Source: Candidatus Altimarinota bacterium
GTDB taxonomy: Bacteria; Patescibacteriota; Gracilibacteria; BD1-5; UBA6164
NCBI GenBank assembly: GCA_028689115.1
Contig: JAQTWV010000001.1
Coordinates: 1-64,000 of the forward strand
Length of the DNA: 64,000 bases
Direction: 5' to 3'
Part shown: one piece after another, positions 1 to 64,000 of the stretch
Position numbering within the stretch: the stretch's first letter is position 1
Layout of the letters: the number at the start of each line of letters is the position of its first letter
The notes under the pieces: model-generated
What the model was told of the DNA's origin: nothing
What the model saw: the letters and a program-made list of their open reading frames with translations, nothing else
Database searches by the model: none
Position numbers and translations under genes: made by a program

Positions 1-2
1 GA

Positions 3-239
3 CCAGTTTTAATTTTTAAAAAATTATCAAGTGATATTTGTATAGTTATTCCACTAAGTTCTAAAAATAAAACTTGAACTTGGTTTTGTGATTGTGATTT
101 GCAATGAATTAGAAGGACTGCACTTTTGTATCAAATTAAAATGGTACATAAAAATAGATTTCAAAGAAAAATTTGAGAACTTGATGAACTAGATTTTGAG
201 ACAATAAAAAAGAAGTTAGGTAAATTACTTAACTTCTAA
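3..239 (+). CDS. MazF/PemK-like type II toxin, C-terminal part
   Basis: Open from the window edge, so the start is missing; 78 residues are visible, ending in TAA. The order PVLIFKK, IPLSSKNK, a TGTWFC segment, ALLYQIKMVHKNRF and KIGELDELDFETIKKKL matches the C-terminal half of MazF/PemK endoribonucleases, where the S-Q-I-x-x-x-x-x-x-R-F/L region and the KIG-L helix are conserved. Two glycines are TGA. A MazF-type protein would cleave mRNA and be neutralised by an upstream antitoxin, which would lie outside the window. Family assignment rests on motif order only. Confidence 0.7.
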
Positions 240-279
240 AATCATCATCCCACAATTCTAAAATCATCATCCCACAATT
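236..279. repeat. 22-bp perfect tandem duplication
   Basis: Two identical 22-bp units lie head to tail (236-257 and 258-279), the first overlapping the stop codon of the MazF-like gene. The unit contains ATCATCATCCCACAATT. The following CCCACAATTAAGTGGG is a short inverted repeat (270-285) that could fold. No function is evident. Confidence 0.8.
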
Positions 280-377
280 AAGTGGGAATCGATGGGAAAT
301 CCCCAAAAGTATCTATATTATATTAAAAAATGATAGAAAAGTCAAAAATATTTTCAATAAGCATATATTTAAATTAT

Positions 378-429
378 GTATATAAAAAGTATATAAAACT
401 TTTGCAAAAAATGATTATTTATATATAAT
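378..429 (+). promoter_or_regulatory. Promoter copy A with direct-repeat operator
   Basis: TTGCAA (402-407), a 16-nt spacer and TATAAT (424-429) form a promoter for the GHKL/DUF4325 pair. Just upstream, GTATATAAAA occurs twice in direct repeat. About 50 nt of this block recur almost exactly at 1732-1783 before the BRO-type gene, so both transcription units probably share one regulator. Confidence 0.65.
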
Positions 430-461
430 AAGACTAATCTCCAAAATATAAATATAATCAT

Positions 462-1361
462 ATGAATTGAAATTTTTTATCCCTTGCTAATATTATTAAT
501 AAAAATTGAATAAAATTAAAAATAAGTGATTTCGAATTTTTAGAACCATCTTTTTTATTATGAGTTTTGTCTTTGTATAAAACATGAATTATAGAAGTTG
601 ATTGTAGTTCTTTAAATAGAGAAATTGATAATTATCTAAATAGAATTAATTTCTATAAATATTTATCTTTAAATTCATCAAATATAAATAGATTTGAAAA
701 TAATAATTTAGTTGAAATAACATCTATAAATAGAGATACAAATTGATCAGAAACAACTGAAATTGCTAAAAAAATAATCCAAAATATGTGAATTTCTTTT
801 CAAGTTGAAAATAAGTATGTATTTTGAGCTTTTGAGTGGATTTTTCGGGAACTAATAGATAATACTATTCAACATTCTAAAGCAAATTTTGATAAATGAG
901 GTTCTTTTTTTATGTTACAGGCATATCCTAATAGAAGAGAATTGCATATATGTATTGTTGATAACTGAATTTGAATCAAAGAATCTTTTAGAAAAAGTAA
1001 ATATTGGAATGAAGATTTAAGTGAGCTTGATTATATTAAATTAGCATTTGAGAGATGAAAAACTAGTGATAGTAATATTTGAGCATGAAACTGACTATAT
1101 TGGACTAAAGAAATAGTTAAAAAAACAAATTCAAAATTGAATTATCTTACATGAAATACTTTGTTTACTATTAATGGTGATGAAGAGAAGTTTTTTTCTC
1201 AAAAAGAGAATTGGTGGAATTGAGTATTGCTTGACATTAATATAAATCTAGATAATCTATCTAGTGTAGATATTGTAGATTGGTTAAAAAAGGTTTGAAA
1301 TAATTCAAGCTTTGTTGATTTAGAATTAGATGATAGAGAATACGATGAACTATTTTTATAA
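462..1361 (+). CDS. GHKL-type ATP-binding protein
   Basis: 299 aa. The C-terminal half carries the GHKL ATPase boxes: an N-box RELIDNTIQHSK (about residue 129), a G1 box VDNGIGI (about 167) and a G2 box GAGNGLYWTKEIV (about 207). Several box glycines are TGA codons. No histidine-kinase dimerisation domain, membrane segment or sensor domain is visible; the N-terminal 100 residues are not recognisable. It is followed 10 nt later by a STAS-like DUF4325 gene, a pairing resembling anti-sigma-type kinase plus STAS partner modules. I infer a cytoplasmic switch that phosphorylates or binds the small partner. Start chosen at the ATG following the TTGCAA/TATAAT promoter. Confidence 0.75.
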
Positions 1362-1371
1362 CTATTTTTAT

Positions 1372-1647
1372 ATGAAAACAATAAAATTATTAGATTTTTG
1401 AAACACTTTAGTTTCTAGAGAAGTTGCAAAAAAAGTTTTTATCTTAGCTGAAAAAGAGTCTTTTAATGTTGTTTTTGATTGAAGTTGAATTGATTTTATA
1501 TCTTCTTCTTTTGCTGATGAACTTTTTGCAAAATGAAAAAATAAATTTTGAAAAAACTTTAAAATTTCAAATTTGAATGATAAAGAATTTATTATTGAAG
1601 TAATAAAACAATCTTTGATAACAAGAGATAAATTTACTTGTGTATAA
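1372..1647 (+). CDS. STAS-like DUF4325 protein
   Basis: 91 aa. The central motif FDGSGIDFISSSFADELF matches the DUF4325 family, whose fold resembles the STAS domains of anti-sigma-factor antagonists; the ISSS segment is where those proteins are phosphorylated. It directly follows the GHKL ATPase gene and ends at a strong terminator, so the two form one transcription unit. Probable role: output partner of the ATPase. The target regulator is not visible here. Confidence 0.75.
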
Positions 1648-1654
1648 TAACAAA

Positions 1655-1684
1655 AATAGTTTAGCAATTGCTAAACTATTTTTT
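1655..1684 (+). terminator. Rho-independent terminator
   Basis: Perfect stem AATAGTTTAGC with an AATT loop and GCTAAACTATT, followed by T residues; it closes the GHKL/DUF4325 unit. Confidence 0.85.
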
Positions 1685-1731
1685 AAAGATAAAAATTCTA
1701 GAAAATATTTGTATATCTTTTAAATAAAAAA

Positions 1732-1783
1732 GTATATAAAAAGTATATAAAACTTTTGCATAAAATGATTATTTATATATAAT
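1732..1783 (+). promoter_or_regulatory. Promoter copy B with direct-repeat operator
   Basis: TTGCAT (1756-1761), a 16-nt spacer and TATAAT (1778-1783). The whole block from GTATATAAAAAGTATATAAAA to the -10 matches the block at 378-429 with about one change, including both GTATATAAAA direct repeats. Confidence 0.65.
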
Positions 1784-1827
1784 TGTTTTAATGCTCTCCA
1801 AAGTTTTATCTTAAATAATTTAAAAAT

Positions 1828-2646
1828 ATGGAAACAAAATTGGCAATATTTGAACAAAAAGAAATTAGAAAAGTTTGGGATAGTGAAAAGTGAGATTGGT
1901 ATTTTTCTATTGTTGATATAATAGGAGCTTTAACAGAAAGTCCTAATCCAAGAAAATATTGGAGTGTTTTAAAAACTAGATTGAAGCAAGAGTGAAGTGA
2001 GTTGACTACAATTTGTAGTCAACTGAAATTAAAAGCTTCAGATTGAAAAAATTACCTTACAGATGTAGGAAATACAAAGACTATTTTGAGGCTTATCCAA
2101 AGTGTTCCTAGTAAAAAAGCTGAACCATTTAAGATGTGGCTTGCCAAAGTTTGAGATGAAAGAATAAATGAAATCTATGATCCAGAACTTGCAGTAGAAA
2201 GAGCTATTTCAACTTATAGAAAAAAATGATATAGTGAAGATTGGATAAAACAAAGACTTAAATCAATAGATATTAGAAAAGAACTTACATCAGAGTGGAA
2301 TGATAGATGAATAAAAAAATGATGAGAATATGCTATACTCACAAATGAGATTTTAAAATCTTGGTCAGATATGACAACAAGTGAATACAAAGATTTTAAA
2401 TGATTAAAAAAAGAATCATTAAAAGACAATATGACAAATTTAGAACTTGTTTTTAATATGCTTGCAGAAGTTTCGACTACAGAAATAATCAAAGAAGATG
2501 ATGCACTAGGTTTTGAAGAAGTAATAAAAGCAAGTAAAAGATGATGAAATGTAGCATGAATTGCTAGAAAGCAATTAGAAAAGGAAACAGGGAAAAAAGT
2601 AGTTTCAAAACAAAATTTATTGAGTGAAAAGAAAAAATTGAAATAA
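1828..2646 (+). CDS. BRO-N domain protein (phage antirepressor type)
   Basis: 272 aa. Residues about 8-110 have the BRO-N pattern: IRKVWDSE, GDWYFSIVDIIGALT, NPRKYWSVLKTRL, KNYLTDVGNTKTILRLIQS and KMWLAKVGDERINE. This domain is found in phage antirepressors and is common on small bacterial genomes as a DNA-binding regulator. The C-terminal half, rich in Lys/Glu, looks like the companion domain seen in long chromosomal BRO proteins (IDIRKELTSEW). Its promoter duplicates that of the upstream GHKL unit, which makes it a candidate regulator of both, although no binding is shown by sequence alone. Confidence 0.75.
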
Positions 2647-2676
2647 AAAGTCAAAAATATATTTTTTGACTTTTTA
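2645..2676 (+). terminator. Rho-independent terminator
   Basis: AAAAGTCAAAAA pairs with TTTTTTGACTTTT directly after the BRO gene stop. Confidence 0.75.
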
Positions 2677-2693
2677 TTTCTTTTCTTTATAAA
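2666..2693 (+). promoter_or_regulatory. Promoter of the small membrane gene
   Basis: TTGACT (2666-2671), 16-nt spacer, TATAAA (2688-2693). The -35 lies inside the preceding terminator stem. Confidence 0.5.
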
Positions 2694-2724
2694 TTATTGG
2701 CTATATTAAATAGGGAGGTTTGGT

Positions 2725-2994
2725 ATGGAAGCTATCTTTGTTTTGGTTGTTTTTATTTTAGCTTGGCCTCTTGGCCTATTCATTGTTACGAACAATTTTA
2801 TACGATTTATAAGCTTTAGTGGTTATGATGGGATGAGACTTTTTTATTCCAAAGATACACCAGAAGAAGAGAGACAGGCTATTTATGACAAAGTGAAAAA
2901 GAGGGAAAGAATAACTTTTCTTATAACTGCTTTTATTGCTTTACCTTTGGAATATTATTGGTTTGCTTATTTGTATTCCAAATTGCCCTTTTAA
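2725..2994 (+). CDS. Small two-helix membrane protein, foreign-looking
   Basis: 89 aa, unrecognised. A hydrophobic N-terminal helix (residues 2-22) and a second near residues 65-85 flank a charged loop (TPEEERQAIYDKVKKRER). It has features unlike its neighbours: a strong Shine-Dalgarno (AGGGAGG, 2712-2718, 6 nt before the ATG), none of its glycines written as TGA, GC-richer codons, and its own promoter and GC-rich terminator. It is a self-contained cassette between native terminators. Compare the two small genes near 17 kb. Likely acquired from an organism with the standard code. Confidence 0.75.
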   Translation: MEAIFVLVVFILAWPLGLFIVTNNFIRFISFSGYDGMRLFYSKDTPEEERQAIYDKVKKRERITFLITAFIALPLEYYWFAYLYSKLPF

Positions 2995-3001
2995 GGGCCA
3001 A

Positions 3002-3030
3002 AAAACTGGGCGAAAGCCCAGTTTTATTTT
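3002..3030 (+). terminator. GC-rich terminator with GAAA tetraloop
   Basis: AAAACTGGGC-GAAA-GCCCAGTTTT followed by ATTTTTG. The stem is far richer in GC than native terminators in this window. Confidence 0.9.
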
Positions 3031-3088
3031 TGTTATTTTTTCAAATATATGTTAGACTTATATAAATTAAATATATAAGTCTTTTTTT

Positions 3089-4138
3089 ATGAAAACATCA
3101 GATATTATTAAATACGAAAAACTAGGTTTTGACTGACAAAAATATATAGATAAACAAACAAATGCTATTTTGGATAGGATTTCTAAATTTAAAAATAGAT
3201 TGTATTTAGAAATATGAGGTAAATTTTTGTATGATTCTCATGCTAGTCGTGTTTTACCTGGTTTTTTTGTGGATAGTAAAAAAAGAATTTTTTCAAAGTT
3301 AAAAGACAATGCAGATATTATTTTTTGTATAAATGCTCGTGATTTAGAAAAAAATAGACAATTATCTAGTGATTCTATTTCTTATTGAGATTATTGTTTA
3401 AAAATGGTAAATGATATAGAAAATGAAATTTGAATTAAAGCAAAGATTTCTATAAATAGAGTAAAAATTGACAATAAAAATGAAGTAGAAACATATAGAG
3501 AAAGTTTACAAAAACTTGGTTTTGAAGTTTATTTTAGATATGAAATACTAGGTTATCCAAAAGATACAAAAAAAGTTTTGTCTAAAAATGGTTATTGATC
3601 GGACGAATATATAAGAGTAGAAAAAAATCTAGTTTTAGTTACTGGTGCTGCTAGTTCGAGTGGAAAAATGTCTACTTGTTTATGACAAATTTATCATGAA
3701 GAAACAAATAGTCATGATTCATGATATGCTAAATATGAAACATTTCCTATATGGAATCTACCCTTAGATCATCCTGTTAATTTGGCTTATGAAGCGGCAA
3801 CAGCTGATATTTGAGATTATAATATGATGGATATTTATCACGAAAAAGCATATAGTATGTCTAGTGTAAATTACAACAGAGATGTAGAAGCTTTTGAAAT
3901 AGTTTCAGGTTTAGCAAGTGATTTTTTGCCAATTGATAATTATACTAGATCATACAAATCCCCAACAGATATGTGAATAAATACTGCAGGTTTTTGTATA
4001 GTAGATGATGAAATAGTACAAAAAGCTTCAATAGAGGAAATAGATAGGAGATATAATTGGTACAAAGAAATAATAGAAAGAGGTGATTGAGATAAAATAT
4101 GGCTACAAAGGTGTGACAAACTAAAAGAAAGACTGTAA
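3089..4138 (+). CDS. DUF1846 (UPF0371) protein, short form
   Basis: 349 aa. Features of the DUF1846 family: FDGQKYIDKQTNAILDRI at the N-terminus, IGGKFLYDSHASRVLPGF, VLVTGAASSSGKMSTCLGQ (a nucleotide-binding-like loop, about residues 187-205) and AYEAATADIGDYNMMD. Family members are usually near 500 residues, so about 150 C-terminal residues are absent here; the gene ends cleanly at TAA inside a terminator hairpin, so this may be a natural short form. Function of the family is not established. Gly is TGA at several sites. Confidence 0.8.
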
Positions 4139-4151
4139 GTCTTTCTTTTAG
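4121..4151. terminator. Bidirectional terminator containing a stop codon
   Basis: CTAAAAGAAAGAC / GTCTTTCTTTTAG stem with the DUF1846 stop codon in its 5-nt loop. It can also serve the convergent GNAT gene. Confidence 0.8.
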
Positions 4152-4153
4152 TT

Positions 4154-4867
4154 TTATAAACTTTTTAATATTTCTTCTAATTTTGTATCTATATATTTAT
4201 TAGCTTTGTTAAAAGCGCTATCATTTGAAAAATCTTCTTTCTTTTGATAATACCAATCTTTATAAACTACTGAAATAATTTTTTTTATAAAATTCTTTTC
4301 TATCACTTTTTTTTCTATAGTTTTAACCATAAATTCTAAAGGAACTTCTTTTAGTAATGGCTTACCAGAATGAGAATCAAATTTTACGCATGGTGAAAAA
4401 TAATTAAATTTATCTAATTTTTTATAATTTTGTTTTTCCCAAAATCATACAGAACTTTTTATTTTTAATTCAGGTATATCTTTATTTGATTCCAAAAAAA
4501 ATGCTCATATTTTTTTTGAATTATTTTCAATAAAACTTTCGGCTCTATTTAATAACAAACTTCATATTCATTTATGTTGCATACCTGATAATTTATCAAC
4601 CCATAGATATCAAATACCTGCAACTTGAATATTTTCAATATTAAAAATATTCCAACTTATTCAAGCAATAACTTTATTTTTATAAAATCATAATATACAA
4701 TAATATGGGTGAATATTTTTTCAGTTTCTTGTACTTTCATAATCTTCAATCCACCATTTATAAGGATCTAATTCTTCTTCTCAAAAAGTTTTTTTACAAG
4801 ATAAAAAAGCTTTATATAAAGTTTTTCTATCTTTTACAAGTTCCCATTTTATATCTATTTTATTCAT
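4154..4867 (-). CDS. GNAT-family acetyltransferase
   Basis: 237 aa. Residues about 60-125 give a GNAT core: KNKVIAGISWNIFNIEN, GYLWVDKLSGMQHKGIGSLLLNRAE (the Q/R-x-x-G-I/G-x-S-L-L acetyl-CoA loop) and FLESNKD followed by GFWEKQNYKKL. The ~90-residue C-terminal tail is not recognised. Substrate unknown. It lies just downstream of the TrmH-family gene on the same strand (9 nt gap), so the two are probably cotranscribed. Confidence 0.75.
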
Positions 4868-4876
4868 AATAAATAA

Positions 4877-5620
4877 TTATTTTGTCCTAAAAACATTGTC
4901 CAAAATTATTCCACAAGCAATTCCTGCATTTAAACTTTCTGCCATTCATAATCTAGGAATTGTTATTTTGTTAGTTACGAAATTTTCTATTTTTTCACTT
5001 ATTCCGTGAGATTCATTTCATATAACTATAAAACCAGATTTTATTTTTTCAAAATCTACTCTGTGAATATTTTCTCAATCTAAAAATGCTCAGTAAATAG
5101 GGGATTTATTGTTTTCAAAATATGCTTTTAAATCTGTATAATAAATCTGCAATCTAGAAATAGAACCCATACTAGAAGCCACAACTTTTGGATTTGTAAG
5201 TTCTACTGTTTCATTTGAACACACTATTTTTTTTATTCCATACCAATCACAAGTTCTGATAATTGTTCACAGATTTCCAGGATCATTTATAGTATCTAAA
5301 ACAACTACAAATTCGTCATTTTCTATTTTTAATTCTAAGTTTTCTTTTGATTTTACTATTGCTATTCAAGCATTGTTTGAATTTATTACTGAAACTTTTT
5401 CTATAGTTTCTATATCACTTATTTCATAAACTACATTTGATAAAACATCCATATGTTTTTGTTCAAATTTTTCACTTATATATAAATAAGCAATTTCAAA
5501 AGATGAATTTAGTAGCTCTAAAATGGACTTTTCTCATTCTACTAAAAAAAGTCATTCTTCTATTCTTGTTTTTTTATCTCATAAATTTCTTATAAATTTT
5601 TGTTTTTCTTTGCTAATCAT
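4877..5620 (-). CDS. TrmH (SpoU) family RNA 2'-O-methyltransferase
   Basis: 247 aa. An N-terminal substrate-binding region (EEGLFLVEGEKSILELL) precedes the SPOUT domain with the three family motifs: VLDTINDPGNLGTIIRT (about residue 110), FIVIGNESHGIS (about 200) and IPRLGMAESLNAGIACGIIL near the C-terminus. Such enzymes methylate a ribose in rRNA or tRNA using S-adenosylmethionine in a knotted fold. Exact target cannot be told. Glycines in all three motifs include TGA codons. Confidence 0.88.
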
Positions 5621-5622
5621 AT

Positions 5623-5650
5623 TTGACTTTATCTATTTAATTATTATAAT
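5623..5650 (+). promoter_or_regulatory. Orphan promoter facing a structured region
   Basis: TTGACT (5623-5628), 16-nt spacer, TATAAT (5645-5650). No open reading frame follows on this strand; a terminator lies about 90 nt downstream. Confidence 0.5.
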
Positions 5651-5656
5651 AATCTT

Positions 5657-5768
5657 AGATTTTTATTAAGTATAGTAAGTGTTTACTATACTTTGGTATA
5701 TTTCTGTTTTTTCCCCCCAGCTCCTTTAGAGCCTTTTCCCCCCGTGAGTATTTCCGGGGGGATTTTTT
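5657..5768 (+). ncRNA. Candidate small RNA with GC-rich terminator
   Basis: A transcript from the 5623-5650 promoter would be about 110 nt. It contains a perfect hairpin AGTATAGTAA-GTGT-TTACTATACT (5669-5692), a small AGCTCCTTTAGAGCC hairpin, and a terminal CCCCCCG / CGGGGGG stem followed by TTTTTTT (about 5738-5768). A second C-run (5713-5718) could compete for the same G-run, allowing an alternative fold. The two flanking genes are on the minus strand, so this terminator has no gene to serve on the plus strand. Not recognised as 6S, SRP or tmRNA. Confidence 0.45.
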
Positions 5769-7261
5769 TATTTATAAAAATTTAATACATATTCATTTAT
5801 ACTTTCCTTATTTATGGCTTTTTTAAAGTGAAAATCAAATTTTTTGTACAATAAATCATTGTTTAGAAAATTCGAACCTAGGTATGTCCACAATCTATAT
5901 CATTTATTTTCATCCAATTTATGTAGGAAATTTGAGTATAATTCTTGAGTTCAATTATAAAAATCTTCTAAGTCATTTGCCCAATAATCTTCATTGAAAA
6001 AATCATTTTCAAGTTTTTCTTCTTCAAATCTAAATTTAGAAAAATCAAAAACATAATATACAGTTTCAAAATCTTCTTTTGTTCAATATCTTACTTTTAT
6101 ACTATATTTTTTTTCAGGACTTTCAAGTATTATATCTTTTAAAGGCATTTCTAGATTTGCTAGTGCATAAGGAAAAAATCTATTATTTATTAGAGAAATT
6201 ATTATTTCTTTTTGAGATTCTATATCTCTTTTTTCATTTTGTAATGGAGCAAATTTTAGTTTTCTATATACACCTATATCTAAATCTTGAGCTACATTTA
6301 TAAGCTCTACATTTTTTAAATATTCTATTTTTCAAATTTTCTTTGCTTTAGAATCTTCTATCTCATAACTTTCTCAACCAGTTAAAAAATCAAAATTAAG
6401 TTGATATCATGCTTTTTTTGCATATTTTTCTTCTAGATTTTTTACGTATTCTAGTTTCATTGTATTTAATCCAAATAATTCATCATTTATTTCTCTAGGA
6501 AATACTATTCATTGACCTATAAATATCTTTATTAAATTTGGAACTTCATAAAAACTATTTATTTCTTCTTCCATAAATTTAGCGTATTCCCATTCTATTT
6601 CTTCAGTTCTATATTTTTTGTATTCAGAATCTATTTTTTGTCTTTCTTTTACATTTTTGGCATCAACTAATTTTAAATTTCATTCAAGTTCATTTCTGGT
6701 AGCCAAATAAACGACTTGTTTATATTTTTTACTAGATAATTTTGCATATATAAATTCAAGTGCTTCATAGTTTGACCCAGGTTCTGTGTCTACATCTGTA
6801 TAAAGTATTTCAGTTTCATTTTCTATAAAAAGTGTCATTACATCATCTTCATTTGTTATGAAAGCGTTTTTATAAATAAGTCCTGTAATTTCTAATCATT
6901 TGTATTTTATAGTTTGTTCATTTTCTAAGATTATTATATTTGGATTATTTAAATATTTATTAAATAAAGGTACTAGGAAAGCCAAAGTTTCAGCTATAAT
7001 TATATCTGGTTTTTTCTCTAGTTTTTCAAATATTTCGATCAAAGTATATGGATCTATATGATCAAGGTGAGAATGACTTAAAAATATAGCATCTATATTT
7101 CATAATTTATCATAATCTACTTTTATTCTTGGATTTCTAGCCATCATATCTCAAGCCACAAAATCTGATAACCAACTATCAGATAATATTTTTATTGTTT
7201 CATTAATATTATTTTTAATATTTACTAAAAATTCACTATGACCTAAATAATCTATTCTCAT
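5768..7261 (-). CDS. MBL-fold metallo-hydrolase, large
   Basis: 497 aa. The N-terminal 220 residues form a metallo-beta-lactamase-like domain: MRIDYLGHSEFLV, WLSDF, and the metal-binding SHSHLDHID (HxHxDH, about residues 66-73), then YTDVDTEP as a further metal-ligand candidate. Weak resemblance to the UlaG/YcbJ-type 'beta-lactamase superfamily' rather than RNase J or hydroxyacylglutathione hydrolase. The C-terminal 270 residues, which carry many aromatic and charged residues, are not recognised. No signal peptide. Substrate unknown. Confidence 0.7.
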
Positions 7262-7542
7262 TTTTTTATAATTAGTATGTATTTTCTTTATTTTACTTTT
7301 ATTTTGTAATTTTCAAATTTATAAATTTAAATTTAAGCTTTTTTTAAGGTTAAAAACTATTATAATATTTAAAAATATAATTTATAAAATATTTGAGTTT
7401 TGATTTAAATTACTTGATTTAATAGGAAAATTGAGTCAAGTTTGATTTCTAGGTGATTTGTTTTTGACTCTGAGGTTTTGAATAAAGTGTTTTAGATAAG
7501 GTTGATAATAATATTAATAGTTTAGATTCTAATCAAACTAAT
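7262..7542. other. Intergenic region, leader of msrAB
   Basis: Divergent spacer between the MBL gene and msrAB. It holds a possible stem GAGTCAA / TTGACTC (about 7432-7473) upstream of msrAB. No complete gene is visible; a short glycine-TGA-containing frame around 7390-7500 stops before msrAB and may be an eroded N-terminal extension. Confidence 0.4.
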
Positions 7543-8549
7543 ATGGAAACAAAAAAAACAGAGATTGATGTAAATAATTTACAAACAGCTTATTTTGCTG
7601 GATGATGTTTTTGGTGTATTGAATCTATAATGGATGCTCAAGATTGAGTACAAACAGCTATTTCAGGTTATGCTTGATGAACTGAAGACAGTCCTACTTA
7701 TAGTGAAGTTTCTACATGAAAAACATGATATAGAGAAGCTGTACAAGTAGATTTTGATCCTAAGATAATCTCATACAAGCAATTAGTTGAAACATTTTTA
7801 GACAAATTGATCCAACAGATGCTGGATGACAATTTGCAGATAGATGATTTCAATACACAACAGCAATTTTCTATGTTAATGATGAACAAAAAAATATTGC
7901 AAATGAAGTTATAAGTGAATTGAACTCATCTTGAGAATTTGATAGTCGTGTAGTTACTTCAGTGTTACCTTATACTACATTTTATGAAGCAGAAGAATAT
8001 CATCAAGATTTTGCTTCAAAGCAAAGCCTAAGATACAATTCTTATAAGGTTGGATCAGGAAGAGAATGATATATAAAAGATAATAGTGATAAATATGAAA
8101 CAATATTTTCTAACAATGACACTATGGATTTAAAAGAAAAATTAACACCGCTTCAATACAAGGTTACTCAAATGTGAGGAACAGAAAAACCATTTGATAA
8201 TGAATATTGGGATAACCATGAAGCTTGAATTTATGTAGATGTAGTTGATGGAACTCCACTTTTCTCTTCTCTTGATAAATATGATTCTGGTACAGGTTGG
8301 CCAAGTTTTAGTAGACCAATTGATGAAGCTATATTGGATACTGAAACTGATAATAGTTTATTTATGCAAAGAACAGAAGTTAAGTGAAAAAATAGTGATT
8401 CACATCTAGGACACGTTTTTGATGATGGTCCACAAGAAGAAGGGGGACTTAGATATTGTATAAATTCTGCTGCACTTAGATTTGTAGCTTTAGATGATTT
8501 AGAAAAAGAATGATATGGTGAATATCTTAAATTATTTGAGAATAAATAA
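7543..8549 (+). pseudogene. msrAB: Bifunctional methionine sulfoxide reductase MsrAB, frameshifted
   Basis: MsrA comes first (AGGCFWC with the catalytic Cys, SGYAGG, EYHQDF), then MsrB ([33 protein letters not shown]). Reading starts at ATG 7543 but leaves frame in the run CATTTTTAGAC near 7796: upstream frame runs ...QLVETF then LDKL, while the family continues as FRQIDPTDAGGQF in the next frame. One extra T in the T5 run would restore a protein of about 335 aa. Without it the first frame stops at 7912. Either a sequencing/assembly slip, a recent mutation, or frameshifting on the T run. The enzyme repairs S- and R-methionine sulfoxide in oxidised proteins; many MsrAB are secreted but no signal peptide is visible here. 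Confidence 0.85.
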
Positions 8550-8591
8550 TATATATGTTATAGTTAATTTATTATTTATTAATTATAATTT

Positions 8592-8840
8592 ATGAAAAAA
8601 ATTATATATATAATTTTGGTTATTGTATTATTATTTCTTGTAACATTTTTTCCTTTTATTATACTATATTTTTGTTTTCCAATGCTAAACACTGATAAAG
8701 TTTTATTAATAGTTTATATAATCATTTCTTGAATATTTCTGTGAAAATATTGGTGGAATTATATTTATGTATTGAAAAAATATCCAAAAAAGGGAAGAAC
8801 TTGTTTTTGAATGAAGATTAATAAGAAAAAGAAAAAATAA
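8592..8840 (+). CDS. Small two-TM membrane protein
   Basis: 82 aa. Two hydrophobic helices (residues about 3-32 and 40-58) are followed by a basic tail (KKYPKKGRTC ... KKKKK). Three glycines are TGA, so it is a native gene. Unrecognised; likely an inner-membrane protein with the basic tail in the cytoplasm. Ends before a strong terminator. Confidence 0.6.
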
Positions 8841-8850
8841 TTTGATATTA

Positions 8851-8889
8851 AAATAAAAATTACTATACTTTGTATAGTAATTTTTATTT
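8851..8889 (+). terminator. Rho-independent terminator
   Basis: AAATAAAAATTACTATA / TATAGTAATTTTTATTT long stem with a 5-nt loop. Confidence 0.85.
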
Positions 8890-8895
8890 TAATAT

Positions 8896-9663
8896 ATGAA
8901 AAAAACACCACTTATCTATGTAGACCATGGAAGTCCTATGAGGATTTTGGAAAATAATCCTATAAACCAAAAACTTGAAAATATTTGAAAAAATATGCTT
9001 GATTTTGATATAAAAGCCGTGCTTATAATTTCAGCACATTGGCTTACTAATGGTAGTTATATTACTACTTGAGAAAAACTAGAAACAATATATGATTTTT
9101 ATTGATTTCCAGATGAGTTATATAAACAAAGATATGAAGTTAATACTTCGACTTTTTTGATAGATGAAATTAAAAATATTTTCCCAGATATAAGATCTGA
9201 TTTTAATCATGGACTTGATCATTGAGCTTGGAGTGTTTTGAAAAAGATATTTCCAAAAGCAGATATTCCAGTCGTGCAAATGAGTATTGATTGAAATTTG
9301 GATGCAAAAAATTATTTTGAAATCTGAGAAAAATTATCACTTTTAAGAGAAAAAAGAGTTTTAATAATTTGAAGTTGAAGTATAGTTCATAATTTGAGAG
9401 ATTTTTCTTGGGAATCAAATACTATTTTTTCTTGGGCTAGAGATTTCAATGATGAGATTAAAAAATATATTTTAAATAAAGAATTTTCTAAGGTTATTGA
9501 TTATGAAAAAATAGATGCTTACAAAAGAAGTGTTCCTAGTTTTGATCATTTTGTACCACTTTTATATATTCTTTGAGCAGTTTCAGGGGAAGAAGATTTA
9601 GAATATGTTTATGAATATATTAGTAATGGTTCACTTACAAATAATATTATAATTACAAAATAA
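8896..9663 (+). CDS. LigB-family (DODA-type) extradiol dioxygenase
   Basis: 255 aa. Begins PLIYVDHGSPM; then LIISAHWLT, FNHGLDHGAWSVL, VQMSID, LIIGSGSIVHNLRDF and SFDHFVPLLYILGA. This order of conserved histidines is that of the LigB/YgiD class III extradiol dioxygenases, which bind a catalytic metal with two His. In bacteria, YgiD-type members cleave DOPA-like catechols; natural substrate here unknown. Length fits the family (about 260 aa). Monocistronic between two terminators. Confidence 0.88.
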
Positions 9664-9687
9664 CTCTTTTTAGAGTTATTTTTTTGC
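9661..9687 (+). terminator. Terminator overlapping stop codon
   Basis: TAACTC-TTTTT-AGAGTTA then T7; the TAA stop is part of the stem. Confidence 0.8.
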
Positions 9688-9739
9688 TTTTTAAATTAAA
9701 TAGTATAATATAAAAGTATATATTTTGTATATAAAATTT

Positions 9740-10945
9740 ATGAAATTTAATACTTCCAAGAAATTGTTTGCTCACATAGATTGTGATAGTTTTTTTGCTG
9801 AGTGTGAAATACTTAGAAATCCAAGTATAAAAAATGATTATGTTTTGGTTTGAGAAGAGATAATCCTAGCTTGTAACTATAAAACAAAGGCACTATGAAT
9901 AAAAACTTGAACACCTATTTGGAAAGCTCGTGATATACTAAAATGAAAGTGAGTTTATCTTAGATGAGACCATGATTTTTATAGTCTAGTTTCCTCAAAA
10001 CTTATGATGTATTTAGAAGAAAATACTACTTATGTAGAACCTTTTTCTATAGATGAGGCTTTTTGTGATATAACTTGATTGCCAGAATTATATAATCTAG
10101 ATTTAGAAACTTATGTAAAAAAACTACAAAAAGATATAATCAAATTTGTATGAGTTCCAGTTAGTATTTGAGTAAGTACAACGAGGATAAAAGCCAAGAT
10201 ATTTTCAAAAATAAATAAACCTTTATGAGTTTTTATAGATACTTGAAATAGTAGGGAAATATATGAAAAATTGGAAATTTGAATAGTTCCTTTTATATGA
10301 AAATCTATGCAGGAAAAACTCAAACATAGATGTAAGAATATCTATGATTTTATAAAAATAGGTTATTTTAATTTGAAAAAAGATTTATGAAAAACATCAA
10401 CAGATTTATGGCTAGAATTGTCGGGAGTAAATGCTTTTAAATTGAGAAAATCTAGTATTTCTAAATCAATTAGTAGATGAAGAAGTTTTAATAAAAACAT
10501 AAATAGTGATTTTGAATTTTTATTAAAAGAGATTATCTTAAATTTTAATCATTTATTTGAAGAATTGACTCTTAAGAATTTTGAAACAAAAAAAGTGTCT
10601 ATTTTTTTTAGAAATAAGCAAAAACAAACTATTATTTTTCATTATAGTTTGCCTTGTTATACAAGAGATAGAAAAGTTTTACTTGAAGTTGTAAAAAAAA
10701 TGATGAGTTTATATTTTGATTCCAAAATACTTTATAGAAGTACAGGTTTAGTTTTTTCTAGTCTAAAAGATAAATCTTTTCATCAAACAAATATATTTGA
10801 AAAAAGAGTTGTTTTTAATGATAATAAGAAAGAAATTTATACAATTGTAAATGAGATAAATAAAAAATACGATACTCATAAAGTTTCATTTTGAATGGAT
10901 TTAGTTGATAAAAATTTTAGTTCTAAATTGGGTATAAGGAAGTAA
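9740..10945 (+). CDS. Y-family DNA polymerase (DinB/UmuC type)
   Basis: 401 aa. Catalytic palm motifs are present: FAHIDCDSFFAECE (about residues 9-22, first acidic cluster), ACNYKTKALGIKTG, and VEPFSIDEAFCDITG (about 100-114, the SIDE motif with paired acids). PVSIGVSTTRIKAKIFSKI is the adjoining conserved helix. A helix-hairpin-helix-like segment (IGKSMQEKL) and a little-finger domain of about 150 residues follow. No beta-clamp motif is evident by eye. It would carry out translesion synthesis. Could be UmuC- or DinB-like; the PVSIGVSTTRIKAK spelling is closer to UmuC/ImuB relatives. Confidence 0.88.
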
Positions 10946-11018
10946 ATATAAATTATTTCTTTTTGCATTTTTTAACTAACTAATTAACATATACTTATTA
11001 AAATTAATTTTTTAAAAC

Positions 11019-11441
11019 TTGAAAAAAATTATTTTACATCTTATATTTACAATATTTATTTTTGTAAATTTTAGCCATAACGCAGTTATGGCTTTTGGTG
11101 ATAAAATAAGTTTTTCTATGTGAAATCACAATATGGAAACTCAAAATATTCCAGATTGTCATCACGATGAAGAAAACAATAATAAAGATTTTGGTAATTG
11201 TAAAAGTGTTTGTTGCTATGAAAAAGATTATACAACAAATAATTTTTTGTTATCAAATACTACTCAAAATATAATTAAAAAATTTAAAATATTAATTTCA
11301 TTTTTTGATGTCTGAGATTTAGATAATCTTGTCTTTGATTGGAATTTTGTTTGAAATACATCTCCACCAAATGAAAAAATATTATTAAAACAAGATAATT
11401 TATACATAAATTTGATATGAATAATTAAGAGTAATACCTAA
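11019..11441 (+). CDS. Small secreted His/Cys-rich protein of the copper cluster
   Basis: 140 aa with a TTG start at 11019 (an in-frame TAA lies just upstream, and no ATG precedes the signal peptide). Residues 1-30 form a signal peptide (KKIILHLIFTIFIFVNF, then AVMAFG). The mature part holds HNMETQ, DCHHDE and CKSVCCYEKD, a metal-binding-like cluster. The position in front of the copper efflux genes suggests a periplasmic copper-binding or sensing role, by context only. The rest is not recognised. Confidence 0.6.
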
Positions 11442-11540
11442 ACTATATTAAAAAATATAGGCATTTTTTCGTGCCAAAATTCTTTTTAGAATTTAATATA
11501 TTTTAAATATATAGTTTTTTATTTCGTTTAAAATTTAAAT

Positions 11541-12872
11541 ATGAAAAAAATAATTCAAATAAAATGAATGCATTGTATAAGTTGTGAAATCATCTTAGAA
11601 AAAGAATTAAAAAATATAACTTGAGCTAATCTAATAATGATTAGTCATAAAAAATGAATTATGGAGGTAGATTTCAAAGATGAATCTGCTTATAAGGAAG
11701 TAGTTAAAGCTATAGAAAAAAATAACTTTAAAGTTATAGAAAAATGAGTAAAAGTTGAAAATAATTCAAATGGAAATGCTTTTCTATTAAATATTATAGC
11801 AATTATGTTGGTTGCAATACTATTTATTTCAACTAAGATTTTTAATTTTAACACATTTATTCCAGATACTAGTTCTATAAATTATATAAGTGCTATTCTC
11901 TTATGAATTGTAGCTTCAGTTTCAACTTGTTTAGCTGTTACTTGAGGTATTATAATTTGATTTGGAAAATATTTTGATCATGAAAAGTCATTTTTATGAC
12001 ATTTAAAAGTTCAAACAGGTTTTCAAATATGAAGAATATTATGATTTTTTCTATTAGGTTGAATTCTTTGAAGTATAGGACAAGTATTTAGTATAAATTT
12101 CGCTTTAACTTGAATATTAACAATTATTGTGGGTTTATTACTTATTTATATGTGATTAAATATACTATGAATATTGCCAAGCCTTACTAAATTTGGAGTT
12201 CATATGCCAAAAAGTTTCGCTTCAAAAATTGAGTGATTATGAAAACCTAAATATGCGCCTATAGTTTGAGCTTTGACTTTTTTTCTACCTTGTTGATTTA
12301 CGCAAAGCATGCAACTTTTAGCAGTGAGTAGTGGTAGTTTTTGGGTAGGTTGATTAGTTATGATGTTTTTTGCACTTTGAACTTTTCCAGTTTTGTATTC
12401 TCTAGGTTTATGATCTAGTTATTTTACTAACAAAAAATTTGTTATTTTAAATACTATTATTTGAGCAATAGTTATATTTTTCTGAATTTTTAGTATAAGT
12501 AATTCTTACAAGTTAGTAAATTTTTCATCTTTTTCTGATTCAAATACTACTATTTCAGAAAATTTAGATAATGCATTATGATCTATTGATGATAAAGATT
12601 TAGAAATAGTAAAAGTTTGATACAATTGATATGCTACTGTTCCAAGTGAAATAAATCTAAAAGCATGATGAAATTATAAGTTAGTTGTAACTCCAACTTC
12701 AAATTGATTATGATGTATGACTTCACAAGTTATTCCAAAACTTTCAAATAAGGTTTCATATGTAAAAAAATGAGTTGATATTGTTTATGAAATACGTGAT
12801 GCTAAGGCTGGAACTTATGATATAGTTTGTGGTTCTATGTGAATGCAACAATGAAGAATTATTATTAATTAA
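11541..12872 (+). CDS. HMA domain - TauE/SafE-like exporter - cupredoxin-like fusion
   Basis: 443 aa. An N-terminal heavy-metal-associated domain (IKGMHCISC, residues about 6-14) is followed by a membrane region of some 7-8 helices resembling the DsbD/TauE-SafE family (STCLAVTGGIIIGFGKYF, FLPCGFTQSMQLLAVSSGS, VGGLVMMFFALGTFPVL), and a C-terminal domain of about 100 residues with TPTSNGLGCMTSQVIPKLS and GTYDIVCGSMGMQQGRI, which looks like a cupredoxin copper site (Cys, Met ligands). The PCGF motif is typical of this family. Likely moves copper or its redox equivalents. Lies 10 nt upstream of copA. Confidence 0.78.
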
Positions 12873-12882
12873 ATAAATAATC

Positions 12883-15009
12883 ATGCACAAAAAATTTTTA
12901 ATAAAATGAATGACTTGTGCTAGTTGCGTAAGTCTAAATCAAAATGCAATAAAAGATTTAGATTGAGTAAAAAGTATAAGCATTAATTTGGCTACAAATA
13001 CTGCCAATATAGATTTTGATGAAAAAGTAATTTCTTTTTCAGATATAGTAAAGGAGGTAGAATCAAATGGTTTTAAGGTAGAAGAAGATACTGAAAAAAA
13101 AGAAAAAAAAGACAACAAGGTTTTAAGTAGATTTATATTTTCTCTTATATTTTCAATACCAGTTTTTTCAATGATGTTTGGTGAATTTATGACTTGAATT
13201 TCATATTTTGGAGTGGATTTAACTATGTATAGTTATGCAATATTATCTTTTATAGTTGTATTTATATTTGGTAAACATTTTCATATTTGAGCATTTAAGG
13301 CAATTAAAAAGTTTCATTTCAATATGGATAGTTTGGTTTCACTAGGAACACTAACAGCCTTTATTTATTCTGTTATTGCTATGTTTTATATGTGATATAC
13401 AGTTTATTTTGAAGCTGCAGTTGCTATAATAACACTTATAAATCTATGAAAATATTTAGAAGCAAAAGCTAAATCAAAAGCATGAGATGCAATTGCTAAA
13501 TTATTAGAACTTTGAGTAAAAAAAGCTTATGTTATAGTTTGAGATAATATAGTTGAAAAAGATATAGATAATATAAAAGTATGAGAAATAATAATAGTAA
13601 AAGCATGAGAAAAAATAGCGCTAGATTGAGTTATATTAACAGGTTCTGCTAATATAGACGAAAGTATGTTGACAGGGGAAAGTATGCCTGTCTACAAAGA
13701 AATTTGAAGTGAATGTTTTGGGTGAACTATAAATCTAGATTGAAATATAAATATTAAAGTTACTAAAACAAATGCTAATTGAACTCTTGCAAATATCATA
13801 AAACTGGTAGATAATGCACAAAGTTCAAAAGCTCCAATAGAGCATTTAGCAGATACTATTTCAGGAATTTTTGTTCCAGTAATAATTGTAATTTCAATTA
13901 TTACATTTGTAGTTTGGTACTATATTACTGGTGATATAAGTAAGGCAATAATTCCAGCTGTAGCCGCATTAGTTATAGCTTGTCCTTGTGCGCTTTGACT
14001 TGCTACTCCAACTGCAATTATGGTTGGAACTTGAGTTTGAGCAAGTCATGGTATACTTATAAAAAATGCTGAAACACTTGAAAAAACAAAGGATATAGAT
14101 GTGATTGTTTTTGATAAAACGTGAACTCTTACAAATGGTAAACCAGAAGTTACAGATGTGATAAATATTTCAAAAACAAAAGAAGAACTTATAAATATCT
14201 CAGTTTCATTGTCTAACTTATCTCATCATCCACTTTCTAAATCTATTGCTAGTTATCACAATGATTTAAAAACTCTTGAAGTTTTAGATTTCGAAGAAGT
14301 AAGATGAAAATGAATTATTTGAAATATAGCTTGAAAAAAAGTTAAATTATGAAATAAAAAATTATTTGATAATTTAAGTGATGAGATAAATATTCAAATT
14401 GACAAGTTAACTATTTTTTGAAAAACACCAATTATAGTTTGAGATGAAAATGAAATTTACTGAATAATTTGATTAATTGATTTACCAAAAGTTTGAGTAG
14501 AAAAAACAATAGAATTAATTCATAATAAATGAATAAAGGTTGTGATGTTAACTTGAGATACTAAAAAAACTTCAGAATATATAGCTTCAAAAATTTGAAT
14601 TGATAGTGTATTTGCAGAAGTTATGCCAGAAGATAAATTAAAAATTATAAGTGATTTACAAGCTAAATGAAATAAAGTAGCTTTTGTATGAGATGGTATA
14701 AATGATGCACCAGCACTTGTAAAAGCAGATTTATCAATTGCTATGTGAACATGAAGTGATATAGCTATGGAATCAAGTGATATAGTTTTGGTTAAGTGAA
14801 ATTTAGAAAAAGTAGTTACTGCTATAGATTTATCAAGGAGAACTTTGTCTATAATAAAACAAAATTTATTTTGGGCTTTTGTTTATAATTCTATATGAAT
14901 TCCACTTGCTGTACTTTGAATATTAAATCCTATTTTTGCAAGTTTTGCTATGAGTATGAGTAGTGTAAGTGTTGTTAGTAATAGTTTAAGATTAAAGAGG
15001 TTTAAATAA
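12883..15009 (+). CDS. copA: Copper-exporting P1B-type ATPase
   Basis: 708 aa. N-terminal HMA domain with GMTCASC (residues about 9-15), then eight membrane helices. Visible signatures: the TGES actuator loop (MLTGESMPV), the ion-binding CPCALG (C367/C369), phosphorylated D411 in DKTGT (its glycine is TGA), SHHPLSKSI (HP locus), and [22 protein letters not shown]7/8 residues YNSIGIPLA and [15 protein letters not shown] are those of Cu(I) pumps. It would expel Cu(I) from the cytoplasm using ATP. Part of the operon 11541-16684. Confidence 0.95.
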
Positions 15010-15022
15010 TAATTATGAAAAT

Positions 15023-16684
15023 ATGAAAAAAGATATTAATAAAATTTTAAAAATATCAATAATTACATTTTTTTGTTTAGTATTATTTTATTATTTATTT
15101 ATGTATAGTGTTAATTATTTTCATTCAAGTATGATGAATATTAATACATTAAGCAATAGTAAAAATGTATTAAATAATGTTAAAAATATATCAAAACAAG
15201 AACTTGTTTATTGAAATGGTAATGGTTTAATAGAAGAAAAAAGTCAGGAAATAATTAATTTAAAAGATTGAGATAATTATGAAATTGAAATAGTAAAAAT
15301 AAAGAAAAAAATTTGAACAAGAGAAGTTGAAATGCTTTCATATAATTGAAGTATTCCATGACCAATTATAAAAGCAAAGGTCTGAACAAAGGCTAAAATA
15401 ACAATTATTAATAAGGTCCCAGATTTAGAAACAACTTTGCATTCTCATTGATTAAGACTTAATGATATGTTTGATGGAGTTGTTAAAAGTATGATGGGAA
15501 AACAAGATCCAATTGTCTCTTGAAATAGTTTTACTTATGAACTTAGTTTTCCAGATGAAGGAGTATTTTGGTATCATCCACATTTAAGAGAAGATATACA
15601 ACAAGAACTTGGTCTTTATTGAAATTATATAGTAGAACCAAAAGATGAAAATTATTATTCTAAAGTAAATCGTGAATGACCAATTATTTTAGATGATATA
15701 GCTTTGAATTGAGATAAATTAAAACCTTTTTATAAGGATTTTACAAATTATGTTTTGATGTGAAGATTTTGAAATACTATGTTTGTAAATGGGAATACTG
15801 ATTATGAGTTTAATATGAAATCATGAGAAGTAGTTAGAGCTTATATAACTGATGTGGCGAATACAAGAGTATTTAATCTAAAAATACCATGAATTAAAAT
15901 GAAATTAGTTTGAAGTGATATTTGAAAATATGAGGAAGAAAAATTTATAGATAATTTAATTATTTCACCTTGAGAAAGGTATATAGTTGATTTATATGCT
16001 GAAAATTCTTGAACTTTTGAAATATTAAATTCGACTCCAGATGAAAATTATTCTATATGAAAAGTAGTAGTTTCTGAGGAAAAAGTTGAAACTACTTATG
16101 TAAAAGAGTTTGAAACTTTACAAAAAAATAAAGATATTTCAGCAGATATAGAGAAATTTAAACCATATTTTGATAAGAAAGCAGACAAAAATCTAAGTTT
16201 AGAATTATGAAATGTTGATAAAAAATGATGAATTGATGATAATAGTATGTGAATTATGTGATGACATATGATGTGAGATAATGATGAAATTGAGTGGGAA
16301 GATAATATGCCAATGATGAATAAAAATTCAACTTCACTTGATTATGAATGGAAGATAATAGATAAAGAAACTGGTGAAGAAAATATGGATATAAAATGGA
16401 ATTTTAATAAATGAGATGTTGTTAAAATTCGTATAGAAAATAGTAAAGATTGAGCTCATCCTATGCAACATCCTTTTCATATGCATGGGCAAAGATTTTT
16501 AGTTTTAGAAAGAAATTGAGAAAAACAAGAAAATCTTGTTTGGAAAGATACTGTATTAATAAAAACTTGAGAAACTGTTGATATATTGGTTGATATGAGT
16601 AATCCATGAGAATGGATGGCTCATTGTCATATATCTGAACATTTATTTTCAGGTATGATGATGCATTTTTCAGTGAAAGAATAA
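15023..16684 (+). CDS. Multicopper oxidase, membrane-anchored
   Basis: 553 aa. An N-terminal hydrophobic anchor (residues about 9-28) precedes three cupredoxin domains. Copper ligands: H140/H142 in LHSHGLRL, FWYHPHLRED, HPMQHPFHMHGQ and H534-C535-H536 in MAHCHISEHLFSGM, the last supplying the type 1 site. A Met-rich insert (SMGIMGGHMMGDN ... DNMPMMN, about residues 405-435) recalls the cuprous-oxidase insert of CueO. Located after copA, it probably oxidises exported Cu(I) to Cu(II) on the outer face. Very little doubt about the family. Confidence 0.93.
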
Positions 16685-16716
16685 AAAAACTCGCCCCTTG
16701 GGGTGAGTTTTTTTGT
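16685..16716. terminator. Bidirectional GC-rich terminator
   Basis: ACTCGCCCC-TT-GGGGTGAGT stem with A and T tracts on both sides; ends the copper operon and the convergent small gene. Confidence 0.9.
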
Positions 16717-16726
16717 TGCTGAATAA

Positions 16727-16948
16727 TCACTTGATAAGTCCTTTGTTTATCAAGAATTGTTCAACAGTGAGGTCTGAAACAAATTCACCTTCCATGGTAT
16801 GTATGTTTCCATTTGCACATAGTTTAAAACCAGTAGGTTCCCCATCAAGGTGAATTATCCTTTTTACATCTACCACCAATTTTATGAATCTATTGCTAGG
16901 TTCTTGAACGATTTTTTCCCAACTGTGGTAATATAATTCAAAGGTCAT
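16727..16948 (-). CDS. Small protein A, TGA-terminated, paralogue of protein B
   Basis: 73 aa starting MTFELYYHSWEKIV; the ATG is chosen because AAGGAGG (complement of 16954-16958 core) lies 5 nt upstream. The C-terminus MEGEFVSDLTVEQFLINKGLIK resembles that of protein B (TSGLFVSKDTVEEFCKSKGLIK). It ends in TGA and is followed at once by a GC-rich terminator. No internal Gly is TGA. In the host's code TGA would read Gly and translation would continue 28 codons through the terminator into sequence opposite the oxidase gene. This fits a gene from a standard-code organism. Function unknown; probably a small beta-rich fold. Confidence 0.7.
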   Translation of the reverse strand: MTFELYYHSWEKIVQEPSNRFIKLVVDVKRIIHLDGEPTGFKLCANGNIHTMEGEFVSDLTVEQFLINKGLIK

Positions 16949-16977
16949 TTTTTCCTCCTTTCTTAAAATGAGAGTAT

Positions 16978-17005
16978 ATATTATCACATAATGAAAAATA
17001 ATCAA
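16978..17005 (-). promoter_or_regulatory. Promoter of small gene A
   Basis: On the minus strand TTGATT, 16-nt spacer, TAATAT, about 30 nt before the ATG. Confidence 0.45.
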
Positions 17006-17026
17006 TAAAAAATTTTGAGAAAAAAC

Positions 17027-17055
17027 AAAACCTCGCCCGAAGGGCGAGGTTTTTC
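17027..17055 (-). terminator. GC-rich terminator of small gene B
   Basis: ACCTCGCCC-TTC-GGGCGAGGT followed by TTTTG on the minus strand, 16 nt past the TGA. Confidence 0.9.
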
Positions 17056-17067
17056 GTAGTCAAAGAA

Positions 17068-17268
17068 TCACTTAATCAAGCCTTTTGACTTGCAGAATTC
17101 TTCAACTGTGTCTTTTGAAACAAATAATCCAGAAGTGGTGTAGATTTTGCCATCTCCACCAACTTTGTAACCAGTTTCATTGTGGTTAAGGTAGATCTTA
17201 TTACCAAAACCAACCTTAAGTTGTACGTAGTTTCCACGTGCATCATGTACCATAATTTGAAAGGCCAT
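17068..17268 (-). CDS. Small protein B, TGA-terminated, paralogue of protein A
   Basis: 66 aa starting MAFQIMVHDARGNYVQLKV. The start is fixed by a GGAGG (complement of 17274-17278) 5 nt upstream. Ten glycines, none TGA, and the stop itself is TGA, directly before a terminator. It has a perfect consensus promoter. Shared pattern with A: a Gly-x-Lys-(V/L) beta pair, G-x-I-(H/Y)-T, then (E/L)FVS-(D/K)-x-TVE-(Q/E)F and KGLIK. Unknown function. Same foreign signature as gene A and the gene at 2725. Confidence 0.72.
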   Translation of the reverse strand: MAFQIMVHDARGNYVQLKVGFGNKIYLNHNETGYKVGGDGKIYTTSGLFVSKDTVEEFCKSKGLIK

Positions 17269-17299
17269 TTCTTCCTCCAATATAAAAATTAGCAATTAT

Positions 17300-17328
17300 A
17301 TTATAAGATATAAATGCTAATATGTCAA
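17300..17328 (-). promoter_or_regulatory. Consensus sigma-70-type promoter of small gene B
   Basis: Minus strand TTGACA (complement of 17323-17328), exactly 17 nt, TATAAT (complement of 17300-17305); the best consensus promoter in the window. Confidence 0.75.
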
Positions 17329-17358
17329 AAAAATAACTTCGAGTTTACTCGAAGTTAT
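17329..17358 (-). terminator. Terminator with the ZIP stop codon in its loop
   Basis: ATAACTTCGAG-TAA-ACTCGAAGTTAT stem then a T run on the minus strand; the loop holds the TAA of the ZIP gene. Confidence 0.85.
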
Positions 17359-18112
17359 GAATTAATTGTCAAAATAGGAAGAAAAGTAATATTCAAAATG
17401 TAAGAAGTAGGAAATATATTACTTTCTTTTTTGTATTTTCTTGATCTTTTATTTCTGGAAATATATCAGTTAGTGCGATGTATAAAAGTCATCCACAAAT
17501 TAAAAGTAGTATTTTAAATTGATTATTTATTAAGAAATCAATGAAAGGGAATGTTAATATAGCTCAGAAAACTCAACCAAAACTTGCTATATATGAATTT
17601 TTTTCATCTTTGTGATTCATAAAATAGTTTGAAATATTTTGAGGAATAGAATGAAGTAGTATAGCCACTGTTGTAGCAATTCATATTTCTAAGTTTATTG
17701 AAAATGCACTAAATAAAACAATTCAGTGAATAAAATTGTGTAATATAGTTCAAAAAAACATCATCTTATGTTTTAAATGTTCTTTTTGTAATCATTTATT
17801 ATGTCAGCAACTAGCTTCATGACTTAAATCCTTGCAATGATGCCAATGAAGAAATAATTCTAGAAAATAAAAAGCAATTATTCAAAGAAGTATAAAAAGT
17901 CAAAATTCAGTTCCTGTTAAATTTCAAGAATCCAAAACTTCTGGAATAAATCATAGAAAAATAATTCAAAAAATTACTCATATAGTTATAGAAGTAACAT
18001 ATTCTATATTATTAGAAACATTTTTTTTAAATGTTTTTAAAAGAAATATTATAAAAATAATACTTATTGAAATAACCAAATTTCAAATAAGAGTTCATAA
18101 GAATGCATTCAT
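17345..18112 (-). CDS. ZIP-family metal transporter
   Basis: 255 aa, about eight hydrophobic helices. The helix IV motif HNFIHGIVLFSAF and helix V motif LLHSIPQNISNYF are the H-N-x-x-D/H-G and H-x-x-P metal-binding signatures of ZIP transporters. Between helices III and IV lies a His-rich loop (LHWHHCKDLSHEASCGHNK), a probable zinc-binding segment. It would import Zn or another divalent metal. Adjacent to the Fur-family regulator (7 nt), consistent with zinc control. Confidence 0.87.
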
Positions 18113-18119
18113 TTTTTTT

Positions 18120-18524
18120 TTAATTATTAAGTAAACAATTTTTACAAGTTCCAATAATTCATATATTATGAGATTTTATCATAAATCACATATTTTTAGC
18201 TTCTTCAAATATTTTTTTACAAATATCATTTGAATGAAATGTAATTATAGAATTACAAATATTACATTTCATATGTTCATGATGATGGTTTTCGTCATTT
18301 AATTCATAACTTATAGCACTTTCTCATATATCAATCTTTCTAATAATTGATAAATCCAAAAATAAATTTATAGTTCTAAAAATACTAGCTCTTCATAGAC
18401 TTTTAAAATTATCTAAAATATCATTATAAGTAAATAAGTGTTTTGTTTTTATATAATCAAAAATAGCTATTCTTTCCGGAGTAACTCTATTTTGATTTTT
18501 TTTTAAAATATTTTCTATGTTCAT
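18120..18524 (-). CDS. Fur/Zur-family metalloregulator
   Basis: 134 aa. N-terminal winged helix (NRVTPERIAIFDYIKTK ... FTYNDILDNF ... RASIFRTINLFLDLSIIRKI) with the Fur pattern of R-x-T-x-x-R and a recognition helix, followed by a metal-binding region NDENHHHEHMKCNIC and a C-terminal CKNC that would make the structural Zn site. Probably senses zinc and represses the adjacent ZIP gene 7 nt downstream. Zur is more likely than Fur from its neighbour, not from sequence. Confidence 0.88.
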
Positions 18525-18587
18525 ATTATTGGGACTTAGTATCAATAAGATACTTTTATTTTAATTATTTAAAAATTTTGTCAAATA

Positions 18588-18614
18588 AAAAAGATAAGAA
18601 TAATCCTATCTTTT
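18588..18614 (-). terminator. Terminator overlapping the Na/Pi gene end
   Basis: AAAGATA / TATCTTT stem spanning the TAG stop, T run on the minus strand. Confidence 0.6.
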
Positions 18615-20570
18615 GTATTTTTCTATTATAAATTCTATGTCTTTAAGCTCTTCTTTAAATTTTAGTAAAACTTCTTTTTCTTTTTCTTTTTTAATTTTAT
18701 CTTTTAAAAATAATTTTCTCCTTTTTAATTTTTTAATTGATTTATCCAATTCTTTTCAAGATAATCAAAATGTTTTATTAAACCAATTATTTATTTTCTT
18801 ATTCTTTTTATTTTTTATTTCAGTAATTTCTTCAGATATATCATTGTTAAAAGTAAATTCAGCAATTTCTAATAAATTATTTAATGCTAAATTTTTATAA
18901 TTTGAATCATTTATTAGAGAAGTAGCCATTTCATTTGTAATTTTATTTTCTCTAATTAAAGAGTCCATAATTCAATTGCTTATTATATCATTTTCTTTAG
19001 TGCTAATTTCTATTTTAGCAATCAATATAAGTTTTTCTTCGTTTAAGCTTTTATTACTTAATTCTTCTATTAATTTAATAGTTTCAATTAAATTTTGTAT
19101 TATTTTTTCGTATTGATATTTTATATCTAAGTTTGTTGATTTTAAGTATTTATTTACATTTTTTTGAAGTTGTTTTATTGATTTTATAACATCTACTAAT
19201 CTTCTACTTTCATATCTTATTTTATAAAAATCATTTATATATTTATCATGATTATTTGCTTGTGCTTTTGTAGCAAAATCAATTATTTCTCAATATAAAA
19301 ATTTAATTTTTTTGTTATATAATTCATCTATTTCTTCTGAATCAATTATATTTACTTTTTTTATAATTTCTTTAAAATTATAATTTCATTCTATATCTTT
19401 TTTTTCTAATCATATTGATTCTATCAGTACCTCTAATGTATTTTTATATAAATGTTTTACTTCTTTTAATAGAGATATTAAAGCCGTATCTGGAAAATCA
19501 AAAACTGTATTATTTAGATATAAGTTTCAATATAAGTTATTTACATCTTTATCTTTATCTGGAAATATTATATTTACTATATTTATTAATTTGCTTATGA
19601 AAGGTACAATTATTATTACTCATATTAAATTAAAAATAGTATGAAATAATGCTAATTTAAGAGTAAAGTCATTTTGCTCTATTCATAAAATATTTCATAA
19701 AATATTTACTCATCAAATAATTTGTTGTAAAAATATTATAAATATTATTCAAGTTATTACTTTAAATAGTACATCTGCAATCGCTAATCTTTTTCAATTT
19801 ATATTTCAAGTAAGTGATCATAAAACAGCAGTTATTGTTGTTCAAATATTTGCTCATATAACAAGTGCTAATGCATTTTCATAAGTAACTTGATTTGTTG
19901 CAAGTGCTGCAATTACCAATATTATTGTAGCATGACTTGATTGCATAACTATTGTTGCCAATATACCTATTCATACAAATACAAGTATTCATACAAATCA
20001 TGTCATTGCATATTCTATTAAGTTTATACTTGTTTGAAATGATTCAAATCATACTTTCATGTAATGAATTCATAAAAATAGAAACCCTAATCATGCTAGT
20101 ATAGATCAAAATCATTTAAAATTTTTGCTTTTTTGAAATGAAAAAATCATACCAAAAACAAGCATAGGCATAGCATAAGCAGAAATATTTATTTTCATTC
20201 AAAAAGCTGCAATTAACCAAGCTCATGTAGTAGTACCAATATTTGCTCAAAATAATATTCAAAGTCATTGGATTAATGTTATTAATTCAGCACTTAAAAA
20301 TGAAATTGTTAATATAGATACAAGTGAACTTGATTGCATTAGAGTTGAAGCACTAAATCAAAAAAGTAAACTTTTCCACATCCTATCATTACTTTTTTGA
20401 AGTATTTTTTCAAGTATTCATCAAGTAAATGCTTTGAATCATTGTTGTAAAAACAACATTCAAAATAAAAAAATAGCAACTCATGCTGAAATTTCTTTGA
20501 AATCAGGACTTATCCAAAATCAATATGTAAGTATTGCTAATATTGTAGGTAAAAATATTTTATTAAGCAT
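18606..20570 (-). CDS. Na+/phosphate symporter, NptA family, with PhoU-like tail
   Basis: 654 aa. Membrane half (residues 1-320): QSSSLVSILTISFLSA and GANIGTTTGAW, repeated as QSSHATIILVIAALAT and GANIGTTITAVLGS, the duplicated QSS plus GANIGT of Na/Pi cotransporters. The C-terminal 300 residues are helical and highly charged (LLKEVKHLYKN ... SRRLVDVIKSIKQLQ), like the PhoU-type regulatory extension. It would take up phosphate with sodium. TAG is the stop codon. Many glycines are TGA. Confidence 0.9.
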
Positions 20571-20734
20571 AGTTTTTTTTGTTATTCTAAATATATTTTA
20601 TATTTTACTATAAATTTAATTTTTTGTAAAATATAATCTAGTTTAATTATAATATTTAATAAATTTTTTTTATATTTGCATTTTAAAAAATTAAGAGTAA
20701 TATGAAGACCTTATAATTATTTAAATATATACAA

Positions 20735-20926
20735 ATGTATAACGGTAAAGTAAAATTTTTTAATGATACTAAAGGTTTTGGGTTTATTATTGATAATGAA
20801 TCTAGTCAAGAATATTTTGTTCACATCTCTGGTGTAAACGGACAAATTAAAGAAGGTGATGAAGTTCAATACGAAGTTGAACAAGGAAAAAGAGGTTTAA
20901 ATGCAGTTAATGTTCAAGTAATATAA
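20735..20926 (+). CDS. Cold-shock domain protein
   Basis: 63 aa. NGKVKFFNDTKGFGFI contains RNP1-like KGFGFI, and YFVHIS is RNP2; the remainder GDEVQYEVEQGKRGLNAVNVQV completes the OB fold. It binds single-stranded RNA/DNA and acts as an RNA chaperone. No TGA codons are used among its glycines, as may be expected of a short, highly expressed gene; the leader has no Shine-Dalgarno, unlike the foreign-looking small genes. Confidence 0.93.
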   Translation: MYNGKVKFFNDTKGFGFIIDNESSQEYFVHISGVNGQIKEGDEVQYEVEQGKRGLNAVNVQVI

Positions 20927-20940
20927 TTGAGTTTTAAACA

Positions 20941-20970
20941 AAAAGCTTACTAATTTAGTAAGCTTTTTTT
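20941..20970 (+). terminator. Rho-independent terminator
   Basis: AAAGCTTACTAA-TTTAGTAAGCTTT followed by T residues after the cold-shock gene. Confidence 0.85.
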
Positions 20971-21041
20971 ATTACTTAAAAATAATTGACTTACTAAAAT
21001 TATATTTTATAATTACAGTGATATATTATAAATATTTATAA

Positions 21042-23930
21042 ATGAATAATTTAGAAATAATTAAAACTAGAGAATTAGTTAAATCAATTCCAGAAAAAGT
21101 TATTAATAATTTAACTAATTTTCGTATTGATGTTCGTAGTAAAGCATTATCAATTGTTATTTGAAAAATAGATAAAGAAAATGGTAAGGAGATCTTGCAA
21201 ACTTTACCTCTTTATTTTGCTAGAGAATGAGAGTATGATGTAGCATTATCATTTATTGAAACTATGATTTCAAATGGGCATTATATCAGTTTAGAGGTAT
21301 TAAATGAAGTTTATTGAAATTCTGTTAATGGTATATCTGAGCCAGAATTACCATCAGATTTTGAATTTGCTCAAGAAGTTAATAAAAAAATTAATTTATT
21401 AGTAAAATCTTCTACTAAATCAGATTTTTACAAAAATGACCCAAGTTTTTTTCTATTTTTATGAAAAGAATTTGAGAGAAAAGGAGATTATACTAAAGCT
21501 ATAACTTATTATGACAAGTTAATTGAGCTATGATTTGAAGAATGATATTTATATTGTGCATTAGCACATAAAGAATTATGAAACAATGAATTTGCTTTAT
21601 CATTATTAGAACAATGATATAATATTTATTCTAGTAAGATATTTTTAGAAAATATTATTAGAACATATTGTGAGCTTTGAAATATAAATAAAGCTAAACA
21701 AAAATATGTTGAAATGATATCTAGCATAAAAGATGATAAAGAAGAATTATTGCCATTTATCATGTATAGTTTAGAAATAGAAAATGACTATGATTTAAAA
21801 ACACTTGAATGAATAATGGTTTGATATATTTCTGATAATCAATTAATTCCGTTAGAACCACTTTTACAAATATCAAGATTTGCAGAATCATATATAGATC
21901 AAAATATAGAATATATTAGTTTTAGGATTTTAGAATTAGAAAAAAACTGACTTCAAGATTTAGACTTAGAAGTTCAAGAAGAGTATGATGAACTTATAAA
22001 AAGAAAACTTTTTTTGATGCAAACAAGTTTAACTATTTTAAAGGATAATAAATATTTAAAAGAACATTTAGATGATTTGGATAAACTGGCATTTTCTAGA
22101 GTTAAAGAAGAAAGAGATTTATTAGTTGATTATTTTGGAGAAAATTATTCTTTATTAGCATTTGATCATTGAATTGAATCACAAAAAATGAATATGGATT
22201 TATATGATAATTTATCAAATTATCTATGACTTTTAAGTGAGTTATTTTTTCATGGAAAAAATTATAATGTTTTATCTAAGAAATTATTTCCATTACTACT
22301 TAAGTCAGATAACCAATGAGTTGATTGAGATGAAAATCATGTGAATGAATGATTAACTCTTATAAAAAAAGAAGCTGATTATATAGATACATTTTCACCA
22401 TTTTTAAGTAAGTTATACAATGAACTTATAGAAAAAATAGATGTTAAATATTGAAAATTCCTTCGTGTTAGAATTCAAGAATTAGCTCGTGAAGATTTGT
22501 GAGACAATGAAGAAGCATGAGATAATGAAGATAAATATCCAAAAGTATTGTATTGAAACAAAGAAATAGCTCTTTTATTTTGGATTGAAAGAATGATTTC
22601 TTGAAATTTCGTAGATAATTTAGATGAGGATTTTTATGATAATTTGATGAATAAATATGGTTTTGAATTATTAGGTGAAAATGATGCTTGTTTACTAACT
22701 ATTCTTATGTATGACAAATCATTTGATTTTGCTATAAATTATATATTGAGTAAGGATTTACTTCTTAAAAATACAGTTGCAATTTATTATTTATTAGAAG
22801 CTTTTGTTAATTATGATGATAAAAAATATTTAAAAGATTTAATAAAAACTATAAATGAAGATATAAAAGAAAGTTCAGGTGCTAGATGAATATTTGATTA
22901 TATACGCAGATTTATTGTATCAAGGTTTAAAAAAGAAGATATTTCTGATGAAGAAAAATCATATCTACTTATGTGTTCTTGAAATTTGTCATTATTACAA
23001 AATAAATGATGAAAAACTGTTTTAGCAAATTTCCAAGAAGCAGATAAATATGAATCAGTTGAAGCTATAAATCAAGTTTGAAATATATATGAATTAAACT
23101 GATATAGTGATGAAGCATTTATAAAATACAAGGAAGCCTTTACTATAGAGTCAAATATAGATAATTTATCAAAGATAATATCAGTTTTATTGACAAAAAA
23201 AGATTTTCAAGAAGCTTCTAAATACATTCAATTATGATTGAAATCAAAGTACGATATGGATTTATATTTATTTTCTTATAATTTATGGCAAGGTAATTTA
23301 GAAATAGCATTTAATTTATTTATATGAATTATAAATAAAAATATACCACTTATTGATACCCCAGAGTGAACTCTAGATTTACTTGGTAAAAAATGTTTTG
23401 AAATAATCAATGGTGATTTTGAAGAAACTACAGATTTAATTAAATTAAAATTATTATCTAGTTATATATTACCAAAACTAGAGTTATTATCAGAAAATAG
23501 CGATATATTGGATATAATATATAATGAAGGATTAAATATATTTTCTATGTTAGACAATGTAAAATTGGATGAATTACAAGATTTTTTAAATAAAACTTTA
23601 TATCCTATATGTTTATTTGATCCAGATATTCCAGCTATGTTTGATTGAGAAATAAATACTATTGAAAAAGCAATTCAAATTGTAGATTATTATGCATTTC
23701 ATAAATATAAGTGATTATTAGAAGAATGAAAAAATGCTAAAACTTTAGAAAAATCAATTGAAGTTCTATCTCGTGTAAATAGCTTTATTTTTACAGTTAC
23801 AAAATATTTTTCTAAGTTTCCAGAATCTAGTGAGATAATTTGACAATGGAATAAAAGATATGTTTATACAAAACATGAGGGAGTTAATATTATGTCTGAA
23901 CATATATATGGTTCATCATCTATAAATTAA
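21042..23930 (+). CDS. Giant TPR-repeat protein
   Basis: 962 aa, no signal peptide or membrane helix. Helix pairs with TPR spacing recur at about residues 148-235 (KEFERKGDYTKAITYYDKLIELGFEEGYLY ... AHKELGNNEFALSLLEQGYNIYSSKI) and 665-740 (GNIYELNGYSDEAFIKYKEAFTIES). The middle is helical and acidic. Such scaffolds bind partner proteins; no catalytic motif was seen. It is monocistronic, followed by a strong bidirectional terminator. Function unknown. Confidence 0.65.
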
Positions 23931-23969
23931 AAATAAAATCAATCTAATATTAGATTGATTTTATTTTTA
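23931..23969. terminator. Bidirectional terminator
   Basis: AAAATAAAATCAATCTAAT / ATTAGATTGATTTTATTTT near-perfect palindrome between convergent genes. Confidence 0.9.
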
Positions 23970-24219
23970 ATTTATTTTTTCTTTTATTTAAAACTGTTTT
24001 AACATAAAGTCCTTGAACTTGTAATCTAGCCCATTCAGTTTTTCTTAAAAATTTTAAACTAGAATCTTTACTTGGATTATTTTTGAAACAATTTATATTA
24101 AAAAGTTCGCTAAGTTTTTCAAATCAATATTCTTCTATTAATAAATCAAGAATCATAGATAATGTAACTCAGTGAAGTATATCATCATTTCTATTTTCAG
24201 GAGGTCTTATTATTTTCAT
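23950..24219 (-). CDS. VF530-family DNA-binding protein (DUF2132)
   Basis: 89 aa. HGVTLSMILDLLIEEYGFEKL and SSLKFLRKTEWARLQVQGLY match the VF530 family, small double-stranded-DNA-binding proteins of about 75 residues. The last 12 residues, including the stop, are encoded within the terminator stem. Biological role of the family is unclear. Confidence 0.85.
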
Positions 24220-24235
24220 TTTTTTATATTATATT

Positions 24236-24451
24236 TTATCTTCATCTTCCAGATGATTTTCTTTGAACTTGTTTTGTAATGTTAGATTGATTTCATCTTG
24301 AAAAAGTATTTCATTTAATAAAAGCAGGTGGTCTAGTGTATTTTGCAACTGGTGGAATACTAGTATGTTCTACTTTTTTTTCTTCAACAATTTCTTCAGC
24401 TAAATTTTCATTTTCTAAAGATTCTAATTCATCATTATTTTTATTTGTCAT
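24236..24451 (-). CDS. Short acidic-basic hypothetical protein
   Basis: 71 aa. Acidic N-terminal half (NNDELESLENENLAEEIVEE) and a basic, Gly/Arg tail (GNTFSRGNQSNITKQVQRKS, then SGRGR). Probably disordered; may bind nucleic acid. Three TGA glycines. It lies just upstream of the VF530 gene and may be cotranscribed. Unrecognised. Confidence 0.5.
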
Positions 24452-24606
24452 ATTTATTTTGTTAAAAAATATTATTAGACTATTTTAAAATAATTATTAT
24501 TTATTGCAAATTTATTAAAAAATTAAAATCATATAATAATTGGTTATTTTAGATTATTTGACTATAATAGCATCCTTAAAAAAATATATATTTTTACACT
24601 ACCGCA

Positions 24607-25866
24607 ATGCTATTTAAAGACTTAGATATAATAAGCCCAATTCTAAATTCACTTGAAAAAGAGTGATACAAAAATCCTACTCCTATACAAGAAAAAGCTA
24701 TTCCACATATATTGAAATGAAGAGATGTTTTAGGTTCAGCTCAAACTGGTACATGAAAAACAGCTGCTTTTGCAATTCCTACTTTACAACTTTTATCTAG
24801 AGAAAGGGAATTATCAAATGTTTCTCGTAATATAAAATGTCTTGTTTTAACGCCAACTCGTGAACTAGCTATACAAATAGAAGAAAATTTTACTTCATAT
24901 TGAAAATGATTGTGATTACATCACTTGGTTATTTTTGGTTGAGTAAATCAATTTTCTCAAGTAAATAAACTTAAAAAATGAGTGGATATACTTGTAGCAA
25001 CTCCAGGTAGACTTCTAGATTTAATGAATCAATGATATATCGATCTTAGAAAAGTTGAGATTTTTATACTTGATGAAGCTGATAGGATGCTTGATATGTG
25101 ATTTATAAATGATGTTAAAAAAATATTAACTAAATTGCCAGTTAAAAGACAAACATTATTTTTCTCTGCTACTATGCCAAAAGAAATTATGTCTTTATCT
25201 AGTTCTATACTAAATGATCCGGTAAAAATAGAAGTTACTCCTATTTCAAGTACTGCTGATACAGTTAAACAATCTGTCTATTTCGTAAGTAAAAATGATA
25301 AGAAATTATTATTAGCTGATATACTTAGAGATTCAAAAATAAAATCACTTCTTGTTTTTACTCGTACAAAACATTGAGCTGATATAGTAGTAAAAGATTT
25401 AGCAAAAGTGTGAATAATTGCAGAAGCAATTCACTGAAATAAATCACAAAATGCTCGTCAAAGAGCATTAAATAATTTCAAATGATGACAAACTAGAGTT
25501 CTTGTAGCAACTGATATTGCAGCAAGATGAATAGATGTTGATAATCTATGATATGTTGTAAATTTTGATATTTCAAATGAACCTGAAACCTATGTTCATC
25601 GTATAGGTCGTACATGAAGAGCATGACTTAATTGAACTGCATTTTCTTTTTGTAGTCAAGAAGAAGTAGAGTATTTACTTCTTATACAAAAATTGATTTG
25701 AAAAAAAATAGATGTAGAAAAATGACATAAATATGAAATAACTGTTGATGAAAGTATAAAAGCTCCAAAGAAACAAAATGGAGGGAGAAGACCAAATAAT
25801 TTTAGACCAAGTAATTCTACAGGTCCAAAAAAAGAGAATAGAAGACCGAGACCAAGAAAAAAATAA
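24607..25866 (+). CDS. DEAD-box RNA helicase 1 (RhlE-like)
   Basis: 419 aa. All family motifs: Q motif (NPTPIQEKAIP), I AQTGTGKT (glycine TGA), Ia PTREL, GG, Ib TPGR, II DEAD, III SAT, IV LVFTRT, V ATDIAARGID, VI HRIGRTGRAG. A basic C-terminal tail (about residues 385-419, rich in K/R/N/P) probably binds RNA. Acts in rRNA assembly or mRNA turnover. Convergent with a second, related helicase. Confidence 0.95.
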
Positions 25867-25891
25867 AATCCCGCAGGGATTTTATTTTTTT
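25862..25891. terminator. Bidirectional terminator
   Basis: AAATAAAATCCC-GCA-GGGATTTTATTT between the two convergent helicase genes; supplies both stops. Confidence 0.9.
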
Positions 25892-27255
25892 CTCTTTTTA
25901 ACTGAGGAAGTTTTTTTAGTTACTGGTTTTGGCTTTTTATAACTATAATTTTCTTTTTTTGGATCTAGAGTTTTCTTATTTAAACTAGATTTTTCTCTTT
26001 TTTCAGATGTATTCATTTTTGAATAATCTCTTTTTTTTCTAGTTTTTGGTTTTGTTTTTTCATTTATTTGTTCTATCTTACTTGTTCTTCATTTTGGAAC
26101 TATTTCTTCTTTGTAAGATTCATCATTTACAACTTCTATCTTGTTTCAAACTAGACTTTTAATTTTTTCAAATTTTTCTTTTTCTGTTTCACTACAAAAT
26201 GAAATTGCTAATCAATCTTTTCAAGCTCTCGCAGTTCTTCAAATACGGTGAACATAAGATTCTCAATCTCCAGGTAGTTCATAATTTACAACGCAAGAAA
26301 GACTATTTATATCAAGTCATCTTGAAGCTATATCAGTTGCTATAAGTACTTTTATATCACCATTTTTTAATCAATCTAGTGCTTTTTGTCTTTGGTTTTG
26401 AGTTTTATTTTTATTTATAAAATCACATTTTATTCAAGCCATTTTCATAAATTCATGAACTCTCTCACTTTCTATTATTGTATTTACAAAAACTAAGATA
26501 GAATCTAAATCTTTTCTCTTACAAATTTGTTGAAGAAGTTGTCTTTTAAAATTTTTACTTAAAAAATATACTTTTTGTTTTATCTTATCAGTTGGAGTTG
26601 AAACTGTATGAACTGTTATAGTTTCTGGATTTTTTAAAATACTATTTGCCAATGCTCAAATTTCTTTTGGCATAGTTGCAGAAAATAAGAATGTATGTCT
26701 TTCTTCAGGTAGTCTTTTAAGTATTTTTTTCAAATCTTGCAATGATCATAAATCAAGCATTCTATCTGCTTCATCAATAGTAAGTATTTCTACGTATGAC
26801 AATTTTATAACTCATTGACTAATCAAATCTTCTAATCTTCCAGGAGTTGCAATCAAAATATCAACTCATTTTTCAATTGCTTTTACTTGGTGAAATTGAT
26901 TTACTCAACCAAAAATAACAGTATGTTTAAAATTTGTATTTGTACAATATGGTGCAAAAGCTTCTCAAATTTGAATAGCTAATTCACGAGTTGGAGCTAA
27001 AACAAGAGCTTTTATATTTCTTTTTATTTTTCACTCTACAAGTCATTTTTCAAGTCTTTTGTTGTACAATAATTGTAGAGTAGGAAGTGCAAATGCAAAT
27101 GTCTTTCAGCTTCAAGTTCTAGCACATCACAAAACATCTCTATTTTCTAGAGCAATTGGAATTACTTTTTCTTGTATCTCAGTTGGAGTTGAAAATCATT
27201 CTTTTTCTAGTGCTTTTAAAATAGGGGAAATTAGATTTAATTCATTAAAATTCAT
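25882..27255 (-). CDS. DEAD-box RNA helicase 2 (RhlE-like)
   Basis: 457 aa. Motifs: TPTEIQEKVIP, CARTGSGKT, PTREL, GGVNQF, TPGRLEDL, DEADRM, SATMP, LVFVNT, ATDIASRGLD, HRIGRTARAG. Similar throughout its core to the helicase at 24607 (shared GVNQF and PKEI), so it is an old paralogue. The 90-residue C-terminal tail is Lys-rich (KPKTRKKRDYSK ... KKPKPVTKK). Divergent/convergent layout suggests duplication followed by separate use, not an operon. Confidence 0.94.
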
Positions 27256-27314
27256 TTGTTTAATTTATTTATTAATTAGTTTATCTAGAGTATATCTATT
27301 TTTACTTTTTACAC

Positions 27315-27347
27315 AAAAAAACATAATATTTTTAAATATTATGTTTT
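27315..27347 (-). terminator. Terminator
   Basis: AAAAACATAATATTT / AAATATTATGTTTTT stem overlapping the downstream end of the 27339-27782 gene. Confidence 0.75.
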
Positions 27348-27782
27348 TAAAAAACTTTCTAAAATACTAGTATTTTGATTATATCATTGCATTTCTTCTA
27401 TTGATTTCTTTAAGGCTTTTTGTATTATAGGAGAATCATATATAAAATCTATGTTTGTAAATATTACTCTAAATTCATGTACTAGCATTATGTAGCTTCT
27501 AATATCTCATTTCTCAGCCACTTCTTCAAATATTTCTAATAAGATAATAGTTATTTCATCATTATTAAATATACTTAATGGTAGTGTTTCTATACAATTA
27601 GGTGAGATTGCTCAATTATCTTTAAGAGTATTAATAAAAGATATAAATTTTTTTAAAATTCTTTTTTTTATCAATAAGTCTTCTTTTTCAAGAATACAAT
27701 CAATAATTGTTTTTACTCTATTTTCTATATTATTTTCTGGATTATTTGGATCTAAATTACTTATAATTTCATCTTTTTCCAT
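27339..27782 (-). CDS. Hypothetical helical protein
   Basis: 147 aa, soluble, mostly helical and rich in Ile/Glu/Lys (ENRVKTIIDCILEKEDLLIKK; EIFEEVAEKGDIRSYIMLVHEF). Three TGA glycines. No motif recognised. Followed by its own terminator. Confidence 0.5.
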
Positions 27783-27872
27783 TTTTTGATTTTTAATTAT
27801 AATAATTTAATTATATATTAAAATCATTATTTAGTCAATAATTGTATTTATCAATTTATTCGTTTTTTAATA

Positions 27873-28784
27873 CTATTTTAATAATGCATCAATTGTATCA
27901 AATGCTTTGTTATTTAGTATTTGATTATTTACTGCTAAATTTAAACTATCAAGTAAGTTTTTTGTTTCATTAAAAACTTCAAATTTACTTAAATAATTTT
28001 TAAAGTCTGATTCAGATTTAATTGAATCTAAAATACCTTTTCAAACTATATCATTTTGTTTTTTTGCTTGAACTACCTTAGTTAAAATTTTAGTTAATAA
28101 TTTTTTATATTCGTTTCTAGTAGATTTATCTCAAATATTTATTAAGTATTTTTCTAAAATATCAGAATTGAAATAAGAATAATAATAATCTCATTTACTT
28201 TCCATAATCAATTGTTCTAAAACCATTTGTTTAGTACCTATATAATTGTATGCAGAAGTAGACAATGTAATTTTTTCTGAATCTGAAATTTCAGCAATCA
28301 AAGTTATAGTTACACTTTTGTATTCATCTTTAGTGAAATCTTTTACTAAATCTGAGTTGTTAAAAATGTATTCTTTTTGTCATTCTTTATAATTTACAGT
28401 TTTATAATTATATTCAGTTGTAACTTCTTCCATTTTCATACTATCAGTAGTTGCATAATTATATTGGCTATAAATTCTACTATTTCACTCTTCTATTAAA
28501 AAATAGATTTTTTTAGCTTTGTCTTTTATTTCTTGAGGAATAATTATATTTTCAGCTTTTATTTTTGATGTGAAATAATTCTTATTATTGTATTCATAAT
28601 CAGCTTCTAATAAGTTATTTCTAATTATTATATCATATTTTTCTCATAAGTTTTCTGTTGTATCATTTAATGTTGTCAAAACAGCAGAATCACTTAATAA
28701 CATAGGTTTTTGGTATTCATCCGCAAATGCTCAAGAAGTAAATAAAACACTTCAAGCCAAAGTTGCTAATAATATTTTTTTCAT
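27873..28784 (-). CDS. Secreted hypothetical protein
   Basis: 303 aa. N-terminal signal peptide MKKILLATLAGSVLFTSGAFA with an AFA-D cleavage site. The mature part has many Asn, Tyr and Lys, strand-like stretches (ADYEYNNKNYFTSKI) and helical C-terminus. Not recognised. Ends in TAG. Probably surface or periplasmic; no Cys. Confidence 0.6.
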
Positions 28785-28915
28785 AATAATATAAGTTAAT
28801 TAAATAAATTTTTAATTGCATATATTATAACGATTATTTTAGAAAAGGTGACATAATTTTTACTTAATTATAAATATATAGTACTATATATTTATAATAT
28901 TTAATATTCAAAAAT

Positions 28916-29548
28916 ATGATTTGAAGATGATTTATGTATGATGTAACTGAAAATAATTGAGAAATTATAAAAATACCTAGAGCTCCTTGAAATACATCAA
29001 TAAATAAAGAACAATTATCTTTGTCTATTCATAAAAGTTATTTATGAAAATATATTCCTGATACAAATATAGTTTCATCTAATAATTCTGTTTTTTTAAC
29101 TAGTCAAGAATTTGTAAATTGATGAACTCCTATTGACTTGTATATTGAGTGAGTTAAAGATGATGTTAAAGATCTTTTAGATTTAGGTCAAAATATGCAA
29201 AATGAACAGTGAATACTTTTTGATGTTTTTTGAATGTAATGAATGATTAATTTATTTAATTATTATTTTTCAGGAACTAAAATTAAAAATTTCTCTGATT
29301 TATTATTACCAGTAAATGCAAAATATCTCAAATTAATTCATAATTTACCACCAGAAGTATTGTTTTCTATGAATAATGATATTTGAACAAATCCTTTTAT
29401 TGCTTATAATATCTTAAGAGATCAAGATTGAAAACTACATTTTATAGATACTGATTATAGACCACTTGATGTATTTCATCCACTAAATATGCTTTGAAAT
29501 TGGATTACAAAAAAGGCATTAAATGATGTGAGAAGATTAAGTAAATAA
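28916..29548 (+). pseudogene. Kinase-like protein interrupted by an in-frame TAA
   Basis: One continuous frame is broken only by TAA at 29237-29239. Upstream 107 codons (PRAPGNTSINKEQLS ... GKYIPDTNIVSS ... DDVKDLLDLGQNMQNEQ) and downstream about 102 codons (FSMNNDIGTNPFIAYNILRD, then DGKLHFIDTDYRPLD) keep one style and direction. NILxDxDGKLHFIDTD resembles the N and DFG-like metal-binding region of protein-kinase-fold enzymes. The downstream part could start at ATG 29243. So either a recent nonsense mutation, two split genes, or a sequencing error. Surroundings TGAATG-TAA-TGAATG show a local repeat. Confidence 0.5.
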
Positions 29549-29549
29549 A

Positions 29550-29577
29550 ATCCTATGAATTTTCATAGGATTTTTTA
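29550..29577. terminator. Bidirectional terminator
   Basis: AAATCCTATGAA-TTTTCATAGGATTT stem with T run after the kinase-like gene; the convergent gene stops inside it. Confidence 0.8.
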
Positions 29578-30126
29578 ATTTATATTTATTATCTTTCATA
29601 CAAGAAAGGGAATTATAAAAATGACTAAAAATAATATTATTATCTTTGGTATTAAATAATTTTTATTAAATATTTTTTCTCTATTTTTTTTTATGATTTT
29701 ATAAAGTATATATAACAAAACTAATCAAATAATAACTATTATATAATATAGGATTGTACTAATTATTCATAATCAAAAATCTTTTGAAAATGCTAATATT
29801 CTTTGAAATTTACTAGAATTGTCACTTTCACTATTTCACCAAATAATCCATGGTAAAGTATCATATCTGAAGTGTAGAAAAGGCTTATTTATAGGATGAT
29901 AAAAGTTATAACTTCAAACATTTGAAAAATCACTTACGGCTTCTCATTTTGAATTAAAAACAATTTCATTGTGTCAGTCTTTTGATATGAAAACCTTGTT
30001 TCAACTTGTTCAAATATTGTGTTGATAAATTTCATAAGTATTTGATAATACTAATCTTAGAAGAAATATAGATATTATAAAAATAATACTAATTTTAAAT
30101 ATTTTTTTAAATAGATTTAAACTCAT
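29575..30126 (-). CDS. Membrane hypothetical protein
   Basis: 183 aa. Hydrophobic helix at residues about 9-28, an extracytoplasmic loop of about 85 residues rich in aromatic and His (YNFYHPINKPFLHFRYDTL, then PWIIWGN), a helix near 120-143, a Lys-rich loop, and a final helix (IPKIIILFLVIFIIPFLVG). Not recognised. Gly is TGA repeatedly. Confidence 0.6.
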
Positions 30127-30296
30127 ATTTGTTTGTTATTTAATATATTAATTTAATTGTAATATATTATTATTTTATTTTAAAATATTTTGTCATACGA
30201 AATTTTCATTTTTTAATATAAATTTAATGTTATGTTTTAATAAATTATTTATTATAATTAGAAAAAATATATTTTGCTTATTAATTTATACTCATT

Positions 30297-30617
30297 ATGG
30301 ATAAGGAAAATAGGTTAATTTCCGATGAAACAACTTCAGGTATTTCTATTGAATCTGATTCACAAGATTCTGAAATTGATGTTGAATTATTTGTCTCAAG
30401 ATTATCTCCACAAGAGAGGGAAATTATAAGAAAACAGATTATTTGTTGAATGATAGATAGTGATGATTTACATATTATAAATAGTTCTAAACATGATATA
30501 AGTTGATTTCTAAGTAAGTGTGAAGATTTAACTGATTTGGAATTGGCTTTAATTTTATACTCTATTTGAGATTTGATTTCAGAAACTAGAAGAAAAAATA
30601 AGGGGATAGTAAATTAA
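30297..30617 (+). CDS. Hypothetical acidic protein
   Basis: 106 aa, soluble. Ser/Asp/Glu-rich N-terminus (ISDETTSGISIESDSQDSE), then a helical segment LSPQEREIIRKQIICGMID. No known family recognised. Three TGA glycines support it as native. Confidence 0.5.
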
Positions 30618-30656
30618 AAGAGTATATTAAATTTAATTATGTTTGTAATAAACTAA

Positions 30657-30788
30657 TTGATAATAAATATTATTACAAATGAAAATATAGGAGTTTATAA
30701 ATGAGTGATATTAAATCCTAAAAAATATTTAGAAGTTAATGAAACATTATTAAGTACTACTTGAAAAGTAGATAGTATTATAAAATAA
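30657..30788 (+). CDS. Possible small protein, TTG start
   Basis: 43 codons with two TGA glycines (TNENIGVYKGVILNPKKYL, then STTGKVDSIIK), from TTG after an in-frame TAA to a stop at a good hairpin. No Shine-Dalgarno or homology evident; could be debris. Confidence 0.3.
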
Positions 30789-30818
30789 AAAAGATTGTTA
30801 TAATTATAACAATCTTTT
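30788..30818 (+). terminator. Rho-independent terminator
   Basis: AAAAGATTGTTATA-ATTATAACAATCTTTT perfect palindrome with T tail. Confidence 0.8.
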
Positions 30819-30898
30819 AATTTCTCTTTTGTTACTCCTTAATTATACAAGTTAGAACTGAAATAATGAATTATTGAAGTAAAATTTATTTACCTTTT

Positions 30899-31465
30899 TT
30901 ATAATTTTATTTGAATTTCTTCTTTGAATTTAGAGTTTACAGCATATAAATATATATTTTTTGTATTTATATCTAGTTCACTAATTTTCTTTAACTCATC
31001 ATTTATAATATTTTCAATATTTTCTCTATGATTTTCAAATATTATTGAATCTTGAATTCTTAAAAAGGTTATATGAGGAGAAAAAGTAAAAGAGTTATCT
31101 TCTACATAATCTCTATTATATTTTTCATGAATGAAATCTCTATATTTTTTTAATGGTAAATTAGTATTAGTATTAAAATATAAAACAAATCTATTTCCTT
31201 CTCATCTAAAAAAATAATTAAATCAAGTTAACTTTATATTATCATTAATCTCAAAATTTTTTATATATTCTTTAATTTCTTCTTTATTTTTATTATCTAT
31301 ATCTTTTTCTAAATAATAAAGAGTAATATGAGGAGATAATGGATTTTGAAATAATATAGATTTTTCAATATTATTTTCCTTTATATAATTGTATATTTTT
31401 ACAAAAAGATCTGAAAATAATTCAGATTTTAATTCTATTCATATAAAATGAGATGTTGTTTGCAT
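30899..31465 (-). CDS. 2H phosphoesterase / 2'-5' RNA ligase family protein
   Basis: 188 aa. The two hallmark His-x-Thr motifs are present: PHITLYYL (about residue 47) and SPHITFLRI (about 136), about 90 residues apart as in the LigT/2H fold. GIELKSELFSDL at the start is also typical. The reaction could be cyclic-phosphodiester hydrolysis or RNA end processing; activity not predictable. It starts 16 nt downstream of the aminotransferase stop, so probably cotranscribed. Confidence 0.8.
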
Positions 31466-31481
31466 AAGAGAAAAGTTAATA

Positions 31482-32645
31482 TTAATTAGTATCTTTAACA
31501 AGTTTATTTAATCTTGATACAGCTTCTATTATTTTTGTTTTATCTATTTGTGCATAAGCTATTCTAAATGAATCATTATATTCAGAATCTTTTCCATATA
31601 TACTTCATGGTACAAAAGAAACTCAATATTGCAAGGCTTTTTTTACTAATTCATCAGTATTTCTTCAATCTTTAAATCTACCCCATAAATAGAATCATCA
31701 TTTACTATTTGAAAATTCTATAGAAGAATTATCTCATAATAATCAAACATGTTTTAATTCTGAAAGAATAATATTAGATTTTTCTCAAATTTCTATCATA
31801 TAATGAGCTAAAGATTTATCTATTTCTCAAGATTTAAATGCTTCAATAGATACTCATTGCATTATAAGATTTGGATTTGATGTAGAGTATTTTTGTAGTT
31901 CAGAAATTCATTTTACAATTCTTGGATTTCATACTAAAAATCATATTCTTAATCATGGATAGAAAACTTTTGAAATAGAGTTTAGATAAATAACATTTTC
32001 TTTTTTTCTATCACTATTGATTATATTTTCTCATAATTCAGAATTACTAAAATTATAAAGTTTATAAGGATCATCTTCTAATACTATAATTCAATATTTT
32101 TTAGCAAGTTCATATAATTTTTCTTTTGTTTCCTGATCTAAAATTATTCAAGTTGGATTTTGAAAATTTGGATTTATATATATAAGTTTTGTGTTTTCAT
32201 CTTTCATTGCTTCTTCTAATTTTTGCCAATCAAGAAGATTATTAGAATTATCAAAAAAATTTAGTGGTATAGAAATAACATCTTTTGAATTTCTTTTAAG
32301 ACTTTCTAATGCTGTATCATATATAGGAGATAAAACAATAGAATTATATTTTCATTGTTCTAAAATATATCTTGAAGCTAAATCTATTCAAGCTGTAGCT
32401 CAATTTGTAATCATTATTTCATCATCTGCTATATTTTTTATTCAAAATTTTTCTTCTAAAAATTTCTTTCAATATTTTCTTAGTTCAGTAAGTCATAAGC
32501 AATCATTGTATTGTAAAACCTCATAACCTCTCTCAGAAATAGTTTTATTTACTAATTCTTTTATTATTCAAGGATTATATGTTTCATCAATATATCACCA
32601 TCATAGTGAAATTATATCTTTTGATAAGGGAACATTTTTTTGCAT
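31482..32645 (-). CDS. PLP-dependent aminotransferase, class I/II
   Basis: 387 aa. GWGYIDETYNPGII at the N-terminus, YNDCLGLTELRKYWKKFL, ITNGATAGIDLASRYIL, INPNFQNPTGIIL (substrate Asn loop), VLEDDPYKLY (PLP ring Asp) and NSISKVFYPGLRIGFLVG, in which Lys of SISK would form the Schiff base and Arg holds the phosphate. The pattern is closest to the 2-aminoadipate/MocR-like aminotransferase group. Substrate not deducible. Upstream neighbour (10 nt gap) is a nucleotidyltransferase gene. Confidence 0.9.
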
Positions 32646-32655
32646 TATATTATAA

Positions 32656-34398
32656 TTAAGTTATAAAATAAGTAGTTCAAACTTCTCTAGGCGAATATTT
32701 AAAGATATCTGATCCATTTTTTTCATAATCTTTTTTCTTAAAAGCAAAATTATGAAATTTATTTTTTGCTCATTTTATCTTTGAACTCCTATTTCAAGAA
32801 ACACAAGTAATTCAATTCTTATTAAAACCTGACAATATTTTTAACAAATAGTCTGGAGAAAATTCATTATTATTATTTAATACAAAAATATATTCAGATT
32901 CTTCTAATCATTGAGGAATATTATCAATATTTATTTCTTGTTTATTATATGTTTGAAAATTATATGGGAATATAAAATCACTATATAAAGCTCCTTTACT
33001 TCAAGAAATAATAGATATTTTTGTTTCTTTTTCTCAAACTTTCTTTAAAAGATCTTTTTTATTATTTTGAAAATAATTAATTAGATAATCTATAATATTT
33101 ATTAGTCTTTCATAATCATAATCTCAATTTTCAAATATATAGCTTCAATCAGAATTTAAATCAAAAGATAAATATCAAGTTCTTCAAAGGATTTGTTCAG
33201 TTTTAAAAACATTTTCATAAAAATTGTTTTTTATTTCTTCTGGTAAATTATCTCAAAATATTTGTAGAAATTTTTGTGTAAATTCTCAATCCAATATAAA
33301 ATTTCAAGTTTTATGTAATAATTCTGATAAAATATTTTTTAGGGCAATATACCTATGTTGTAAACTAGGAAGAATTAAATTATTTTCTTTTAATTTTTTA
33401 GAAAATTCCATATTACTTTCAATGCTATCATAGCTTTGTATAGATTTTTTTCATTTAATACTAGCTTTTTTATACATTTGAAATAATTTATTTATTTCAT
33501 TATCATTCAATTCTAATATTTCTTTACAAATAAAATCAAAATTAAATCTACTAACAAATAAAGATTTTTCTTGAAGTAGTTGTTTAATAATTTCAAGTTT
33601 TTTAATTTCCCATTCATAATGTGATATAAAATCTATATTATTATTTTTTATAGCTATTTTAAGTATATTTCTATAATTTCTTAAAACTTCTTCAATTCTA
33701 TTTAAATTTTCTTCATTATTTAGAATTTTTCATTCCCATACAAAATTTCATAAGTATTTTATTTCTCTATTTTTTGTTAATAGGTGTTCTAATTTATTAT
33801 CATCATCTTTTAATATATAAAAAGATTTTCACATAGTTTCTAATATCCATGGATTTGATTTATTTGCATTTTCTAATTCTTCAGTAGTAGTAAAATTAAA
33901 AGCAAAAAGAGACCTTACTCATTTTTCTTTTAGTTTTGCTTTTAATCTAGGTGAAGCTTTTTCTCTTTCATAAATATCACTATTTTTGTAGTTATCTAGA
34001 ACTACAACTAAATCATAATCTGAATATTCTCAATCTTCTTTTGTTATATATGAGCCAAAAACTCATACTGACTTTAAAGAGTCTCAAAATTCTTCTTCTA
34101 GTAAATTTAAAACTATTTGGTTTTCTTTATCATCTATTAAATTTCTTTTTTCTATATCATAATATTTTTTTCAATCAATATATAATGTTTGAATTGAATA
34201 TCACTTATTTTGATTATTATCTCAATCAATAATTATTCATATAGTATTTTTAAATATATCTGCAATTGAAGCAATCAAATTATCATTTAATAACTTTTCA
34301 GATAAATAAAATCTAATCCCTATTAGATTATTATTTAGTAAATATAAAAATTCTTCAAAAGTATTTATTATAGTTGTTTCATTAACTGAATTATCCAT
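32656..34398 (-). CDS. Large protein with nucleotidyltransferase domain
   Basis: 580 aa. Around residues 107-130 the sequence GVFGSYITKEDGEYSDYDLVVVL gives the G-S-x(n)-D-x-D signature of the pol-beta nucleotidyltransferase fold (MNT/ANT type). Flanking parts are helical and Asn/Lys/Ile-rich; the remaining 450 residues are unrecognised. Such enzymes transfer an NMP to a protein or small molecule; some are toxins or antitoxins. Operon with the aminotransferase and 2H genes downstream. Stop TAA; an earlier TGA near the end is sense (Gly). Confidence 0.62.
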
Positions 34399-34412
34399 AT
34401 ATTTATATATAA

Positions 34413-34448
34413 AAAAGATATTTAATTATTTATAATTAAATATCTTTT
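34413..34448. terminator. Palindromic terminator-like hairpin
   Basis: AAAAGATATTTAATTA / TAATTAAATATCTTTT, upstream of the nucleotidyltransferase gene; separates it from the gene debris. Confidence 0.65.
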
Positions 34449-34462
34449 AAAATCAATTAAAT

Positions 34463-34567
34463 TTAAACCAGCTCACTTAAAATCATTTTTTTCTCTTTAA
34501 TTTTGCTTTCAATTTCATTAATTTCTTTTATTAGTTCACTTCTTTTTTCAAAATCAAAATCTCAAAA
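34463..34567 (-). pseudogene. Gene remnant, C-terminal helix
   Basis: 34 codons ending in TAA: FEKRSELIKEINEIESKIK, then EKKMILSELV. This style of amphipathic C-terminal helix is usual at the end of type I restriction specificity or methylase subunits, but it is too short to assign. A TAA stop precedes it in frame, so the gene is broken. Confidence 0.4.
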
Positions 34568-34939
34568 TTATATAATATAATTTAAATATAAAAGCCATTA
34601 AAATATGTCTTTTTATTTCTAAAATTGTTTGATACAGCTGAGAGAGCTGTTTAAAAACGATATGAATACTTTATGAATATGTAGCTAAAAACAGAAATCA
34701 AGTGAAATTTGATATGTGAGAATTGAAAAATGCTATGATTTGAGAGTTTGCTTTATAAATACAAGAACTAGCTATGTTTTATAGATTACTATGAATAATG
34801 ATAACATAAGAACTAATTATTAAATTTATCAAAGAAAAATACAAAATACAGAGTAAATTTTATATTTACTCCTTTCTCTTCAGAGAAAGTCTAAAGTGAG
34901 TACATAAAAAAATTAATAAAATCAATAGAAGAAAATAAA
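34568..34939. other. Degenerate region without an intact gene
   Basis: No open frame of note under code 25. It contains the first copy of a 63-nt direct repeat (34631-34693) and, at about 34840-34890, a palindromic stretch with AGAGAAAG/CTTTCTCT-like pairing. It looks like eroded coding sequence. Confidence 0.5.
34631..34693. repeat. 63-nt diverged direct repeat, copy 1
   Basis: Begins GATACAGCTGAGAGAG and ends TATGTAGCTAAAAACA; aligns without gaps to 35755-35817 with about 11 differences. Here the frame is interrupted by stops. Confidence 0.75.
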
Positions 34940-35356
34940 TTATATTCTTTGTTGATTTCCTATGATTTTTTTATAAATATTTTGTCTATCAATATTTTGT
35001 ACATTGATATTAGGCCATAGATCTAAATTATCATTTTTAAATCTTGGCATGATATGAAAATGTAAATGTGCAACTGATTGTCAAGCATGTTCACCATTTG
35101 CATTTAAAATATTTACTCCATCAGCACCTAACGTTTTTTGCAACAGCAATGAAATATCTTTAATTCACTTAGTTACTTCATGTAAATATAATTCATCAAC
35201 ATCAAAAATGTTTTTGAAATGCTTTTTTGGTATTATAATGGTGTGACCAGGTACTTCCATTTTTATAGGCAATAAACACATAATATGTTCATTTTCTAAA
35301 ATAATTAAAGCAGGTTCTAGTTTATTGATAATTTTGCAAAAAATACAATCTTTCAT
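34940..35356 (-). CDS. HIT-family nucleotide hydrolase
   Basis: 138 aa. N-terminal CIFCKIINK with the Cys pair often seen in Hint/HIT proteins, PGHTIIIPKKHFKNIFD, and the catalytic triad segment HLHFHIMPRF (H-x-H-x-H). Length fits bacterial HIT (HinT) proteins, which hydrolyse purine phosphoramidates. Intact, in contrast to the broken genes around it. Confidence 0.92.
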
Positions 35357-35404
35357 ATGGAATTCGAAATATAAAAAATTAATTATATAATATATAATAA
35401 TTTT

Positions 35405-35500
35405 TTATTTTGAAAGTCAATCTAAATTTTGCTTCCATATGGCATGTGCTTTAGAATGTACATTTGAACATAAATCTCTTATACGTTTTCAAATATTCAT
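35405..35500 (-). pseudogene. Gene remnant in two frames
   Basis: 31 codons (KRIRDLCSNVHSKAHAIWKQ, then NLDGLSK) end in TAA. The preceding segment (SNEFEQYTTYHIRSNTGGER, then QEAKKWEQAQKENQ) is open in a neighbouring frame between about 35500 and 35605, as if one gene had been frameshifted. Family not recognised. Overlaps the plus-strand frame at 35569. Confidence 0.35.
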
Positions 35501-35568
35501 TGGTTTTCTTTTTGTGCTTGTTCCCATTTTTTTGCTTCTTGTCTTTCTCATCAAGTATTTGATCTAAT

Positions 35569-35808
35569 ATGATAAGTAGTATATTGTTCGAACTCGTTGG
35601 AAACCACTATACAAGCTATAAAAGAGTAAATGATGAAGTAAAAACACTTTTTATAAAAAATTACTTGTTCGAACTTTTTATAGATACTAAAAAAGACCTT
35701 CATTTAGCGGAAAATCCACTTTTAAAAGGTCTTAAATATCTCAATTTATATTTTGGTACAGCTGAGAGAGATGAATGAGAACTATTTGATTACTTTATGA
35801 TTATGTAG
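35569..35808 (+). CDS. Unrecognised ORF carrying the repeat, possible fragment
   Basis: 79 aa under code 25: ELVGNHYTSYKRVNDEVKTL, FIKNYLFELFIDTKKDLHLA, ENPLLKGLKYLNLYFGTAER, DEGELFDYFMIM, then TAG. The last 18 codons lie in the 63-nt repeat also found at 34631. It may be the N-terminal part of a lost gene. No function assigned. Confidence 0.4.
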
Positions 35809-35817
35809 CTAATAACA
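35755..35817. repeat. 63-nt diverged direct repeat, copy 2
   Basis: Starts GGTACAGCTGAGAGAG and ends TATGTAGCTAATAACA; partner at 34631-34693. Confidence 0.75.
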
Positions 35818-36053
35818 AAAGTATGGTTCAAAAAACAGTAAAATCTTTAAAAGAAATTAATGTTTAAAGTTTTATTCTTCTATAGCTAATTAGAGTATTT
35901 TATAGTATTACCAATTAATAATGATAATTTATATTAAAAAAGTAAGTTTTTAGTATATTATTTTTCAAAAATATATATTTTCAAGTTGATTGTTTGAATT
36001 ATTATTATATTGAATATAATTTATTATATATTATAATATTTAATTTTTTCAAA

Positions 36054-37409
36054 ATGATTTTTACAAAAGCTGAAATTTCTTATTTTAGAAGTTTTACAGA
36101 TATACAAAGTATAGAATTAGCTGTACCTGATAATGAAAAAATAGGTTCAGGTATTACATATATTGTATGAGAAAATAATTCTTGAAAAACTACAGTAATT
36201 GAATGATTACTTATGTCAGAAACAAGAAAAATCAGAAGTTCAGAATTACAATGATCTCATTCCCCAACTTTTTCATTATATTCTGATATAAGTTTAATAA
36301 GAAGTTTTAATTTGGTTAGAGAATGAAGTAGTACTTTGAAAGAAGATCCAAAAATAGAAAAAATAGATAGTTTTGAATGAATATCTTCTCGTAGACAATG
36401 GGGTTCTTGAATTACAAATAATCTTAAAATAGATGCACTTTGAAATCATTTTATTTGAAAAGATCCAAGACAACAAGTTAGTGATCAAATTATTTCATGA
36501 GCATTAAAAGATATTGAATCAGATAATGTAAAATACAATTGATTTCTAGAACTTGTAAGGAGAGTAGTGCCAGAATTCAAATCATTTGTAATATGATTTG
36601 AAGATAGTGAATATATAGAATATGTGACAAATAATTGAGTAAAACATAAATCAGATTTTTTATGAGATTGAATAATATCAATTTTAAAAATATTAGCTCA
36701 TTTATTTACATGACAAACAAGACCATTAATAATAGATGAACCTGAATTATCTTTACATCCATTATCTCAAAAAAAGTTATTAAAAATAATAGCAGAATAC
36801 TCAAAACAAAGACAAATAATATTATCAACTCATAGTCCTTATTTTATATCATGGGAATATATAAAAAACTGAGCTAAACTTAATAAAGTTACAAAGTATA
36901 ATGATATAAAATCAGAAATTTTTACATTAAAAGATTATTCTACTTATGAGTCTTTAATAAATGGTTCAAACTGGCAACAACCATTTTTAATGGATGTTGT
37001 TGCAAAAGAAATATTTTTTAATGATAATATATTGTTTGTTGAAGGGCAAGAAGATGTTTGATTATTAAAACAAGAAAATGATATAAAGGATGATGTAAAT
37101 ATGTTTGGGTATTGAGTAAGGGGGAAAGATTCTTTTAAGTTTGCTTTACAGCTTTCAAAAGACCTTTGAATAAAAAAAGCATGAGTAATTCTTGATTCAT
37201 GAGAAAGTGAAGGTCAGATTAAAACAGAATTAGAAACTCTGTTTCCTGAATATAAAGTAATTCAGTGGAACAAATGAGATATAAGAGATAAAGAAGCATA
37301 TACATCAAAAGTTAAAGAATGATATTTTGATATAAGATGAAGAAAAAAAGATGCTTGAAACTTAGACGATTACGATGAAAAGATAGAAGTTATAAATAGT
37401 TATTTTTAA
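36054..37409 (+). CDS. OLD-type ATPase with TOPRIM domain
   Basis: 451 aa. ABC-class ATPase of the AAA15/OLD group: Walker A GENNSGKTT (residues 39-47, two Gly as TGA), signature/Walker B LIIDEPELSLHP (225-236), H-loop LSTHSPYF (257-264). The C-terminal part from about residue 325 has TOPRIM-like acids: LFVEGQED and VILDSGESEG. OLD-family proteins are ATP-driven nucleases that act against phage and often partner with another gene (as in Gabija or retron Eco1-like systems), or act alone. It leads the island; a stop at 37407 is followed in the same frame by 64 open codons. Confidence 0.85.
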
Positions 37410-37490
37410 TTTTGAAGAGTTATATTTATACCATTACAGGATAATAATATAGATGAACTTAATAAAAGATTATATTTTGTTTGTAGAAAA

Positions 37491-37604
37491 ATGAAATATT
37501 TAACTAAAGCTAGCTCTTGAGCATTTTTATTAAAACTAAGAAGTTATTCAAATAATTTATTTGATATGATAATATTTAGTATATCAAAATGGGAATATAA
37601 TTAG
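37491..37604 (+). pseudogene. Short fragment in frame with the OLD gene
   Basis: Frame is the same as the OLD gene and open from 37410 to 37604; from ATG 37491 it codes 37 residues (KYLTKASSGAFLLKLRSYSN, then NLFDMIIFSISKWEYN). Could be an eroded C-terminus or fragment of another gene. Confidence 0.3.
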
Positions 37605-37650
37605 AAATAGGAAAATATCTATAAATTATTTTTTGAATTAGAAATAGTAA

Positions 37651-37764
37651 ATGCCAATAATTGAAAGACAGTATTTAGAAAAAGCACTTATCCTTGCAGA
37701 AGTTGTAAAAAATATAAAAGATATTGTTGTAAATTTAATACAAAATGACTATTGTTTTTTTTAA
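37651..37764 (+). pseudogene. Short N-terminal fragment
   Basis: 37 codons (PIIERQYLEKALILAEVVKN, then IKDIVVNLIQND) then TAA. It looks like the start of a truncated protein; nothing continues it. The rest of 37410-37823 holds no gene. Confidence 0.3.
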
Positions 37765-37823
37765 ATAAATCTTTATTATATTTTAAGAATAGCAAAAGAA
37801 AAAAATAATTATTACTAAATATT

Positions 37824-39014
37824 ATGATTAAAAAGAAAAAATTTACTTATATTGATATTTTTTCATGATGTTGAGGTTTATCTTTAGGTTTACATAACTC
37901 TTGATTATGGGAGGGGTTTTTTGCTGTTGAAAAAAGTAAAGATGCATTTGAGACTTTAAAATATAATTTGATATCTAAAAGGGGGCATTTTACATTTCCA
38001 TCTTGGTTAGAAGAAAAACATCATGATATAAATGAATTGATAAATAATAAAGAATTAAAGGAATTAGAATGAAAAGTTGATATGGTAGCTTGATGACCAC
38101 CTTGTCAATGATTTTCTTTAGCATGAAGAAGAAATATTCATGACATAAGAAATAGTTTAGTATATTCATATATTGAATTTATAAAAGTAGTTCAACCAAA
38201 AGTTATTTTTTTTGAAAACGTAAAAGGCTTTTGTGCTCCTTTTAAAAATAAAGATACAGGAGAGTGTATAACTTTTTCTAATATTGTTATAGATGAGCTA
38301 AAAAAAATATGATATTTAGATGCATCATTTGAAGTTTTAGATTTTTCAGAATTCTGAGTACCTCAATCAAGAAAACGTTTTATTATAGTTGCAACTAAAA
38401 AATGAAATGCTTCGGATTTTTTTAAAATAATTAAAGAAAATAGTAAGAATTTTTTAGAAAAGAAAGGAATTTCTATAAAAAATACTTTGGAAGATGCTAT
38501 TTCAGATTTAAATAAAAAAAATTGAACTATAAATTCTCTCGATACAAAATGATTTAAAGCATGAGTGTATTGAAAAATTAATTCAGGTTATCAAAAATAT
38601 ATGAGGAGTTGATATAATGAGGTATATCCAGATAGTCATAGATTTCCTAAACATAAATTAGAAACAGAAAAAAAATTTAAAATTATTTTAAATGAAAAAC
38701 TTAGTTCTAGTCAAGTTCAAGAAAGATTTAATACAAAGAAATCTAGTACTAGATTTCTTATCTGATCTAAACCTTCACCTACACTAACAACTTTACCAGA
38801 TGATTTAGTTCATTATTCTGAACCAAGAATTCTTACAGTTCGAGAATATGCAAGAATACAATCTTTTACAGATGATTATATTTTTAAATGAAAATATACT
38901 ACATGAGGAAGTCAAAGGAAGGTTGATGTTCCTCGTTATACACAGATTTGAAACGCTATACCTCCGTTATTTGCTGAACAAGCAGGAGATGCTTTATATA
39001 AATTACTTTATTAG
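37824..39014 (+). CDS. dcm: C5-cytosine DNA methyltransferase (Dcm family)
   Basis: 396 aa. Motif I DIFSGCGGLSLG (SAM binding; glycines as TGA), motif IV AGGPPCQGFS with catalytic C94, motif VI FFENVKGF, motif VIII QSRKRFIIVA (181-190), IX TVREYARIQSF and X QIGNAIPP are all present. The target-recognition region lies between VIII and IX (about 190-330). Recognition sequence cannot be inferred. Its stop is 2 nt from the start of the GHKL gene, so it is cotranscribed with that gene and the receiver gene. No cognate restriction enzyme of a standard type is next to it. Confidence 0.95.
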
Positions 39015-39016
39015 AA

Positions 39017-41203
39017 ATGAATAATTTACAGTTCAAAATTAGTACGTGATTGAAAAATATTATAGGTAAAGAGCTTATTACTAACCAATATGTAGCTATT
39101 TTTGAGCTTGTAAAAAATTCTTATGATGCTTATGCAGAAAAAGTAGATATATTTTTTGATGATTGAAAAATAATAATAAAAGATGATTGAAAATGAATGA
39201 ATTTAGAAGATATAAAAAATAAATGGTTATTTGTTTGATATTCAGCAAAATCAGATAATACTGAAAATATAAATTATGATGATTATAGAAAGAAAATTCA
39301 ATATCGTAAATGATTTGCTTGAGCAAAATGAATTGGTAGATTTGCATGTGATGCTTTATGAATAAAAATGAACCTAATTACTAAAAAAGAAGAGAAAGAT
39401 TCAAAAATAGAAAAATTAGAAATAAATTGGTTAGAATTTGAAAGTGATAAAAGAAATAATTTTGAAACAGTCAATGCTAAACATGAAACATTAAATAAAT
39501 ATGATAATTTAGGTAAGAATGGTACTATTATAGAAATCTCTTGATTATATCATCTTTGGGATGATAAAGAAATAGAAGTACTAAAAGTACATTTAGCAAA
39601 ACTAATCAGTCCTTTCAAATGAACTAAAGATGATAATTTTAAAATTTTTTTTCATATAAAATGAGAGGAACCTAAACCAGTTGAAAATTTTATATTTGAA
39701 AAATTAGGTTTAAAAACTGTACATATTAGTATAGATATTGATGATAAGTGAGTATATACATCAACTTCTTTAGTTGATAGATGAGAAATTATTTATAAAA
39801 TAAAAGAAAATAATACGTCTATATTAAAATGAATATCAGTAAATTTATTTTATCTTTCTCCATCAGCAAAAACTTATTTTAATAAAAATTTAAAAGTAAG
39901 TTCTAAAGATTTTGGTTCAATATATGTTTATAAAAATGGATTTAGAGTATTTCCATATTGAGAACCTGGGGAAGATTCTTTTGGTCTTGATATGAGAAAA
40001 ACTCAATGATATGCACGTTATATTTGAACTAGAGAGGTAATTTGAAGTATAGAAATAGATGATAATGATAATTTTTTCAGAGAAGTAACTAGTAGAGATT
40101 GAGGATTTATAAATACACTAGAATATTTATCTTTAAAAGAATTTATATTAAATTCTATAAAAGTTTTAGAGAAGTATGTTGTAGATGTTGTTGATTGGAC
40201 TTATATAAGAGATAAAGAAAACCAAAATATATGAGAAGAAATATTTGCTAAAGATAGACCAGATAAAATAAAAAATTTATTAGAAAAACTTACTAATTCA
40301 AATAATATAGTTGATTTTGAATATAAATTTGATATTTATCATAGATTAGAAGAAAAGTCTATAAATGAGTGAATTTCTTGATCAGCTGAAAAAATAAAAA
40401 AGATAGCTGAAAAAGAATGAAATAAAGAAGTTATAAAAGAAATAAAAAAAATAGAAAAGGTCACAGAAAGACATAAAGAAGAAAATAAACAATTACAAGA
40501 AAATTTAGAGATTGAAAAACAAAAGTCTGCTGCTTTAGAAATGGATTTGCAGACTTCAGAACTTGAAAATATACTTAGTTACTATCATGATATTTATCTT
40601 TTTGCTCAAAATATAGATAATTTTTCAAAAATGGCTCTTGATAATATTAGAGAGTGAAATTTAGATAATATGGAAGATATATTTGATTCAGTATTGTTTG
40701 AAAATAGTAAAATTTTATGAATTTCAAAAGTAGCACTTAAAAGAGGATTTCAGGAAAATGCTCAAATTCAAAATAGAAATATTATTGATATGATTATTGG
40801 TTATGTTAAAGAATATAAGGATGCAAATAAAGATATAAATATTGAAATAAATAACAACTTAAAAAATAGTTTTGATCTAGGGTTCAGATATTATGATATG
40901 GTAAGGGTTTTAGATAACTTATTTGATAATAGTATAAAACATAAATCAAAAAATATATATATTACTTTTGAAGGTGATAAAGATATCTTAGAGATAAATA
41001 TAAGAGATGATGGTCAATGATTAGCTAAGAAGTATTTATCTGAACCTAAAAAAATATTTGAATGAAGGGTAAGTTCAACTAATTGAGCATGATATTGACT
41101 TAGTCATGTTAAGAATGTAATAGAGTGACTTAATTGAAAGATAGAAGTTATACCTCAAAAGGAATGATTAGTTTTTAAGATAAATTTTTACAGATGAAAT
41201 TAG
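39017..41203 (+). CDS. Double-GHKL ATPase (MORC/Hsp90-like plus kinase-like ATPase)
   Basis: 728 aa. The N-terminal GHKL domain has ELVKNSYDA (30-38), KDDGKGM (55-61) and GAKGIGRFA (102-110), then an S5-like region (IYVYKNGFRVFPYGEPGED, about residue 310), the MutL/MORC/Hsp90 layout. A coiled coil (about 460-520) leads to YYHDIYLFAQN with a His at about 524, then a second GHKL domain of kinase type: LDNLFDNSIKH (632-642), RDDGQGL (663-669), GAGYGLSHV (690-698). The His would be in the right place for a phosphoacceptor, but that is inferred. MutL/MORC-type ATPases are known in some restriction-modification operons. The gene starts 2 nt after dcm and overlaps the receiver gene by 10 nt. Confidence 0.85.
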
Positions 41204-42249
41204 AATATAATATAACTTGGTTTGAAGATGAGAATAATTTTTTTACTTCTAATATTTCAAAAATAGATTCATTATATAAATTTTTCAATGATAAATGATT
41301 TACTCTTAAGGTTACCATTTTTCATAAAACTCCTTTTGATTCTATGCAACAAAGATTTATTAGTCCTAAAACATTTATTAGTTTAGATAAAGTTTCGGAT
41401 TATTTACCATCAACTTTGTCTACAAAGAAAAATATTATAAAAAATGCTGATCTTATATTGGTTGATTATAATTTGTGATGAGATAGGCAAAATGGTGATA
41501 ATATTATTCAATATATTAGAGATAGCCTTAATGATATATATACTGAGGTTCTTTTTTATTCTACTCTTTTAGAAGAAGAAGAATTAAGAGAAAAAATACA
41601 AAGAGATTGATTATTTTATTCAAAAAGGGAAAATCTTCTTTGATGAAAGAAAAAACTTGAAAAAATATGATTTGTTACAATAAAGAAAACACAAGATCTT
41701 AATAATTTGAGATGATTAGTTATGGCAGAAACTAGTGATATTGATGAAGTATTAAGATCTATTTTAGATAAATTAGTAAATAATAATAATTTTATTTTAG
41801 AGTCATGATGTAAATGTACTAATTGTTGATGTACTAATTGTTCTACAGGAACTTGTAATCCTTGTTCTGTTTGTAAGAGAAAAGTTGTAAATTATAAAGA
41901 TAGAGCATGAAATAATATTTTTTCTTTAGATAAAATAAAAACTACTAATGTACAGGCTATTTTCAATGCTAAAAGTTCTTGATTACTAGAAGCTGTTAGT
42001 ATATTTCTATGAACTCCTTTCAATAAAACTAAATATGATAGTACTTTAGTAGATAGCTATAAAACAAATATAAAACATTACAGGGACTTACTAGCTCATG
42101 CTAAAGAGAATATGTGACCAAATTGAGAAATAATTGTAAAAAATAAAGATTGAAATGAAGAGATTTTTACTGAAAGTACTCTTATAGATATAAGAAAAAA
42201 TATAAGAAATCATAAAATAATATTTGAAGAGATAAGAGATAGTTTATAA
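41194..42249 (+). CDS. Receiver - Cys-cluster - HEPN-like putative effector
   Basis: 351 aa. Residues 1-165 fit a response-regulator receiver: acidic pocket E11-D12-E13, phosphoacceptor D91 in LILVDYNL, S123/T124 in LFYST, K144 in LFYSKR. Residues 206-227 hold eight Cys in C-x-C-x2-C-x-C-x2-C-x4-C-x2-C-x2-C, a probable Zn cluster. The C-terminal helical region has HYRDLLAHA, where R297-x4-H302 matches the Rx4-6H motif of HEPN ribonucleases. Hence a possible chain: GHKL protein senses, receiver is phosphorylated, HEPN domain cuts RNA. This is inferred; only the motifs are seen. Overlaps the GHKL gene; terminator follows. Confidence 0.72.
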
Positions 42250-42262
42250 AACTAATCTCTTT
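42233..42262 (+). terminator. Rho-independent terminator
   Basis: AGAGATAGTTT-ATA-AAACTAATCTCT with one bulge, followed by T8, at the end of the dcm-GHKL-receiver operon. Confidence 0.75.
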
Positions 42263-42322
42263 TTTTTATTGATAAAATTTAATTTTTATTTATAATCCTT
42301 CTGCCAAAATAACAAATCTTAT

Positions 42323-42442
42323 ATGAATAAAATGACTTTATACAAATATAGTAAAGGGCAACTTATGTTGCTTACTTTTTTCTTGTCCTGTATATTTGTA
42401 GGGTCTGAAGATTGTTGTTTTGGCGAACAAACTAGCACATAA
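42323..42442 (+). CDS. Possible short secreted peptide overlapping a structured region
   Basis: 39 codons (KYSKGQLMLLTFFLSCIFVG, then SEDCCFGEQTST) with a lipobox-like LSC. It uses GGG and GGC, not TGA, for Gly and sits in a region that also folds strongly, so either the peptide or the RNA may be the real product. Confidence 0.3.
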   Translation: MNKMTLYKYSKGQLMLLTFFLSCIFVGSEDCCFGEQTST

Positions 42443-42471
42443 GTTGTCCTTTTTTGTTCGCTGAAACAACA
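42341..42471 (+). ncRNA. Structured RNA with two mutually exclusive folds
   Basis: Elements: TACAAATATA (42341-42350) pairs exactly with TATATTTGTA (42391-42400); GCAAC-TTAT-GTTGC is a local hairpin (42359-42372); TGTTGTTT..GCGAACAAA (42413-42431) pairs with TTTGTTCGC..AAACAACA (42453-42471). The loop of the last stem, GCACATAAGTTGTCCTT, is almost exactly complementary to AAGGGCAACTTATGTTGC (42354-42371), so pairing there (pseudoknot or switch) competes with the local hairpin. Class not recognised. Confidence 0.5.
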
Positions 42472-42515
42472 GTCTTATATTTTGGTAATAAATTTATTTT
42501 ATTACTATAGATAAT

Positions 42516-43244
42516 ATGGATAATACAATTCAATGTTCTTACTGTGCGGAAGAAATAAAACCAGATGCTAAGATTTGTAAACACTGTTGAAGTAATTTAA
42601 GTTGAAATAGTAAAAAATATTCTTATAAAATTAAAAATATTGCATGAGTATTAGCTTTGTTTTTATGATGACTAGGAATACATAAATTTTACTTATGAAA
42701 ACCTATACAAGGGGTTATATATATATTATTTGTTTGGACTTTTATTCCTGCATTTATTTGATTAATAGAATCAATTATATATTTAACAATGGATCAAGAA
42801 AAGTTTGATAAAATATTTAATAATAGAAAATTAGAAAAAAAGAATTATAAAAATTACTTAAAAGTTGAAAAATGACTAAATTTTAATTTAAATTTGAAAG
42901 GTATAATTTATGTATTTATAATATTATTTCTTTTAATATCTATAAAAAATTGGTTATCTACATCATTATTAGAAGATAATAAAGCAGTAAATACAGAGAA
43001 CTCAAGTATATCATGTCAGATTTTAAATTCACAAATTATAGAATCAGCTATGGTTCCGTTAGAAGATTGTTATTTGATTGAAAATAAATGAAATATAGAG
43101 AGGGTTAAATGATGATTTAAATATTGATATTCAAAGGATGAACAATGAACTTGATTTTTTATATGTGATGTATCATTAGATGAAAATAAAAATGTTATAA
43201 GTAAACAATGTTTTATAAATAAATTAGATTTAAAACCATTATAA
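42516..43244 (+). CDS. Zinc-ribbon TM2-domain membrane protein
   Basis: 242 aa. N-terminal zinc ribbon IQCSYCAEEIKPDAKICKHCG (CxxC...CxxC), then a TM2 domain (LGGLGIHKFYLGKPIQG ... GLIESIIYL, residues about 45-90), a coiled linker, another membrane helix (about 127-150) and an exported tail of about 90 residues with three Cys. TM2 proteins are common near defence and secretion genes, but the role is unknown. Confidence 0.82.
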
Positions 43245-43682
43245 AAACATTACATAAAAAAGGAAAACTATTACTAAAGTGGTGGTTTGATAAGTGATTT
43301 TACTAAAAAACTCTAGTAAAATAAGTAAAAAATGAGGTAAAAATATTTATAATGTAAAGATAAAAAAGTGGCATAATGGTGGCTTTTTGCATACTTGAAA
43401 ACTATTTTTTTTCTGCAAAAATGAAAAAATTACTATAAAACCTTAGTAAAGTAAGTGCTATATAAAAAATAAGGGGTGCTATTTTGTAAAAAAAAGATAT
43501 TTTAGACACAAAATAGCACCAAAAAGTCACCAAAAAAGTACTTAAAAAATGAAAAAGACACAAAAAAGCACCTTAAAGACACATAATATTTTTTATAAAG
43601 GACACATTTTTATTTGAAAAAGGTGGATTGAAAAATATAATGAAAATTATTATTTTACTTTTTAAAAAATAACTAAATTACT
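43245..43682. other. Gene-free repeat-rich region with strong hairpin
   Basis: 438 nt without a gene. It carries a perfect 13-bp stem (GGTGCTATTTTGT / ACAAAATAGCACC, 43475-43487 with 43508-43520, 20-nt loop) and a run of CACC/GACAC-type words at about 10-13-nt spacing through 43515-43600 (AGCACC, GTCACC, GACACA, AGCACC, GACACA, GACACA). Near-repeats of TAGTAAA(A/G)TAAGT occur at 43313 and 43443. Possible recombination or replication site of the island. Confidence 0.5.
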
Positions 43683-44042
43683 ATGGGATATGATGAAGAA
43701 AAAATGAGGGCAATTTATGATGAAGAACATAAAAAAGAAATGAAATTGGAAGCTATAAAGGACGAATTATTAGAAGATAGAGATTTTTTTGATCAGATAA
43801 GAACTATGGCTATTGAAGATGATGATTTCATGAGTACTATAATGTCTAGTAAATATAGTAAAGTAGAAATACTAAGAAATAAAGAGTGATATATTGAAGT
43901 AAAATGAACTATAGAACTACCAAGTGATACATTATTAGTAGAGCTAAAAAGAAAGTATCCTTATTCTGATATTGTTGTTGTAAATCATAATGGTATTACT
44001 TCAAAAATTGAGATTACTGAAAAAATAAGGTTTGAAAAATAA
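43683..44042 (+). CDS. Hypothetical acidic protein
   Basis: 119 aa. Helical charged N-terminus (YDEEKMRAIYDEEHKKEMKL) and a compact beta-like C-terminus (YIEVKGTIELPSDTLLVELK). Not recognised. Two TGA glycines. In the island upstream of the recombinase. Confidence 0.5.
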
Positions 44043-44142
44043 ATAAAATAGTTATTATATTACTACCTGTCACTATACAGGATTTTTTACAGATATTAAA
44101 GTGACTTATCACTATATAAGAACTTTAGTGAACTGTATATAT

Positions 44143-44283
44143 ATGCTTACAGTAGATGAAACAAGGAAAGCTTTGTGAAAAGATTATCCTTGAATAGTAA
44201 GCCTAACAGATAAAGAAATAGAGCAAATTAGAGATCAAATCTATAATTTCTGGTCTTTGATGTTAGAGAATGAAGGACTTTAA
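44143..44283 (+). CDS. Small hypothetical protein
   Basis: 46 aa (TVDETRKALGKDYPGIVSLT, then DKEIEQIRDQIYNFWSLMLE). Helical; resembles the short helper ORFs that sit before Cro/C1 regulators in mobile elements. A terminator (44273-44297) overlaps its end. Confidence 0.5.
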
Positions 44284-44297
44284 AAGTCCTTTTTCTA
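44273..44297 (+). terminator. Terminator overlapping stop codon
   Basis: AAGGACTT-TAA-AAGTCCTT then T; the loop contains the stop. Confidence 0.75.
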
Positions 44298-44352
44298 TTG
44301 AATAAATATCAACTATAGTTATAATGATAGAAATATTTTTTAAGAAAATAGA

Positions 44353-44571
44353 ATGAAAATATCTATAAAAATAAATATGCAATATTTGTTAGAAAAAAAT
44401 AATATTACTCTTACAGATTTAGAGAAGAGTACATGACTAAGTTATCAACAATTATGGAATATAAAGCACTGAAAAACTACAAAGATTAGTTTTGATACTA
44501 TATGAAGACTAATTGAAGCTTTTAAATGTACACCAAATGATTTATTTGAAATAAAAAAATATTCTTTTTAA
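44353..44571 (+). CDS. Cro/C1-type HTH regulator
   Basis: 72 aa, a lone HTH domain: NMQYLLEKNNITLTDLEKST, then GLSYQQLWNIKHGKTTKISF and the closing CTPNDLFEI of the XRE family. It lies 3 nt upstream of the recombinase gene and likely controls it. Confidence 0.88.
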
Positions 44572-44574
44572 ACT

Positions 44575-46059
44575 ATGAAACAAACTGCAATAATATACTG
44601 TAGAAAATCTACAGACAGAGAGGATAGGCAAACAAACTCTTTAGAACATCAATTAAATAATTGTAGAAATTCAGCTAAAAATTATGATTTAATAGTATTA
44701 GATGAAATTCAAGAAAGTGTAAGTGCTAAAACTTGATGAAAAAGAGCTTGATTTAATAGAATGATTGAAGCTTGTGATAAGTGAAAAGTAGATTATATTG
44801 TTATAGATGAAACTAAAAGACTTGCTAGAAATATAATGGATTCAGCACTTATAATTTGATTATTAGATAGTAATAAAATAAAAGGTATTATTACAACTGA
44901 TAAAAAGTTTGATGCTTCTGATATATCAGCTAAATTTATGCTTTTATTAGAGCTTTGAATATCTAAAATGGATAATGAACATAGAAGCAAGGATATAAAA
45001 GCTAAAATGATTACAGCACTTCATAGATGACAATGGTTATCTCAAGCAATATTTTGATATAGAAATGTGTGACCAAAAGGGAAAAAAGATGTTCAAGTTA
45101 TTGAAGAAGAGGCTAATCTTGTTTTGAAAGCATTTATAATGAGAAGCCAAAACAAAACACTTCAAGAAATAGCTGATTTCCTTGCAGAAAAAACATGAAA
45201 AAAATGGAATGGTGAAAGAGTATCTAAAATGCTTTTGAATACTAAATATTATTGATTACAAAGATTTTGAGAAGAAGAAGCTCTTCTTAATAGCCCTTGA
45301 TATAGACCTATAGTATCAAAAGAACTCTTTGATAAAGTAAACTGAGTTACAAGAGTAATTCCATATAAAAGAAATGAAGATTTACCAAGATATTTTTCTA
45401 ATATTTTAAAAGACTCTGAAGGGAATAATCTATATCCATATAAAACTAAAGGACATATTTACTATCATCAATGATCAAAAACATCCTATAAAATAAATAT
45501 TAGTCAGAAAAATATTTTCAAAGAATTTGAAAAACATATAGCAAATTATAATTTTCCTAAGTCATTTGTTTCCTTATCAAAAGCAACTCTTAAAGATTAT
45601 TATAAAGATAGGGTTGCTATGAGGGAATCTGATATGAGAAAAGTAAAGAAAGAACTTAATCTAGTAGAAGAAAGACTTTCAAGCTTATTGGAGAAGTTTT
45701 TAGATAATGATATAGATAAAAGTACCTATGACATAAAAAAAGATACTTTTACAAATCAGAAGACTGAATTAGAGGAAAAATATAAGGCACTAAAACAATG
45801 AGATGATAATATTATAGAAATTATAGAAAATTTATGCGAACTTGTAGAAAACTTGTCTGGTAGCTATAAAATGGGTGATGATGCAAAAAAATGAAAAATT
45901 ATTAGATCAATGCAGTGCGAACTCATTATAAACAACAAAAAAGAGCTTGTTATAAAGGAAAACAAACTCTTTGAGATAATAAAATCTCTTAATTTTCAGC
46001 TTTGGTACTCCCACGGAGAATTGAACTCCGGTTCCAGCCTTGAGAAGGCCGTGTCCTAA
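44575..46059 (+). CDS. Large serine recombinase (integrase)
   Basis: 494 aa. Resolvase N-domain: IYCRKSTDRED with the catalytic Ser, EIQESVSAKTG and IDETKRLARN. A recombinase domain follows (IFGYRNVGPKG ... EIADFLAEKTGKKWNGERVSKML), a zinc-ribbon-like segment without the usual Cys pairs, and a coiled coil (MRKVKKELNLVEERLSSLLE). Catalyses site-specific integration of the island. The last 19 or so codons (WYSHGELNSGSSLEKAVS) are the antisense of tRNA-Glu, so the frame has been fused to the tRNA end at the attachment site. Confidence 0.92.
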
Positions 46060-46077
46060 CCACTAGACGATGGGAGC
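46003..46077 (-). tRNA. tRNA-Glu(UUC)
   Basis: Full cloverleaf on the minus strand, 75 nt with encoded CCA: acceptor GCTCCCA / TGGGAGT, anticodon loop CTTCTCA (anticodon TTC), T-loop GTTCAATTC. The 3' end overlaps the recombinase reading frame. Promoter candidate TTGATT-15-TATAAT lies upstream (46091-46117). Confidence 0.95.
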
Positions 46078-46090
46078 TAGAAGTATTTTT

Positions 46091-46117
46091 ATTATATGAA
46101 AAACAAAATAAAATCAA
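46091..46117 (-). promoter_or_regulatory. tRNA-Glu promoter
   Basis: Minus strand TTGATT, 15-nt spacer, TATAAT, 14 nt upstream of the mature 5' end. Confidence 0.45.
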
Positions 46118-46191
46118 TATTTTATTTAAATTTGATTTATCTCTAAAAAAAATAAAATCATAAAAATACAATATTGACTTTATTTAATTTA

Positions 46192-47445
46192 ATGAGAAAA
46201 ATTTTTATAAATATCTCTAGATGATATAAGATACTTTCTTATTATGATTTTGCTTATAACGATTTATATAAAAATTATAATATAGAAACTTATCTTTTTT
46301 TTGATAAAACAAAATCAAAAAATAAAGATATGCAATTACTTCATAATTATGCATATAAGATATTTTTCTATGATTCAAAACTGGATTTATTAAATCAGTT
46401 AAAAAAAATAAATAGGGAAGAAATATATTATATAAATACTTTTGATGAATTGTTAGTATTGCTTTTAAATGAAGTAAAACTAGAACTTTGATTTCAAGTA
46501 TCAAAACATTATAAAGCTTTTAGAGATAAAAATTTGCAAAGAGAAATATTGTCTAAAACTTATCCAGAAACTACTGTAAAAAGTTTTGAAGTTGATTTAT
46601 TATCTTGAGATATAGATTCTTTTTATAATAAAATTAACTTTCCATATATTATAAAACCAGCTTCAGGTATTCAAAGCTCAGGTGTTGAAATAGTAAATTC
46701 TAAAATAGATTTAGAAACTTATATCAAAAATAATGTTGAATTAGATAAAAATATGTTATCTAGATGAATAAATAATTCTAAATATTTGATAGAAGAGTTT
46801 ATTGATTGAGAAATGTATACTGTTAATTATTTTGTTAATTCTATTTGAGAAGTTTTTTATTCACCAATTGTTAAAGTAAATTCTACTAGAAAATTGTGAA
46901 TTAATGATTTTTCAAATTATGTAAGAATAAATTGAAGTATAATAGATAATGAAATAGAATCTGATATAGTAAAAATTTTTATTGAAAAACACATAAAAGC
47001 ATTTGATATAAAAAATACTTTTATTCATCACGAATTTAAATTAAACTCATGATGAATTTTAAAAACAATAGAATTAAATGCAAGAATTTGAGGTTATAGA
47101 TTAGAAATGATTCAAGAATTATATTGATTCAATCTTTTAACAATGCCTATCTGAAAAACTCTTGTACACAATGTAGAATTTTCTAATGCAGTATTTGTCT
47201 TTTATCCAGAAATGAAATGAATATTTAAAGGATTTAATTCTGAATTATTAAACAAGTTTAAATCTTTAAATTCATACAATCATATTAGATTATCAAATAA
47301 TTATATTTGAAATGAAATTTGATTAACAAAAGATTGATTTAGTAGTATAGCAGCACTTAGAATAATAAATAAAGATCTAGAACAATTTAAAAATGATTAT
47401 GAATTTATAGAAAAAAATTATAAAAATCTAATTATTTTACAATAA
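46192..47445 (+). CDS. ATP-grasp ligase-like enzyme
   Basis: 417 aa. After an N-terminal 120 residues come the grasp elements: FPYIIKPASGIQSSGVEIV (ATP-binding lysine and loop, about residues 157-175), YLIEEFIDGEMYTVNYF (hinge region) and a C-terminal FIHHEFKLNSGGILKTIELNARIGGYRL with Mg-binding Glu and the NARIGG loop. Carboxylate-amine ligase of the biotin carboxylase/DdlB superfamily; substrate unknown. Confidence 0.85.
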
Positions 47446-47446
47446 A

Positions 47447-47477
47447 AAAACTCTTGAAATTTTCAAGAGTTTTTAAT
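47447..47477. terminator. Bidirectional terminator
   Basis: AAAACTCTTGAAA-TTTTCAAGAGTTTT palindrome between the ATP-grasp gene and rplK. Confidence 0.85.
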
Positions 47478-47953
47478 TATGCAATTTTAGCTGCAACTTC
47501 AGCTTTAACTAAACCATCAATATCAGTAGTAATACCAGCAGATCTTGCAGTACCTCTAACAATCATCATAGCTCAAGCTAAATCTACAGAATTTAAATCA
47601 GGCATTTTTTCAGTTGCTATTTCTTTTACTTGTTGTAAACTTAAATGAGCAACTTTTTCTTTATGAGGAAGTTTAGAACCACTTTTTAAGTTAGCTTTAG
47701 CTTTTACTAAATGAGACATAGGAGATTGTTTTACTATGAAATCAAAAGTTTTATCTTCATAAACAGTAATGATAACTGGTAATTTAATACCCATTTTATC
47801 TCTAGTTTGTTCATTAAATCTACTAGTAAATTCCATTATAGGTACTCAATGTTGACCTAACGCAGGACCAACCGGAGGTGCTGGAGTAGCTTGTCCTCAG
47901 TTAATTTGTAATTTTATATAACCTTTTACTGGTTTGTTTGATTTTGGTGCCAT
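47477..47953 (-). CDS. rplK: 50S ribosomal protein L11
   Basis: 158 aa. Typical L11: [25 protein letters not shown] (second glycine TGA), FNEQTRDKMGIKLPV, the RNA-binding C-domain KEIATEKMPDLNSVDLAGAM and MIVRGTARSAGI. It forms the GTPase-associated centre of the ribosome. rplA is not downstream. Length is near the usual 140, with a slightly extended tail. Confidence 0.97.
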
Positions 47954-48020
47954 TTTCAAAATTTGATTAAATATTTAAATATTTTATTTTTAGAAAAATT
48001 AATATTTCTTTTTTCTTTTT

Positions 48021-48055
48021 AATTTCATGGCTTGTTTTCGGGACAAAACGAAATT
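48021..48055 (-). promoter_or_regulatory. Structured leader upstream of rplK
   Basis: About 70 nt before the L11 start, AATTTC..GAAATT encloses a GTTTT-(6 nt)-AAAAC hairpin, GC-rich for this genome. Bacterial L11 genes are often under autogenous control, so this may be a leader element; no homology is claimed. Confidence 0.35.
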
Positions 48056-48105
48056 AAATTTACTTTAATAATTTATTATTTTTCAGAAGCCAGTGAATTA
48101 TATAA

Positions 48106-48139
48106 AAAAAACCTGATAAATCAAGTTTTTTTTATAAGT
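48106..48139 (-). terminator. Terminator of the VirB4-like gene
   Basis: AAAAACTTGATTTATCAGGTTTTTT on the minus strand with a flanking T run. Confidence 0.8.
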
Positions 48140-48143
48140 ATTT

Positions 48144-49988
48144 TTATCTATTTGGATTCGTAGTTATTACTTGTTCTTCATAGTAACTTGCAACTACTTG
48201 TATTCATACGTGTTCTGTACCAGCAAAAAATAATCATTGTCAAACAGAAGCATTTAATAATATGTATTTTTCTTGTTCTGTTAATTTATATATATTTTGA
48301 AGTACATCAATTGAAGCACTAGATTGTTTTAACAGTAATTGTATAGAAGAGTTTGTCATTATTGGTTTACCATAAGGACTTCAAACGAAATCTTCTACGT
48401 CTTGTGTTATAGTTGTAACTCAAAGATTATATTTTCTGGCTCTTTTTACAAGTCAAAAAAGAAATTTTGCAGAGTCTTCATATTGCATTATATTCCAAGC
48501 TTCATCGATAACTAAAAATCTTTTTTTATTACTAGATCTTACTTTATTCCATATATGATTAAGTATTACATACATGGCAATTGGTCTAAGGATATCATCT
48601 AAATCTCTAACCGAAAATACTTGTAATCATTCTCATAAATCTATATTTGTCTTTTGAGAAAATATTCCTGAAAATATTCAAGAAGTAAATTTTTCCATCC
48701 TTCTTACCATACTTCAAGCTCAATCCATTGTATCAAGTACGTCTTGTAAATCTTTCATAATAGGTATTTCTTTACCAATTATATTATCATCTTCAAGAGT
48801 TATTCATTTTAAACTATAAGTTGTAACAAGTGCTTTTTCCATAATTGATGCCTCTTCTGGATTTAGTTTTCCAAGCATTAAGTTCATTAAACCAAGTAGG
48901 TTTATGATTGCATTTCTAAGTAAATCTCCAGGTTTTTCATCTTGATCTTTTAATCAAAGTGGTAGATCAAAAGGATTTATTCTTTGATTTGAGTTTAGTG
49001 AAACATCAAGATAACTTCATCAAACCCTATCAATCAATGCTTTGTATTCATTTTCAGGATCTATTACTATAACATCAGTTCAAAACATCAAGCTTCTAAG
49101 TATTTCTAGTTTTATAGCAAATGATTTACCTCAACCAGATTTAGCAAATACAGTCATATTTGCATTTTCAGTTTTAAATCTATCAAATATTATAAGAGAA
49201 TTATTATGTGTATTTATACCATAAAGTATACCATCATCATGAGTTAGAGTACTTGAAGAAAATGGAAATGTAGTTGATAATCAACCAGTTGAAATATTTC
49301 TATAAACTCAAAGTTCATCTTTACAAAAAGGTCCAGTTGAGATAAATGCTTGTTCACTTCTAAGAAATGCTTGTTTTTGTAATACATTTCTACCTGACAA
49401 TATAGTTTCTATATCTTTTCAAATCCTATTTATTTGTTCTTCGGTATCTCAATAAATAGTTATATAAAGTCATAGATGAAAATATTTTTCTTCTCATCTA
49501 GTGAGTTTATGTCTAAGTTCTTCTACGTCTTGGATTTGAGCTTCAATTGCTGGATCATTTAATAATCATTTTTCAGCATTTATACTTCTTTCAGAGTATA
49601 ATTGAGTAAGTCTTTTCTTTAAATATTTTTGTATAAAACCAGAATCAATTGGATACACAAATAAACTCATATCAAATTTAACATCCCAATTTATGATAGG
49701 AGATAGCCAATTTCACTCAAGGAAGTTTGGATAAGCATATACAAAAAATGTCTTAACAATAGTATTATTTATCTGAATTTTATCAGGAAATATTTTCATA
49801 AAAGCTGGGGAAATTATGTCTTTTATGTACGCTAAAGCAGCCTTATACTCTTTTTCTGATTCTAGAATTTCTCTTTCTTCAGATTTGTTAGTAGTAGGCT
49901 TTTCTATTTCTATTTTTTTTATATAAGAGTATGTATCTCAAGAGATTCTCTTTGCTACAAGTTCTATTAATTTTTCTTGTTTTTCCAC
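48144..49988 (-). CDS. VirB4/TraC-like ATPase
   Basis: 614 aa with a GTG start (TAA precedes it in frame; no ATG near). Walker A FAKSGGGKSFAIKLEILRSL (about residue 290; two Gly TGA), Walker B FLVIDEAWNIM, and TITQDVEDF (sensor-like). The N-terminal half resembles the VirB4 N-domain (FEDxxx-like, LEGNWLSPIINWDV). Single VirB4-type ATPases without the rest of a type IV secretion set are widespread in CPR bacteria and probably act in a DNA-transfer or pilus system. A short hairpin terminator follows. Confidence 0.9.
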
Positions 49989-50102
49989 TTTTTAAATTTA
50001 ATTTAGAATTTAGATTGTGAGTATTTTAATTATAAAAATAATAATGTAAAGATTGGATAATATAACAAGCTTTACAGTTTGTAAATAATAATTTAAATAA
50101 AT

Positions 50103-50131
50103 AAAAAAAATGAGATTTTATCTCATTTTTA
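50103..50131 (-). terminator. Terminator
   Basis: AAAAATGAGA-TTTTA-TCTCATTTTT at the stop of the phosphatase gene. Confidence 0.8.
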
Positions 50132-51328
50132 CCATTTCCATTCAGTTATAAAATCACTATCAATTTCTTCACTAAAATCATTATTTTTATCAAAATCTGT
50201 TGGTTTGTATTGTATTACTACAAGTGTTACATCATCTAGTTGAGTAGGTTTATATCACATAAATTTAGATAAATTTATAGTTATATTATTAAATACACTT
50301 CTAGCAGTTTTATATTCTTTTCACATTATATTTGGCGCAGTATTTATAGCTTCTTCAAGTCTGTTTTCTCAAAATAATTCTTCAGTTCAATCTCTTTTTG
50401 GTTTATTTATGGCTTCTGTAATTCAATCTGAGTATAAAACTATTATATCTCAAATTTCAAATTTAATTTCTTGTTCTTTTATTATTTTTGAAATATCTTT
50501 AATCATTCAAATTGCTACTCAACCTGATTTAATTCTAAATGTTTTTTTGTTTGATTGTTTATATATCATCAAGTACTCGTGACCAGCTCAAGTCATAAAT
50601 AGTCTTTTTTCTTTTTCATCCCATCTAACAAGTAGCATACTCATAAGTAGATTTGCTTTTACTCTAGGTTTTAAAACTTCATTTGTTTTTATTAATACTG
50701 TAGCTCATGATTTATATACTTTTGAAAAACCACTTACAAGGGCATTTACCATTATCATTATAAATCATGCTCAAACTCCGTGTCAAGTTGCATCTCAAAC
50801 ATATATATAATAATTATCACCTTGTTCAATTATATCGTAACTATCTCAACCTATTTCTCATGCTGGTTTTGATTTAGCTATTACATCTAGTGAAGGAACT
50901 TCAATTAATTGTTTAGTTAACATTTTTCATTGTATTTCTTTTCAAAGTTCCACTTCTCATTTTATTTCTTTTCCATGAATAAATTCATCTTTAATATTTT
51001 TTAGAGTATTAAGAGTTTTACTAAAAAATACAAGTGCGTAATTTAAGTGACTATTAGGAGTTTTTCAAAAATCTATTTCAGAATCTTTTAGATTTCAAAC
51101 TAAAAAGTGTTTTATAGTTAATTCTAATTTTTTAATTGGATCATGGTAAAATTTTTTAACCATAATTATAATTACGAAAAAATTTATTATTGTTACAATT
51201 GAAAAAAGAGAGATTTCATCAATGATTGAGAAGTAATTTAAGTAATTTTTAAAAACTATAAAAATAACTGGATTTATGGCCAGAGTTATGAATAAAATTA
51301 TTTTAAATGTAGTATAAAATGACCTCAT
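50129..51328 (-). CDS. SpoIIE-type PP2C phosphatase, membrane-bound
   Basis: 399 aa. Two N-terminal membrane helices (residues about 8-27, 40-58), then a linker and a PP2C-like domain: SKPAGEIGGDSYDI (metal-binding Asp), VGDATGHGVGAGFIMIMVN, RLFMTGAGHEY and IGDIIVLYSDGITEA (second metal cluster). Ser/Thr phosphatases of this type control anti-sigma factor antagonists or similar signalling. Compare the larger soluble relative at 60345. Confidence 0.92.
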
Positions 51329-51581
51329 ATTATTTTTTATAATTTAATACTATTTATATGTTACTATACTTTTATTTATAAATCAAAAAAATGAGATATT
51401 TTGCATTTAATTAGACTTATAATTAGTTTTTAACATTACTTAAAAAGTAATTTTGATTAAGTATTTTTGCTAAATATAATTTACGTATCCTAAAAAAGGA
51501 AAAAATATTTAAAAATACGTTTTAAGGCCAAAAAGCCTGTATAAGTTTTTTGAACATATAATTTTTAACTTGCAATTTACG
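51329..51581 (+). promoter_or_regulatory. Leader of ftsA
   Basis: Divergent spacer. ACGTAT..ATACGT with TCCTAAAAAAGGA inside (about 51483-51520), and AGGCCAAAAAGCCT (51526-51539) could fold before ftsA. No promoter is clear enough to place. Confidence 0.3.
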
Positions 51582-52817
51582 ATGTGAGCATCTAATACTA
51601 TTACAACTATTGATATTTGAAGTTCTAAAATAAGAACTGTTATCTGATATTTTGACAAAGAAAGAAACGACGATTTTAATATACTATGAGTTTGAATTTC
51701 AAACTCAACTGCAATGAGAAAAGGAAATATACTTGATATGGAAGAATTTAAAAATAATTTAGATTCATCTCTAGAAGAAGCTGAAAAAATGGCAGGAGAA
51801 CATGTTTCATGAGCATATATTTCATTTAACTCTTCAAGTTTTGATGTAATTAGAAGCAAATGAATTGTTTCAGTTACTGGTTCTGAAGTTTCTGAAGAAG
51901 ATATAGAAAGAGCTTTAGATAAAGCAAAAGGTTGAGTTGATATGCCAAATAAAGAAATATTAAAAGTTGTTCCTGAAAGTTTTACAGTAGATTTAGAAAC
52001 AGGTATAAAAAATCCACTTTGAATGTCAGCTAGAAAACTAGAAGTTTCTGCTAATATATTTTCTATGAATTTAAATGTATTAACTAATATAAGAAAAGCT
52101 ATTAGTGATATATGAATAGAAATATTTGATATTTACCCAAATCTACTTTCAAGTCCAGAATGAGTTTTAACTAAAAGACAAAAAGAACTATGAGTTGTTT
52201 GTATTGATATTGGTTCTTCAACAACTTGAGTTACAGTTTATGAAAATGGAGTGTTAAATTTTTCTACAATTATACCTTTTGGTTGAGATAATGTTACAAA
52301 TGATATAGCATTGTGACTTAGAACTTCAACAGCTATGGCTGAAAAAATAAAATTAGAATATGCTGAACTTGATTTAGAAAATAGAGAATCATTTAGAGAT
52401 AGTGAGTTTGATTTGAGTGAATTAAATATGTGAGAAGAAGGAGGTGTTTCTAGAGAATATCTTTCAAAAATAGTTACAGCAAGATATGAAGAAATATTTC
52501 ACTTCATCAGAGATGAACTTAAAAAAATATGAAAAGATTGAATGCTTCCAGAATGAGCAGTATGTGTTTGATGAGGTTCTAAAATGAAATGATTTGTTGA
52601 ATTATCAAAAAAATCTCTTAGATTACCAGTTTTCATTTGATTACCATTTTCAAAAGATGAATTAGTTGATGCATCAATTTCAGATCCAGTATTTTCTGCT
52701 GTAATTTGAACTATGATTTTTGCAAATATGTATGGTAATAACTGACCATTATTTTCTATAAATTTTAACTCTATTTTAGAGTCACTTAAAAAACTATTTA
52801 AGAAAATATTACCTTAA
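51582..52817 (+). CDS. ftsA: Cell-division protein FtsA
   Basis: 411 aa. Actin-fold motifs: TTIDIGSSKIRTVIG (phosphate 1), VCIDIGSSTTGVTVYENG (phosphate 2), CVGGGSKMKGFVEL (adenosine) and an amphipathic C-terminal helix (LESLKKLFKKILP) for membrane binding. It tethers FtsZ to the membrane. ftsZ follows 41 nt downstream. TGA encodes many of the motif glycines. Confidence 0.95.
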
Positions 52818-52858
52818 TTTTAAAAATAAACTTTATAATATATACATAATAATTAAAT

Positions 52859-54040
52859 ATGATTAATAGAAGAGAAGATAAATTAAAAAATTTATTATGA
52901 GCTAATTCTGATATCTTATCAGGACCTCAAGAAGTAAAATTAAGTAACTGAATTTCACCAGTTGCAAAAATTAAAGTTGTTTGAGTAGGTTGAGCTGGAC
53001 AAAATGCAGTAAATAGAATGATTGAGGGAGGTTTAGATGGAGTAGAATTTGTTTCTATAAATACTGATGCACAAGCATTATACAATTCACTTGCACCAAA
53101 AAAATTAAACATTTGAAAAATAATAACTCATGGTTTATGAGCTGGTGCTAATCCAGAAATTGGTAAAAAAGCAGCAGAAGAATCAAGAGAAGAAATAAAA
53201 GCAGCTCTTGATGGAGCTGATATGGTATTTATTACTTGTTGATTAGGTGGTGGTACTGGTACTTGAGCTGCACCAATTGTTGCAGAAGTTGCAAAAGAAT
53301 TAGGAGCTTTAACAGTTTGAATTGTTACAAAACCATTTTCTTTTGAATGACAAAATAGAATGAGTAAATCATTAGATGGATACGCTGCTTTAAAAGAAAA
53401 AGTAGATACATTAATTACTATTCCAAATGATAGAATTTTAACTATTATTGATAAAAAAACTCCTTTACTTGATGCTTTTTCAATAGTTGATGAAATCTTA
53501 AATCAATGAGTTCAATGAGTTTCAGATCTAATTACTCAACCAGGTTTAATTAACGTAGACTTTGCGGATGTTACTTCTGTTATGAAAAATGCAGGTTCTG
53601 CACTTATGGGTATTGGTTATGGATCAGGGGAAAATAGAGCTACTGAAGCTGCTAGATCTGCAATTGATTCTCCACTTCTTGAGTTATCAATTGCTTGAGC
53701 AAAATGATTATTATTCAATATAACTTGAGGTACTGATTTATCAATGTACGAAGTTGATGAAGCTGCTAGAATTATTACTGAAACAGTAGATTCTGATGCT
53801 AATATTATATTTGGTGCTACAATAAATGAAGAATATAATGGTGAATTAAAAATTACTGTTGTTGCAACTTGATTTGATGAAGAATCAAATGAACATTATG
53901 CATGAGAAAGTAGAATTTCAGCTAAATCTAATCCATTTGGAAGAAAACCAGTTCCAACTGATTCTAGAATTATGCCAACTCCACCTAAAAAAGTGGAAGA
54001 AGATTTAGATGTACCAAGTTTTTTAAGAAAAAAAATGTAA
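52859..54040 (+). CDS. ftsZ: Cell-division GTPase FtsZ
   Basis: 393 aa. Tubulin signature GGGTGTG at residues 130-136 (last Gly by TGA), [17 protein letters not shown] at the N-terminus, the T7 loop NVDFADV and C-terminal tail [12 protein letters not shown], the usual FtsA/ZipA-binding motif. It polymerises into the Z-ring. Confidence 0.97.
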
Positions 54041-54052
54041 TTTCTAAGTTTT

Positions 54053-54089
54053 AAGTCCGGACTTCAAAGAGTTCGGACTTAATTTTTTT
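54053..54089 (+). terminator. Rho-independent terminator
   Basis: AAGTCCG / CGGACTT stem with T8 after ftsZ. Confidence 0.85.
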
Positions 54090-54100
54090 TAAAATAATAC

Positions 54101-54128
54101 TTGATTTTATTTTTAAAAATATTACAAT
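54101..54128 (+). promoter_or_regulatory. nusA promoter
   Basis: TTGATT (54101-54106), 16 nt, TACAAT (54123-54128), about 25 nt before the leader hairpin. Confidence 0.45.
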
Positions 54129-54152
54129 TGCAATGTAATTAGATACTAGATT

Positions 54153-54181
54153 GGGGATTTGCGAAAGCGAATTCTCTTTTT
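54153..54181 (+). promoter_or_regulatory. Terminator-like hairpin in the nusA leader
   Basis: GGGGATTTGC-GAAA-GCGAATTCTC forms ten consecutive pairs (three or so G-U) with a GAAA tetraloop and is followed by TTTTT. Located between the putative promoter and the nusA start, it could attenuate nusA, whose product affects termination. Confidence 0.5.
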
Positions 54182-54205
54182 ATTTAAAATGTAATATATA
54201 AAAAT

Positions 54206-55270
54206 ATGCTAAACGTAAAACAAATAAATCAAGCTATTACTCTTATTTCTAAAGAAAAAAATATTTCTAAAGAAAAATTAGTAGAAATTATTGAAGCAGC
54301 TATTAAAACTGCATACAAAAAAGACTATGGTAACAAAGATGAAGAAGTAAATGTAAAAATAGATTTTGAAAATGAATCTATTCAAGTTACTGTTGAAAAA
54401 ACTCTTGTAAAAGAAGTAACTAATCCAGCACTTGAAATAAGTTTTGAAGAGTTAGGTGATGATGCTGAAGGTTTTGTAGAAGGTGATATTATAGAACTTG
54501 ATGTTACTGATGAAATACAAAATGATGATAATTGAGAAAGTTTTGGTAGAATTGCTTCTCAAGCTGCTAGACAAGTTATTATTCAAAAAATGTGAGAATC
54601 AGAAAAAGAAAAAATCTATGAACTTTTTGAATGAAAAGAAGGACAATTAGTTAATATAAAAATCGAAATTGTTGAATGATCAAAAGTAGTTTTTGATTAT
54701 ATGGGAAATCAAATTGTTTTACCAAAATGAGAACAAGTTTCTAGAGATAATTATGTTGCAGGTGCTAGATTTTTCTTGTATGTTGCAGAAGTTTCAAAAG
54801 GAGAAAATGGTTCACCAAGAGTTATTTTATCTAGAAAAAGACCAGAATTGGTTACTGCTATTTTTGCTGAAAATGTACCTGAAATAAGTGACTGAATTAT
54901 AAATATAGACAAGGTTGTAAGACAAGCATGAGTAAAAACTAAAATACTTGTTTCTTCAAATTATGATGAAGTAGATCCAGTTTGAACACTTATCTGACAA
55001 AAATGAATGAGAGTAAAATCTGTTATGGATGAACTTGGAGGTGAAAAAATCGATATTGTACCAAATGTTGCTGACATGAGAGAAGTAATTAAAAAATCAC
55101 TTTCTCCAGCAGAAGTTATAAAAGTGGAAATTGACGAAGAAAATAAATCATCAATTGTTTATATATTACCAACTGAAAGAGCAAAAGCTGTTTGAAAAAA
55201 TGGTTTAAATGTTAACTTAGCTTCTAAATTAACATGATACAGAATATCAATTGAAGATATTAAAGAATAA
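54206..55270 (+). CDS. nusA: Transcription termination/antitermination factor NusA
   Basis: 354 aa. N-domain ISKEKNISKEKLVEIIEAAI, S1 domain and KH domains: VDPVGTLIGQKGMRVKSVMD and AVGKNGLNVNLASKLTGYRI (the GxxG loops; Gly includes TGA). Binds RNA polymerase and nascent RNA. The C-terminal acidic repeats of some NusA are absent, as in most bacteria. Confidence 0.95.
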
Positions 55271-55271
55271 A

Positions 55272-55305
55272 AATAGGTCTATACTTTTTTAGTATAGACT
55301 TATTT
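55272..55305 (+). terminator. Rho-independent terminator
   Basis: AATAGGTCTATAC-TTTTTTA-GTATAGACTTATT after nusA. Confidence 0.85.
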
Positions 55306-55369
55306 TTTATTTGAAAAAAGTTTTATTATTTCTATAATAAAATTAGTTATTTGATAATCATGTATTTTT

Positions 55370-55822
55370 ATGAAAGTATTATTTTTAAAACATGTTATAA
55401 ATGTAGGGAAAGAAGGGGAGATAAAAGAAGTAAAACCAGGTTATGCTTCTAATATGCTTATCCCTCAATGACTTGCTATAGAACTTACTCCAGAAGCAGA
55501 AAAAAAGCATAGAGAAAGGTTGAAAAAAGATGAAAAACATAGGATGGAACTTATAGAAAATAGACACTCTATTTCAGAATCTTTAAATCATCAAAAATTT
55601 GAATTTACTCTTAAAACTTGAACTAATCAAAAAGTTTATGGTTGAATTTGAGAAAAAGATGTTATAGAATATGTGAAGAAAAAATTTAAGATTGAGCTTA
55701 CAAAAAAACATATAGATATGCCAAATGGTCATCTAAAAAAAATAGGGGAACATATAATTTATATCAAACTTTGAAAAGATGCTATGGCAAAAGTTTTTAT
55801 AGTAATTAATGAAGAAAAATAA
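55370..55822 (+). CDS. rplI: 50S ribosomal protein L9
   Basis: 150 aa. N-domain [20 protein letters not shown] with the conserved [13 protein letters not shown], then the long helix and C-domain (FEFTLKTGTNQKVYGGIGEK, ending [10 protein letters not shown]). Length is normal. Stop overlaps the ruvX start (TAATG). Confidence 0.95.
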
Positions 55823-56205
55823 TGTATTTAGCTATTGATTTATGAGATAAAAGATGTGGGATTGCTGTTTCAGTAGAGTGAATTGCAATTCCAAAAGAAA
55901 TAGTAGCTAGAACTTCTTTAATTAATATTCTTAAAAAATACATTGAAGATTATAAGATAAAAGTGATAGTTGTTTGATTACCATATGATTTGTATAATAC
56001 GGATTTAAAACAACTAAATAAAACAAAACAATTTATAGAAAAATTAAAACTAATTTTTCCAGAACTAAAAATAGATAGTATTGATGAAAGATTTACTAGT
56101 TTTGAGGCTACAAATGTATTAAAAAGTATGAATAAAAAAGAATTAGAAGGTAGGAAAGATGCAATTTCAGCGTGTTTAATACTAGAATCATATTTAAACT
56201 TATAA
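55822..56205 (+). CDS. ruvX: Holliday-junction resolvase-like RuvX/YqgF
   Basis: 127 aa. YLAIDLGDKRCGIAVS with the first catalytic Asp, VIVVGLPYDLYN, and IDERFTSFEA plus GRKDAISACLILESYL with the final Asp. YqgF-type RNase H fold, in pre-16S rRNA 5' maturation and possibly junction resolution. Translationally coupled to rplI by a 1-nt overlap. Confidence 0.93.
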
Positions 56206-56269
56206 ATTTTTGACTTTATTTTTAAAGTATGATTAAATGTATATATATTTATATTAATAAAATAATTTT

Positions 56270-57109
56270 ATGAACCAATTTAAAATTTTGTTTACAATTT
56301 TTATTTCTTCTATGTTTATGTCTAGTGCATATGCAGCTACTATAGAAAATATACAAGCTGTAGACAATCAAACAGTAAAAGTTGCAGTATCTTCTGATGT
56401 AACTTTTTCAGATGTAAAAGTTTATGGAGATGTAAAAATTTTAAGAGACATTGAAATTTCAAGTGCAACTAAAGATCCTTCTAATTCAAAAAAAGTAACT
56501 TTAAACTTAGCTAGTGATTTAGTTGCAAATTCTTCTTATAGTCTTATTTGAGTAATTTGAGCAGAATGAAATATAGATTTTGATATAGGAAAAACTGTTT
56601 CATGAGAAATAACTAATACTAATACATATAATGAAACTAAAATAATTGAAAAAATTTCTATAGTTAATTCTAAAACAATAGATGTTTATTATAATTATGA
56701 TATAGCAGAATGATTATTTGAATTTAAGTTATTAAGTGATTTAACTGTTGAATCTTTATATTCAAAATGAAATAATATTTTAGATGTAAATCTATCAACA
56801 ACTATGGAAAAATCATCATCATATATTTTGATGATATCTAATTTAGAAAATATTGATGGAGTTGTTTTAGATTTTGCTGAGTCATTATATGATTTTACTA
56901 CAAATAGTAGCTTAGTTGAAAAATCAGCTTCTGAAGAAAATATTACTGATGTAATAGCTGAGAATTCGTGAGCATTAAATTCTAATATTGAAGAAGTATC
57001 TTTAAAAGCAGCTAAAACTCCAGAAGCTTGAGCTGAAACTTGGTTTGTTATGTTACTTACATTTTTATTATCATCATTTTATTTTTTTAGAAATAAATTA
57101 TCAAAATAA
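56270..57109 (+). CDS. Secreted surface protein with C-terminal membrane anchor
   Basis: 279 aa. Signal peptide FTIFISSMFMSSAYA-A, beta-rich repeats (DVKVYGDVKIL, SKKVTLNLAS) and a C-terminal sequence TPEAGAETWFVMLLTFLLSS followed by FYFFRNKLSK, i.e. Gly/Thr, hydrophobic helix and basic tail. Such sorting-like ends are frequent on CPR surface proteins; no LPxTG motif. Function unknown. Confidence 0.7.
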
Positions 57110-57126
57110 TAACATAATAATGTTTT

Positions 57127-57157
57127 AAAAACACTGTATTTATACAGTGTTTTTTTG
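57127..57157 (+). terminator. Rho-independent terminator
   Basis: AAACACTGTA-TTTA-TACAGTGTTT then T. Confidence 0.85.
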
Positions 57158-57217
57158 TTGTTTTTATTTAAATATGATATAATTAATTTAATATTACTTG
57201 ATAAATTTTTTATTGTG

Positions 57218-58297
57218 ATGCAATTTTTAAAACCAGACCATATGTTAAAAGATCAATTATTACATATAATGATTGATAATGAATGAAGTGATATGTACAT
57301 AACTGTTTGAACTTTTCCATCTATAAAAATAGGATGAGAAATAGTTAAAGTAGATGATTGATTAGAAGTATTTACAGCAGATGATACTAAAGATTTTGCC
57401 TTATCAATTATAACTGAGGATCAACATCAAAGATTATTAAGAGATAAAAACCTAGATTTTTCTTTTACATTTTTAGATAGAAGATTTAGAGCAAATATAT
57501 CTTTTCAATTATGATATTATATGATTGTTCTTAGACTTTTAGTTTCAGATGTTCCAAATATAGATGATTTAGGTCTTACAGATATTTATAAAGAAGTTAC
57601 AAAAAAAGGTCAATGACTTATATTAATCACTTGACCAACAGGTTCTTGAAAAACTACAACTCTTGCTGCTATGATTGATTATGTAAATAGAAATTATAAT
57701 AAACATATTATAACAATAGAAGATCCAATTGAATATGTTCATACTCATAAACAATCAATTATTGAACACAAGGAAGTTGGAAGAGATGTACCAGATTATG
57801 AAACTGCACTTATTGGTGCTATGAGACAAAATCCAAATGTAATCTTGTTTTGAGAAATGAGAAACAAAGAGGAAATGGAAATGGCTTTAAGATTATCAGA
57901 AACATGACATGTTGTTTTTTCTACTTTGCATACTAGAAGTGCTTATCAAACTATTACAAGAATTCTTGATAGTTTCTCATGAGAAGATAAATCTCAAATT
58001 AGAATGCAATTAGCAGATTCATTAATCGCAGTATTTTCTCAAAGATTACTTAGATCTAATGATTGAACTTGAGTTGTGCTTGCAAAAGAAATACTTGTAA
58101 AAAATAGTGCTGTTGCTAATTTAATTAGAGAAAATGATTTACATCAAATTCCATCTGTTATTCAAATGTGATCAAGAGAGTGAATGCAGTTACTTGAAAC
58201 AGATATAGTAAATTACATTCGTAAATGAATAATATCAGAAGAAGAATGATTAAAATTTTCTAATAATCCGAAATTAATAAAAGAATCAATTTTATAA
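57218..58297 (+). CDS. pilT: Type IV pilus retraction ATPase PilT
   Basis: 359 aa. Walker A ITGPTGSGKTTTLAAMIDYV (Gly of GSGK and of TGP as TGA), Asp box TIEDPIEYVHTHK, AIRQNPNV-like MRQNPNVILFGEMRN (Walker B region), and the His box GHVVFSTLHTRSA. It drives pilus retraction. Closest to PilT rather than PilB from the short N-terminus and HTHKQSI segment. Confidence 0.92.
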
Positions 58298-58305
58298 AAA
58301 ATGAA

Positions 58306-58342
58306 CAAAAAAAAAAGATTTTCGTTAGAAAATCTTTTTTTT
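58306..58342. terminator. Terminator
   Basis: AAAGATTTTCG-TTAG-AAAATCTTT with A and T tracts on both sides; between pilT and the pilin gene. Confidence 0.8.
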
Positions 58343-58375
58343 GTTTAATAGTTTTTAACTATAAATTAGTTAATA

Positions 58376-58909
58376 TTAGTAAGGAAGAGTAGCTCCACCA
58401 TCAGTTATACCAGTACCAGTACCAACTAACCCAGCAGAATCTGTAGTAGTATTCATTTTATAATAGTTACCAACAACTCTAGCTTGATTTTGAGCTTCGT
58501 TTATAGTAGCAATTTGCATAAATTTGTATGCACCTGAACCAGTACCACCTACAGCATAAGCAGTTGGATAATCTACAGCTACATTATTAACTTCATCTTG
58601 AAAATCAGCTTGATTTTCTTTAACACCTGCAAAATCAATTGTTCATTGTACTCATGTACCAGTAGCACCATTAATTGTTTTAGCTTCAGTAGAATCATTA
58701 GTTAATAATGAACTAATAGCTGTACCTTTTGAAACTTCAATATTAACTTTTTTAATTAAATCGTTAACATTTGACAATCTTTTAGAATCTCTAGCTTCAC
58801 CAGAATATCCTTGTAAAGAAATAAAAGCAATTGTACCAAGAATAGCTAATATAGTAATAACTACGATTAACTCAACTAAAGTAAAGGCTTTTTTTGTATT
58901 TTTCATCAT
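58376..58909 (-). CDS. Type IV pilin-like protein
   Basis: 177 aa. N-terminal prepilin motif KKAFTLVELIVVITILAILG (cleavage before F, Glu5) and a long N-terminal helix. The rest is a Gly/Thr-rich head (TTDSAGLVGTGTGITDGGAT). It would be processed by a prepilin peptidase and form the pilus or pseudopilus with the PilT/B/C proteins around it. MM start could be either Met. Confidence 0.9.
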
Positions 58910-59078
58910 TATGCGAAAAATTAAGTAATAAAATACAAAAATAAATTTTAAAGTTTATTGTCTTCTTAGGAGACATTTGTATTTTAACCTTATATTGCTT
59001 ATTTAGCAAATATATTTTTAAAATTTACTAGACTTATTTATATAAAATAGTTTTATAATATTTTAAAAAATAAAAAAT

Positions 59079-59112
59079 AAAAAAATCTAGATTTACATCT
59101 AGATTTTTTTAT
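59079..59112 (-). terminator. Terminator
   Basis: AAAAAATCTAGA-TTTACA-TCTAGATTTTTT beside the pilC stop. Confidence 0.85.
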
Positions 59113-59114
59113 TT

Positions 59115-60329
59115 TTAAACTCATTTTGCAACTTTTCCCATTTCAAAAAATGGCATCATTATGGCTACTACGATTGTACCAACAAGTGCACCAACTATTA
59201 CGATGATGATAGGTTCCATCATACTAGACATGTTTCATATATATCTTTTTAGTTCTCAATTATAATTATCTCAAACTTTTTTTAGGGAAGTAGATAAACT
59301 TCAAGTTTCTTCTCATGTACTTACTACATAAGCAAATTCCTCAGGAAACAGTTTATTTAAATAAACTGATTCTTCATAATCTAGATTTAATCAAAGTGAT
59401 TTAGAAATAGTAAGTCAAACTTCAACTTCGTTTTTAATTCTTATAAGTTCTTTTTTATAAGCTAAGTTTGTAACTACTCTACTAGAAGTTTTTAATGAAT
59501 CAAGAAGTAATACTCAAGAATCTAATAAAATTGTAAATGATTTTATAAAGAAGACTATGTTTGATTGTTTAACTACATAACCAAATATTGGCATTCTAAC
59601 TGCTATATTTGCAAAAGTTATTTTTCAAATATATGTTGAATTTATAAGTTTAAATATAACTATTACAGATGCAATTATAAGTAATAGTTTTCACCAATCA
59701 TGAACTATAAAATTTGAAAATGCTACTACTCTTTGAGTTAATATAGGTAAATCACTTCATGCTTTTGCAAATGCTTCTGATATTTTTGGTACAATAAATA
59801 CCATCATAAAAGTTACCATTGATAGAGTTAAAAGTAAAAGTATCATAGGATATATCATTGCTCATTTTACTTTTCATTTTAATTCTATACTTTCAAGTAA
59901 ATTTGTATCAAGTTCAGCTAGTATTTTTCAAAGTTGTCATGTTTTTTCTCATACTCAAACTAATGAAGTAGTTAATGCATCAAAAACTTTTGGATATTGA
60001 TTCATTGTTTCACTAATTCAAATACCATGGTCTATGTTATCTCTCATTTCAATTCAAATTTTTTTCATATAAGGATTTTTGAGTTGTTTAATCAAGATTC
60101 ATAAAGCTCATTTAACATCAATTCAAGAGTTCAAGAAAATAGAGAATTTATTTATAAATTGCCATATTTCTTTTTTATTAACACTTTGAAATAAGTTTAT
60201 TTCGATGTCTCATGCTTTTTTCTTTTTTCAGCTTCATTTGAATTGAGCTCTTTTAGCATTTTCTAATAGTAAAATGAATTTTTGATTATCAAAATTTCAA
60301 TATCTATCATAAAATTTGTATCAAAACAT
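59115..60329 (-). CDS. pilC: Type IV pilus platform protein PilC (T2SS F)
   Basis: 404 aa. Two F-domains: the first (FINKFSIFLNSGIDVKGALG, GEKTGQLGKILAELD, AMIYPMILLLLTL) and the second (FTILLDSGVLLLDSLK, TGEETGSLSTSLKKVGD, MEPIIIVIVGALVGTIVVAI). Three membrane helices. It assembles the pilus in the inner membrane and binds PilB. Same operon as the phosphatase and pilB. Confidence 0.93.
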
Positions 60330-60344
60330 ATTTTCGTTTTTTTA

Positions 60345-62246
60345 TTAAATATTTCAATCTTTGGAAATAATTTCTTCTATTTCTTTTATAACTGTATTAT
60401 AATCACCTTTTTTATATAATTCACTTAATATATTAAATTTTATTTCCATTTTTTGATTTTTTTGTTCTATTCTATAATTTTTTTCATTATCAATTGCTCT
60501 TCTTAAATATGAATTTATTTTTGGATCTATATATCATTCTTTTATATATCTTGTTGCTTCCTCTTTAAGTTTTAGTATTTCTCAAGTATAAAATAAATTT
60601 TCTAGATTTTTAATTAATCTTTTGGTTTCTTTTTTTCTTTTAATTTCCTCTACAGCTTCTTCTATTTCTTCTTTATTTTTTCATTTTAAGTTTTTGATAT
60701 CACTTCTATCAAGTCACTCTTTTGCTTTTAATTCTAATAAATAATTATCATCTTCTTTTACAATATCTTTTTTAGTATCTCTTTTTATTATAATTACTGA
60801 GAGATCATCATCAAAATTTGTTCATGATCTAAATATTTTTACATCATTTATAAGATATTCATAAATATTTTTTATATTACTTTCATATTCTGTAACCATT
60901 TTGAATGATTTTTCTAACTTTTCTATTCAATAATATTCTCATTCTAAATTTTTATTTTCAATTATTCAGTCACTATATGTTATAAGTATATCTCAATCAT
61001 TTAATTTTATTGTTTTAACTTTTATATCATCAATTTCGTTTATTAGTCTAATACCAGCAGCAAGTCAACCTGGAATTAATTTTTCAATAGTATTAGTATC
61101 TTTTCTATATATAAGAATTGGCTCATGTCACATTCATACATATCATATTTCACTTGTTTCTTTATTTATTTCAAAAAATATTCATGTTACAAAATTTCTA
61201 GATTTTAAATCTTGTTTTAACGAATTATTAATATTGAAAGCTAATTCATTTAAATCTTTATTATAATTTTCTTTAAATAATTTGTTTATAAGAGTAATAA
61301 TAAATCAAGCTCTAATTCAGTGTCCAGTTGCATCTCATATAAAAAAATTATATTTTTTATCACTTTCTTCTAAACCAAACGTATCACCAGAAATTTTATC
61401 AGCTCATAGTATTTTTCAGTATAAATCATAACCAATTATGTTATTTTTATTTATTTCTTTAACTAATCATCTATGAATATTTTCAAGTTTTTTCTCTGCA
61501 ATTTCATTATTTAATCTAGTATCTTCTTCTATTAATATATTTATTTCATCAAGTAATTTTTTTCTTCTTCTATTTTCTTTTATATTTTTATAAAAATTTA
61601 ATTTCTTACCAATATTTACAAAAAATCATTTTTTTTCTTGTTTTTCTTTTTCTATTATTTTATCTATTTTAGCAGTTTCTCATATAAGTTGCAATGCTTC
61701 TATTTTAGCATTCTTTTTTAGTTTTTCTTGTTCAATTTTTCTATTTTTTTCAATACTCTTTTGAACTATTTTCTTTTCTTTGTTATAAAATGATATAACT
61801 GTTGAATTTTCTTTATTTTCTTCTAAAAAGTTTTGCAATAAATTCATTGCTTCAAGAGATTTATTTGTTTTAATTAAGATAACTATTTCATCTTTTATTT
61901 TTTGAAATCTTATTTTAAATCTTTCTATTTCAACTCTTTTTATATATTTAGTTTCTAGTTTATCTAAATTTGTTTTTAGTTTTAATATAGTTTCTTCTTT
62001 TTTCTTATATTTTTTCTTTTCTTTTTCAATTAATTTTTTATTTTCAATTTTATTTTCATCAGTACTAAATTTTTCTAAAAAAAGATTTATAGCTTCTTTT
62101 TCTTTAAATAAAATTTCTTCTATAGCTTTTTTTCAGTTTATCCAATCAGAAGAAGCTATAAATAGCTTAATTGCATTTATAGCTGAATCAAAAGCTTGTA
62201 CATTGCTTGTATCAACTTTTTTCTTTCTTTTTAAAAAATTAAACAT
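60345..62246 (-). CDS. SpoIIE-type phosphatase with coiled-coil N-terminus
   Basis: 633 aa, no membrane helix. The N-terminal about 280 residues are highly charged coiled coil (EKEKKKYKKKEETILKLKTN ... RRRKKLLDEINILIEEDTRL). PP2C-like part at about residues 300-500: GADKISGDTFG, FFIGDATGHGIRAGFI and LITYSDGII (metal-binding Asp residues), then a helical tail. It sits between pilC and pilB in the same direction with short gaps (15 and 13 nt), suggesting a role in regulating the pilus. Link to pilus is inferred from the operon only. Confidence 0.88.
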
Positions 62247-62259
62247 GTTTTTTGTTTTA

Positions 62260-63486
62260 TTAAATTAATTTCAATGCTTCTTCAATAGTGGTTTCTCCTA
62301 ATAGTGCTTTTATTAAGGCATCTTGGACTATTGTTACCATTCAGTGTTTTATTCATTCATCTCTCATTGCATTTGCACTTTCTTTATTTAGTATAAGTGG
62401 TTCTAAATAGTCTCATACTATTAATACCTCATGTATACCAAGTCTTCATTTATATCATGTATTACTACATTGTTCACATCATTCTCATCTATAAAATACA
62501 GCATTTTCAATATCTTTTTTTTCTAATATAGGAGATAATATTTCATTTATTTTTTTCATTTCATATTCAGATGCTTTATGGGCAACTTTACAATTTTTGC
62601 AGATTCTTTTTCAAAGTCTTTGACTTATAACCATTTTCATTGCAGAAGCTAAAAGGAAAGGTTCAACTCACATATTTATAAGTCTTTGAACTGTACCAGC
62701 TGCTGAATTCGTATGTATTGTAGATAATACCAAATGTCATGTAAGTGCAGCTTCTACTGCTAATACTGCTGTTTCTTTATCTCTGATTTCTCATACCATG
62801 ATTATATCTGGATCTTGTCTTACAAGTGATCTTAATCACGTAGAAAAACTATATCAAATATCTGGTTTAACTTGAGATTGATTTACATATTCTATATCAT
62901 ATTCTATTGGATCTTCAAGTGTTGAAATATTTAATTCCAATGGATTAAAGTTTTTTAAAATACCAAATAGGGTAGTAGATTTTCAAGATCAAGTAGGTCA
63001 AGCAACAAGGATTATTCAATATTTACTTTTTAGTGCTTCTCTAACTTTTTCTAAGTTTACATCAATTAATCATAATGCTTCAATATTTATAAGAGTATCA
63101 TCTTGTTTTAATATTCTCATTACCACTTTTTCTCAGTAACTTGTAGGCAGAGTAGAAAGTCTTATATCTATATTTTTATTTTCTTTTTCATAAAAATATA
63201 CTATTTTTCAATCCTGAGGCTTTTTATTTTCATCAATTTTAATTTTTGATAAAACTTTTAGTCTAGTAACAGCAGCAGATATATGATCTCTATCAATCTT
63301 ATCAATAAGCATAAAATCTCAATCTTTACGAAATCTTATTAGTAAGAAGTTTTCATTTGGCTCAATATGTATATCTGAAGCTCATCTTTCTATAGCCATT
63401 TTAAAAATATTTCAGATATATGTTACTATATCTCAAATTTCTTTTTTTAAGGGCATTTTGTTTATTTCTTCTATGCTAGGAGTCAT
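62260..63486 (-). CDS. pilB: Type IV pilus extension ATPase PilB (T2SS E)
   Basis: 408 aa. ERGASDIHIEPN, RFRKDGDF, Walker A LVAGPTGSGKSTTLFG (both GSGK glycines as TGA), TLEDPIEYDIEYVNQSQVKP, RQDPDIIMVGEIRDKETA, and a zinc-binding CKNC / CEQC pair (about residues 305-345) typical of GspE/PilB. The N1 domain of longer PilB is missing, common in this group. Drives pilus assembly. Confidence 0.95.
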
Positions 63487-63583
63487 AATTTAGTTTGTTA
63501 AATATATTTAGTTTATTCTAACATAATTTAATTATAAAAGTAAATAATTGATATTGACTATATTATAAAATATCTTATAAAAT

Positions 63584-63612
63584 AAAAAAACTATCTTTTG
63601 ATAGCTTTTTTT
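63584..63612 (-). terminator. Terminator
   Basis: AAAAGCTATC-AAAA-GATAGTTTTTTT on the minus strand, overlapping the stop of the next gene. Confidence 0.8.
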
Positions 63613-64000
63613 AAATAAATTTCTATGATTTTTTCATTAACCTTTTTCTTTATTTCTTCTGGAGTATATTCTTTATTTTTAATTTCTTCTATATAATCAT
63701 CTACTTGATTTTTTACTTCAGGATCAGTTATTTCAGTAATTCATGAATTTGTTAGAATATCACCAGTATTTGTGTTTTCTACAATAGGATTTTGCTTTTT
63801 TATTAATATATTTCTTATATCATCAAAGAAAAATACACTACTTGAAATTATAGTTATAGTTATAACTCAAATAAAACCTCATAATATTATTTTTTTATTT
63901 CATTTATTTTTTTCTTTTTTTATATTATTTGTAACTAATTCCTTTTTAGCATTTTTATTTTCTTCTTCACTTTCAGCCTTAACTTCCTCAATTTTTTCAT
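63591..64000 (-). CDS. Membrane protein of the pilus cluster, C-terminal part
   Basis: Partial: the start lies past the window. The visible 136 codons give an acidic-Lys N-terminal linker (KAESEEENKNAKKELVTNNI), a membrane helix (IILGGFIGVITITIISSSVF), and a periplasmic tail (PEVKNQVDDYIEEIKNKEYT) ending in TAG. Bitopic topology and location suggest a pilus accessory protein, not recognised. Confidence 0.5.

Follow-up and report, generated by a model that had tools for sequence, protein, structure and literature searches.

The window analyzed here is a stretch of 64,000 nucleotides, bases 1-64000 of contig C3 of a source genome (G000) of 1.23 Mb and 23% GC, whose assembly is approximately 80% complete and of which 95% of the bases were read. 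It contains two small genes, A and B, that read in the standard code and are flanked by native genes in which TGA encodes glycine (code 25; Table 1). The first-pass annotation had described the two as paralogs that stop at TGA ahead of strong terminators, carry a Shine-Dalgarno (SD) site 5 nt from the ATG and write all of their glycines as GGN. Our analysis confirms this: the proteins align at 37% over 65 amino acids (E 1e-14), GC-rich hairpins with T runs lie 13-14 nt downstream of the TGA in both genes, and the five glycines of A and the nine of B are GGN throughout (14/14), with TGA at 0 of 14. In the 709 long native ORFs of G000, TGA accounts for 14,999 of 20,151 glycine codons (74%), and measured against this share the GGN-only pattern of A and B is far beyond chance, with a probability of about 0.254^14 = 5e-9. 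The claim of good promoters was correct for B, where the -35 and -10 hexamers are perfect, and not for A, with an 8/12 match. As had also been noted, reading UGA as glycine would carry both frames across the hairpin without meeting a stop.

Table 1. Features of the A/B locus and a further standard-code gene of the window
Feature	Position	Strand	Description
Gene A	16727..16948	-	73 aa in the standard code; stop TGA; paralog of B
Gene B	17068..17268	-	66 aa in the standard code; stop TGA at 17070..17068
Shine-Dalgarno site of A	16954..16958	-	GGAGG, 5 nt before ATG
Shine-Dalgarno site of B	17274..17278	-	GGAGG, 5 nt before ATG
Promoter of B	17300..17328	-	TTGACA (17328..17323), 17 nt, TATAAT (17305..17300)
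Terminator of B	17021..17054	-	CCTCGCCC-GAA-GGGCGAGG and T run; begins about 14 nt past TGA
Bidirectional terminator	16688..16716		serves A and also the native multicopper-oxidase gene that converges on it
Multicopper oxidase-like native neighbor	15023..16684	+	code 25; 32 internal TGA (Gly)
ZIP-like metal transporter, native neighbor	17345..18154	-	code 25; 18 internal TGA (Gly)
Third standard-code gene	2725..2994	+	89-aa membrane protein; SD GGGAGG; stop TAA; terminator

The native background is a different one, as the first-pass annotation had correctly observed. TGA is present in 707 of the 709 long ORFs, and GGAGG occurs within 20 nt upstream of only one of them. The 16S tail (3' ends, L087-L091) reads GGACUAUCUCCUUAU and not GGAUCACCUCCUUA, so that the anti-SD core is altered, and SD sites are nearly absent from native genes; the tail AUCUCCUUA is nevertheless still able to pair with the SDs of standard-code genes. 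No release factor 2 (RF2) was found in G000, in line with a report that BD1-5 genomes lack it (PMC6851277), a tRNA with the anticodon UCA is present, and tmRNA is present in the family. Recoding of UGA to glycine and of CGG/CGA to tryptophan has been described in Absconditabacteria/Gracilibacteria (Shulgina and Eddy 2021, PMC8629427). Note that native ribosomal-protein genes likewise avoid TGA, without an SD, so that the absence of internal TGA is weak evidence by itself and was not used alone. A cold-shock-like protein in the window (20735-20926, + strand), with no TGA and no SD, is probably a highly expressed native gene of this kind, as are those for L1, EF-Ts and L7/L12.

An AlphaFold model of the 66-residue product of B (pLDDT 90) confidently predicts a small beta-rich domain with a C-terminal helix. 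A fold search of this model against the PDB and viral libraries returned no convincing match, and neither A nor B was assigned to a family in Pfam, PHROGs or NCBIfam. Being small and conserved, B may be regarded as a candidate effector. An assembly artefact or contamination was considered and ruled out, as identical features recur in many assemblies with native flanks.

The B family and the class of standard-code genes

A search with B, followed by a profile search, revealed relatives in four of the genus's five other genomes; within the family they extend to at least seven more genera, which makes at least eight in total. The stop is TGA in 16 of 18 copies and an internal TGA occurs in none of the 18; the two exceptions are a tandem, diverged pair in one genome (G014:C6:158268-158722; L064, L065) that ends in TAA. 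GGAG or GGAGG precedes the start in nearly all copies, and the genes flanking them carry many internal TGA glycine codons. Protein identity between genera is about 35-55%, and within the genus the TGA stops of B are conserved over a dS of about 0.8. In four genera the gene stands directly before a recJ/DHH gene, which argues that the family was inherited. No match to B was found in phages, plasmids or IMG/VR, and a search of other families of the class gave two marginal, unconvincing hits only, in family f13; the B family thus appears to be confined to this code-25 family, which, judging by its code and relatives, is taken as Gracilibacteria-type.

The first-pass annotation had interpreted A and B as recently transferred from a standard-code bacterium, possibly the host. 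Of this, the standard code and the direction in which it points, toward a standard-code bacterium that is possibly the host, have stood; the recent arrival fails, given a distribution over at least eight genera in which the TGA stops were kept. As evidence against its interpretation it had named homologs restricted to code-25 genomes with conserved extended C-termini. The restriction is indeed observed, but the sequence past the TGA is not conserved; most copies have no TAA or TAG before the T run, and at least three have a TAA ahead of the hairpin. The one exception is a copy in G008 (L055), where the five residues past the TGA read GLIKK, similar to the C-terminus KGLIK of B, either by chance or because a glycine codon was turned into UGA.

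A and B are not alone. A scan of G000 for ORFs in the standard code that have both an SD and a terminator yielded about 20 more, for a set of about 22 genes in which TGA makes up 0 of 130 glycine codons and the stops are TGA in 13, TAA in eight and TAG in one. Strong terminators follow 16 of the 22, as opposed to 30 of 709 native ORFs. A codon-usage score set exactly three long ORFs apart from the other 706; the training set partly covered these three, while it did not cover the gap to the remaining ORFs. They encode an NhaD Na+/H+ antiporter (418 aa), a CDP-alcohol phosphatidyltransferase of the PgsA type and a 277-aa membrane-anchored protein, and among the small members are an acyl carrier protein (ACP) and a secreted glucosaminidase. 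The genes are scattered, monocistronic or in small operons with their own SDs, promoters and terminators, and are flanked by native genes, with some of the neighbors conserved. Orthologs of nearly all of them exist in the genus, and of some across the family; those of the third standard-code gene of the window, in G001 and G002, share its features. Apart from B, about 15 families with about 50 ortholog copies contain no internal TGA, and TGA, TAA and TAG replace one another between orthologs at the same C-terminal position. This exchange is direct evidence that UGA is a stop in the standard-code genes.

The signals that accompany these genes are less decisive with regard to where they are used. 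SDs in the B family are mostly GGAGG, while GGAGA, which suits the altered 16S tail UCUCC, is frequent among the other standard-code genes of G000; the type of SD therefore does not discriminate between the ribosomes of a host and those of the carrier. TTGAC lies upstream of 18 of the 22 genes and of 16% of those native genes whose upstream region is free, but the native rRNA genes and some tRNA genes have it as well, and the promoter type is therefore not decisive either. A shared RNA export motif was sought in the 5' and 3' UTRs, and the enriched words were those of promoter and terminator only. In a genome of f13, another code-25 family (G133, L267), a PgsA-like gene has TGA at 0 of 13 glycines and no SD; the phenomenon may extend past the family studied here.

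Codon CGG, NhaD and isolated pathway steps

A second codon differs between the two gene sets. In native genes of G000 compared with those of G022, a genome from a second genus, CGG aligns to tryptophan 17 times and to arginine once, matching the reported CGG reassignment in some Gracilibacteria (PMC8629427). In standard-code genes it aligns only to arginine, in 8 of 8 informative ortholog comparisons, which are few and partly dependent. One CGG of PurL sits at a conserved arginine, and other comparisons of PurL, PurM and PurB with E. coli were uninformative for CGG at low identity; A and B themselves contain no CGG. CGA supplies 9 of 97 arginine codons in the standard-code set, as against 10 of the 7901 that native G000 genes contain, and no tRNA able to read it was found in the 95% of G000 or the 87% of G022 that were searched. 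In native genes of G022 CGA is still arginine, so that one family seems to display different stages of arginine-codon reassignment, with CGA almost unused in G000. The chromosome is thus shown to carry a set of genes in a separate, standard code (UGA stop, CGG arginine, CGA in use) next to native genes in which UGA is glycine and CGG tryptophan, and the meanings of UGA and CGG change together between the two sets.

For NhaD, versions in both codes can be compared. Standard copies, with no TGA, an SD and all kinds of stop, are found in G000, G004, G005, G033 and G023:C28, and code-25 copies, with 19-28 TGA, no SD and TAA or TAG stops, in G023:C35, G013 and G010; G023 holds both. In a tree, the standard NhaD of the genus stands beside marine Gammaproteobacteria and the remaining standard copies elsewhere, on long branches that make the exact placements unsure. 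The scattered placement suggests that standard NhaD copies arose more than once. Between genomes of the genus, standard-code genes show a dS of 0.3-2.3 and dN/dS of 0.04-0.37, their GC is held at 31-45% versus 23% for the genome, and TGA is zero in all of them. At such distances there was time enough for TGA to enter, and it was excluded. By these measures the standard-code genes are orthologs of old standing on which purifying selection acts.

The one-contig genome G022, which has no B, was scanned over 1.2 Mb (89%), with 32 kb masked. Here TGA represents 58% of the glycine codons of native genes (first 800 kb), and 44 standard ORFs follow SD hexamers, compared to 3-6 per scrambled hexamer. 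Their stops are TAA in 31, TGA in eight and TAG in five, and the standard-code set of this genome exceeds 40 genes. It includes a PurL of 1262 amino acids with 112 glycines, all GGN, as well as PurM, a PurC-PurE fusion, PurB, a DapD of the gammaproteobacterial type, a glycosyltransferase and several lipoproteins, and in one pair the TGA stop overlaps the next start as ATGA. All seven genera that yielded a DapD have it in the standard code (7/7), while PurN is in code 25 wherever found: at G022:C1:311057-311953 (L290), standard-code PurL and PurM are separated by a PurN-like gene that contains 16 TGA, each of them having a promoter and a terminator of its own.

Several of these enzymes stand without their pathway in the carrier. 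As evidenced by tblastn with E. coli queries, which on incomplete assemblies can miss diverged genes, FabD, FabF and FabH were not detected in G000, and G022 returned neither DapA, DapB and DapE, although LysA is present in code 25, nor PurF, PurD, PurH and PurK, in spite of the standard-coded PurL, PurM, PurC-PurE and PurB. AcpS is likewise absent from six genomes of the genus although ACP is conserved, and one gracilibacterium has been judged to depend wholly on external fatty acids (PMC6851277). Without their partners, the ACP, DapD and Pur steps make sense only within the complete pathway of another cell.

Possible explanations

The explanation we favor, with a probability of roughly 0.65, is that tens of genes per genome are kept in the standard code for translation by a standard-code bacterial host or prey. 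Slightly less firmly, we would describe the carrier as a symbiont or predator with a private code whose host-code genes are silent or garbled at home and are expressed only in the host, after delivery of RNA or DNA. Place of expression and delivery are what we infer from the above. The mRNA or DNA of the standard-code genes would reach the host cytoplasm by RNA export, DNA release or cytoplasmic continuity as candidate routes, and host ribosomes with RF2 would make the proteins, which may feed or remodel the host in lipid, lysine/DAP and purine steps, Na+/H+ balance and the cell wall. At home, a UGA-ended message would be read through its terminator without a stop, and its product, given the presence of tmRNA, would probably receive a tag and be degraded. 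Against expression in the host, TAA is the stop of most standard-code genes in G022, whose products the carrier could make as well, and the pairing of the 16S tail with the SDs, together with the native TTGAC promoters, leaves the site of action undecided. The code-25 PurN beside PurL is the main misfit to this interpretation.

Repeated transfer from standard-code hosts into the symbiont, of genes that are expressed at home and have not yet acquired TGA as glycine, is an unlikely alternative, although the next best one. The proteobacterial character of some members, NhaD next to marine Gammaproteobacteria and DapD of gammaproteobacterial type, would be accounted for, as would a GC content above that of the genome. 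Yet orthologs at a dS of up to 2.3 still have no TGA where it makes up 58-74% of native glycine codons, the TGA stops of B are conserved across genera, B has no relatives outside the family, and the carrier would misread both CGG and UGA. For recent transfer in particular, a patchy occurrence lacking old orthologs is not what we see, with at least eight genera and conserved neighbors, and conservation already disfavors transfer as an explanation.

Two further possibilities appear improbable to a similar degree. A second decoding mode in the carrier itself, in a special life stage or with specialised ribosomes for which UGA is a stop and CGG arginine, could employ the SD to mark messages for separate initiation, as the 16S tail can pair with it. 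However, it would have to operate with the UCA-anticodon tRNA present and without RF2, which is missing from G000 as from BD1-5 genomes (PMC6851277), and it requires two codon changes simultaneously. Alternatively, the genes might be carried by phages, plasmids or other mobile elements moving back and forth between hosts of either code. Standard-code phages of Gracilibacteria have been reported (PMC10746230), and many members of the set are small and of no known function, but the reported phages avoid the TGA stops that the standard-code genes use. Collections of phages, plasmids and IMG/VR contain no B, and the genes are dispersed among native genes with conserved neighbors, such as recJ in four genera.

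Least probable of all is a regulation resembling that of ArfA, in which readthrough of UGA as glycine into the terminator creates a nonstop mRNA and a tmRNA-tagged product unless rescue fails; tmRNA in the family and the lack of TAA or TAG before the T run in most B copies would suit it, whereas the free swap of TGA for TAA or TAG in other families, the TAA before the hairpin in at least three B copies, by which the frame is not consistently free of stops, and the use of CGG/CGA and the orphan enzymes, which it does not explain, speak against it. Each of these rivals, unameliorated transfer, second decoding, mobile cargo and nonstop regulation, leaves at least one established fact unexplained.

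Relation to known systems

The side-by-side use of two codes on a single chromosome, divided gene by gene, would be a novelty, and if expression in a host or prey is the correct explanation, one bacterium passes genetic information into another in a form that can be translated there. This would provide a handle on the open question of how host-dependent Gracilibacteria, mostly without a known host, live on others. The code difference would label each such gene, so that host-directed functions could be read from any genome of the group, and the list of functions (lipid, lysine/DAP, purine, ion balance, cell wall) leads to testable predictions on host effects. For annotation it is a warning, as the standard-code genes are garbled under code 25 alone and all others under code 11 alone.

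Phage auxiliary metabolic genes, for example the pur genes of cyanophages, are a familiar case of a parasite that carries single steps of its host's pathways. The genes described here resemble them in representing individual steps that are useful only inside the pathway of the host and in carrying signals that the host can read, but they reside on a cellular chromosome with an incompatible code of its own and are not accompanied by virus genes. In E. coli ArfA, a terminator lies inside a potential reading frame, and nonstop mRNA and tmRNA are involved, as they may be here; the interchange of stops and the difference in a second codon are not covered by the ArfA scheme. Phages of Gracilibacteria and Absconditabacteria that use the standard code avoid the TGA stop and so work in both hosts (Liu et al. 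2023, PMC10746230). They too are standard-code genes tied to UGA-glycine bacteria, but those found here are chromosomal and conserved and do have TGA stops. Finally, the native genes agree with the recoding described by Shulgina and Eddy (2021, PMC8629427) in that UGA is glycine and CGG tryptophan, while the standard-code set reads both codons in the standard way within the same genome.
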